Under the pieces are notes generated by a model. It did no database searches and was not told where the DNA came from. It saw only the letters and a list, made by a program, of their open reading frames with translations. The position numbers were made by a program, and so were the translations under genes. 40,535 bases of DNA from Polaromonas sp. UBA4122 (lineage in GTDB: Bacteria; Pseudomonadota; Gammaproteobacteria; Burkholderiales; Burkholderiaceae_C), in assembly GCA_002381615.1 (NCBI GenBank), contig DFWY01000001.1, forward strand, positions 24,310-64,844, in the 5' to 3' direction. The stretch's first letter is position 1. The number at the start of each line of letters is the position of its first letter. Below are positions 1 to 40,535 of the stretch, one piece after another.

Positions 1-653
1 GGGGCAGACACGTTGGCCGATACCACCTGCCAGTCGGTAACAAACTGGCCGGAAAAACGGCCACGCGAAAACTGCAGCGCCAGCGTGTCGCCGGGCCTGA
101 TTTGCGCGGCCTGCGGATCGTCGATCAGCAGACGGTGCGGCGCGTCCAGACCAGGCACCTGCAGGACCAGCTCGGTGCCACCCACGCCACGCAGACTGGG
201 CGGCTTGAACTGGCTGGCCAGCACCCGCGCCGTGACAGACGCCGGATTTGACACTGCCCCCGGCGCTGCGGCGGCGTGCAGAAACAAACCCCGCTCATTC
301 AGGTGCCGCTGCAGCAGCGCAGCACTGCCGGCCAGCCAGAGCAGCACCCAGACCACGCCGACCAAGGGCATGGCGCGGCGCCAGCCCAGACGGCGCAGCA
401 GCAGGCCAGACAGGACCAGCAGCACCAGCGCCGCGGCCACAGGCCAGAGCAGGTCCAGCGGGCCATCCGGTGTGGATACCGGCAACAGCGGCAGGGCTGG
501 CGTTCCGGGCTGGCGATCATTCAGCCGTTCGAGCACCCAGCGCAGGCCCACCAGGACGGCGGGCGGCGCAAACAGCAGCCAAGCCGTCTGCAGCGATGTC
601 CAACAGGCCAGCAAGCCGGTCGGCGGGGCGATGCGGACGGCCGGGCTGGTCAT
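1..653 (-). CDS. Unknown membrane protein, 3' end outside window
   Basis: The reading frame is open from an ATG at 653 to the window edge (about 217 residues) with no stop, so the protein is truncated by the window. The translation starts MTSPAVRIAPPTG. Three hydrophobic stretches are visible, around residues 17-35, 68-85 and 95-115, with short arginine-rich turns between them. A soluble, Pro/Ala-rich C-terminal part follows. I do not recognise a family. It lies 49 bases downstream of the glyS stop on the same strand and could be cotranscribed with it. No good ribosome binding site is seen. Coding status is inferred from the open frame and the membrane-protein pattern. Confidence 0.6.
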   Translation of the reverse strand, partial: MTSPAVRIAPPTGLLACWTSLQTAWLLFAPPAVLVGLRWVLERLNDRQPGTPALPLLPVSTPDGPLDLLWPVAAALVLLVLSGLLLRRLGWRRAMPLVGVVWVLLWLAGSAALLQRHLNERGLFLHAAAAPGAVSNPASVTARVLASQFKPPSLRGVGGTELVLQVPGLDAPHRLLIDDPQAAQIRPGDTLALQFSRGRFSGQFVTDWQVVSANVSA

Positions 654-702
654 GGGGAGTTCAAGGTAAGCGGGCCGAAGGCGACGTGGCTGCGCTGGCA
701 GC

Positions 703-2943
703 TCAGGCCGCCAGACGCGACAGGTCGGCCACGCGGTTCATCGCGTGGTGCAGGCTTTTCAGCAGCCCCTGGCGGTTCAGGCGCAAATCCAGCTCTTCGG
801 CATTGACCATGACGCCATCGAAGAAGGCATCGACCGGTGCGCGCAAGGCCGCCAGGGTTTGCAGCGAGGCGGTGTAGTCACCAGCGTCGAACTGCGCGTC
901 AGCCTTCGGGGCGAGTTCTTTCATCGCGGCATACAAGGCGATTTCAGCGGGCTCCTGGAGCAGCACTTCGCTGACATGGGGGTCGACATCCTGCGCTTTC
1001 TTGAGGATGTTGGCGATGCGTTTGTTGGCGGCGGCCAGTGCCGGTGCTTCGGGCAGCGCTGCGAAAACGCGCACGGCGGCCAGGCGCTTGGTGACATCAC
1101 CCAAACGCTGCGGACGCAAGGCCAGCACGGCGTCGACTTCCTGGGCGCTGTAGCCCTGCTCGCGCAGGCTGCCAGCGAGGCGGTCGTAGATGAAACCAGA
1201 TAAATTCACGACCGTTGCATCGTCGAAAACACGTCGCAAGAACCCAGATGCGTGGACAGAAATCCCGCCTGCTCGCTGTTTCTCTGCAATCTCCTTGTCC
1301 TGCTGACGATCCCAATAGTTTCGCTGTATCTGCTCGTCATTCAACACATCAAACGCAATGGTCAATAGCTGCTCAAGGTTGAGCGGCAGGTCCTTTTCGG
1401 TCAACATTCGAATGACGCCCAGCGCATGGCGGCGCAACGCGAACGGATCCTTGTCGCCAGTAGGCAAATTGCCGATGCCGAACATGCCGACCAACGTTTC
1501 CAACTTGTCGGCCAGCGCGACCACCAAGCCGGTCGTGTTGCGCGGCAGCTCATCGCCGGCAAAGCGTGGCTTGTAGTGGTCTTCAATGGCGACGGCTCGG
1601 TCTTCACCTAAACCGTCGTGACGGGCGTAATAGCCGCCCATGATGCCTTGGAGCTCCGGGAACTCGCCCACCATGTCGGTCAGCAAGTCGGCCTTGGCCA
1701 GACGCGCCGCCGTATCGGCCGCCTTGGCGAGCGTGTCGCCACCCAATTGCTGGCCGATGGCAATGGCAATGGCACGCACACGCTCCACGCGCTCGCCCTG
1801 GGTACCCAGCTTGTTGTGATAAACCACTTTATCCAGGCCGTCCACGCGCGATGCCAGCGTCTTCTTCCGATCCTGGTCGAAGAAAAACTTGGCATCAGCC
1901 AGGCGTGGGCGCACCACGCGTTCGTTGCCGCCAATCACCGCGCTGGCATCGGCAGGGCTGATGTTGCTGACCACGAGGAACTTGTTGGAGAGCTTTCCCG
2001 CCGCATCCAGCAGCGGGAAATATTTCTGGTTGGCCTTCATCGTGAGGATGAGGCATTCCTGCGGCACGTCGAGGAACTGCGCCTCGAACTCGCAGACCAG
2101 CACGTTCGGGCGTTCGACCAGGCCAGTCACTTCACTCAGCAGGTCTTCGTCCATCAACACCTGATAACTTGGCCCAAGCTTCTCGGCGGCCCGGGCTAGT
2201 TGCAAAACGATCTCGACGCGGCGCTGGTCGAACCCGGCAATCACCGCGCCATCCCGCATGAGCGTGGCGGCATAGCTGTCGGCATCCGCAATCACCACGG
2301 GCGAAACCTTCGCTTCAAAACGGTGACCTTGTGTCGTGTTCCCGGCCGTGAGCCCCAGCACTTTGACTGGCACCACGGTGCTGCCGTGCAGCGCCACCAG
2401 GCCGTGCGCGGGGCGCACGAAGTTCACGCTGCTCCAGCCGGGCAGCGCGCAATCGGTCTCAAGCTGGTAGCTCATGACCTTGGGGATGGGCAGCTTGGCA
2501 ATGGCTTCTTCCAGCGCCTTTTGCAGCCCGGTGTCGAGCGTGGCACCCGTGGCCAGGCTGTCGTAGAACAGCGCTTCAGCCTTGCCATCGGGCGCACGCT
2601 TGAGCGCGGCCACGGCGGCTGCCGGGTCGGATACGTCGGCGCCCAGCGCCTGCAGCTTCTTGATCAGTGCAGGCGTGGCCTTGCCCGAAGCGTCTAGCCC
2701 CACGGACACCGGCATGAGCTTTTGCTGCACGGCCTTGTCGGCGGCCTTGAGCCAGACGTGGCTGATGTGCGCGGCCAGGCGGCGCGGCGAGGCATAGGCC
2801 GTCACCACCGATTCGGCGGTGGCCAGGCCCTGGGCCTTGAGCTGCTCGGCCAGCACACCGGCGAACGCGTCGCCGAGCTTCTTGAGCGCCTTGGGCGGCA
2901 GCTCTTCCACAAACAGTTCAACCAGAAGGTTTTTCGTCGTCAT
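703..2943 (-). CDS. glyS: Glycine-tRNA ligase beta subunit
   Basis: Beta subunit of the alpha2-beta2 bacterial glycyl-tRNA synthetase, a cytoplasmic enzyme that charges tRNA-Gly; this subunit supplies tRNA recognition. The 746-residue product begins MTTKNLLVELFVEELPPKAL, a hallmark of GlyS N-termini. It contains the family segments LIKKLQALGAD, VRPAHGLVALHG and VVPVKVLGL, and the HD-like stretch around GIMGGYYARHDG. The ATG at 2943 is chosen because it lies 2 bases after the glyQ stop and gives the canonical N-terminus; an upstream in-frame start would add 15 residues inside glyQ. It is cotranscribed with glyQ and is slightly longer than the usual 690-720 residues. Confidence 0.97.
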   Translation of the reverse strand: MTTKNLLVELFVEELPPKALKKLGDAFAGVLAEQLKAQGLATAESVVTAYASPRRLAAHISHVWLKAADKAVQQKLMPVSVGLDASGKATPALIKKLQALGADVSDPAAAVAALKRAPDGKAEALFYDSLATGATLDTGLQKALEEAIAKLPIPKVMSYQLETDCALPGWSSVNFVRPAHGLVALHGSTVVPVKVLGLTAGNTTQGHRFEAKVSPVVIADADSYAATLMRDGAVIAGFDQRRVEIVLQLARAAEKLGPSYQVLMDEDLLSEVTGLVERPNVLVCEFEAQFLDVPQECLILTMKANQKYFPLLDAAGKLSNKFLVVSNISPADASAVIGGNERVVRPRLADAKFFFDQDRKKTLASRVDGLDKVVYHNKLGTQGERVERVRAIAIAIGQQLGGDTLAKAADTAARLAKADLLTDMVGEFPELQGIMGGYYARHDGLGEDRAVAIEDHYKPRFAGDELPRNTTGLVVALADKLETLVGMFGIGNLPTGDKDPFALRRHALGVIRMLTEKDLPLNLEQLLTIAFDVLNDEQIQRNYWDRQQDKEIAEKQRAGGISVHASGFLRRVFDDATVVNLSGFIYDRLAGSLREQGYSAQEVDAVLALRPQRLGDVTKRLAAVRVFAALPEAPALAAANKRIANILKKAQDVDPHVSEVLLQEPAEIALYAAMKELAPKADAQFDAGDYTASLQTLAALRAPVDAFFDGVMVNAEELDLRLNRQGLLKSLHHAMNRVADLSRLAA

Positions 2944-2945
2944 GT

Positions 2946-3860
2946 TCAGGCGCCCTTCTTCGTGATCTTCGTCATTTGCTCGACCCACTCGCGTGGCGCC
3001 AGGGGAAAGCCCAGGCGCTCGCGACTCTCGTAATAGCTTTGTGCCACGGCACGCGCCAGGTTGCGGATGCGGCCAATGTAGGCGGCGCGCTCGGTCACGC
3101 TGATGGCGCCGCGCGCGTCCAGCAAATTGAAGCTGTGCGCGGCTTTCAGCACCTGCTCGTAAGCCGGCAGCGCGAGCTGCTGCTCAATCAGGTGGCTGGC
3201 CTGCTTTTCATGCGCGGTGAAAGCCGTGAACAGGAAGTCGGCGTCGCTGTGCTCAAAGTTGTAACTTGATTGCTCTTTTTCATTTTGCAGATAGACGTCG
3301 CCATAGCTCAGGCCTTCGGTCCACGTCAGGTTGTAGACGTTGTCCACGCCCTGCAGATACATGGCCAGGCGCTCCAGGCCGTAGGTGATTTCGCCGGTGG
3401 CAGGCTTGCAGTCGATGCCGCCAACCTGCTGGAAATAGGTGAACTGCGTCACTTCCATGCCGTTGAGCCAGACTTCCCAGCCCAGCCCCCAGGCGCCGAG
3501 GGTGGGATTCTCCCAGTCGTCCTCGACAAAGCGGATGTCGTTTTTCTTCAGATCAAAACCCAGCGCTTCGAGCGAGCCGAGGTAGAGCTCCAGAATATTG
3601 GCCGGTGCCGGCTTGAGCACGACCTGGTACTGGTAGTAGTGCTGCAGCCGGTTGGGGTTCTCGCCATAGCGGCCGTCTTTCGGGCGGCGGCTCGGCTGCA
3701 CGTAGGCGGCCTTCCAGGGCTCGGGGCCGAGCGCTCTTAAAAACGTAGCAGTGTGCGATGTACCGGCACCGACTTCCATGTCATAGGGCTGCAGCAGGGC
3801 GCAGCCTTGCTCGGCCCAATAGGACTGCAGCTTCAGGATAATTTGCTGGAAAGTAAGCAT
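2946..3860 (-). CDS. glyQ: Glycine-tRNA ligase alpha subunit
   Basis: Catalytic alpha subunit of tetrameric glycyl-tRNA synthetase, which activates glycine with ATP. The 304-residue product starts [20 protein letters not shown] and contains the highly conserved segments [40 protein letters not shown] and [19 protein letters not shown]. Length and N-terminus match the family. A longer in-frame start at 3938 would add 26 residues that are not conserved, so 3860 is preferred. The stop lies 2 bases before the glyS ATG, implying coupled translation. About 120 bases separate it from lnt upstream on the same strand. Confidence 0.97.
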
Positions 3861-3984
3861 AGGAATGGGTTGTAACAAAAGCGCAATGCTGATTTGCGGG
3901 GTTTCAGCGCCGGGGGGCAGCGACACCTCGGGCGACATCGCTAAGCATTCATTTTACGCGGCGATAACTGCAGGCCCAGGCTCT

Positions 3985-5631
3985 TTAGCGGCGCCGAAAA
4001 ACCAGCGCCAGCCCCGCCACGGCCAGGCCCAGCGCCCATAGCGGCCACAGCCCATAGCGCGACACCCACCAGGCGTAGGGCGTGATGCCGCTGCGGCCCT
4101 CTACCTCACCGACCAGCGCACCGCGCGTGTAGCGCGGCAAGGAGTGCGTCACCTGGCCGCGGTGGTCAATGATGACGGTGGCGCCTGTGTTGGTGGCGCG
4201 AATCATGGGTCGGTCAAATTCCAGCGCCCGCATGCGCGAGATCTGCAGATGCTGGTCAATCGCGATGGTGTTGCCAAACCAGGCAATGTTGCTGAGGTTG
4301 ACAAAGATCGTTGGCGCCAGCGCTGCATCCGTAAAGCGGGCACCCAGTTCTTCGCCAAACAGGTCTTCGTAGCAGATGTTGGGCGCCAGCCGCTGGCCCT
4401 TCCAGTCAAATGACGCTTGCCCCACCGCGCCGCGGTTGAAGTCTCCCAGCGGTATCTGCATCCGCTCGGTAAACCATCTGAAACCAGTCGGAATGAACTC
4501 GCCAAACGGCACCAGATGATTTTTGTCATAGCCGTAGGGTCTGGGCGGCTCAAGCAGGTTGGGCTCATTGGGTTTTAAACCGATCACCGAGTTGGTGTAA
4601 CCCGCCTGGAAACTGCCCAGCGGCAGGCCAATCAGTGCGGCCTGCTGCCCGGTGGCAAAGCGGGACTGCAGCGCCTGCCAGTAGTCCTTGGGCAATTGCT
4701 GCGGCAGCAGGGGAATGGCGGTTTCGGGCGCGACCACCAACTGGGTTTTAGCGTCACGCAGTTGTTCACCATACCAGCGCAGCGCCGTAGCCACACCCGT
4801 GCCACTCTGGAATTTTTCGTCTTGGGGAATGTTGCCTTGCAGCAGGGTGACCGACAGGGCCTCGGACGGTGCCGGAGTGTCTTCGATGTGAACGGTGTTC
4901 AGCACCGGCAGCCAGGCCACCGCCACACTCAACAGGACAAGGCTCAGCACCGTCAGCCAGCGCGTCCTGGGCGGTCGCAAGGACATGGCCAGCCAGGCGG
5001 CGACCAGCGCCGCCACAAAGCTCAGCCCATGCACGCCCACCCATGCCGCCAGCGGCCTGGCCCAGCCGTCCACATGGGCGTAGCCGCCCTCGCCCCAGGG
5101 AAAACCGGTGAACAGCTTGACCCGGGCCAGCTCGGCCAGCAGCCAGAGCGCCGCAAAAACAAGTACACGCGGCGCCCGCTGGACGGGGGCCAGCACCACA
5201 AACAGGCCACTTGCAGCGGCGTAGTACAGCGCCAGAAAGGCCGCGAGCAAGACGATGGCCAGTACCGTGAGCGGCGCGGCCAGGCCGCCGTAGACATGCA
5301 TGGAAATATACAGCCACCAGAAGGTGGCACACAGCATCGCCGTGGCAAACAGCCCACCCAGCCAGGCGGCGCGCTTCCAGGACCGACACCCGTCGAGTTG
5401 CGCGACCAGCAAAACCAGCGCCAGTACCTGCAACCACCACACAGGCTGACCCTGCACCATACCCAGCCCGGAACCAAAGGGAAAAGGCCATGCCATGCTG
5501 GCAGCATGGGCGCCACCAGCTATAAAAACAATAGCTATCTGAAGCAGCGAGAGGCGATTGCGCCGCGGGTGACCGGCACGCTCCAGCAAGGCCGGCAGGG
5601 TGAGCATCGAAGACACCATGCTGTGGATCAT
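3985..5631 (-). CDS. lnt: Apolipoprotein N-acyltransferase Lnt
   Basis: Inner-membrane enzyme that adds the third acyl chain to the N-terminal cysteine of lipoproteins. An N-terminal block of about six to seven membrane segments is followed by a carbon-nitrogen hydrolase domain. The Glu-Lys-Cys triad is visible as VVAPETAIPL (E303), YDKNHLVPFGEF (K370) and PNICYEDLFGEE (C420). I choose the ATG at 5631 because GAGGGGGAG precedes it at good spacing; the ATG at 5649 has no such site and would add six residues. It begins 24 bases after the corC stop, a conserved pairing. Residues 33-39 (AIVFIAG), in the first membrane segment, are encoded by a copy of the dispersed palindrome (5518-5536). Confidence 0.93.
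   Translation of the reverse strand: MIHSMVSSMLTLPALLERAGHPRRNRLSLLQIAIVFIAGGAHAASMAWPFPFGSGLGMVQGQPVWWLQVLALVLLVAQLDGCRSWKRAAWLGGLFATAMLCATFWWLYISMHVYGGLAAPLTVLAIVLLAAFLALYYAAASGLFVVLAPVQRAPRVLVFAALWLLAELARVKLFTGFPWGEGGYAHVDGWARPLAAWVGVHGLSFVAALVAAWLAMSLRPPRTRWLTVLSLVLLSVAVAWLPVLNTVHIEDTPAPSEALSVTLLQGNIPQDEKFQSGTGVATALRWYGEQLRDAKTQLVVAPETAIPLLPQQLPKDYWQALQSRFATGQQAALIGLPLGSFQAGYTNSVIGLKPNEPNLLEPPRPYGYDKNHLVPFGEFIPTGFRWFTERMQIPLGDFNRGAVGQASFDWKGQRLAPNICYEDLFGEELGARFTDAALAPTIFVNLSNIAWFGNTIAIDQHLQISRMRALEFDRPMIRATNTGATVIIDHRGQVTHSLPRYTRGALVGEVEGRSGITPYAWWVSRYGLWPLWALGLAVAGLALVFRRR
5518..5536. repeat. Dispersed palindrome, copy inside lnt
   Basis: Arms AGCTAT and ATAGCT flank the core AAAAACA. 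On the minus (coding) strand it reads AGCTATTGTTTTTATAGCT, matching the intergenic copies at 20934 and 33683, and it encodes part of the first Lnt membrane segment (Ala-Ile-Val-Phe-Ile-Ala). The preceding plus-strand bases (GCAGCATGGGCGCCACC) resemble the leader of the intergenic copies (GCATGCGCATAC). Confidence 0.6.
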
Positions 5632-5655
5632 CTGCTCCCCCTCTTTCATGACGGT

Positions 5656-6510
5656 TCAGTCGCTGGTCGCGACAGGCGAGACCTTGAACCAGCGCACGGC
5701 ACCGCCTTTGGTGTGCAGCACGGTGAACTGCAGGCCGGCCAGCGCGTAGTGTTCGCCGCGCTTGGGCACATGGCCCATCTCGTGGGCCACCAGGCCACCT
5801 ATGGTTTCAAAGTCGGTTTCGGGCAGCGTCACGGAAAACGCGCCGTTGACGCGCTCGATGGAGGTATCGCCGCTGACCCGGTAGGTGTGGTCGGTCAGGC
5901 CGAAGATGTCGCCTTCGTCCTCGGCGATGTCGAACTCGTCTTCAATTTCGCCGACGATCTGTTCGAGCACGTCTTCAATGGTCACGAGGCCCGCCACGCG
6001 GCCGAACTCGTCGATAACGATAGCCAGATGACTGTGGTTGTCGCGGAAGTCGCGCAGCAACTCATTGAGCCCCTTGCTTTCGGGCACAAACACAGCGGGA
6101 CGCAGCAGGGCCCTGATGTTGAGCTCGGGTGCGCGCTGCAGCTTGAGCAAATCCTTGGCCATCAGGATGCCCAGTATGTTTTCCTTTTTGCCTTCGTAAA
6201 CCGGGAAGCGCGAGTGGGCGGTGTCGATCACCAGATGCAGCAGCTCGTCAAACGGCGCATCGATGTTGATCTCATCCATGCGCGGGGCGGCCACCATCAC
6301 GTCACCGGCCGTCATGTCGGCCATGCGGATCACACCCTCGAGCATTTCGCGGCTCTGGGCGCCAATGACGTCGTTGTCCTGGGCGTCCACCAGGGTTTCA
6401 ATCAACTCGTCTTTGGAGTCGGGACCGGGGTGGAGCATTTCAGCGAGCTTTTGCAAAAAGCCGCGTTTGTCTTCTGCCTTGGAAGATCGACTGGGAGGAA
6501 CGTCGGACAC
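5656..6510 (-). CDS. corC: CorC/YbeX-family CBS-domain protein
   Basis: Cytoplasmic protein of the CorC (YbeX) family, linked to magnesium/cobalt efflux and, in E. coli, to ribosome and RNA metabolism; the exact role is unsettled. The 284-residue product has an acidic N-terminus, then two CBS motifs: DVMVAAPRMDEINIDAPFDE, and the second around PAVFVPESKGLNELL with FGRVAGLVTIEDVLEQIVGE. A C-terminal CorC_HlyC domain follows (IGGLVAHEMGHVPKRGE). No membrane DUF21 domain is present, so it is the short CorC type. The start is GTG at 6510 (MSDVPPSRSSKAEDK). It lies directly upstream of lnt, a common arrangement in proteobacteria. Confidence 0.92.
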   Translation of the reverse strand: MSDVPPSRSSKAEDKRGFLQKLAEMLHPGPDSKDELIETLVDAQDNDVIGAQSREMLEGVIRMADMTAGDVMVAAPRMDEINIDAPFDELLHLVIDTAHSRFPVYEGKKENILGILMAKDLLKLQRAPELNIRALLRPAVFVPESKGLNELLRDFRDNHSHLAIVIDEFGRVAGLVTIEDVLEQIVGEIEDEFDIAEDEGDIFGLTDHTYRVSGDTSIERVNGAFSVTLPETDFETIGGLVAHEMGHVPKRGEHYALAGLQFTVLHTKGGAVRWFKVSPVATSD

Positions 6511-6619
6511 GGGTGCGGTCGGTAGTGAGTAAGCCGACTAGGATAACGTAATTTCCCAGAACCCGGCCAACCGGGAGGCGACCCAAGCAATTTTCCGCCG
6601 GGCCGCCCCAAGCAAGTTC

Positions 6620-6669
6620 AGCCCCCTCGGGGGGCAGGGAGCACCACGCAGTGGGCGAACGTGGGGGCT
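6620..6669. repeat. GC-rich intergenic palindrome
   Basis: A perfect GCCCCC-TC-GGGGGC hairpin (6621-6635) is nested inside an outer inverted repeat, AGCCCCC at 6620-6626 and GGGGGCT at 6663-6669. The layout resembles short G/C-rich repeats that I recall as common between genes in Comamonadaceae. It lies between the GNAT gene and corC on the same strand, where it could act as a processing or termination hairpin. No T-run follows it. Confidence 0.6.
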
Positions 6670-6672
6670 ATG

Positions 6673-7389
6673 TTATTCGCGCACGCCATGGCGCGCTTTC
6701 TGCAGGGCGGTCAAAAAGTCCCAGAATTTCTTGGCCTGGACTTTGAGGCGGTAGTCGGTCTGGGCGAGCTGCTCTTCGACCATTTCGGTCATGCGCGAAT
6801 CCAGGTCTGCCGGTGGCAGCTTGAGGTAGGCCTCGCTCTCGGAGCCGTCGCGCTCAATCCTGGCACCGGCTTTGCGGGCAATCTTGAGCATGGCGGTGTT
6901 TTCGCTCAGCGCATGGATGAACATCATGTCGACGCCGTCGTTACGGGCATGCGTCACAGCGCGGTCATACAGGCGTGTGCCATAGCCCCGGCCGCGCGCT
7001 TTGGCCAGCACCGAGACGCCAAATTCGGCGCAGCTCTTGAGTTCAGGGTCGGTTGAAAACGCCAAGTGCGCCATCGCAATCAACTCAAGCTTGCGGTTGT
7101 AGATGCCGAAAATCTCGTCACGCTCAAAATTGAGCCCGTCCACATAACGGCGAATCTGCTCGTCGTTGGCCGCATAGCCAAAGCGCAGATAACGGTCATT
7201 CTCATCGAGCGCCAGCAGGTGCCTGGCGATGCGCTCGCCGTGCCTGGGGCCGATGGAGCGGATGGGCACCAAGACGGGTGTGACGTAAGGCATTGCGGGG
7301 CCGCGCTGCGCGTAGTCCTCCGTGGGCGCGCGAAGGAACTCCCTGCCCGCGTTGAAGGATGCTATTAATAGTGTGCCGGGTGTAACCAT
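6673..7389 (-). CDS. GNAT-family N-acetyltransferase
   Basis: A predicted acyltransferase of the GNAT superfamily using acetyl-CoA; the substrate cannot be told. The 238-residue product has the acetyl-CoA loop in ARGRGYGTRLYDRAVTHAR (motif A, R/Q-x-x-G-x-G/A), preceded by strands IFGIYNRKLELIAMAHLAF and AEFGVSVL and followed by FIHALSENTAMLKIARKAG. A charged helical tail ends in KARHGVRE. I use the ATG at 7389 (MVTPGTLLIASF), preceded by GGAG at short spacing; a GTG at 7425 would add 12 residues. The gene stands alone between Lrp and corC. Positions near 7370 carry a short CTATTAATAG palindrome. Confidence 0.85.
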   Translation of the reverse strand: MVTPGTLLIASFNAGREFLRAPTEDYAQRGPAMPYVTPVLVPIRSIGPRHGERIARHLLALDENDRYLRFGYAANDEQIRRYVDGLNFERDEIFGIYNRKLELIAMAHLAFSTDPELKSCAEFGVSVLAKARGRGYGTRLYDRAVTHARNDGVDMMFIHALSENTAMLKIARKAGARIERDGSESEAYLKLPPADLDSRMTEMVEEQLAQTDYRLKVQAKKFWDFLTALQKARHGVRE

Positions 7390-7604
7390 GACTCCAATAT
7401 AAGGGTTTTCACCTAGAATTCCCACCTGAACTTCTGGAAATGGCTTGAATAGAGAGGTTTGTCAAAAATTTAACAAAGTAGCCTGAAGCCCAATAAATAC
7501 GGGAATACCGCGCTCTTATTTAAAGAGCATATGGAATATTTTCAGGTAAATTGTTGCGGTGCAGCAACATCTGGGCGGGTCATTTTTAGCTGTTCACGAC
7601 TCAA

Positions 7605-7624
7605 GCAGCCCGAAACTGGGCTGC
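7605..7624 (-). terminator. Stem-loop downstream of the Lrp gene
   Basis: Perfect 7-bp arms GCAGCCC (7605-7611) and GGGCTGC (7618-7624) with a 6-base loop lie 13 bases after the stop of the Lrp-type gene. Only a weak T-run follows on the minus strand (TTGAG), so intrinsic termination is plausible but not certain. Confidence 0.5.
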
Positions 7625-7636
7625 ATGGGGAGTCAT

Positions 7637-8110
7637 TCACAGAGGCACCGCCGTCGTCGCCTTGACCCGATCCAGCACAAAACTGGTTTTGCAATCCTGC
7701 ACGCTCGGGTGCTTGAGCAGGGTGTCCATGATGAAGCGGCGGTAATGCGCCATGTCCTGCACCACCACCCGCAGCAGGTAGTCCATCTCGCCGGTTAAAG
7801 CCGCGCACTCAGCCACCTCAGGCCAAGTCTGCACACTGGCGCGAAACAAATCCATGGGGTTGCGTTTGTGACTTTCGGTGTTCTTTTCCAGCCGGACATT
7901 GATGTAGGCGGTGAGCCCCAGCCCGACCGCCTCTGGCTTGACCAGGGCGACATAACGGTCAATCACGCCGCTTTCCTCCAGCCTTTTCACGCGCCGCAGC
8001 ACCGCGCTGGGCGACAGACCGATCTGCTCGGCCAGTTGCTCGTAGGTGGAGCGGCCCTCAAGCTGCAGGCTGCGCAAAATCTGCCGGTCGAGCTTGTCAA
8101 GTGTTTCCAT
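7637..8110 (-). CDS. Lrp/AsnC-family transcriptional regulator
   Basis: A DNA-binding regulator, usually an octamer or dimer responding to an amino acid. The 157-residue product has the N-terminal helix-turn-helix (LDKLDRQILRSLQLEGRSTY, then LAEQIGLSPSAVLRRVKRLE) and a C-terminal RAM/AsnC effector domain (SVQTWPEVAECAALTGEMDY and YRRFIMDTLLKHPSVQDCKT). Length is typical. It is a single gene with 180 bases of non-coding sequence upstream, where autoregulation would be expected for this family. The target is not evident; no amino-acid gene is adjacent. Confidence 0.92.
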   Translation of the reverse strand: METLDKLDRQILRSLQLEGRSTYEQLAEQIGLSPSAVLRRVKRLEESGVIDRYVALVKPEAVGLGLTAYINVRLEKNTESHKRNPMDLFRASVQTWPEVAECAALTGEMDYLLRVVVQDMAHYRRFIMDTLLKHPSVQDCKTSFVLDRVKATTAVPL

Positions 8111-8292
8111 GGGCTCTATTTTGCAGGTCTATTGCGCCATCGGCAATTTCAACGCCCCAAGGCAGCACTAAATGGCCGTCACTCCCGCGGTGCAGGGCCA
8201 GTCTGAGCGCCCACCATGTGGCGACCATGCGCGCGGCGGGCCGGTAAACGCCACAGGAACGCCACCCACGCCTCCTGCCCCGCTTAATTCGC

Positions 8293-11200
8293 TTAGACCG
8301 CCCAATCGTGAAGCGCGCGGCAAGTCTGGTCGGTCAGCTCGGCAACCAGGGTCACCTGCGGCGCGGCATCCGCGGGCCACTGGCCTTGCAGGCAGGACTG
8401 CTCCAGGGTGAAGCAGGCGTCACTCAGCGCTTGCGCCCCGACGTTGGAGGCCGCGCCCTTGAGTGCATGCGCGGCGCGCGAGAGCGCTCCGCTGTCAAAA
8501 GTCGCCAGTGCAGCGCGGATGTCGTCCATGCGGTGGGGCGCATCGCTGGCAAACAGCGCAATCACCTCGCGCGTCATGCTGCGTTCGTCGTCGTCAAACT
8601 CCTTGAACTGCTCCAGGCGATTCCAGTCCATCAGCACCAGCGATGCTTCAGCGCTATTTTTCTTATTTCCCCCCGTTAGCACTGCGTAACCAGCTATTAC
8701 TTTGATAGCATTTTCACTGCCAGGCAGTCTGGCGTAGCGCGCCAGCGCAGCGCGGATATCGTCCATACGGTTGGGCGCATCACTGGCAAACAGCGTCTTC
8801 ACTTCGCGCGTCATGGCGCGTTCGTCGTCGTCAAATGCCTTGAACTGCTCCAGGCGACTCCTGTCCATTCGCGCCAGCGATGCTTCAGTGCCAATTTGCG
8901 GTTTCTCCCCCGTGGACACTCCGTTACCAGCTATTATTTTGATGGCGTTTTCACTGCCCGGTTTTCTGGCGTAGCGCGCCAGCGCCTCTGACAATTCATC
9001 AATATGCAGTGGCTTGGGTAAAAAGCCCACCATCCCGGCCTCCAGACAGCGCTGGCGGTCCTCTTCAAATACCGAGGCGGTCAGCGCGATGACAGGGGGC
9101 GCTGCGGTGCCATGGGTGCTGATGATCTGGCGCGAGGCGGCAAAGCCGTCCATCACCGGCATGTTGGCATCCATCAGCACGGCGGCATACTGGCGCGGTC
9201 CTTCGCGGGTAGTGGCGCCCGTGCCGCTGCGCAGCGATGCGGCCACCAGGTCCACCGCTTCGCGCCCGTTGATGCAGGTGGCGGCCTCGTAGCCCAGCTT
9301 GGTCAGCATGGCCAGCGCTACCTTCAGGTTGACCGCGTTGTCGTCGGCCACCAGAATGAATTGATTTTTAGCCTCCGGCCGCTCGACTTTCGCTACTGTT
9401 TTAATAGCCTGCTGCGCAGAGGTGACGCGCGCTATGGCCTCAAAAAGCTGTGACTGGCGATAGGGCTTGAGCAGACGCGCATCAAACACCCGGGCGGGCT
9501 CGCCGGTCGGCATGGTGCCCGATGTCAGCAGCACGATAGGCGTCTCCGGGCTGCGCTCGCGCAGCGTCTGCGCCAAGGTCTGGCCGTCCATCTCGGGCAT
9601 GTGCATGTCGGTCACGACCACATCCACAGGATGGCTTTGCAACCACGCCAGTGCCTCGGCGGCGCGCTCAAACAGGGTGGGGTGCATGCCCCAGCGCCTG
9701 AGCTGCTTGTCGAGAATGCTCAAATTGACGGGGGTGTCGTCCACCACCGCGACCTGCTTGCCGGACAAACTGACCAGGTATAAAGAAGCCAGCTGCGAGA
9801 CCTCTGGCGCATCCATATGGCCCAGCCGCGCGGTGAACCAGAACGTGGAGCCCTCGCCCGGGCCGGATTCCAGCCCCACACTGCCGCCCATCAGCGTGGC
9901 CAGACGCTTGCTGATGGCCAGGCCCAGCCCGGTGCCGCCGTATTTGCGGGTGGTGCCGGCGTCCACCTGGGTGAACGACTGGAACAGCGCGGCTTGCCGG
10001 TCTTGGGGTATGCCAATACCGGAGTCCTTGACGCGGAACTCAATCAGCGCCCCCTGCTGCGGCGTAAAGTCCTCCAGTACATGGGCCGACACAATGACGG
10101 TGCCTTGTTCAGTGAACTTGACGGCATTATTGACAAAATTGAGCAGCACCTGGCGCAGGCGCGTCACATCACCGCGCACCCAGATGGGCAGCTCGTCGCC
10201 CAAGTCCACCAGCAGCTCCAGGCCTTTCTCGCGCGCACGCGGTGCGCCAATATCGCAGGCCTCCTCAATTGTGGCCAGCAGGTTCAGCGGCTCGTCTTCG
10301 AGGGCGAGCTTGCCCGATTCGATCTTGGAAAAATCCAGGATGTCGTTGATCACACCCAGCAGCTGGTCGCTTGAGACGCGCATGGTGTGCACATAGTCGC
10401 GCTGCTCCGGGTCGAGCGGCGTGTCGGCCAGCAGTGTGGTCATGCCCACCACGCCGTTGAGCGGGGTGCGGATTTCGTGGCTCATGGTGGCCAGAAACGC
10501 TGCCTTGGCGCGCGCTGCCCCCAGCGCCTCTTCACGCGAAGCGGCCAGCTCGGCCGTGCGGCTGGCGACCCGCGCTTCCAGTGTTTCGTTGGCTTCACGC
10601 AGGGCAATGGTCTGCGCATCAATGGCCGCGCGGTTGCGCACAATTTCTTCAGCGCTGTCGTGCATGGCTTGCGAAAGCTGGCGAACTTCGGCAATACGGG
10701 CGTCTTGCTCCAGCGGCGGCACCTCGACGCGCGCCAGTTGCGCGGCGGCGGCGCTCAAGTGCTTGAAGCGACGGCTCAGCCGGTAGGCCAGCCAGGTAGC
10801 CAGCAGAGCTCCGAGCAGCAAGGCCAGGCCCATAGCGGCCCAGGTCTTTCGCAAGGCGGCTTGAGTGGTGGCCGTAAAGTCACTCTCCGGGGCGGCAACC
10901 ACAAGGCTCCAGCGCAAGCCCAGGTTTTCGCCGAAAGGCTGGAGCGCCACCACCAGCGTGTCGTCGCCCATGGCCACCCGGCGCAAAAAAGCCACCCGCT
11001 GCACGCTGGACTCCCGTGTTTTGCCGATGCTTGACGCGGCCTCGTTGTAGGCGCTGCGAATAATAGCGTTACGGCTTTGCAGGGGCCTGCGGCGCTCCAG
11101 CTTGCCGTCAATATCGGAAAAAAGTGGATCGCTGGTCGAGCTGGCCACCAACAACCCCTGCTCATCGACCAAAATGGCGGTGCCGTGTGCGCTGAGTATC

Positions 11201-11940
11201 ATGGTCTGCAACAACTCGCTCAGACGCTTCAGGTGCAAATCCACCGCGAACACGCCCAAAGCGCCGCCATCTGCGCCGTAAACGGGCTGCGCCAGCGTGA
11301 GCAGCAATTGGTTTTGTGCCGCTGACGGAACCACGGGCGTGAAGACACGCCCTTTGTGTTCCATGGCCGCCTGGTACCAGGGTCGGTTGCGGGGCTCATA
11401 ATTTTGCGCCTCGGTCGCCTCTATTTTGCTGCGGTCGCCCGGGTAGCCGGCTGAAAAATAACGCCGACCCGCGTCGCCTTGTTGGCGCAGTCCCACGCGC
11501 ATGAGGCTGTTGGCGTTTTCAGAGACGGTCTCCACCCCCAAATACTCGCCCCGATAGCTTGCCAGAACCATATGCGGCACGCTGGGCGTCATGCGTGTCA
11601 TGGCAAACGCGGTTTGCTCAAACAGCGCCGGCTCTTGCATGAGCTGGCGTGCCCGCGCCACGCCCGACTCAGTCGTTTGCTCCTCGGTCAGCCCGTTGAG
11701 CACGGTATGCGCCTGCGAGAGGTGCTCTTCCGTGCTGCTCTGCACGCGCTTGACCAGGTCGTCGACAATTTTGTCGGACAGTGTTTCCACGCTTTGCAGA
11801 TTGCTGCGGTACAAAAGCCAAGCCACCGTGGCGGCAGGAACAATGGAGAACAGCAGCAGACTGGTCACCAGCACAACGCGCAGCGACCATGCACGCCGGT
11901 GAAGTCGCCTTATCGCAGGCATTACCCAGCGCAGCATCAT
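8293..11940 (-). CDS. Hybrid sensor histidine kinase with two receivers and HPt
   Basis: A membrane hybrid kinase of 1215 residues. In order: membrane segment ~20-43; periplasmic dCache-like sensor ~45-355 ([28 protein letters not shown]); second membrane segment ~366-388; HAMP-like and coiled linker; HisKA with [10 protein letters not shown] (H488); HATPase with VKDSGIGIP and [11 protein letters not shown]; receiver 1 ([13 protein letters not shown]778); receiver 2 ([13 protein letters not shown]924); C-terminal HPt ([12 protein letters not shown]1158). All phosphorelay residues are present. Residues 986-1064 and 1065-1143 are an in-frame tandem duplication. Its ATG overlaps the cyclase stop (ATGA), so the two are translationally coupled. 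The ligand is unknown. Confidence 0.95.
8670..8710. repeat. Palindromic element with leader, kinase copy 1
   Basis: On the plus strand a CCCCCG leader, then GCACTGCGTAACC, then core AGCTATTACTTTGATAGC (8692-8709). It parallels the intergenic copy at 20902-20950 (CCCCCG, GCATGCGCATAC, AGCTATT). On the coding strand it is read as Ala-Ile-Lys-Val-Ile-Ala-Gly-Tyr-Ala. Confidence 0.65.
8907..8946. repeat. Palindromic element with leader, kinase copy 2
   Basis: Leader CCCCCG, then ACACTCCGTTACC, then core AGCTATTATTTTGATGGC (right arm one base decayed). It lies at the equivalent place in the other 79-residue unit, and is read as Ala-Ile-Lys-Ile-Ile-Ala-Gly-Asn. Confidence 0.6.
9392..9408. repeat. 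Palindrome core, kinase copy 3
   Basis: GCTACTGTTTTAATAGC sits in the linker between receivers 1 and 2. On the coding strand it is GCTATTAAAACAGTAGC, read as Ala-Ile-Lys-Thr-Val-Ala. This is the same frame as in the two other kinase copies and lnt. Confidence 0.5.
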
Positions 11941-13049
11941 GCCAGCCCCACAATTTCTACCGTATCCATCGGCTGGTTACGCCCCGCCACCTGCACCAGG
12001 GCGCGTCGGCCCGTGCGCACCGCGCCCGTCACCAAGCGCACGGCCTGCACGCTGGCGGCGATGGTCCAGTCCAGTGGGGGCTGGCCCTGGAACAGCTTCA
12101 AGGCGACGGCGACGGTCTCGCCCACGGGCGTGGTTTGGCCGGCGCGGCCTATCAGGCCATCCAGACTGGCAAAGGCCACCGGGCCGCTGTGCAATGCCAC
12201 GCCCATGGAGAATCTGGGCAAGCCGCGCTCAGCAAAGCGTTGCCGCACATAGGCATCAATGCGTTTGGTGGCATCGGCCAGCCCCAGTGCGGCACGTACC
12301 GCGCGCAGACCGTGGTTGACTGAAAGGGTATCGCTGGCGTCCACAAACACACACAGCATGCCGTCGCCCACAAACTGCATGGTGTGCGCGCCAAACAGAT
12401 ACACGGTATCGCCCACACTGCTGTAGAACTGCTGCACGATGTCGCTGAGTTCGGCGCTGGTCAGGTGTTGCGTCCACAGCCCATAGTCGCGCATGTCGGC
12501 AAACAGCACCGTCGCGCTGGTGAACTTTTCGTTGTCCTGCACCGGGCCGCTGTCAGGCCACTGCTCGCTCAGCGACCGGGCCATGCGCATTTCGTAGAGA
12601 TCGCCGACTTTTTGGCGTTGATCCTCCAATGCGAGCTGCACGGCTTTGTCCACCACCTGTACCCGCATGGCGTCTGCGCGGATGCGCTTGTTGAGCTGCG
12701 CACTGACGGCCTCACGCAGCTCCTGCGGGGCAAAGGGTTTGGTCAAATAGTCATCAGCACCGGTGGTCATGCCCTGGCGCATATGGCTGCGGTCTTGCAG
12801 CGATGTCAGCAAAATCACGGGCGTGGTCGCCAGGGCCTCATCGTTACGCACCCGGTCCAGCACCTCAAAACCATCAAGCAGCGGCATCTGAACGTCGCTG
12901 ACCACCAGGTCGGGCTTGTGTTGACGAACAAGCGCCAGGCCTTTGGCGCCGTCTTCTGCGACCATGACCTCATGGCCTTCTTTTTTGAGCACCTGACCGA
13001 CCAGCATGCGGGTGCCTGCGTCATCATCAATTACCACGATCAAGGGCAT
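11937..13049 (-). CDS. Response regulator with class III nucleotidyl cyclase domain
   Basis: A 370-residue two-domain protein. The N-terminal receiver has [14 protein letters not shown] (phospho-acceptor D52) and LTKPF (K104). A helical linker (~110-165) follows, then a class III adenylate/guanylate cyclase homology domain. The two metal-binding aspartates are visible in LFADMRDYG (D185) and [10 protein letters not shown] (D229), and substrate-site residues lie around [13 protein letters not shown]. It would make cAMP or cGMP when phosphorylated; which one cannot be told. The ATG at 13049 follows GGTGAGAG at good spacing. It overlaps the hybrid kinase by four bases, so that kinase is the likely phosphodonor. 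Confidence 0.93.
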
Positions 13050-13460
13050 AACAAACTCTCACCATTTCTGAAGTTTTGAAGTTCTTATTCCGTCGGCAAC
13101 CGCTGCGGCTCGTTCCATCACGCTGTCTGCACTGCGGGTTCAAAACCCTATCGACACCGGCACGACCGGCCGCACGGCAGCTATCCACGCTATCCGGCGT
13201 TGCAGAAGAAAGCGGCGGACCGCTATTGTCACCATTGCCGAGGGACCACGTCATTTGACGCGCTGTTATCTCTTTTTGCCGCAGGCCTCGTCGAGCCCAA
13301 GCTGTTTCGCGACCAGTCCGACCCTCTGCCGCAACAGTTTTACCCGATGACGCGGTAATTTAGCATTGATACCACCGTGCACGGCGCTGCAAAGGTGCAC
13401 GGTCATCACCGCGACCACTATCAGGGCTGAAACACTTTGGGTTCGACCCGTCGGCAGCGC
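13050..13460. other. Intergenic region with one strong hairpin
   Basis: About 410 bases with no convincing gene. It should carry the promoter for the cyclase-kinase operon (minus strand) and the end of the alpha/beta hydrolase transcript. A plus-strand frame open from ~13076 to the TAA at 13356 lacks a start codon and matches nothing I recognise. Confidence 0.6.
13374..13403 (-). terminator. Perfect 9-bp hairpin after the hydrolase gene
   Basis: ACCGTGCAC (13374-13382) and GTGCACGGT (13395-13403) are exact inverted repeats with a 12-base loop, about 60 bases beyond the stop of the minus-strand hydrolase. No T-run follows, so it may be an RNA end-protecting hairpin or a protein site instead of an intrinsic terminator. 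Confidence 0.35.
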
Positions 13461-14369
13461 TCAAGGCAATGTGCCGTCCAGCAATGCCAGCGTGGCATTC
13501 ATGACGGGTGGCAGGAACGCCAGCTGCACATGGGCCGCGCCACGAACCAGCCGGTTGTCGGCGCCAGGCAAGGTCGCGGTGGAGGTCGGAAACACGATGT
13601 TGTCGCAGTTGGAATACCAGCAGGTGAACATCGCGTGGCGATCCACGGGCATTTCATGGTCCAGTTGTGCCTGCCAATCGGACAGCCAACGCATCTGGCG
13701 GCTGTTGTGACCGTGGCCAAAGCGCGCCAGCCAGGTGCCGCGGTGCGGCGTTGCTATCGTCACCACATGGTGCACACGCGCCTCGGCTTTCATGCGCTTG
13801 AGCCAGGCCCTGGCGGCCAGCCCGCCCATGCTGTGACACACCAGCAGCGGCGGCAGCCCGGTGGTGAGTGTGATCTGCTGAACCGCGTCATCGATTTGCG
13901 GCGCGTAGTTGTCAATGGAGCCGAACAGTGGCTCAAGATTGAGGGCGATGAAGGCGTGCCCACTGCCCTGCAAACGATTCAGCCATGGGGCCCAGAAGCC
14001 CCGGTTGCAAAAGAAACCATGCACAAACACCACGCCGCGGCGCCCCTGAACTGCGGCCTGCGGTGAAAGATGATCCGGGATGGCATTCGCGCGGAAGGGT
14101 TGGCGCCAGCAAAACACCTGCGGCGCTGCATATGTTTCACCCATCCAGGCGCCGAGCAATTCCTTCCAGGTCGGCTGCGGCGCTGGATCTCCCTTGTTGA
14201 CAACCCTCAGGAGCATGAATTCGATAGCAAGGAAACCCGAGTAGCCCAGCGCAATCAACAGAAAACCCGCAACGGCCAGCATGGGGGCGCTGCTGCCGAA
14301 GTAGAGCAGCCACCCACAGGCCGCAGCGACCACCAGCGCGGTGATGAGTTTTTGTAGATGTGCCAGCAT
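13461..14369 (-). CDS. Membrane-anchored alpha/beta hydrolase (lipase-like)
   Basis: A 302-residue hydrolase. Two N-terminal membrane segments (~7-22 and 30-50) anchor a catalytic domain with the oxyanion motif FVHGFFCNRGFW, the nucleophile elbow CHSMGGLAARAW (Cys replaces the usual Gly before His-Ser), IATPHRGTWLA, and a late His in VRGAAHVQLAF. The pattern fits triacylglycerol lipase/PGAP1-like esterases; the substrate is unknown. The start is taken at the ATG (MLAHLQKLITALVV); a TTG 15 bases upstream is also in frame. It lies 27 bases downstream of a truncated GMC oxidoreductase on the same strand, so its original operon may be damaged. Confidence 0.85.
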   Translation of the reverse strand: MLAHLQKLITALVVAAACGWLLYFGSSAPMLAVAGFLLIALGYSGFLAIEFMLLRVVNKGDPAPQPTWKELLGAWMGETYAAPQVFCWRQPFRANAIPDHLSPQAAVQGRRGVVFVHGFFCNRGFWAPWLNRLQGSGHAFIALNLEPLFGSIDNYAPQIDDAVQQITLTTGLPPLLVCHSMGGLAARAWLKRMKAEARVHHVVTIATPHRGTWLARFGHGHNSRQMRWLSDWQAQLDHEMPVDRHAMFTCWYSNCDNIVFPTSTATLPGADNRLVRGAAHVQLAFLPPVMNATLALLDGTLP

Positions 14370-14396
14370 GGAACGAAGCGCCAAGCCTGCAGGAGG

Positions 14397-14785
14397 TCAG
14401 GCCAGTGTGGCATCCCGGCCCGCCAGCCTTTTAACCAGCCCTTGCGCCAGAAAGTTGGCCACGCCGTAGACGGACAGTTGCGGATTGGCTCCAATGCTGG
14501 TCGGAAAGAGCGAGCCGTCATGAATCGAGAGGTTTTCCACTTGCCAGTGGACGCCGTCGGGGCGGGTCACGCCCAGCCGCTCGGCGCCGGCAAGGCCGCA
14601 ACCACCCATGACGTGGGAGCTGACCACCTTGACCAGCCTCGGCTTCATGGGCAGCGCATTCACCGCAACACGCGCCTGCGCCCACGAGGTATAGGGCTCG
14701 ACCATCTCATGCAAGGGCAGCACCTGCCTAGCCCCCGCAGCGAACTGGATTTCCATTATCGACAGCAGCGCTCCTGCCAAAGTGC
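14397..14785 (-). pseudogene. GMC oxidoreductase, C-terminal stump
   Basis: The last ~125 codons of a glucose-methanol-choline family flavoenzyme. Recognisable are SSHVMGGCGLAG (active-site His region), VENLSIHDGSLFPTSIGANP (typical GMC_oxred_C motif) and QLSVYGVANFLAQGL. Full-length members have about 500-550 residues, so the FAD-binding N-terminus and most of the protein are gone. At its 5' end, near 14770-14785, the sequence switches to the start of an oxyR-like gene in a different reading frame. The remnant is unlikely to be functional. Confidence 0.9.
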
Positions 14786-14832
14786 TTTTCGCGGGCCACG
14801 GCGACGATGTATTTGAGTTCGATCAGCGTCAT
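14770..14832 (-). pseudogene. OxyR-like LysR regulator, N-terminal stump
   Basis: From the ATG at 14832 the frame reads MTLIELKYIVAVAREKHFGR, which is the OxyR version of the LysR helix-turn-helix start (family: MTLxELKYIVAVARxRHFGRAA). After about 21-23 codons homology stops, and the frame meets a TAG within another ten codons. The rest of the ~310-residue regulator is absent here. oxyR and recG are neighbours in many proteobacteria (for example Pseudomonas aeruginosa), and recG lies 3.6 kb upstream on the same strand. This looks like the edge of a deletion or insertion at the old recG-oxyR locus. Confidence 0.8.
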
Positions 14833-15007
14833 GGTGTGATTGTGATGCTTTTCACTTCAAGTGATGCAGGCCACGTTTGTTGAGGTCGTTTCTGAATTGG
14901 CGGTATTGCCCCTTACTACGAGGCCGGGGGTAGCCCGGCGGCTACTCACTTTGCTTTTGCTTCGCCAAAAGAAAGTAAGCAAAGAAAAGGCGACCCTACT
15001 GTCTGCG

Positions 15008-15106
15008 GGTTATTGGGGTCAGAGCCCAAATTCGCCGAGCCTTTGGCTCGCCCGAAGGGCGCGTTGCGACGCAATGCAGCGAAATTGGTGTCTGACCCCA
15101 ATAACC
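15008..15106. repeat. REP-like element with 28-bp inverted repeats
   Basis: The left arm at 15008-15035 starts GGTTATTGGGGTCAGA. The right arm at 15079-15106 is its reverse complement with 25 of 28 positions matching. The 43-base middle holds a second hairpin, GAGCC-TTT-GGCTC (15037-15049). The GGGGTCAGA motif is typical of REP sequences associated with RAYT transposases. No such transposase is in the window. Confidence 0.75.
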
Positions 15107-15349
15107 TACCCTGCGGTGCTCGGTCCAGCCGGGGTCTCGTGCAAACTCGCCTGCGGCTCAAACAAGCACGAGCCCTGATCCGTCTGACCCTCCGCTCCTC
15201 AGCGCATACAGAAGGGGGGGTGGGGCGGGGAAGAGAGCGACACCAACAGCCAAACGCAACAAGTACGCGTCAACGGCGCGTACTTGTTTGTATTGATACC
15301 CGAATTTGGTTTTTCTCCTAAACCCGTCCTGGCTGGGCTGAGGAGCGCA

Positions 15350-15423
15350 GGAGGGGACGGATAAAAATTTTAGATGTCCGAAGGCGGCGAAGCCGACAAG
15401 TTTCTAAAATTTCCGTCCCCTCC
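15350..15423. repeat. Long hairpin with AT core
   Basis: GGAGGGGACGG at 15350-15360, then AAAATTTTAGA, is mirrored by TCTAAAAT (15403-15410) and TTCCGTCCCCTCC (15411-15423). One arm carries a 4-base bulge. The 28-base loop contains its own GGCGGCGAAGCC hairpin. Confidence 0.7.
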
Positions 15424-15719
15424 GAGCACCGCAAGTTGCCCGAAGCGCAGCGCAGGGACCCAGACTGCGGGTCGCCTTTCTTTTCGTTAGGTTTCTTTGG
15501 CGAAGCAAAGAAAAGTAACTCGCCTGCCGGGGCGACTCCCGGCCTGCTCGCACAGGTGACGACATCAGTTCGCCATCTTGGGCGGCGTCAATTTGCGTGC
15601 ATTGGGTCTGGGCTGCGGGAACCAGGGCCAAAAGTCAGGTCATAATTTGATCAAGCAGACGGGGCATAAGCTTGCAAACCCCTATGCAATCACCCTCGCC
15701 AACACCGGATGGCGATTCA

Positions 15720-15803
15720 ATCCAACAAGATTTATCTGCCGCGTATGAGTCCTTCGCTTTTTGCAAACATCGCAGCGCGGCAGATAAACGCTATTCGTTG
15801 GGC
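15720..15803 (+). other. Candidate integron attC site 1
   Basis: An RYYYAAC box (ATCCAAC, 15720-15726) and a GTTRRRY box (GTTGGGC, 15797-15803) flank perfect 10-bp inverted arms ATCTGCCGCG (15734-15743) and CGCGGCAGAT (15776-15785). The order and spacing R''-L''-loop-L'-R' and the 84-bp length fit attC sites. The next gene starts 13 bases after the R' box, as in integron cassettes. The preceding cassette would be truncated. Confidence 0.55.
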
Positions 15804-15816
15804 GTCATAGGTTCAC

Positions 15817-16512
15817 ATGAATGCAGCACTCTGGTTCGTAGTCACACTGTTGGCGCTTGACGCTGGGCTGATCGCCGCGCTTCTGACGAGGCACCTTGGA
15901 ATGCCGTTCACGGCAGCATCGGTCCTTGATATTGGTCCATTGCTCGTAGCTGCTGGTGTCTTGACAGCGCTCATAGCGTTCCTCGTCAATTTGCGTCGTG
16001 CCCGTTCAGACGATATTCTGAAAACCGCAACAGACTTGCTCGAGAAGGCGTATGAAACGTTGATGCCGAAGGATGACTCCAGCGAACCGACGAATCGGCG
16101 TCTCTCGTGGCTTTCTGCCGCCAGGCTTATCGCCACGGCTGAGAGGCTTGAGAAGGCCATAACCGAGAACAGCCATCTACTCGTATATAGAGAGAAGAAG
16201 GAATATTGGAGAACCCGCTTGTACGAGCTAATCTTCCCGTCGCCTCCTGACGGTTTGCCCAGTTCGTTCTACGCCGAGAAGCCAGAGCACATGATCGCCT
16301 ACTCCGGCAGAGTTCGCGATCCGCTGTCCGAGAAGTCGGTGGCATTTCTGTATCGCTTTATCCGTTGGCCCGAAACGGTCCGCGATCCGCTCGGCGAAGA
16401 ACCGGCCTTCACGGATGCCGAAATTGAGAGAATGCAGGCCTTTGGGCCACGCGGCCTCGGCAAGCTCTTGGGTGAGGTTCGCAGCTTGAAGCGCGCTGCG
16501 TCTGAGCGATGA
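15817..16512 (+). CDS. Unknown two-helix membrane protein (cassette-like gene)
   Basis: 231 residues, family not recognised. Two N-terminal membrane helices (~5-23 and 40-58) are followed by a cytoplasmic domain rich in charged residues (DDILKTATDLLEKAYETLMP, AARLIATAERLEKAI, WRTRLYELIFPSPPDGLP), ending SLKRAASER. It starts 13 bases after a GTTGGGC box, and its TGA lies one base before a GCCCAAC box, so gene and flanking sites have the layout of a single-gene integron cassette. Base composition is less GC-rich than the housekeeping neighbours. No operon partner is evident; the promoter may lie upstream in the repeat region. Confidence 0.75.
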   Translation: MNAALWFVVTLLALDAGLIAALLTRHLGMPFTAASVLDIGPLLVAAGVLTALIAFLVNLRRARSDDILKTATDLLEKAYETLMPKDDSSEPTNRRLSWLSAARLIATAERLEKAITENSHLLVYREKKEYWRTRLYELIFPSPPDGLPSSFYAEKPEHMIAYSGRVRDPLSEKSVAFLYRFIRWPETVRDPLGEEPAFTDAEIERMQAFGPRGLGKLLGEVRSLKRAASER

Positions 16513-16513
16513 C

Positions 16514-16617
16514 GCCCAACCCTTGCGGTTTACGGCAACTGAGTGCCAAGATGGAGAGGTCAATCCTGACGGATCGCGGCTCGCCTGGGACGGGGAAGTC
16601 CCTTTCATTCGTTAGCC
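16514..16617 (+). other. Candidate integron attC site 2
   Basis: GCCCAAC (16514-16520) follows the stop of the previous gene directly. GTTAGCC (16611-16617, one mismatch to GTTRRRY) lies 16 bases before the next ATG. The 104-base length is within the attC range. Internal symmetry is poor, so this call rests on the two boxes and their position relative to the genes. Confidence 0.4.
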
Positions 16618-16633
16618 CATTATCGGAGTACCA

Positions 16634-16909
16634 ATGAACCCTCGTATCGCGCTTCTTCTTCTCGTACTGACCGCGTGCTCGACCACTGGCGTCGTCCCGA
16701 TGGACAAGGGCACATATATGGTCTCCAAACGAAGCGCACAGGTTGGCTTCGGACCGGCGGATGGTGCAAAAGCTGATGTTTATGTCGAAGCCAATGCGTT
16801 CTGCGCAAAGGACAACAAGACGGTTGAAACGGTAACACTCAACATGACAGACTCTGGCTTCGCCAAACCAGCAAGCGCTTCGCTTCAGTTTCGTTGCGTG
16901 TCAAAGTAG
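16634..16909 (+). CDS. Small unknown lipoprotein (cassette-like gene)
   Basis: 91 residues. The N-terminus MNPRIALLLLVLTACSTTGV is a lipoprotein signal with lipobox LTAC (Cys15), so the mature protein should be membrane-anchored in the periplasm. The body (KGTYMVSKRSAQVGFGPADG, ANAFCAKDNKTVETV, LQFRCV) aligns by eye with the N-terminal half of the next lipoprotein (PETYLLSREDHGGIFGSASS, ANAFAADQGKVAIPI, FEYQFRVV). The two look paralogous. Function unknown. GGAG lies 7 bases upstream of the ATG. Confidence 0.8.
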   Translation: MNPRIALLLLVLTACSTTGVVPMDKGTYMVSKRSAQVGFGPADGAKADVYVEANAFCAKDNKTVETVTLNMTDSGFAKPASASLQFRCVSK

Positions 16910-16952
16910 CGCGCAGTCATTCGAGCGAGCAATTCATGCCTTTCATCGGCGG

Positions 16953-17004
16953 GGCAAACCCTTTCCATCGAGCGGACGTCCTCCGCTCAAGTAAAACGTT
17001 AGAC
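16953..17004 (+). other. Candidate integron attC site 3 (short)
   Basis: GTTAGAC (16998-17004) is a full GTTRRRY box. Before it lies a 7-bp hairpin GAGCGGA/TCCGCTC (16970-16976, 16982-16988) and a degenerate left box GGCAAAC (16953-16959). At 52 bp it is shorter than a typical attC; a longer site reaching back to the stop at 16909 is possible. Confidence 0.35.
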
Positions 17005-17050
17005 CTCTCTGACCCATCGCGGCGGTCACAATCACCATAAGGAAACTTCT

Positions 17051-17545
17051 ATGAAACGAGCACTTGCAGCACTGAGTATCGTCTTGGCTGGCTGCGCCAA
17101 TCCTGGCATCGTCCAGATTTCGCCAGAGACCTACCTGTTGTCCAGAGAGGATCATGGCGGCATATTTGGGAGTGCGAGTTCATTGAAGGCTGGCGTAATT
17201 GCCGACGCAAACGCGTTCGCTGCCGATCAAGGGAAAGTTGCGATTCCCATCTCCGCACATGAAACACCAGTGGGCGTCATGGGAAAGTGGGCGAAGTTTG
17301 AATACCAGTTTCGGGTGGTCGACAAAAACGATCCAGAAGTGCGTCGGACAGCCCTCGTTCCACGGGCCGACATAGTGATCGAAAAGACAGAGAATATTTC
17401 TGCCGACGTTCGAACCAAGGACGAATCTGCCAAGCCAAAAGATGTCTACACAGAGTTGATCAAGTTGGACTATCTGCGGAAGAAAGGTATCCTGACCGAT
17501 GCCGAGTTTGAAACGCAGAAGAAGAAACTCCTGAGTGGAAACTGA
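17051..17545 (+). CDS. Unknown lipoprotein with C-terminal SHOCT domain
   Basis: 164 residues. The signal MKRALAALSIVLAGCANPGI has lipobox LAGC (Cys15). The central domain (YLLSREDHGGIFGSAS, ANAFAADQGKVAIPI, WAKFEYQFRVVDK) is shared with the preceding small lipoprotein. The C-terminus DVYTELIKLDYLRKKGILTD, then AEFETQKKKLL, is a typical SHOCT oligomerisation motif. I recall proteins of this type among integron cassettes, which fits its place after a GTTAGAC box. Function unknown. AAGGAAACTTCT precedes the ATG as ribosome site. No attC-like end is seen downstream; the array appears cut there. Confidence 0.82.
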   Translation: MKRALAALSIVLAGCANPGIVQISPETYLLSREDHGGIFGSASSLKAGVIADANAFAADQGKVAIPISAHETPVGVMGKWAKFEYQFRVVDKNDPEVRRTALVPRADIVIEKTENISADVRTKDESAKPKDVYTELIKLDYLRKKGILTDAEFETQKKKLLSGN

Positions 17546-17618
17546 AGTGTCAAGACAGAAGTTCGCTCCCGTGACGAAGACGCCTGATCGGGTAGCCGCG
17601 GGTGAGGCGGGTGAGGGG

Positions 17619-17736
17619 TCAGGTCTCCCATTTCCCATATTTCACTTTGTGACCCTCCTGCAACCCCTCTTCGTTGTCGTCAACCATGGGCTTGTAACGT
17701 GCTTGCCAATACGTGAACAAGTGATTACAATAAACC
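17619..17736 (-). pseudogene. Possible 3' end of a lost gene, REP-like tail
   Basis: On the minus strand a frame reads FTYWQARYKPMVDDNEEG, then LQEGHKVKYGKWET and stop, inside a GGGGTCAGGTCTCCC motif resembling REP/RAYT-associated ends. It overlaps the promoter region of the plus-strand toxin gene. I do not recognise the family and cannot exclude chance. Confidence 0.25.
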
Positions 17737-18039
17737 ATGTTCACCATCAAACGCCTGCCCGAATTCGACGCATGGTTTGAAGGGCTGCGCGACCGCACGA
17801 CAAGCATTCGCCTTGGGGTGCGCCTGGACAAGGTGCAGCGCGGCATCTTGGACGATGTCACGCCCGTGGGCGATGGCGTGTTTGAGATGCGCGAGTTCTT
17901 TGGCCCCGGCTGGCGCATGTACTACGTGCAGCACGGCGCGATGTTGATCGTCATGCTGGGCGGCGGCGACAAGTCCAGCCAAACCAGCGACATTGCAGCG
18001 GCCAAAAAACTCGCTGCCAGCCTCGTTTTCAAGGAGTAA
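17737..18039 (+). CDS. RelE/ParE-superfamily (HigB-type) toxin
   Basis: 100 residues, full length for the addiction-module killer family related to phage Gp49/HigB, which are ribosome-dependent mRNA interferases. Visible features are IKRLPEFDAWFEGLRD at the start, RLDKVQRGILDDVTPVGDGV and MREFFGPGWRMYYV (the conserved arginine-rich strand), then MLIVMLGGGDKSSQTSDI. It precedes its antitoxin by 3 bases, the reversed toxin-first order typical of HigBA. The ribosome site for the antitoxin (AAGGAG) lies inside the last toxin codons. It sits downstream of the cassette-like genes and converges on recG. Confidence 0.9.
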   Translation: MFTIKRLPEFDAWFEGLRDRTTSIRLGVRLDKVQRGILDDVTPVGDGVFEMREFFGPGWRMYYVQHGAMLIVMLGGGDKSSQTSDIAAAKKLAASLVFKE

Positions 18040-18042
18040 ACC

Positions 18043-18351
18043 ATGAGTAAAAAAATCAATGTCGAAGACCTGCCCGAGTTCGATTTGGCCGAGCACCTTA
18101 AAACCGACGAGGATATTGCCACGTATCTGAGCGTGGTGCTTGAGGACGACGATCCGTCCGAGCTGCTGCACGCCTTGGGCGTGGTGGCCCGAGCACGCGG
18201 CATGGCGGATGTGGCCCGTGCGGCGGGCCTGACGCGCGAGGCGCTTTACAAGGCGCTGCGTCCCAACTCCCAACCGCGTTTTGACACCATTGCCCGTGTC
18301 TGCCGCGCCTTGGGGCTGAAGCTCACCACGCAGGTGAAAGTTCATGCTTGA
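18043..18351 (+). CDS. HigA-type helix-turn-helix antitoxin
   Basis: 102 residues of the addiction-module antidote family. An acidic N-terminal part (LPEFDLAEHLKTDEDIATYL) likely binds the toxin. The C-terminal Cro/CI-like helix-turn-helix is seen in MADVARAAGLTREALYKALR and FDTIARVCRALGLKL. The ATG is 3 bases after the toxin stop and preceded by AAGGAG at 6 bases, implying coupled and efficient translation. By family knowledge it neutralises the toxin and represses the shared promoter; no clear palindromic operator was found upstream of the toxin. Confidence 0.9.
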   Translation: MSKKINVEDLPEFDLAEHLKTDEDIATYLSVVLEDDDPSELLHALGVVARARGMADVARAAGLTREALYKALRPNSQPRFDTIARVCRALGLKLTTQVKVHA

Positions 18352-18460
18352 TGCAGCCCTCAAAGATTGGAATTTGGCTGGTGTTCATGCGTAAAACCTA
18401 GCTGCGCACTGCATCGGATGCGCTGCGCGCGCCGCTGATTTCTACGTTACTCGCCACAAC

Positions 18461-20542
18461 TCAAGCCTTCAAAAACTCCGCCTTCCCCCCCAACCACCGC
18501 AAAACATGCCGCTGCGCCAGCTCCGCATGCTGATCGAGCATCACCGGCGCCAGCTCCCGTGCCCAGGCCAGCAGCTCCCTATCGGTCGCCAGATCCGCAA
18601 AGCGCAACAGCGGCGCACCGGACTGCCGCGCCCCCAAAAACTCGCCCGGCCCGCGTATCTCCAGGTCGCGCTGGGCAATTTCAAAACCGTCATTGGTTTC
18701 CACCATCGCTTTGAGGCGCGCCCGTGCCGTTTCACCCAGACGCGGCGCGTCGCCCGTGGAATACAGCAGCACGCAAGCCGAAGCCGCCGCGCCGCGCCCC
18801 ACCCGGCCGCGCAGCTGGTGCAGCTGGCTCAAGCCGAAACGCTCGGCATGTTCAATCACCATCAGCGAGGCATTGGGCACATCCACGCCCACTTCAATCA
18901 CGGTGGTACTTACCAGCACGCCCATCTGCCCGCTGGTAAAGAGGCTCATCACGGCCCTTTTCTCGGCCACCGGCATGCGCGAGTGCAGCAGGCCGACCAT
19001 CACGCCGGGCAAGGCGGCACTCAAGGCCTCATGCGTCTGGGTGGCGTTGACGAGGTCGATCGACTCGCTTTCTTCAATCAGTGGACAGACCCAGTAAATC
19101 TGCCGGCCTTCGTCAATTTGCCCGCGTATGCGCTCAATCACTTCGTCTCGCCGCGCTTCGTTCACCACTTTGGTGACGATGGGCGTGCGCCCGGGCGGCA
19201 ACTCGTCGATGGTGGAAACATCGAGGTCGGCGTAGTAACTCATGGCCAGCGTCCGCGGAATCGGCGTGGCGGTCATCATCAGCAAATGCGGCTCCTGGCC
19301 GTCATCGGTCATTTTGCTGCGCAGCGCCAGGCGCTGGGCCACGCCAAAGCGGTGCTGCTCATCAATGATGGCGAGCGCCAGATTATTGAATTTCACCTTG
19401 TCCTGAATCACCGCGTGCGTGCCGATGACCAGACCCGCCTGGCCGCTTTCGATCAGTGCCAGCATCTCGCGCCGCTCCTTGGCCTTCTGGCTGCCGGTGA
19501 GCCAGGCGGTCGTGATGCCCAAAGGCTCCAGCCAGCTGATCAGTTTGCGAAAATGCTGCTCGGCCAGAATTTCGGTGGGCGCCATCAAGGCGCACTGCCA
19601 GCCCGCGTCAATGCAGCGCGCCGCAGCCAGCGCCGCCACCACGGTCTTGCCAGCGCCGACATCGCCCTGCAGCAGGCGGTGCATGGGAATGCGTTTTTTC
19701 AGGTCGGCTTCAATTTCCGCGCAGACGCGCTGCTGCGCTGCCGTCAGCCGGAACGGCAGGCGCTCCAAGAGTTGCTCGTGCAAGGTGCAATGGACGCCGT
19801 CCATCGCCGGGCCGCTTAGCGCGGGCGCGCGCATCGCGGCACGCACGCGCCGGGCCTGCAACTGCGACAGCTGCTGGGCCAGCAACTCCTCGGCTTTGAG
19901 GCGCTGCCAGGCCGGATGGCTGCGGTCTTCCAGGGTGGCCAGCGCCACGTCGGGCGTCGGGTGATGCAAAAACTGTAGCGCTTCGCGTAGGCTCCACAAG
20001 GGCTGTGGCATGTTTTCGCTTAAAAAATTCGCAGGAATCGTTTCTCTGAGGTCGGCACGGGCAAGGCCGCTCAACACCGCCTTGCGCAGGTAGACCTGGG
20101 GCAAGCTGGCTGCTGTGGGGTAGACAGGCGTCAGCGCACCGGGCAATTCGCCGCCGGCCAGTTTGAAGCTGGGATGCACCATCTCGCGGCCCATAAAACC
20201 GCCGCGAATCTCGCCACGCACCCGGACCTGGGCGCCCACGCTGAGGGTTTTCTGGTGCGAGGGGTAAAAATTGAGGAAACGCAGCACACAGGTGTCGCTG
20301 CCGTCGTCCAGCGTCACCCGCAACTGGCGGCGCGGCCCGAGCGTTATTTCGCTGTGGGTCACCTGCCCTTCAATCTGCACCACATCGCCGCCCTGCGCAT
20401 CGCTGAGCCGCACGATGCGGGTTTCGTCCTCGTAACGCAGGGGCAAATGCAGTGCCAGGTCAATGTCGCGACGCAGCCCCAGTTTTTCGAGGGCTTTTTG
20501 TGCCGGTGATTTGTTCGGTGATTTGGCAGGCGACGGGGTCAT
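18461..20542 (-). CDS. recG: ATP-dependent DNA helicase RecG
   Basis: Monomeric superfamily 2 translocase that remodels stalled forks and D-loops. The 693-residue product has an N-terminal OB/wedge domain (RYEDETRIVRLSDAQGGDVV, EIRGGFMGREMVHPSF), Walker A GDVGAGKT (~293-300), Walker B DEQH (394-397), MTATPIPRTLAMSYYADLDV and motif VI region HQLRGRVGRG, plus the C-terminal TRG-like HVLRWLGGKAEFL. All motifs are intact. It is flanked by accessory DNA on both sides. In many relatives it lies near oxyR, and here only an oxyR stump remains downstream. The promoter should lie in 20543-20595. Confidence 0.97.
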   Translation of the reverse strand: MTPSPAKSPNKSPAQKALEKLGLRRDIDLALHLPLRYEDETRIVRLSDAQGGDVVQIEGQVTHSEITLGPRRQLRVTLDDGSDTCVLRFLNFYPSHQKTLSVGAQVRVRGEIRGGFMGREMVHPSFKLAGGELPGALTPVYPTAASLPQVYLRKAVLSGLARADLRETIPANFLSENMPQPLWSLREALQFLHHPTPDVALATLEDRSHPAWQRLKAEELLAQQLSQLQARRVRAAMRAPALSGPAMDGVHCTLHEQLLERLPFRLTAAQQRVCAEIEADLKKRIPMHRLLQGDVGAGKTVVAALAAARCIDAGWQCALMAPTEILAEQHFRKLISWLEPLGITTAWLTGSQKAKERREMLALIESGQAGLVIGTHAVIQDKVKFNNLALAIIDEQHRFGVAQRLALRSKMTDDGQEPHLLMMTATPIPRTLAMSYYADLDVSTIDELPPGRTPIVTKVVNEARRDEVIERIRGQIDEGRQIYWVCPLIEESESIDLVNATQTHEALSAALPGVMVGLLHSRMPVAEKRAVMSLFTSGQMGVLVSTTVIEVGVDVPNASLMVIEHAERFGLSQLHQLRGRVGRGAAASACVLLYSTGDAPRLGETARARLKAMVETNDGFEIAQRDLEIRGPGEFLGARQSGAPLLRFADLATDRELLAWARELAPVMLDQHAELAQRHVLRWLGGKAEFLKA

Positions 20543-20595
20543 ACGCCGATTTTGCCCGCTACTTCAGACTTGCCAAGCCATTGCGAGAGAGGCGA

Positions 20596-20724
20596 TCAAA
20601 CTGTCCAGTCTTCGACCTGCAGGTCGCTTAACTGCGCAAATGCACGGTCGTTTGTCACCAGTACCGCGCCTATGCCGTGAGCGTGCGTAGCAATCAGCAG
20701 GTCAAGCGACCCGAGGCTATATCC
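20596..20724 (-). pseudogene. VapC-type PIN toxin, C-terminal remnant
   Basis: About 42 codons matching the end of VapC toxins: LGSLDLLIATHAHGIGAVLV, then TNDRAFAQL and LQVEDW. The N-terminal two thirds with the first catalytic aspartate are missing. The 5' boundary coincides with a palindromic element (20715-20762), which has replaced or interrupted the gene. No VapB-like antitoxin is next to it. Confidence 0.85.
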
Positions 20725-20762
20725 CCTGTGCAGTATGCGTAAGCAGCTATTAAAAATATAGC
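20715..20762. repeat. Palindromic element with leader, intergenic copy 1
   Basis: GGCTATATCCCC leader, CAGTATGCGTAAGC, then core AGCTATTAAAAATATAGC (20745-20762). It marks the break point of the vapC remnant on its left and of a PIN-gene tail on its right. Confidence 0.7.
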
Positions 20763-20765
20763 AAA

Positions 20766-20801
20766 TCAGTGCTGTAACTGGGCGATGAAAGTTTGCGGCA
20801 G
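20766..20801 (-). pseudogene. Tail of a second PIN toxin gene
   Basis: The 36 bases encode LPQTFIAQLQH and stop on the minus strand. They are nearly identical to the last codons of the intact PIN gene at 23535 (LPQTFIAQVQH). Everything upstream of this tail is lost; a GGGTCAGATTCCAATT motif follows at 20810. Confidence 0.75.
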
Positions 20802-20861
20802 AGGAATTAGGGTCAGATTCCAATTGCTCTGAGTCTGAATCTAGAAGCCCAGTTGTGAATC

Positions 20862-20891
20862 AAATAAAGCGGCCTCCGAGCCGCTTTATTT
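20862..20891. terminator. Bidirectional terminator, copy A
   Basis: Perfect 12-bp arms AAATAAAGCGGC (20862-20873) and GCCGCTTTATTT (20880-20891) enclose a CTCCGA loop. A GC-rich stem base flanked by A/T runs gives an intrinsic terminator in both directions. The same 30 bases occur at 23264-23293. Confidence 0.85.
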
Positions 20892-20901
20892 ATAACAAAT
20901 C

Positions 20902-20950
20902 AGGCTATAGCCCCCGATCAGCATGCGCATACAGCTATTATTTTTATAGC
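20902..20950. repeat. Palindromic element with leader, intergenic copy 2
   Basis: GGCTATAGCCCCCG leader, CAGCATGCGCATAC, core AGCTATTATTTTTATAGC (20933-20950). This is the best-preserved copy in the window and serves as a reference for the others. Confidence 0.75.
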
Positions 20951-20983
20951 GTTCTTGCCATATGAGATGCCGTTAGCAACGGA

Positions 20984-21140
20984 TCAAGCAGGAACAATTT
21001 CCACCGATGCCAGATCGTTGCCCACAAGCGATTCAGTGTCTTGAGGCGAATGACCTTCGGCGGCTACCCCAAACCAGCGACAACTCCTGGAAATCTGCGT
21101 CACGGGTGACGATCTCCGCACATCGAATCGCACCCAGCTT
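20984..21140 (-). pseudogene. DUF5615-type (PIN-like) toxin remnant A
   Basis: On the minus strand one frame reads CAEIVTRDADFQELSLVWG, matching the VTxDxDF core of DUF5615 PIN-like proteins. A frameshift follows, then PPKVIRLKT in another frame, and finally ESLVGNDLASVEIVPA and stop at 20984. The N-terminus and a middle piece are missing. The tail is nearly identical to the remnant at 23387-23533. Confidence 0.65.
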
Positions 21141-21214
21141 AAACGCTCAAATTCAGTCAATGCAGGTGTTTCAACAGTCGCTGAAATCAATGTATGCAAT
21201 GAAACTCTTGCATT

Positions 21215-21270
21215 ATTTCACTTGAAATGGCATATTCAGCATCTGTTGAAACTCTCATTTCAAGTGAAAT
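21215..21270. promoter_or_regulatory. Paired operator-like palindromes before the AbiEi gene
   Basis: ATTTCACTTGAAAT (21215-21228) and ATTTCAAGTGAAAT (21257-21270) are reverse complements of each other and each is itself near-palindromic (TTTCA-NN-TGAAA). They are 42 bp centre to centre, about four helical turns, and the second ends one base before the ATG. A weak promoter fits (TTGCAT at 21208, CATATT at 21231), with the first site in its spacer. AbiEi antitoxins are known to repress their own promoters through paired inverted repeats. Confidence 0.6.
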
Positions 21271-21271
21271 C

Positions 21272-22366
21272 ATGCCAACCCCGCCAGACATAGAGACCCA
21301 GTGGCCCAACCGACTGCGCGAACTGCTGGCGGCATCGCCTATTGTGCAGGACGTGGTTATCGCCACCGAACCAGCGGGCGAACCCGGTGGGTTCCGTGCC
21401 GACGGTGAAGTCCACTTCCGTATTGCTGACGAGAGCCATCGCCTCGTGATCGAGTGCAAGTCTTCCGGCCAACCGCGCCATGTGCGCGATGCCATGAGCC
21501 AGTTGGGCCGCGAGATTACTCGCTCCCACGAACTGACGCGTGGCCTGGTGGTCGCGCCGTTCCTCTCCCTGGCCTCACGTGCCCTGCTGGCCGAGTCGGG
21601 CATGGGTTGGCTGGACCTGGCGGGCAACGCCCGCATCGTGTTCCCGCGCTTTTTTTTGGAAATCAGCATGGCCAATCGAGACCCGTTCGCGACGAAACGA
21701 GCGCATCGGTCTCTTTTTTCGCCGAAGTCTGCCCGCCTTCTTCAACTACTGCTACTGCGGCCACAGGCGTGGAAGGTGGTCGACCTGGCCACCGAAGCTG
21801 GTGTGAGCGTCGGTCAGGTCAGCAATGTGCGTAAAGCCCTTATTGACAGAGAGTGGGCGCAGACCGAAGCCGGAGAAGGCTTTCACCTCACGAAACCGAA
21901 CGCGCTACTCGATGCCTGGCGCGACGACGGCGTGCAGGCCCCTACCCTTTTGAAGCGGGCCTATACCCTCCAACATGGCGCGGGGCTTGATTCGGCCATT
22001 GATCAGGCCTTCGCGGTCGCTGCGGCCTCGGGGGCAAAGTTGCGCCTTGCGTCCCATTCGGTGGCGCGCCGGGTTGCGCCGTTTGCGCGCGTCTCCGGTG
22101 AGTTCTTCTACGCCGACGCAGCAGGCCTGCAATTACTTGAAAATCATCTGCAGCTCGTACCAACCGACAAGGGCGAAAACGCCACCATTTACCGAGCAAA
22201 AGACGACGGTCTGTGGATGGAACCCATCAACCTGCAAAGTGAAATCAAGGGCACGGGGCTGATCCAGACCTACCTGGATTTGTTGGCAAGCGGTGAGCGC
22301 GGGCGGGAGGCGGCTGAGCATTGGCGTGCCGAGAAAATCACGCCAATTTTGACGGAGGCGCCATGA
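21272..22366 (+). CDS. AbiEi-family antitoxin-like protein with nuclease-like N-domain
   Basis: 364 residues from the ATG at 21272; an in-frame ATG at 21227 would overlap the first operator, so it is not preferred. The N-terminal ~130 residues resemble a PD-(D/E)xK fold: FRADGEVHF (D44), then RLVIECKSSGQP (E61, K63). A winged-helix segment follows (~165-195, VVDLATEAGVSVGQVSNVRK), then a C-terminal domain (LRLASHSVARRVAPFARVSG, GLIQTYLDLLASGERGREAA) typical of long AbiEi-type antitoxins. It overlaps the partner toxin gene by four bases. The expected role is antitoxin and autorepressor of a type IV system. Whether the nuclease-like motif is active is unknown. Confidence 0.8.
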   Translation: MPTPPDIETQWPNRLRELLAASPIVQDVVIATEPAGEPGGFRADGEVHFRIADESHRLVIECKSSGQPRHVRDAMSQLGREITRSHELTRGLVVAPFLSLASRALLAESGMGWLDLAGNARIVFPRFFLEISMANRDPFATKRAHRSLFSPKSARLLQLLLLRPQAWKVVDLATEAGVSVGQVSNVRKALIDREWAQTEAGEGFHLTKPNALLDAWRDDGVQAPTLLKRAYTLQHGAGLDSAIDQAFAVAAASGAKLRLASHSVARRVAPFARVSGEFFYADAAGLQLLENHLQLVPTDKGENATIYRAKDDGLWMEPINLQSEIKGTGLIQTYLDLLASGERGREAAEHWRAEKITPILTEAP

Positions 22367-23211
22367 TGGAACCCCAGTCAGCCAATGACTACGATGACCG
22401 GGGCGCACGCGCGGTCTATTCGGTCTTGCTGGAAATCGGCCAGGTGATCGGTGCGTACCGGGACCGTTTCGTCGTCATCGGCGGATCAGTACCGTGGCTC
22501 CTTTTTCCACAGGCGCAGCCACCCCATATTGGCACGCTTGACATCGACTTGAGCCTTGACGCCGAGGCGCTTGGTGACGGGGAATACAAGGGTTTGGTAG
22601 AGATGCTGGAAGACGCTGGCTACCAACGCGCGGCTGAAAACATGAAGGTGTTTCAACTGCGCCGGGTCGTGCAGATTGACGCAGGGGACCCTGTCGCCGT
22701 CATCATCGACTTGCTGATGCCGCGAGAAGCCAAGTTTGATCGAAACAAGCCATCCCTGCTGGCGAACTTTGCGGTGCAAAAAGCTGACGGTGCCGCTGTG
22801 GCGATGCGCGACTTCATCGTGCATAAACTCGATGGCCGTATGCCAGATGGCCGCCCAAACACCGTCGATCTGCGCGTGGCGAGCATTCCTGCGTTTCTGG
22901 TGATGAAGGGGTATGCGCTGCGTGGGCGTGACAAGCGCAAGGACGCCTACGATATCTATTTCTCGGTTCGTCAGTTCGATGGCGGCCCGCTTGCGCTGGC
23001 ACAAGCCTGTCGACCGCTGCTGGGGGACCCGGTGGCGCTCCAAGGCTACCAATGCATCGCGGAGAAATTTTCCAGGGAGGGTGGCTTCGGACCAGTCACG
23101 GTGCGAGAGTTCATGACGGAATCTGCGGCCCTTGGCGAGATGACAACGGACCAAGTAGAGCTCGATGCCTTTCGCCAAGTCAGGGCTTGGCTCGACGAGC
23201 TTGGCCTTTAG
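22363..23211 (+). CDS. AbiEii-like nucleotidyltransferase toxin
   Basis: 282 residues from the ATG at 22363 (ATGATG; the second ATG at 22366 is equally possible). GGAGG lies just upstream, within the end of the AbiEi gene. The nucleotidyltransferase signature is present: VVIGGSVPWLLF (GGS, 40-42), then TLDIDLSLD (D60, D62). Further family features are VAVIIDLLMPREAK and FLVMKGYALRGRDKRKDAYD (conserved Lys and KDxYD). It fits the AbiEii/nucleotidyl transferase toxin family, which in characterised systems blocks growth or aborts phage infection. A terminator lies 52 bases after the stop. Confidence 0.82.
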   Translation: MMEPQSANDYDDRGARAVYSVLLEIGQVIGAYRDRFVVIGGSVPWLLFPQAQPPHIGTLDIDLSLDAEALGDGEYKGLVEMLEDAGYQRAAENMKVFQLRRVVQIDAGDPVAVIIDLLMPREAKFDRNKPSLLANFAVQKADGAAVAMRDFIVHKLDGRMPDGRPNTVDLRVASIPAFLVMKGYALRGRDKRKDAYDIYFSVRQFDGGPLALAQACRPLLGDPVALQGYQCIAEKFSREGGFGPVTVREFMTESAALGEMTTDQVELDAFRQVRAWLDELGL

Positions 23212-23263
23212 GCACTCGCAAATATTCGCCTGGATGCAGACACCACACCTCCAGCCCTGAACC

Positions 23264-23293
23264 AAATAAAGCGGCCTCCGAGCCGCTTTATTT
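23264..23293. terminator. Bidirectional terminator, copy B
   Basis: AAATAAAGCGGC (23264-23275), loop CTCCGA, GCCGCTTTATTT (23282-23293). It is placed to end the AbiE-type transcript from the left and any PIN-gene read-through from the right. Confidence 0.88.
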
Positions 23294-23304
23294 ATAACCA
23301 ATCA

Positions 23305-23352
23305 GGCTCTAGTCCCCGTTCAGAATGCGCAAGAAGCTATTATTTTAAGAGC
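23305..23352. repeat. Palindromic element with leader, intergenic copy 3
   Basis: GGCTCTAGTCCCCG leader, CAGAATGCGCAAG, core AGCTATTATTTTAAGAGC. The right arm has one mismatch. Confidence 0.65.
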
Positions 23353-23386
23353 ATCTTTAACACTGCACGTGCCGCTGATAAAACAA

Positions 23387-23533
23387 TCAACCAGGAATTA
23401 TTTCTACGGACGCCAGATCGTTGCTGACAAGCGATTCAGTAATAGCATCCCGGTTATCAATCAACACCTCAATGTGGCCGCCCGAGACTGATTTTGGGTT
23501 TTGAGGCGACTAACCCTCGGGGGCTGGCCGCCG
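23387..23533 (-). pseudogene. DUF5615-type (PIN-like) toxin remnant B
   Basis: Minus strand: GQPPRVSRLKTQNQSRAATL in one frame, matching the xPPKVIRL end-part of DUF5615 proteins, then a frame change to VLIDNRDAITESLVSNDLAS and VEIIPG stop at 23387. The catalytic core is absent. It abuts the 3' end of the intact PIN gene. Compared with remnant A it keeps the middle piece that A lacks. Confidence 0.65.
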
Positions 23534-23534
23534 A

Positions 23535-23963
23535 TCAGTGCTGTACCTGGGCGATGAAAGTTTGCGGCAAGATGACCCGCTGCTGCATGGTCTCGTCTTG
23601 CAGCAATAATTTATCGCCGGTGACCAACATCAAATCGGTCCGGGTGGCGAGCAAATCCCACAAAAACTGATCTCCCGCGTCCGGGGCGCGGGGTGCCGCG
23701 GTGCTGACAGCGGTCAGCACGATGGCGTGACGGGCAAGGTCCGTCAGGATGGCGTCGATCTCTGGTTCTGACAGCCCATGGAGTTTGCACAGCCTGGGCC
23801 GCACCAGCACTGCGCGGTATTCGGCCAGCAGCGCTTCAGACACCACAAACGGAAATGCGGCAGACAGCATGCCGTCAATGATGCGCGCCACCGGTGAATC
23901 GGCGTGGGCCGTGAGCAGGCCGGCAACGATGACGTTGGTATCAATGATGAAGAAGGTACTCAC
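23535..23963 (-). CDS. PIN-domain toxin (putative ribonuclease)
   Basis: 142 residues of the PIN family of putative toxin-antitoxin RNases (COG1569-like). The metal-binding acidic residues are visible: FIIDTNVIVAG (D8), VSEALLAEY (E43/E48), DAGDQFLWDL (~D98, D103) and VTGDKLLL (D117). The start is GTG at 23963 and overlaps the antitoxin stop by four bases (GTGA), so expression is coupled. The length is normal and nothing appears broken. Its last codons are duplicated as a stray tail at 20766-20801, suggesting recombination between related toxin loci. Confidence 0.9.
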   Translation of the reverse strand: MSTFFIIDTNVIVAGLLTAHADSPVARIIDGMLSAAFPFVVSEALLAEYRAVLVRPRLCKLHGLSEPEIDAILTDLARHAIVLTAVSTAAPRAPDAGDQFLWDLLATRTDLMLVTGDKLLLQDETMQQRVILPQTFIAQVQH

Positions 23964-24199
23964 GATGCGTGGCGCACTGCACGCACTTCTTCCTGCGCAA
24001 GGGTGAGCGCCTGCTCTTCGCTCAACACGCTACGCGCCCGTGCCCGACGCACCAGGTCGAGCGCCTGCTCGCGCGACTTGATGCCGTAAAAGTCGAGACT
24101 TTCGTCGATCAATTGACCAATGGTTTTGTTGCGCTGGGCCGCAGCTTCTTTCAGCGCCCGGTAGCGCGGCTCGGAGAGGGTGATGGTCAGACGGCTCAT
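23960..24199 (-). CDS. Ribbon-helix-helix antitoxin
   Basis: 79 residues from the ATG at 24199. The N-terminal MSRLTITLSEPRYRALKEAA, then RNKTIGQLIDESLD, is a CopG/Arc-like ribbon-helix-helix. The charged C-terminal helix (REQALDLVRRARARSVLSEE) would embrace the PIN toxin. A start five codons upstream (24214) would lie inside a palindromic operator, so 24199 is preferred. The pair is a standard type II RHH-PIN module, with the antitoxin first and a four-base overlap. Confidence 0.88.
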   Translation of the reverse strand: MSRLTITLSEPRYRALKEAAAQRNKTIGQLIDESLDFYGIKSREQALDLVRRARARSVLSEEQALTLAQEEVRAVRHAS

Positions 24200-24212
24200 G
24201 TGCAAGTCTTTC

Positions 24213-24232
24213 ATTGGTGTTAAAGCACCAAT
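24213..24232. promoter_or_regulatory. Palindromic operator of the RHH-PIN pair
   Basis: Perfect arms ATTGGTG (24213-24219) and CACCAAT (24226-24232) around TTAAAG lie 14 bases upstream of the antitoxin ATG. RHH antitoxins bind such inverted repeats, so autoregulation of the minus-strand operon is likely. On the plus strand it is upstream of the queE remnant. Confidence 0.65.
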
Positions 24233-24294
24233 ATGTTAGCACGCCAGCGATACAATGACGGCGACTTGGCCCTTGCCCTGTTTGCCCAGCAACC

Positions 24295-24408
24295 CGCATC
24301 ACCCTACAAGGCGAGGGCGCGCACACCCGGCTGGCGATTGAAACCTGCAAGCGCAATCCGCAGTGGAAGCTCATCCTGCAGACCCATAAACTGTTACAGA
24401 TTCCCTGA
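24295..24408 (+). pseudogene. queE: queE (7-carboxy-7-deazaguanine synthase) with internal deletion
   Basis: One open frame joins the start of QueE (RITLQGEGAHT, the conserved LQGEGxHTG) directly to its end (RLAIETCKRNPQWKLILQTH, then KLLQIP and stop). The radical-SAM cysteine cluster CxxxCxxC and about 170 residues between are missing, so it cannot be an enzyme. The frame is kept across the join. It lies 26 bases upstream of queD, the usual neighbour. The gene before the conserved start also looks disrupted, since no Met start is seen. Confidence 0.85.
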
Positions 24409-24434
24409 TTGAAACGGAAGATGAAATCCACACC

Positions 24435-24896
24435 ATGTTGACGATTACCCGCAAGCTGGAATTCGATGCCGGCCATCGCATCCCGGACCACAACAGCCAG
24501 TGCCGCAACCTGCACGGACACCGCTATACCCTGCTCATCACGCTGGTCGGCGCGGTGATTGAAAAAGAGGGTCAATCGGATAACGGCATGATCATGGATT
24601 TTTCCGACATCAAGACGCTGGCCAAAACCCATTTGGTCGATCTCTGGGACCATGCTTTTCTGGTCTACCGCAACGATACCGTGGTCCGGCAATTCCTGGA
24701 CAGCCTGCCGGATCACAAGACCGTCGTGCTGGACCGCATACCCACGGTCGAGAATCTGGCCGGCGCCGCCTTCGATATTCTGAAAAATGTCTATCAGGAC
24801 AGATATGGCACCGGCTTGTCCTTGAGCAAAATCACCCTGTATGAAACGCCCAATTGCTGGGCGGAGGTGGACGCCAACGGCAACCGGCACGGATGA
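24435..24896 (+). CDS. queD: 6-carboxytetrahydropterin synthase QueD
   Basis: Second step of queuosine precursor synthesis, converting dihydroneopterin triphosphate to 6-carboxy-tetrahydropterin. The 153-residue product has zinc ligands H14 (FDAGHRI), H27 and H29 (NLHGHRY), the catalytic Cys23 (SQCRNLHGH), and the WDHAF and YETP motifs (H73, E137). All residues are intact and the length is slightly above typical. Upstream is the deleted queE; queA and tgt follow on the same strand after 114 bases. Its product is the QueE substrate, so without another queE in the genome the pathway would stall here. Confidence 0.95.
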   Translation: MLTITRKLEFDAGHRIPDHNSQCRNLHGHRYTLLITLVGAVIEKEGQSDNGMIMDFSDIKTLAKTHLVDLWDHAFLVYRNDTVVRQFLDSLPDHKTVVLDRIPTVENLAGAAFDILKNVYQDRYGTGLSLSKITLYETPNCWAEVDANGNRHG

Positions 24897-25010
24897 CGTT
24901 TTTTTCGTGCGTCTGGCGCTAGCGGGTTAGCGGGACCCTCTTTTTTGGGCTGCGACAATCTCAGCCTTTTACTCTACTCTTGGTACGGGTTTGTCCAACC
25001 CTCAAGCACT

Positions 25011-27267
<2,257 letters not shown>

Positions 27268-27270
27268 GCC

Positions 27271-28500
27271 ATGAACATCAAGCTGCAACGATGGATTGAC
27301 CGCTGGGTCGGCATACCGCTGTGTGCGGCGGTGTCGGGGCTGGATGCCGTCATCAACCGGTTCAAGCCACCCTCCTCCCGCGCCGACACAGCGCCGCGCG
27401 CCATCGTGGTGATTCTGCTTTCCGAAATGGGCAGCCTGGTGCTGGCGCACGACATGTTTGCGCGCCTGAAGCAACGTTACCCCGGCGCTGAGTTGCATGC
27501 CCTGCTGTTCAAAAAGAACCGCGAAATACTCGACCTGATGCAGGTGATGACCCCAGCCCATGTGCACACGGTCGATGACCGCTCCTTGTCCTCCCTGCTG
27601 GCCAGCCTGTGGCGCGCCATCCGGGAACTGCGCCGCGCCAACGTGGACGTGGCGATTGACTGCGAACTGTTCTCGCGCATCAGCAGCCTGCTGTCGTTTG
27701 CCAGTGGCGCCTCGGTTCGCGTCGGTTTTCACCGCCATACGCAGGAAGGCCTTTACCGCGGCTCGCACATCAACCGGCGCGTGCCCTACAACCCTTACCA
27801 CCACATCAGCGCACAGTTTTTAACATTGGCGCGTGCGATTGATTCAACAGCAGTGCCTAAATCCAAATTGCCGGTGATGGGTGCCGGCAAACCGCCGCCG
27901 CATGTGCAGCTCGATAGCGCACTGATACAAGTCATCCAGAGCCGACTGGCGCAGGACTTCCCCGGCATTGCCGGAAAACCGCTGGTACTGGTGTATCCGG
28001 GTGGCGGTATTTTGCCGATCCGCGCCTGGCCCCTGGCGTCGTACATCGGGCTGTGCGAAGGCTTGGTGGCGGACGGTTGCGCCGTGGCCGTGATTGGACT
28101 GAAGGACGACCAGGCGCTGGCGCAGCAGCTGGTCGCCAGTGTGACGCTGGCGTTGCCGGCCGGCCCGGTGATTGACCTGACCGGTTACACCCGCTCGATT
28201 TCCGAGTTGCTGGCGCTGTTTCATGTGGCGCGCCTGCTGGTGACCAACGATGGCGGGCCCGGGCAATTCGCCGCACTGACGCCGATCTGGACGCTGATGC
28301 TGTTTGGTCCGGAAACCCCCGGCCTGTACGCGCCGCTCACGCCGCGCTGCCATTCGTTTTACAGCCAGTGGCCCTGCTCGCCATGCCTGACCGCTTACAA
28401 CCACCGGTCATCGTATTGCGACGGCGACAACCAGTGCCTCAAGGTCATTGAACCCGCCGGGGTATTGGCCAAGGCGCGGGAATGCCTGGCAAGCGCCTGA
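27271..28500 (+). CDS. Glycosyltransferase family 9 (heptosyltransferase-like)
   Basis: 409 residues. The product resembles ADP-heptose:LPS heptosyltransferases (GT9, GT-B fold): an N-terminal domain with IVVILLSEMGSLVLAHDMFA and VDVAIDCELFSRISSLLSF, and a C-terminal donor-binding domain with VLVYPGGGILPIRAWPL and VTNDGGPGQFAALTPIWTLM, LFGPETPGLYAPL. The GGPG segment matches the GT9 nucleotide-sugar site. A cysteine-rich tail (CSPCLTAYNH, YCDGDNQCL) is a common end in this subgroup. It is followed by GtrA and ArnT-like genes, suggesting surface glycan or lipid modification; donor and acceptor are unknown. Confidence 0.9.
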   Translation: MNIKLQRWIDRWVGIPLCAAVSGLDAVINRFKPPSSRADTAPRAIVVILLSEMGSLVLAHDMFARLKQRYPGAELHALLFKKNREILDLMQVMTPAHVHTVDDRSLSSLLASLWRAIRELRRANVDVAIDCELFSRISSLLSFASGASVRVGFHRHTQEGLYRGSHINRRVPYNPYHHISAQFLTLARAIDSTAVPKSKLPVMGAGKPPPHVQLDSALIQVIQSRLAQDFPGIAGKPLVLVYPGGGILPIRAWPLASYIGLCEGLVADGCAVAVIGLKDDQALAQQLVASVTLALPAGPVIDLTGYTRSISELLALFHVARLLVTNDGGPGQFAALTPIWTLMLFGPETPGLYAPLTPRCHSFYSQWPCSPCLTAYNHRSSYCDGDNQCLKVIEPAGVLAKARECLASA

Positions 28501-28513
28501 TATCAAACGCCCG

Positions 28514-29056
28514 ATGTCAACACTTCGATCCCTTGCGGAGAGGCTGATCAGCCGCCTGCCACCACGACTTCAGGTCATGGCGCACTGGCGCTTCATCAAG
28601 TTTGGCGCGGTCGGCGCCAGCGGCACGGTGATCAATATCGCCGTGCTCTATCTAGCGCAGGAGTTTCTGCTACGCCGCATCGAAGACTTCCATTCGCGGC
28701 TCAATTACTCGATTGCGCTGGCGATTACCCTTGCCACGATCAGCAACTTTTACTGGAACCGGCGCCTGACCTGGCGCGACCGCCAGCACGAAGCCCATCA
28801 TTCAGCGCTGTTACTGTTCTTCAACTATGTGATGGCGGCGGGCTTGTCGATTGTGATTCAGTCCTTGCTGACCAAATGGCTGGCCCTGTACTTGCACTAC
28901 CTCGTGGCCAATCTGGTGGCGATTGGCGTGGCCAGCCTGTCCAATTTCATCGCCAATGACCGCCTGACGTTTCGCCGCCGTCGCGCGATAATTCAGGCAC
29001 CCAGCGCCCCCAGCGCTACAACAACTCCACCCAGCGATGTCCATGACAAGCCCTGA
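28514..29056 (+). CDS. GtrA-family membrane protein
   Basis: 180 residues from the ATG at 28514, 13 bases after the GT9 stop. Four membrane helices are visible, starting with FIKFGAVGASGTVINIAVLY, which is the conserved GtrA entry motif, and including IALAITLATISNFYWNRRLT, whose NFxWNRxxTW element is diagnostic. GtrA proteins are thought to flip or stabilise polyprenyl-linked sugars for transfer in the periplasm. The 3' end overlaps the ArnT-like gene by 20 bases, so the two are probably translated together and function in one pathway. Confidence 0.92.
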   Translation: MSTLRSLAERLISRLPPRLQVMAHWRFIKFGAVGASGTVINIAVLYLAQEFLLRRIEDFHSRLNYSIALAITLATISNFYWNRRLTWRDRQHEAHHSALLLFFNYVMAAGLSIVIQSLLTKWLALYLHYLVANLVAIGVASLSNFIANDRLTFRRRRAIIQAPSAPSATTTPPSDVHDKP

Positions 29057-30839
29057 AAAACTGAAGCCCGGCATACGCGCTCATTACCTCTGGCTGGGCC
29101 TCAGCATCGCGGTAGCCCTGGGCTATCTGTTTGGACTGGGCGGTGACCATATTCCCCGGAATGGTGATGAACTGGTGTATGCCAACATCGCGCGCCTGAC
29201 CGCGGAGAGCGGTCACTGGTTGCCGCTGGTGAGCGCATATGACTTCATGCGCAACACCAAGCCGCCGCTGTTGTTCTGGCAGGCCATGGTGGCTGGCGGC
29301 TGGGGCGAGCATTGGACGCTGCTAAATCTGCGCTTGCCCAGCGTGGTGTATTCCTGGGCGGTTGCGCTCATGGTCGGCCTGCTGACCTGGAAGATGGTTC
29401 GCAGCGATGCAGCTACGCCCGTCGGCCTGGCACCTGGTGCAAGCACAGCCGAGGGCCGGAATCGGCATGCCATCACCATGGCGGCCATCGCAGCGATCAT
29501 TTACCTCTCGTTCTTCAGCAGCTACCGTTATGGCCGGCCCTACCTCACCAGCGCGGCCGAGACCTTCTGGCTGTTTGGCGTGTTCTTTGCGATCGCCTGG
29601 TCGCCCGTGCCGTTGTTGGCTTCTCGCTGGAAGTTTCCACTCATCGCAGGCCTGGCCCTCGGCATCGGCTGCCTGTACAAATCCTTCGCCATGGTGGTGC
29701 CCGTCGGCTTCGGCCTGGCGCTGTGCTACCAGGCGATCGGAGCCCGGCTGGCCCCCTGGCGCATTTTCAGGCGCGGTATCGTCATCGACGGCCTCAAGGT
29801 CGCCACCCTCTGCGCCATCGCCCTGGCGGTGTTTGGCTTGTGGTTCGCCATCGACCCGCAGCCAGGCGAGGTGTGGCGAGAGTTTGTGGTCGGCGAAAAC
29901 GCCGGCAAATTCAAGTCATCGGCGGGCTACTTCAAGGTCGCTTTCAGCGGGAGCAGCGGGTTTTTGACAAATGTCACGGGCTACTTTTCAAATGCCGGTT
30001 TGCTGCTGCCCGTCTCGATCGGCTGTGCCTGGGCCGCGTGGCGCAGCTCTCGCCAGCGCGCAGCCTCCGGGCAGTCGGTGAGTGACGCAGAAAAAGTACT
30101 GTGGCTCTGGCTGCTGGCGTTGGCGCTGGTGTTCATGGTGCCCAACCAGCGGTCTGCCCGCTACCTGGTTCCCGCCATGCCGGCCGTCGCCATTTTGATT
30201 GCGCTGTACTGGCACCGCATCCCGCGCATCTGGTTCAGCCTTACCCTGGCGCTTTGCCTGATCGGTGCACTCGCCATGGGCCTGATTGGATTCGGCGCTG
30301 TTCGCGCCACCCAAAACACCTGGCTTTATTCGTCGATGTTCTGGCTTTTCCTGGTGGCTATTGCCGTCTGCTGCGTGATCGGCATGGTCAAAAAAGAGCT
30401 TACCCGCCCGATTACCGCTGTGGCCAGCTTCGCCGTGTTGTTGTCGCTCGCGTGGGTTACGGCGCCCTTCAATGGGCAGCTGGGCCGCTTCCGTGCAGAC
30501 ACCATCGCCAGACTGCAAGGCCAGGCCGTTTCAGTCCCCACCAACTTCAACGGCCAGTTTGAACGCTACCAGTTCATCATCAAGGGTGCCAAAATTATTC
30601 CTTACATTGCGGAACAGCCGGTGGACTACACGGATGTGAATGAGCTGTTCAAGACCAGTCGCTATGCGCTGGTGCAGCGGCGCGTTGGGCAGCCGCCTTG
30701 CGCGCAATGCCGCGTGCTCGACGTGCGCTGGGACCTGCGGTCGCGGCAGGACGAAAAAGAAGGCACCCTGGCTGCCTTCAAAACACCCGAGACATTCTGG
30801 TACGCCAAAGAGTACCTGGTCGAGCGGCTGACACCCTGA
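29037..30839 (+). CDS. ArnT-like integral membrane glycosyltransferase
   Basis: 600 residues with about ten to twelve membrane helices. It belongs to the PMT/ArnT (GT83/GT39) GT-C superfamily. The first periplasmic loop has the catalytic-type acidic motif GDELVYANIARL, followed by NTKPPLLFWQAMVAGGWGEH (family: KPPLxYW) and LRLPSVVYS. RYGRPYLTSAAETFWLF and QRSARYLVPAMPAVAILIAL match later helices, and a soluble periplasmic C-terminal part ends VERLTP. It would use a polyprenyl-phosphate sugar, possibly delivered by GtrA, to glycosylate lipid A or another envelope target. The acceptor cannot be told. Confidence 0.88.
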   Translation: MSMTSPEKLKPGIRAHYLWLGLSIAVALGYLFGLGGDHIPRNGDELVYANIARLTAESGHWLPLVSAYDFMRNTKPPLLFWQAMVAGGWGEHWTLLNLRLPSVVYSWAVALMVGLLTWKMVRSDAATPVGLAPGASTAEGRNRHAITMAAIAAIIYLSFFSSYRYGRPYLTSAAETFWLFGVFFAIAWSPVPLLASRWKFPLIAGLALGIGCLYKSFAMVVPVGFGLALCYQAIGARLAPWRIFRRGIVIDGLKVATLCAIALAVFGLWFAIDPQPGEVWREFVVGENAGKFKSSAGYFKVAFSGSSGFLTNVTGYFSNAGLLLPVSIGCAWAAWRSSRQRAASGQSVSDAEKVLWLWLLALALVFMVPNQRSARYLVPAMPAVAILIALYWHRIPRIWFSLTLALCLIGALAMGLIGFGAVRATQNTWLYSSMFWLFLVAIAVCCVIGMVKKELTRPITAVASFAVLLSLAWVTAPFNGQLGRFRADTIARLQGQAVSVPTNFNGQFERYQFIIKGAKIIPYIAEQPVDYTDVNELFKTSRYALVQRRVGQPPCAQCRVLDVRWDLRSRQDEKEGTLAAFKTPETFWYAKEYLVERLTP

Positions 30840-30879
30840 GCGCCAGCCAACCAAAACCTCTTTTCAACAAGGAATCGCC

Positions 30880-31881
30880 ATGCAATACCGTCGCCTCGGA
30901 AACAGCAATCTGAAGGTTTCAACCCTGTGCCTGGGCACCATGATGTTCGGTCGGCAGACCCCTTTCGACGAGGCGGCACGCATCGTGGCTTCGGCACGCG
31001 AGCATGGGCTCAACTTCATCGACACCGCCGACGTTTACAACCATGGGCAATCGGAGATAGATGTCGGGAAACTGCTCGTTGGCCAGCGCCACCACTGGGT
31101 GCTGGCCAGCAAGCTGGGCAACCCGGTGAGCGAGGCCCCCAACCAGAGCCACTACTCGCGCCGCTGGCTGATGCAGGAAACCGACACCATGTTGGCCCGG
31201 CTGCAAACCGACTACCTCGACATTCTTTATCTGCACCTCGACTACCACGAGGAAAACCTTGAAGAAGCGGTGCGTGCGCTGGGCGACCTGATCCGTCTAG
31301 GAAAAATCCGCAGCTTTGGCCTGTCCAACTTTCGCGGCTGGCGCATCGCCGAGGTGCATCGCCTGTGCGAGAAGGCCGGCGTGCCGCCGCCAGTCGTGTG
31401 CCAGCCGTATTACAACCTGCTCAACCGCGGACCGGAAATTGAAATTTTGCCAGCCTGTGCTCACTACGGGCTGGGCGTGGTTCCCTACAGCCCGCTGGCG
31501 CGCGGTGTCTTGACGGGCAAATACCCGCCCGGCCAGCCGCCGGCCGAGGGCTCGCGCGCCGGTAGCGGCGACAAGCGCATTCTGGAAACCGAGTTCCGCG
31601 AAGAGTCGCTGCTGATTGCACAAAAAATCAAGGCCCGCTGCGACGCCAAAGGGCTGGTGCCCGGGCAGTTTGCCGCCGCCTGGGTACTCGCCAATCCGCT
31701 GGTCAGCTCGGTGATCGTCGGACCCCGCCTGCTGTCGCATCTGGAAGAAGTGTATGGCGCAGTGGACCTGGTGCTCGACCAGGATGACGAGGCCTTCATC
31801 AATGCGCTGGTGGTGCCGGGCCATGCCTCCAGCCCCGGCTACAACGACCCGGCCTATCCCTTCTTTGGCCGCCCAGTCTGA
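30880..31881 (+). CDS. Aldo/keto reductase
   Basis: A 333-residue NAD(P)H-dependent oxidoreductase with the TIM-barrel tetrad visible: Asp and Tyr in FIDTADVYNHGQSE, Lys in WVLASKLGNPV, His in YLHLDYHEEN. SFGLSNFRGWRI and the cofactor region LVSSVIVGPRLLSHLEE also fit (AKR11/12-like potassium-channel beta-subunit group). AAGGAATCGCC precedes the ATG, a strong ribosome site. The gene is complete, and a palindromic element follows at 31899. The physiological substrate is unknown. It is probably transcribed alone or as the last gene after the glycosyltransferase genes, 40 bases upstream. Confidence 0.92.
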   Translation: MQYRRLGNSNLKVSTLCLGTMMFGRQTPFDEAARIVASAREHGLNFIDTADVYNHGQSEIDVGKLLVGQRHHWVLASKLGNPVSEAPNQSHYSRRWLMQETDTMLARLQTDYLDILYLHLDYHEENLEEAVRALGDLIRLGKIRSFGLSNFRGWRIAEVHRLCEKAGVPPPVVCQPYYNLLNRGPEIEILPACAHYGLGVVPYSPLARGVLTGKYPPGQPPAEGSRAGSGDKRILETEFREESLLIAQKIKARCDAKGLVPGQFAAAWVLANPLVSSVIVGPRLLSHLEEVYGAVDLVLDQDDEAFINALVVPGHASSPGYNDPAYPFFGRPV

Positions 31882-31898
31882 TCCCTGCGCCTCAGGCT

Positions 31899-31915
31899 GC
31901 TATTGAATAAATAGC
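31899..31915. repeat. Palindrome core, intergenic copy 4
   Basis: GCTATT-GAATA-AATAGC, perfect 6-bp arms, 17 bases after the aldo/keto reductase stop and between convergent genes. The AT-rich core and position would also suit a weak bidirectional terminator. Confidence 0.55.
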
Positions 31916-32063
31916 GCCTGGCGCACGTGGAATAATGGCTGCAGGCTTATTTTTCAAATATTCAGGCGCTTATCCCGGTTTTTGGAACAGCACCGGCTTC
32001 GACTCGGCCGTCTGGTCGGCCTTATGCTGAAACAGCCTTAGCGCTAAAGCCATCGGCATGGGC

Positions 32064-33446
32064 TTAATGTGGCGCCACCAGCGCCACAAAGCGCTGCAGG
32101 TACTCAGGCACCCGCATAAAGATGTAAAACGCCACCACTGCATTGGCCAGACCCACAAACAGAAAAATCTGCGGAATGCTGAACCCCGCCTTCAGCAGAG
32201 CACCCGCCAGAATCGCGCTGACGATCATGAACAGCGCATTGAGAATATTGTTGGCTGCGATGATGCGGGCACGGTGCGTGGGCTGGCTGCGCAACTGGAT
32301 CAGTGCGTACATCGGCACGCTGTACACCCCGGCAAACAGGCTGAGCAGCGCCAGGTCGATCATCACGCGCCAATGCGCGGGGTGAGACACGAAGCTGGCC
32401 ACGCCCATGATAGGCGCAAACGGCAAGCCGCGCGAGGCAAAGTAAAGGTCCACCGCAAACACGCTCATTCCCATCGCGCCGAATGGCACCAGACCGATCT
32501 CGACATGGCGGCGGCTCAGCACCTCGCACAGCAGCGAGCCGGTGCCAATGCCTAGCGAAAAAACCACCAGCAGCAAGGACGCCACCTGCTCATTGCCGTG
32601 CATCACCTCTTTGGCAAAACTCGGGAACTGGCTCAGGAACACTGCGCCAAAAAACCACATCCAGCTGATGCCCAGCAGGGAGCGGAAAACCACCGGGTTG
32701 TCGTTGGCCAGCTTGAGGTTGCGCCAGGTCTCGGTGAGCGGGTTCCAGTTGATTTTGAGGCCGGGATCGGTGGCCGGTGCCAGCGGAATGAATTGCGCCA
32801 CAGCCCGGCCCGCGAGCGCCAGCAGCACGCAGGAAATCGCCACATAGAGCGGGCCCACGCCGGGCACCGCCACCATGAGACCGCCCACCATGTTGCCGAG
32901 CAGAATGGCCACAAAAGTACCCATCTCGACCATGCCGTTGCCGCCAGTCAGCTCACGCTCGTTCAGCGCCTGCGGCAGGTAGGCAAACTTGACCGGACCA
33001 AACAGCGTGGAGTGAAGCCCCATCAAAAAGGTACAGCCCAGCAGCACCGGCACCCGGACACTGACATCGCTGCCGAGAAAACCCACGGCGGCCAACAGCA
33101 TGATCGCCACTTCGAGGTTTTTGACGAAGCGGATCACGCGGGTTTTTTCAAACTTGTCGGTGAGTTGCCCGCTGGTCGCCGAGAACAGCAGAAAGGGCAG
33201 GATGAACAAGGCCCCAATCACCAGCCCCGCCAGAGCAGGCGGGAGCCAGCTCACGCTGAGCTGGTAAGTCACCATCACGGTAAAGGCAAACTTGAAAAGA
33301 TTGTCATTGGCCGCGCCCGAAAACTGGGTCCAGAAATATGGCGCAAAGCGACGCTGCATCAGGAGCGCGAATTGATTCGGGTGCTCGTGGGCTGGCGCCG
33401 GATACACCGGTGCGGCTGTGTCCGGTGTGGCTGTATCAACACGCAT
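32064..33446 (-). CDS. MFS transporter, LplT-like
   Basis: 460 residues, major facilitator fold with about 12 membrane helices. It resembles lysophospholipid transporters (LplT and the transporter half of fused Aas-type proteins): RRFAPYFWTQFSGAANDNLF, GLHSTLFGPVKFAYLPQAL and GGNGMVEMGTFVAILLGNMV are typical of that group. Here no acyltransferase domain is fused. The ATG at 33446 (MRVDTATPDTAAP) is chosen; a TTG 36 bases upstream is in frame. Likely role: moving lysophospholipids across the inner membrane for re-acylation. It converges with the aldo/keto reductase and is divergent from dadA. Confidence 0.85.
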   Translation of the reverse strand: MRVDTATPDTAAPVYPAPAHEHPNQFALLMQRRFAPYFWTQFSGAANDNLFKFAFTVMVTYQLSVSWLPPALAGLVIGALFILPFLLFSATSGQLTDKFEKTRVIRFVKNLEVAIMLLAAVGFLGSDVSVRVPVLLGCTFLMGLHSTLFGPVKFAYLPQALNERELTGGNGMVEMGTFVAILLGNMVGGLMVAVPGVGPLYVAISCVLLALAGRAVAQFIPLAPATDPGLKINWNPLTETWRNLKLANDNPVVFRSLLGISWMWFFGAVFLSQFPSFAKEVMHGNEQVASLLLVVFSLGIGTGSLLCEVLSRRHVEIGLVPFGAMGMSVFAVDLYFASRGLPFAPIMGVASFVSHPAHWRVMIDLALLSLFAGVYSVPMYALIQLRSQPTHRARIIAANNILNALFMIVSAILAGALLKAGFSIPQIFLFVGLANAVVAFYIFMRVPEYLQRFVALVAPH

Positions 33447-33682
33447 GCCTGACGCCTTTTTTTTCAAGTTGTTGCGCAGCAAGCTCTTGCGGCGGCTTGG
33501 GCTGCTCTGTTTTTGAAGCCTGTACTGAATTCTGCCCTGATTTTCCAGATGCCCAAGGCAGCACCACGAAAGCCATCAACGGTTTGATAGACTGGAGAGC
33601 GAATGGCCTAGCCGTCCCACCACAGCGGCAAGCAGCGGAACGCAGTTTCGGTTATTTTTTTAGCCGCATCAAGCCCCAGTTT

Positions 33683-33699
33683 GCTATATTTATAATAGC
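33683..33699. repeat. Palindrome core, intergenic copy 5
   Basis: GCTATATTTATAATAGC in the 300-base divergent region between the LplT-like gene and dadA, 48 bases before the dadA ATG. On the minus strand it continues as AGCTATTATAAATATAGCAA, close to the copy at 20745. Confidence 0.6.
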
Positions 33700-33746
33700 T
33701 ACTTGTGCCCGTCCCGCATGGTCTATCTATCGAAAAGGTTACACAA

Positions 33747-35090
33747 ATGCGCGTTCTCGTTCTCGGCAGCGGACTGCTCGGCGTCACCTCGGCCTGGTAC
33801 CTCTCCCAGCTCGGTCATGAAGTGACTGTGATTGACCGGCAAGCCTCGCCAGCCGCTGAAACCAGCCACGCCAATGGCGGGCAGATTTCGGTGTGCCACG
33901 CCGAGCCCTGGGCCAACCCGAGCGCCCCGCTCAAGGTGCTCAAGTGGCTAGCCAAGGAAGATGCGCCACTGCTGTTCCGGCTGCAGGCCGATCCACGCCA
34001 GTGGGCCTGGGGCCTGCAGTTCCTGCGCGAATGCACGCCCGCGCGCGCGCGCCACAACATCGGGCAGCTCGTGCGGCTAGGCACCTACAGCCGCACCATG
34101 CTGCAGCAGCTGAGGCGCGACACGGGCATCCAGTACGACCAGCGCATGCAGGGCATCCTGCACTTTTACACGTCGCAAAAGGAGTTCGATGGCGCGCTGA
34201 AACCGGCGCGCCAGATGCGTGAGCTCGGCTGCGAGCGCCACGTGATCTCGCCCGACGCGGCGGTGACGATCGAGCCTGCGCTGGCTGCCATCCGCCCGCA
34301 ACTGGCGGGCGCCACCTACACGGCCGAAGATGAGTCGGGCGACGCGCACAAGTTCACTCTTGAGTTGGCACGGCTGTGCGAGGCGCGAGGCGTGCGCTTC
34401 CTGATGAGCCACCATATCACGCGCCTGGTGCCTGCGGGCGACAGCATCACCCATGTGGAGGCGACCGACCCCTCGGGCCGCTATGTGCAACTGAGCGCCG
34501 ACAGCTACGTGCTGGCCGCCGGCAGCTTCAGCCCAGCCCTGGCCGCGCCGCTGGGCTTGAGGCTGCCCATCTACCCGGCCAAGGGTTACTCGCTCACGGC
34601 GCCGGTGATCGACCCTTCGCGCGCCTATGAGGTGTCGCTGACCGACGACGAATACAAGCTGGTGTTCAGCCGCTACACCACCCAGGACAGCAATGGCACC
34701 ACGGAAGACCGCCTGCGGATTGCCGGCACGGCCGAACTGGGCGGCTACGAGCGCCAGCTCAACGAAACCCGCTGCCAGGGCTTGCTGCGCCGCACGCAAG
34801 AGCTCTTTCCCGGGGCGGCGGACCTGAGCCGCGGGCAATTCTGGAGCGGCCTGCGACCCTCCACGCCCAGCAACGTGCCGCTGATCGGCAGAAGCCGCGT
34901 GAGCAACCTGTTCCTCAACACCGGCCACGGCACGCTGGGCTGGACCCACTCGTGTGGCTCGGGCAAGGCGCTGGCAGACATTGTGAGCGGTCACCTGCCC
35001 GAGGTGGACTTTGCGTTCCTGGGCGCTGGGCCGGGAACGCCTGCCCGCCGTCAGTCGCCCGCGGTGAACACCGTCAAGACGCCGGTATAG
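33747..35090 (+). CDS. dadA: D-amino acid dehydrogenase
   Basis: A 447-residue FAD-dependent membrane-associated dehydrogenase that oxidises D-amino acids, chiefly D-alanine, to keto acids. The dinucleotide fold VLVLGSGLLGVTSAWYLSQL with VTVIDRQ opens the protein. SHANGGQISVCHAEPWANP is a DadA signature, and GRSRVSNLFLNTGHGTLGWT with SCGSGKALADIVSG is the C-terminal FAD-contact region. The ATG at 33747 follows AAAAGG. The last 40 bases overlap the 3' end of the convergent FIST gene, so its terminal residues (SPAVNTVKTPV) are antisense to FIST codons. No alanine racemase is adjacent. Confidence 0.93.
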   Translation: MRVLVLGSGLLGVTSAWYLSQLGHEVTVIDRQASPAAETSHANGGQISVCHAEPWANPSAPLKVLKWLAKEDAPLLFRLQADPRQWAWGLQFLRECTPARARHNIGQLVRLGTYSRTMLQQLRRDTGIQYDQRMQGILHFYTSQKEFDGALKPARQMRELGCERHVISPDAAVTIEPALAAIRPQLAGATYTAEDESGDAHKFTLELARLCEARGVRFLMSHHITRLVPAGDSITHVEATDPSGRYVQLSADSYVLAAGSFSPALAAPLGLRLPIYPAKGYSLTAPVIDPSRAYEVSLTDDEYKLVFSRYTTQDSNGTTEDRLRIAGTAELGGYERQLNETRCQGLLRRTQELFPGAADLSRGQFWSGLRPSTPSNVPLIGRSRVSNLFLNTGHGTLGWTHSCGSGKALADIVSGHLPEVDFAFLGAGPGTPARRQSPAVNTVKTPV

Positions 35091-36361
35091 CCATAGAGCT
35101 GGTGGCGCGCAATTTCACCGCCTGCAAAAAAGCCTACCAGCGGCACGTCGCCCAAGGCGCGCCGCACAATCTGCAGCTCGGCGCTGGGTGCGCCAAAGTG
35201 CGGCCCGCCCCGCCCCGAGCAGCTGACATAAATAGCACCGGCGATGCGCCTGGCCGCATGCGGAGCTGATTCGGCTTCCGGTGCGCTCAGGGCATTGGCG
35301 ACCTCCAGCGTGAGCTCTTCCGGCTCCAGCTCTTCACGGATTTCGGCGCAAATCCGGATCAGGTCGGCACGCGCCGCCTCGGCGTTGCGTTCGCAAAAAG
35401 CCAGCTTCATGCCCACGCTGGGCACTTCGGCAATGGCAATGCCCTTGCGCGCCGGGTCCAGCCCGATGATGTGGCGCACCACCACCTCGGAGCCGAACTG
35501 GCCGGCACGCTGGGAGCGGGCATCATTCAGGCTGTCTGCGGAGTGGCTCAAGCCAACCAGCGTCGCGCGCACTTTGACCAGCGCCTCGCGCGACTGCTCC
35601 AGCGATACGCCCAAGTCCGCCAGCATCACGTCCAGCGCGGGCTGGCCGTCCAGCTCGGTCACCACATTGGCTTCGCATGCCGTAATTTCGTGATCAACGG
35701 AGACCGGCCGGCAGCCTTGCGTGACACGCGACATCAGCGCCATGCCCCCAGAAGGATCACGCGCAAAAGCCACACCGCTCAGGCCGCCGCTGAAGACCCC
35801 CCCGGCCGCGCCCTGCCCCTTGACATTGCCATGGCCGCTCAGCGCAAATTGCACGGTGCTGGTGCGGCTTGACGCCAGGCCGCCAAAGACGTAGCCGCTG
35901 TCGGTACGCTGGGCCATTTCGTCAATCAGCTCGGCCACATCAGGCGTTGAAGCATCCGCATGCACCAGCGCGGTATGCGCCTTGAAGCGGCCACTGCTGG
36001 CGGGCGGCAGGGGCGACACGCCGGAAAACACGCGGTACTGGTCGTGCGGCAGTTCGCACAACATCACAGCCATTGCGGGCTCGTCAAAATACTCGACGTT
36101 GTTGGAGGCAATGCCCACGCCCACCGTGCCGCTCCAGTCGGTGATGTCGGGCAGCTCGGCGCTCAGGTGATCGAGGATGTCCTGCGCATGGGCGGCGTAG
36201 TAATCCGTGATGTAGAGCAGCGCCAGCGTAGGCGCATGGGCATAGCCGGGCGAAGCGAGGTGGGCGCGCAGCTGCGCCAGCACAAGACCGGCCGCCATCT
36301 GCCATTGCGGATGGGTGGCGTGGCCGTAGGGGAAAAGCTTCATGGGATCTCGGTGGGCCAT
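35051..36361 (-). CDS. FIST N/C domain sensory protein
   Basis: 436 residues. FIST_N (~30-230: YAHAPTLALLYITDYYAAHA, WSGTVGVGIASN, GYVFGGLASSR, GVAFARDPSG) and FIST_C (~260-425: VVRHIIGLDPARKGIAIAEV, AIYVSCSGRGGPHFG, VPLVGFFAGGEIA). FIST domains bind small ligands, probably amino acids, and feed signal transduction, but this protein has no output domain. The start at 36361 is used; an internal ATG at 36343 is possible. It lies 16 bases after the phaM stop on the same strand and overlaps the dadA end. Linking it with D-amino acid metabolism is only a suggestion. Confidence 0.9.
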   Translation of the reverse strand: MAHRDPMKLFPYGHATHPQWQMAAGLVLAQLRAHLASPGYAHAPTLALLYITDYYAAHAQDILDHLSAELPDITDWSGTVGVGIASNNVEYFDEPAMAVMLCELPHDQYRVFSGVSPLPPASSGRFKAHTALVHADASTPDVAELIDEMAQRTDSGYVFGGLASSRTSTVQFALSGHGNVKGQGAAGGVFSGGLSGVAFARDPSGGMALMSRVTQGCRPVSVDHEITACEANVVTELDGQPALDVMLADLGVSLEQSREALVKVRATLVGLSHSADSLNDARSQRAGQFGSEVVVRHIIGLDPARKGIAIAEVPSVGMKLAFCERNAEAARADLIRICAEIREELEPEELTLEVANALSAPEAESAPHAARRIAGAIYVSCSGRGGPHFGAPSAELQIVRRALGDVPLVGFFAGGEIARHQLYGYTGVLTVFTAGD

Positions 36362-36379
36362 TTACTCGGTGGACCATTT
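36348..36379 (-). repeat. 16-bp tandem duplication at the FIST start codon
   Basis: Two adjacent units, AAATGGTCCACCGAGT and AAATGGCCCACCGAGA (minus strand), match at 14 of 16 bases. The first unit overlaps the phaM stop (TAAATGG), and both carry an ATG. As 16 is not a multiple of three, the upstream ATG (36377) is out of frame with FIST, and only the second works. Confidence 0.85.
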
Positions 36380-37262
36380 AAGTCGTGGTTTTGCGGGCAA
36401 GCTTGCGCGCTGGCGCTTTTGGCTTTGACTTGGGTTCTGCCTTCGGTGGTGCCTTGGGCGTTGCCCGCGATGAGGTTTTTGCGGCGGCCGGCGTGGGCCA
36501 GGCCTGGCTGCTGCGCAGCGCGGTGTTCATGGCCGCGCGCGCGCCGCCTGCCACGGTATTGCTGGCGGTTTCAGCCATGTCTTGGGCGAGACCCGTGGCC
36601 ATGTCGGTGGCTGTTTTCACAGCCTCTTTGGCCATCCCGCTGGCAACACTGGTGCGGGTGTCCATGGCGGTTTTTTTGGCGGCGTCTTTCATCGCGTCCG
36701 CCGCAATCGTCTGAAACTGCTGGGTCAGCGCGCCCCACCATTGCATCGGGTCCACCATGCCGCCCGCAGCCGAGGGCGCCTTGTTGGTTTTGGCTTTGGC
36801 GGGTCTGGCTGTGGCGCTGGCACTGGGTTCGGCAACCGGTTCAGCGCTGGCTTTAGCGGCCTGAAACGCCGAAGGCGGAATCTCCAGCCCGGAAAAAGTC
36901 CTGGCTTTGTCGGGCTCGCTGTCGGGCACCTTGAGCTTGAAGGCGTTGGCGACGTCGGCCATGTTGAAGTTCATGCCTTTGAGTGTGGCCAGGGTCATCT
37001 TCTGCAGTTCCAGCGCCTGGACAGTGGCCTTGAGCGCGGTGGCGTTTTGGTCGAGCCAGAACTGGACCGCCTTGAGCTCCTGGATGCGCTTGTCCAGCTC
37101 TTCTACATTGAGCGTGGGCGCCACCCAGCCTCCGAGGTTGGGCAACTGCGGTGTGTTCTGCGTCGTGCTGCCTGCCGCCTGCTTGGCCAGGTTTTGCAAA
37201 AAGTCGAAGCCGGGCACCAACTTGCCGAAATCGGGAAAAGTAGGCTGGTCTGCGTTACTCAT
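36378..37262 (-). CDS. phaM: PhaM-type polyhydroxyalkanoate granule regulator
   Basis: 294 residues from the ATG at 37262, which follows AGGAG at 7 bases. The conserved N-terminal half (FPDFGKLVPGFDFLQNLAKQ, GGWVAPTLNVEELDKRIQEL, KAVQFWLDQNATALKATVQA, LKGMNFNMADVANAFKLK) matches the PhaM family. Members bind PHB granules, activate PHA synthase and tether granules to the nucleoid. The C-terminal half is low-complexity, rich in Ala, Lys and Pro (KAPPKAEPKSKPKAPARKLA), suited to DNA binding. No PHA synthase gene is in the window. FIST follows immediately downstream. Confidence 0.9.
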   Translation of the reverse strand: MSNADQPTFPDFGKLVPGFDFLQNLAKQAAGSTTQNTPQLPNLGGWVAPTLNVEELDKRIQELKAVQFWLDQNATALKATVQALELQKMTLATLKGMNFNMADVANAFKLKVPDSEPDKARTFSGLEIPPSAFQAAKASAEPVAEPSASATARPAKAKTNKAPSAAGGMVDPMQWWGALTQQFQTIAADAMKDAAKKTAMDTRTSVASGMAKEAVKTATDMATGLAQDMAETASNTVAGGARAAMNTALRSSQAWPTPAAAKTSSRATPKAPPKAEPKSKPKAPARKLARKTTT

Positions 37263-37618
37263 GAAAGTCTCCTGGCGGGTTGTGCCCGATGGCATCGGAA
37301 CGGATGGTCTGCTTCACCATGTTGGCATGGGACATTGGAGCTCCCAGCACGCGCCTTCATTGTGCAACGCCATGGCGGCACGTCAACCGGTTTTTATCCA
37401 GTTCCGTCCAGACTGGGTCGAGCTCCTGGTAAAGATGATTTTTGCCTCTTTTATTAATAAAATATATACATAGCCCTTATACAGCGGTCACTGTATGCTA
37501 TTAATGTAATAGCAACTCAAAGGCCACCGGGTGCTTTGGGCTGTGCGGGTGTGTGAGCGCAGGGGTTCGCGCAGACCGGCACCCTCTCAAGGCCGGGCGG
37601 TACTGCTAAGCTTGCGCG
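37263..37618. other. Divergent intergenic region, phaM / VOC gene
   Basis: About 356 bases without a gene. An AT-rich patch holds the perfect 14-bp palindrome TTTTATTAATAAAA (37449-37462), which may be part of the promoters, followed by a palindromic element. The remainder is GC-rich and shows nothing I can name. Confidence 0.55.
37469..37513. repeat. Palindromic element with leader, intergenic copy 6
   Basis: CATAGCCCTTATACAGCG leader, then core GCTATTA-ATG-TAATAGC (37497-37513) with perfect 7-bp arms. The TAGCCC...CAGC leader has the same architecture as the copies at 20902 and 23305. Confidence 0.6.
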
Positions 37619-38032
37619 ATGAAAAGCCTGTTTCACCTTGCCTTCAATGTCCGGGACCTGGACCTTGCGCGCCGGTTTTATGGCGGCGTACTGGGCTGCA
37701 CCGAGGGCCGGTCTACCGCGACCTGGGTCGATTTTGATTTCTTCGGTCATCAGCTGTCGCTGCACCTGGGTGAGCCGTTCAAGACGGAACGCACCGGCCA
37801 TGTGGGTGACAAGCTGGTGCCCATGCCGCACTTCGGGCTGGTCTTGGGTCTGCCGGACTGGCAGGCCATGGCCCAGCGCCTGCAGTCGGCCCACACCGAG
37901 TTTGTGCTGGAGCCGCAGGCGCGCTTTGAAGGCCAGCCCGGCGAGCAGTGGACGATGTTTTTTTGCGATCCGTTTGGCAACCCCATCGAAATCAAGGGCT
38001 TCAGGTCACTCGACACGCTGTACACAAGCTGA
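37619..38032 (+). CDS. VOC-superfamily (glyoxalase/dioxygenase-like) protein
   Basis: 137 residues forming one VOC module pair of beta-alpha-beta-beta-beta units. FHLAFNVRDLDLARRFYGGV (metal-site His in FHLAF) opens the first and PHFGLVLGLPDWQAMAQRL the second. MFFCDPFGNPIEIKGF closes it, with the metal-site Glu in IEIKGF. Such small proteins include glyoxalase I, fosfomycin-resistance enzymes and extradiol dioxygenases; the substrate here is unknown. It is complete and 41 bases upstream of the MarC-family gene, possibly cotranscribed. Confidence 0.88.
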   Translation: MKSLFHLAFNVRDLDLARRFYGGVLGCTEGRSTATWVDFDFFGHQLSLHLGEPFKTERTGHVGDKLVPMPHFGLVLGLPDWQAMAQRLQSAHTEFVLEPQARFEGQPGEQWTMFFCDPFGNPIEIKGFRSLDTLYTS

Positions 38033-38073
38033 CGAAGCCGCCTGATGCCACCCCTTAACAAGCACTTGATTCC

Positions 38074-38679
38074 ATGGCTTACACCTTTGCTTCGGCCACT
38101 GTTTTGCTGCTGCTGATCACGGACCCGTTTGGCAACATCCCCATCTTTGTAAGCGCCCTGCGCGGCGTGGCGCCCGAAAGGCGCATGCGGGTCATCCTGC
38201 GGGAGGTGCTGATTGCCTTTTTGCTGCTGCTGGCTTTCATGTTTGCAGGCGATGGCTTCATGCGCCTGATGAACCTGAGTGACTTGTCGCTTCAGATCGC
38301 CGGGGCAGTGGTCATGTTCCTGATCGCGCTGCGCATGATTTTTCCGTCGCTACAACCTGATGCCGCCCCCCTGCAGGGCGAGCCGCTGATGGTGCCGCTG
38401 GCCATTCCGGCGCTGGCGGGCCCATCGGCCCTGGCCACGGTCATGCTGCTGGTCTCGCAAGCCCCGGCCCGGCGGCTGGAATGGGTCGCCGCGCTGTGCG
38501 TGACCATGGCGGTCTGTGCGGTGGTGCTGGTGCTCTCCGAGCGGATTCAGCGGGTGGCGGGCGACCGGGTCATGATGGCCTTTGAACGGCTGATGGGCCT
38601 GATTCTGGTGGCCATCTCGGTCGAGATGCTGCTGCGGGGCATACGGCTTTTTGTGACCCAGATCGCAAGCGCCGCCTGA
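38074..38679 (+). CDS. MarC-family integral membrane protein
   Basis: 201 residues with six membrane helices, typical MarC/UPF0056 length. The family marks are LLLITDPFGNIPIFVSAL near the start, GDGFMRLMNLSDLSLQIAGA, and PLAIPALAGPSALATVMLL (the conserved PxAxPxxAGPG-like segment) opening the second half. Its function is unsettled; E. coli MarC is not itself responsible for multiple antibiotic resistance. It follows the VOC gene on the plus strand and converges on the FAH-family gene with only 34 bases between the stops. Confidence 0.92.
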   Translation: MAYTFASATVLLLLITDPFGNIPIFVSALRGVAPERRMRVILREVLIAFLLLLAFMFAGDGFMRLMNLSDLSLQIAGAVVMFLIALRMIFPSLQPDAAPLQGEPLMVPLAIPALAGPSALATVMLLVSQAPARRLEWVAALCVTMAVCAVVLVLSERIQRVAGDRVMMAFERLMGLILVAISVEMLLRGIRLFVTQIASAA

Positions 38680-38713
38680 GCTGCCGCAGCGCCTGGCCGC
38701 GCTGCCGGTTGGG

Positions 38714-39697
38714 CTAGTCCGCGGCGACGACCTTCTGGTCGATGGCACCGAACACCGACTGCCCGTCCTTGCCCTTCGCTTCGATGCGTAGGGTGTCGCC
38801 AAACTTCATGAACCCTGTCTTGGGCTGGCCGTCTTCAATGGTTTCAATCGCGCGTTTTTCGGCGATGCAGCTGTAGCCATGACTCCAGTCCTTGTTGCTC
38901 ACGGTGCCTGAGCCGACAATGCTGCCGGCGCGTACGTTGCGGGTTTTGCAGAGGTGGGCAATCAGCTGGCCAAAATGAAAGGTCATCTCGGGACCGGCCT
39001 CGCACATGCCGACCTTGCGGCCGTTCCAGGTGCTTTGCAGCGTCAGGTGCAAGCGGCCCTTGTCCCAGGCATCGCCGACTTCATCGAGCGTGACGGCGAC
39101 CGGACTGAAGGCCGTGGCCGGTTTGCTCTGGACCAAGCCAAACCCTTTGGCCAGTTCATCAGGAATCAGGTTGCGCAGGGACACGTCGTTGGCCAGCAAA
39201 GCCAAGCGTATGCCTTCGAGCGCCTGCGCGGGCGTGGCGCCCATGGGCACGTCAGCCGTGATCACGGCGACTTCCGCCTCAAAGTCGATGCCAAACGCTT
39301 CGCTGGCGACCACCACGTCGTCACACGGCCCGATGAAGGCGTCACTGCCGCCCTGGTGCATCAGCGGGTCGATGTAACAGGAAGCGGGCACTTCCGCATG
39401 ACGCGCCTTGCGCACCAGTTCCACGTGGTTGATGAAGGCCGAGCCATCAGCCCACTGGTAGGCGCGCGGCAGCGGGGCCATGCACCGGGCTGGCTCAAAC
39501 GGGAAAGCATGGCGCGCCTTGCCGTTGTTCAGCGTCTCGTACAGGTCCTGCAATTGCGGTGACATGAAGTTCCAGTCGTCCAGCACCTGCTGCAGTTTGT
39601 TGGCGATGCCCGTCGCATAATGCGCCATGGAGAGATCGCGCGACACCACAACGAGCTGGCCGTCGCGTGAGCCGTCTTTGTAAGTGGCGAGTTTCAT
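38714..39697 (-). CDS. Fumarylacetoacetate hydrolase-family enzyme
   Basis: 327 residues. FAH-type C-C bond hydrolase or isomerase, metal dependent. An N-terminal domain (MKLATYKDGSRDGQLVVVSR) is followed by the catalytic fold with metal ligands in DFEAEVAVI (E-x-E), the downstream ARG/LLANDVSLRNLIPDE block and VGSGTVSNKDWSHGYSCIAE near the end. Likely substrates are fumarylacetoacetate or a related aromatic ring-cleavage product such as fumarylpyruvate. AGGA precedes the ATG. It is divergent from an IclR regulator, which probably controls it. Confidence 0.9.
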   Translation of the reverse strand: MKLATYKDGSRDGQLVVVSRDLSMAHYATGIANKLQQVLDDWNFMSPQLQDLYETLNNGKARHAFPFEPARCMAPLPRAYQWADGSAFINHVELVRKARHAEVPASCYIDPLMHQGGSDAFIGPCDDVVVASEAFGIDFEAEVAVITADVPMGATPAQALEGIRLALLANDVSLRNLIPDELAKGFGLVQSKPATAFSPVAVTLDEVGDAWDKGRLHLTLQSTWNGRKVGMCEAGPEMTFHFGQLIAHLCKTRNVRAGSIVGSGTVSNKDWSHGYSCIAEKRAIETIEDGQPKTGFMKFGDTLRIEAKGKDGQSVFGAIDQKVVAAD

Positions 39698-39775
39698 CGG
39701 TATCCTGATCGGGTGGCTGAGCAGTGTTACTTCGGTTTCACACCAAGGAACGCAAGGGGTGAGGAGTTACGATAA

Positions 39776-39790
39776 GTGAAATCAATTCAC
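39776..39790. promoter_or_regulatory. Candidate IclR operator
   Basis: GTGAA-ATCAA-TTCAC inverted repeat in the 125-base divergent region between the FAH-family gene and the iclR-type gene, 33 bases before the regulator ATG. IclR-family proteins bind such short palindromes in divergent promoters. The surrounding sequence is unusually AT-rich. Confidence 0.45.
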
Positions 39791-39822
39791 CTAAATGTAA
39801 TTTCAAATTTTAATTCAATGCC

Positions 39823-40535
39823 ATGAATGTAGCTCCAGGCTTACCCACCACCGTGCCCAAAGCCGTGCTCACCGGCCTGCCGCCGCAGCGCGCAGGCATC
39901 CAGTCGGTGGAGGTCGGCTTCAGTCTGCTTGAAGTGCTGGCCACGTCGGCCGGTCCGCTGATGTTGCGCGACCTGGCCGCCGCGGCAGGCATGAGCGCCG
40001 CCAAGGCCCACCGCTACCTGGTCAGCTTTCAACGGCTGGCGTTGGTCATGCAGGACCTTGCCACGACCCGCTACGACCTCGGGCCGGCAGCGCTCAAGTT
40101 AGGGCTCGCTTCCCTGTCAAGGCTTGACAGCGTGAAACTGGCGCGGCAACGCCTGCAGCCCCTGATGGAAAAAATCGGCCAGACGCTGGCGTTGGCCGTG
40201 TGGGGCAACCAGGGCCCGACCCTTGTTCACTGGGAGGAACCTCCCCAGTCCGTCACCGTCAACCTGCGCCTGGGCGACGTCATGCCGCTGCTCTCATCGG
40301 CCACGGGCCTGTGCTTTTCGGCCTTCCTGGCGCAGCGCCATGCGCCACTGAACCATGCGCCACAAAATCGGCTGGCCCGGCTGCTCAAGGACGAACTGGC
40401 ACGCACCCGGATGCTGGCACGCAAGGATGTACCCACCTGCATGGCCGAAGTGAGCACGCTGCTTGAAGAGGTGCGCCAGCGTGGCCTGGCGCGCGTCGTC
40501 GGCACCCTGCTGCCGGGGGGGGCCGGGTTTTGCGG
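39823..40535 (+). CDS. IclR-family transcriptional regulator, 3' end outside window
   Basis: The frame is open from the ATG at 39823 to the window edge (about 237 residues). The N-terminal winged helix-turn-helix is seen in SVEVGFSLLEVLATSAGPLM and LAAAAGMSAAKAHRYLVSFQ. The IclR effector domain follows (RLDSVKLARQRLQPLMEKIG, then QTLALAVWGNQGPTLVHWEE and VNLRLGDVMPLLSSATGLCF). A nearer ATG (39818) gives only two codons. By position it should regulate the divergent FAH-family gene and perhaps an aromatic-acid degradation route. The last ~20-30 residues are presumably beyond the window. Confidence 0.9.
   Translation, partial: MNVAPGLPTTVPKAVLTGLPPQRAGIQSVEVGFSLLEVLATSAGPLMLRDLAAAAGMSAAKAHRYLVSFQRLALVMQDLATTRYDLGPAALKLGLASLSRLDSVKLARQRLQPLMEKIGQTLALAVWGNQGPTLVHWEEPPQSVTVNLRLGDVMPLLSSATGLCFSAFLAQRHAPLNHAPQNRLARLLKDELARTRMLARKDVPTCMAEVSTLLEEVRQRGLARVVGTLLPGGAGFC

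Follow-up and report, generated by a model that had tools for sequence, protein, structure and literature searches.

Rickettsia palindromic elements (RPE) are palindromic sequences that lie within many genes and keep a fixed open frame. Uptake-type signals are, to our knowledge, restricted to two lineages. In the Neisseriaceae, DUS are described in dyad-symmetric pairs, as found in Simonsiella and Kingella, and one of the DUS frames contains a stop codon (PMC3630211); uptake sequences in genes show a frame bias (PMC2346458). REP/BIME with RAYT transposases (GTAG- and CGTC-tagged REPs) are high-copy palindrome-containing repeats, some of them in genes (PMC3733652), and MITEs that encode protein segments, the enterobacterial RU and those of Coxiella, are small repeats inside genes (PMC2759123, PMC5896051).

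We analyzed a window of 40,535 nucleotides from Polaromonas sp. UBA4122 (contig DFWY01000001.1, positions 24,310 to 64,844), in which a sequence-only reading had noticed a palindromic repeat between and inside genes. The family proved real and far above chance: GCTAT-N4..12-ATAGC occurs at 7 sites of the window against 0.04 expected, with a spacing of 7 in 7/7, and the genome has 247 exact GCTAT-N7-ATAGC sites, whereas the reversed control occurs once. However, the motif is longer than was described. The palindrome, a 17-bp dyad with a fixed 7-base spacing, is the head of an asymmetric DNA motif of about 65 bp, in which the dyad is followed by a GC-rich middle, a T-tract and, about 10 bp from the latter, an A-tract (GCTATTAAWTTAATAGC-TGCTTGCGCCCGT-N6-TGGGCTAGAGGC, then the T-tract, then the A-tract). 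A CCCCCG...TGCG "leader" noted with the kinase copies does belong to the motif, but it is the tail of this longer sequence on the opposite strand. The profile search for the full motif found 72 copies in the 426 kb sampled; of these, 22 lie within genes. The density in the sampled stretches is about 170 copies per Mb (~1 per 6 kb); the figure of 167 copies per Mb for this genome may be an overestimate, as the contigs of its 20 stretches are mostly listed as palindrome-bearing. The motif was found in Polaromonas and related genera, with hundreds of copies across chromosomes.

Between genes, the window holds copies with both a palindrome and a profile match at 20714-20763 (minus strand), 20886-20951 (minus strand, full length), 31898-31960 (plus strand, full length), 33682-33726 (plus strand) and 37471-37514 (minus strand), and a profile match with a changed left arm at 23289-23353 (minus strand). 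With gene calls from a purpose-built codon-usage caller, the intergenic copies of this genome were assigned to 23 tandem, 9 divergent and 7 convergent gaps; they track the intergenic space, with no context bias.

Within genes, the palindrome had been proposed to be a Rickettsia-type insertion into two loci, named in that reading lnt (3985-5649, minus strand) and a hybrid sensor kinase gene with a duplicated linker segment (8293-11940, minus strand). The lnt palindrome is indeed exact (5519-5535) and forms part of a copy at 5479-5538 on the minus strand, read as AIVFIAG (first profile, 25.6 bits; second profile, E 2e-5). In an alignment of 81 Lnt proteins, no gap falls within the motif residues, and the palindrome is intact in 17 and has one mismatch in 6. 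In relatives, identical or similar TM1 residues are encoded gap-free by GC-rich codons, such as GCCATCGTCCTGGTGGCC. The residues are native, and this finding, named beforehand as refuting, contradicts an insertion into lnt. The site is absent from five motif-rich species (G017, G019, G006, G021 and G008) and retained in two motif-poorer ones (G029 and G001).

The kinase was said to carry three palindromes, of which one is exact and two have one arm mismatch each. The first linker copy (8655-8711, minus strand, with the tail towards 8655 assigned by eye) contains the exact palindrome at 8693-8709, reads AIKVIAG and scores 20.3 bits over 8684-8711. The second (8922-8946, minus strand; palindrome 8930-8946, GCCATCAAAATAATAGC on the minus strand; AIKIIAG) is a tandem duplicate of the first, as had been recognized, and the third is a weak or degenerate copy in the other linker (9390-9417, plus strand; palindrome 9392-9408, GCTACTGTTTTAATAGC; AIKTVA). 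Alone, these two score only 7.0 and 8.1 bits on the family profile, with E values of about 2 and 1. The tandem duplication is absent from 17/17 relatives with residues there (one ortholog, L063, has no residues at the linkers), and some relatives carry one-mismatch palindromes at the place of the third copy. Insertion into the kinase is likewise not borne out; the linkers are homologous in relatives, and the sole clean gap is the tandem duplication of this genome.

The claim of a fixed reading frame held. On the minus strand, all four in-gene copies of the window encode A-I-x-x-(I/V)-A, and the genome scan proposed for frame preference, run on sampled stretches, placed 18 of the 22 in-gene copies of this genome in the A-I-x-x-I-A frame, 4 in the frame where an intact right arm gives TAG, and 0 in the third. 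Pooling genomes gave 46/51 in the main frame and none in the other open frame, in a count that includes orthologous sites and leaves out the 6/149 matches covering fewer than 39 motif positions; the relatives' stretches were chosen around known in-gene sites, which inflates the in-gene share. The intergenic copies, 71 in number, give 142 strand-frame cases; the third frame is open in 44 of these and the observed frame in 58, and the probability of finding zero in the third frame is 5e-6. The fixed frame exceeds what a stop-codon filter gives, because the third frame is often open intergenically yet unused in genes.

The palindromic head and the T-tract look terminator-like, and we considered whether the motif works at the transcript level as an RNA hairpin, be it a terminator, a stabiliser or an sRNA target. 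Of the 23 tandem-gap copies of this genome, 16 oppose and 7 follow the direction of the gene, a difference that may speak for such a hairpin. However, convergent gaps hold 7/39 intergenic copies against 13% of base pairs, without clear excess, and main-frame in-gene copies are equally sense and antisense (23 and 23). An Rfam scan of 96 kb returned only sucA and Bcj11, with no match to the motif. Among 114 near-full copies (21 of the 135 aligned were dropped as too short), no base-pair covariation was detected, the largest pairing excess being 0.11 against 0.143 in 10 shuffles. Arm pair 7-15 is CA in 27 copies and TG in 14 against CG in 3, with no compensatory changes. An RNA hairpin is strongly disfavored, and we regard it as highly improbable.

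Conservation along the motif is non-uniform and position-specific. Because exact palindromes had served to train the first profile, we ran a tail-only profile that had never seen the palindrome. In its 51 untrained matches (26 training copies excluded), the ten arm positions were 63-100% conserved, seven of them at 84-100%, and the loop 45-75%, with a one-base register slip to the best fit allowed, which favors the arms. Column coupling was not detected in the 114 near-full copies (largest mutual information 0.23 against 0.249 in shuffles). In four genomes, no pair of copies was above 84% identity, and the best pair among the 56 copies of this genome was 82% identical. Top-pair identity was above the shuffled 95% limit in 2/4 genomes (82% against 80%; 84% against 80%), and in 3/4 the variance of identity exceeded that of the shuffled null, so that some of the copies may share ancestry.

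These data bear on the explanation that a mobile palindromic element (RPE, REP or MITE-like) entered genes as well as spacers in an ancestor shared by several genera, and that the copies are its remnants, since decayed or kept as protein sequence. The excess variance agrees with it, as do the sporadic copy numbers, the single preferred frame shared with RPE, and the extra residues found in some other genes, which may be insertions. Relative to genera without the motif, ThiL has +8 residues and the second acyl-CoA ligase site +12; an MTase-like gene, compared with a single outgroup, has +18. These are net length differences counted by eye in alignments. Yet a clean full-length insert of ~22 residues was seen at 0 of 14 sites compared, MutS, like Lnt, has no extra residues, and YgfZ has about 0 in most relatives. 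The 10-genome comparison lacked orthologs for Lnt (3), the acyl-CoA ligase sites (5 and 5), the DUF748 sites (1 and 5), acyl-CoA dehydrogenase (4) and the MTase-like gene (8), and the 20-genome comparison for PgeF (1) and heptosyltransferase (4). Dispersal by copying, as in RPE, would leave near-identical copies and subfamilies; coupling and pairs above 84% are absent, and no recent copies were seen. The non-uniform conservation without pairing constraint and the plasmid counts given below also speak against a mobile element. Unlike protein-coding MITEs, with which it shares a small size and a location inside genes, the motif has no pair above 84%, with inverted repeats examined at the head only. 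It resembles REP/BIME as a high-copy palindrome-containing repeat with some copies inside genes; it differs in that its stem is not kept by base pairing, in the 22/72 copies in genes, and in that the Y1-transposase (RAYT-like) gene mostly lacks adjacent copies. A longer (~240-aa) form of this gene had a copy within 1 kb in 1 of 16 stretches, only at 2-3 kb in 3, and none in 12, several of which are from motif-poor genomes. We consider a mobile relic improbable.

In strain CJ2, 248 sites lie on the chromosome and 1 on eight plasmids (956 kb; P 3e-20). The evidence points to a motif maintained through selection or through biased exchange of DNA rather than to a gene-invading palindrome. In-situ maintenance is preferred because covariation is absent, no pair exceeds 84%, conservation is position-specific, several genes bear copies on native residues, and CJ2 plasmids are nearly free of the motif. 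Our main reading, with a probability of about 0.4, is that of a ~65-bp signal in double-stranded DNA, specific in sequence, gained and kept in situ on the chromosome, and acting in the manner of an uptake sequence or of a binding site on the chromosome, most likely by uptake-biased transformation. The motif would arise copy by copy through point changes and small indels; a putative trans-acting recogniser would cause DNA with better motifs to be taken up and recombined more often, and motifs would then accumulate where the protein tolerates them. For peptides of the type Ala-Ile/Val/Leu-x-x-Ile/Leu-Ala, GCTAT...ATAGC is only a few changes away, many of them at the third base, and this would account for the fixed in-gene frame.

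As with DUS/USS of Neisseriaceae and Pasteurellaceae, the motif is over-represented in many dispersed copies kept in place, lies in core DNA and has an in-gene frame bias. It is unlike them in its length (~65 bp against about 10 bp), has fewer copies and belongs to another family, and no receptor for this putative signal was found among the genes searched. Known uptake sequences are also denser than the sampled ~1 per 6 kb. The chromosome bias of CJ2 is not seen in motif-poor JS666, whose plasmids are not depleted (2/19 sites on 698 kb). Further points against the in-situ reading are the 8-18 extra residues at some sites, easier by insertion, the distribution of the Lnt site among motif-rich and motif-poorer species, and the top-pair identity and variance above the null in some genomes. 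Candidate factors did not separate genomes with and without the motif: ComEC is present in 36/41 (the 5 without it are all under 90% complete), GspH in 146/150, and a Y1_Tnp match in 40/41 genus genomes whatever the copy number, and no trans-acting factor was found among these near-universal genes.

The position-specific, pairing-free conservation and the CJ2 chromosome bias would also suit a site bound by a protein that organises the chromosome or regulates genes, with hundreds of sites selected for that function and not for uptake, and a 17-bp dyad with fixed spacing 7 fits a dimer. Nevertheless, a single binding protein would rarely have ~170 sites per Mb, as in the sampled stretches, or sites of 65 bp; intergenic space shows no context bias, the number of exact heads ranges from 0 to 484 among the 37 genomes of a single genus, and no candidate protein was found. 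This alternative appears rather unlikely.

More broadly, and tentatively, the Comamonadaceae could possess an undescribed long dyad-headed uptake or chromosome-identity signal that, by molecular drive, rewrites proteins in place in several genera. If it is of the uptake type, it would add an unusually long signal from a lineage beyond the two mentioned above, and the range of exact heads within one genus would provide a natural erosion series in which loss of the driving factor is mappable. Even without a role in uptake, a DNA-level constraint shapes amino acids in conserved enzymes, and a repeat within a gene is not necessarily an insertion. Searches of the open-licence PubMed Central literature yielded no description of the motif, and its strings in one unrelated paper only; the titles and abstract beginnings of the papers listed revealed no treatment of competence in Polaromonas. 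The consensus had no match in 50,697 phage records and two partial matches in 72,556 plasmid records, in searches that are weak for a diverged 65-mer; in viral contigs, 10 stretches contain an 18-base piece of the motif.

Copies recur at orthologous sites across species and are eroded in place in some lineages. JS666 (G032) has 0 motif copies in 120 kb; at Lnt, ThiL and the second acyl-CoA ligase site it encodes similar residues by different codons. Erosion through GC pressure alone was rejected, since G029 has 57.8% GC yet 3 copies in 120 kb. The palindrome in ThiL is intact in 8/16 species from genera that bear the motif, three other genera with 66-73% protein identity among them.

Seven sites in the window matched GCTAT-N4..12-ATAGC, against 0.04 expected, and the spacing was 7 in all seven. 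The 4.17-Mb assembly of Polaromonas sp. UBA4122 (172 contigs; hereafter, this genome) contained 247 copies of GCTAT-N7-ATAGC, against one of the backwards-read control pattern. The exact palindrome count ranged from 0 to 484 across 37 genomes of the genus, and among 150 family genomes the counts formed two groups, 0-7 or 12-317. We sampled copies from 426,222 bp, comprising the window and 20 stretches of this genome, and found that an extended tail, common to them, flanks the palindrome on one side (motif consensus: TTGCTATtaaaTTaATAGCTGcTTGCGCCCGTcctgaaTGGGCTAgAGgCctaTTT...AAAA). The profile search of this sample resulted in 72 separate copies at E <=0.1, and the reversed sequence, used as a control, gave none at E up to 1. 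According to our own gene calls, 40 copies were intergenic, 10 lay at gene edges, and 22 lay in genes, where about 60 were expected from 84% coding; the motif is depleted within genes, yet common there. Of the intergenic copies in this genome, 39 had a called gene on each side; these were distributed across gap types in step with base pairs, 23 in tandem, nine in divergent, and seven in convergent gaps, against 35.9, 15.3, and 7.6 kb of such gaps. The tandem gaps held 16 copies against the gene direction and seven along it.

The sequence-only reading had proposed a palindromic repeat inserted in a fixed frame into lnt and the hybrid kinase. The fixed frame was borne out in stretches of 15 genomes, where 46 of 51 pooled in-gene copies used the GCT-ATN...ATA-GCN frame, split evenly between sense and antisense (23 each), five lay in the frame that turns an intact right arm into TAG, and none lay in the third. 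For this genome alone, the 22 in-gene copies were divided into 18, four, and zero, respectively (P 5e-6 for zero of the third frame; 0.011 for the main-frame excess). When 71 intergenic copies were read on both strands (142 cases), open cases numbered 58 for the used frame, 44 for the unused frame, and one for the TAG frame; therefore, a stop filter removes one frame, not the other. The frame bias suggests protein tolerance. Ala-Ile/Val/Leu-x-x-Ile/Leu-Ala peptides would be common, and few changes, often at third bases, could turn their codons into the palindrome; the third frame would instead require Tyr and Ser codons.

Insertion, in turn, was not supported in either gene. Among named proteins, the closest relatives of this Lnt come from Polaromonas. 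The motif residues of Lnt, in TM1, were aligned without a gap in 30 genus proteins and in 81 proteins of a wider set. The palindrome was intact in 17 of these 81 and had one mismatch in six; other proteins carried the same or similar residues in GC-rich codons. Among the six lnt codons of this genome is ATA, which accounts for 5% of Ile codons, and the six together rank sixth in rarity among the gene's 549 windows; equally rare windows numbered 616 of 99,929 across sampled genes, so that the rarity, judged in a single genome, is only moderately unusual. Lnt arm mismatches fell as palindromes per Mb rose (Spearman -0.47, P 0.014; 27 genus genomes with counts, kinship ignored, exceptions in both directions). 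Away from this site, a second, antisense motif-like site (13-17 bits) was observed within lnt at about 1766-1831, minus strand, of the stretches L344, L350, L354, and L372, its hosts being Acidovorax soli, Rhodoferax ferrireducens OTU1, Polaromonas sp. C04, and a Comamonadaceae MAG. Both kinase linkers were homologous in relatives, some with one-mismatch palindromes. The tandem duplication noticed earlier in the kinase was confirmed as the sole clean gap in the linker alignment; it lies in this genome (window about 8496-8970, minus strand, 79-residue period, linker/HPt-side segment) and is absent in 17 of 17 relatives having residues at that place.

Other in-gene sites of this genome were compared with five zero-copy genera (one gene set) or up to four (the other set), and none showed a clean full-length insert. 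Pfam was used to check the families of ten proteins and gave AIRS domains, Cu-oxidase_4, DUF748 twice, kdotransferase, heptosyltransferase, AMP-binding ligase, acyl-CoA dehydrogenase, MutS, and GCV_T; we take the first, second, and kdotransferase proteins to be ThiL, PgeF, and KdtA, and the last to be YgfZ-like, the labels MTase-like and UvrD-like being likewise ours. Counted by eye, the extra residues were zero in MutS, about 0-1 in most relatives and up to +4 in this genome for the YgfZ-like gene, 0-5 in the acyl-CoA dehydrogenase, +4 to +6 at the first and +12 (three outgroups) at the second acyl-CoA ligase site, about +7 in the heptosyltransferase, +8 in ThiL, and +18 (one outgroup) in the MTase-like gene. 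PgeF had +4 in this genome, up to +17 elsewhere, and also +4 in the motif-poor genome G013. The KdtA, DUF748, and UvrD-like (X79) stretches were too variable for counts. Some sites gained residues long ago, and others did not.

In motif-bearing genera, all 16 species compared carried the ThiL extra residues (+5 in G013 and as many as +17 in others), and the exact palindrome persisted in eight of the 16, including three other genera (G097, G139, and G186) with proteins 66-73% identical. Polaromonas JS666, with 19 palindromes in total and no motif copies in 120 kb, keeps these residues, as does G013, despite almost no motifs. JS666 retained the length with different codons at Lnt, ThiL, and the second ligase site, and was shorter than this genome at PgeF, the first ligase site, the acyl-CoA dehydrogenase, and the heptosyltransferase. 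GC pressure alone does not explain the erosion, because another genome, G029, is copy-poor at 57.8% GC.

In P. naphthalenivorans CJ2, the 249 palindromes were divided into 248 on the 4.41-Mb contig and one, inside a dehydrogenase gene, on eight plasmids (956 kb; P 3e-20), assuming listing in contig order; four large plasmid records searched singly (pPNAP01-04) agreed, with 0, 0, 0, and 1. The motif-poor JS666 showed no plasmid depletion, its two plasmids (698 kb) holding two of 19, if both are in that assembly.

Among 114 near-full copies, no column pair exceeded 10 shuffles, by pairing or mutual information, and paired arm positions were uncompensated, which argues against hairpin selection and clear subfamilies; an RNA hairpin was rejected on these grounds. 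An Rfam scan of 96 kb gave no match to the motif; in the window it matched Burkholderia RNA Bcj11 (32601-32722, minus strand, 73.8 bits). A recent mobile element is disfavoured by the absent column coupling and by the top pair identity, 82% in this genome (56 copies) and 84% in G014 (15 copies). These two values are a little over 80%, the 95% limit from shuffling, whereas G024 (CJ2) and G033 were not above the limit; in three of the four genomes, identity also varied more than under the null. We put the excess down to copies of unequal quality, but some copies may share ancestry. The tail-only profile gave 51 untrained matches, whose upstream arms were 84-100% conserved at seven of ten positions and 63-80% at three, against 45-75% in the loop. 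This pattern is not what a star of copies decaying neutrally would be expected to show. Short IS200-like Y1 transposase copies were observed near motif copies on contigs C87, C151, and C68 of this genome (L246, L247, and L248), one 157 bp away, another with two copies about 1 kb off, and the third flanked on both sides; this closeness could be target preference or chance.

We consider it well supported, at roughly three chances in four, that the motif evolves and is maintained in situ. It would arise wherever the residues tolerate it, at hundreds of positions on the chromosome and in both orientations, and erode again in some lineages, as an uptake sequence does when subject to molecular drive. 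Dyad symmetry has been described for uptake sequences (DUS) of Neisseriaceae, as has a frame closed by a stop codon (PMC3630211), and a frame bias for uptake sequences in general (PMC2346458). Sites of a chromosome-binding protein would fit the same sequence evidence, and the uptake role is a commitment rather than a result. The mere occurrence of repeats inside genes has precedent, in-gene REPs being on record in other bacteria (PMC3733652); no description of this motif was found in the literature searched, including PMC12306157. No trans-acting factor tracking the motif was found, Y1 transposase, ComEC, and GspH being near-universal. In three genomes (G014:C12:394405-395484; also G211:C28 and G015:C108), the match to the ComEC competence domain was split in two by an additional segment, within one open frame.
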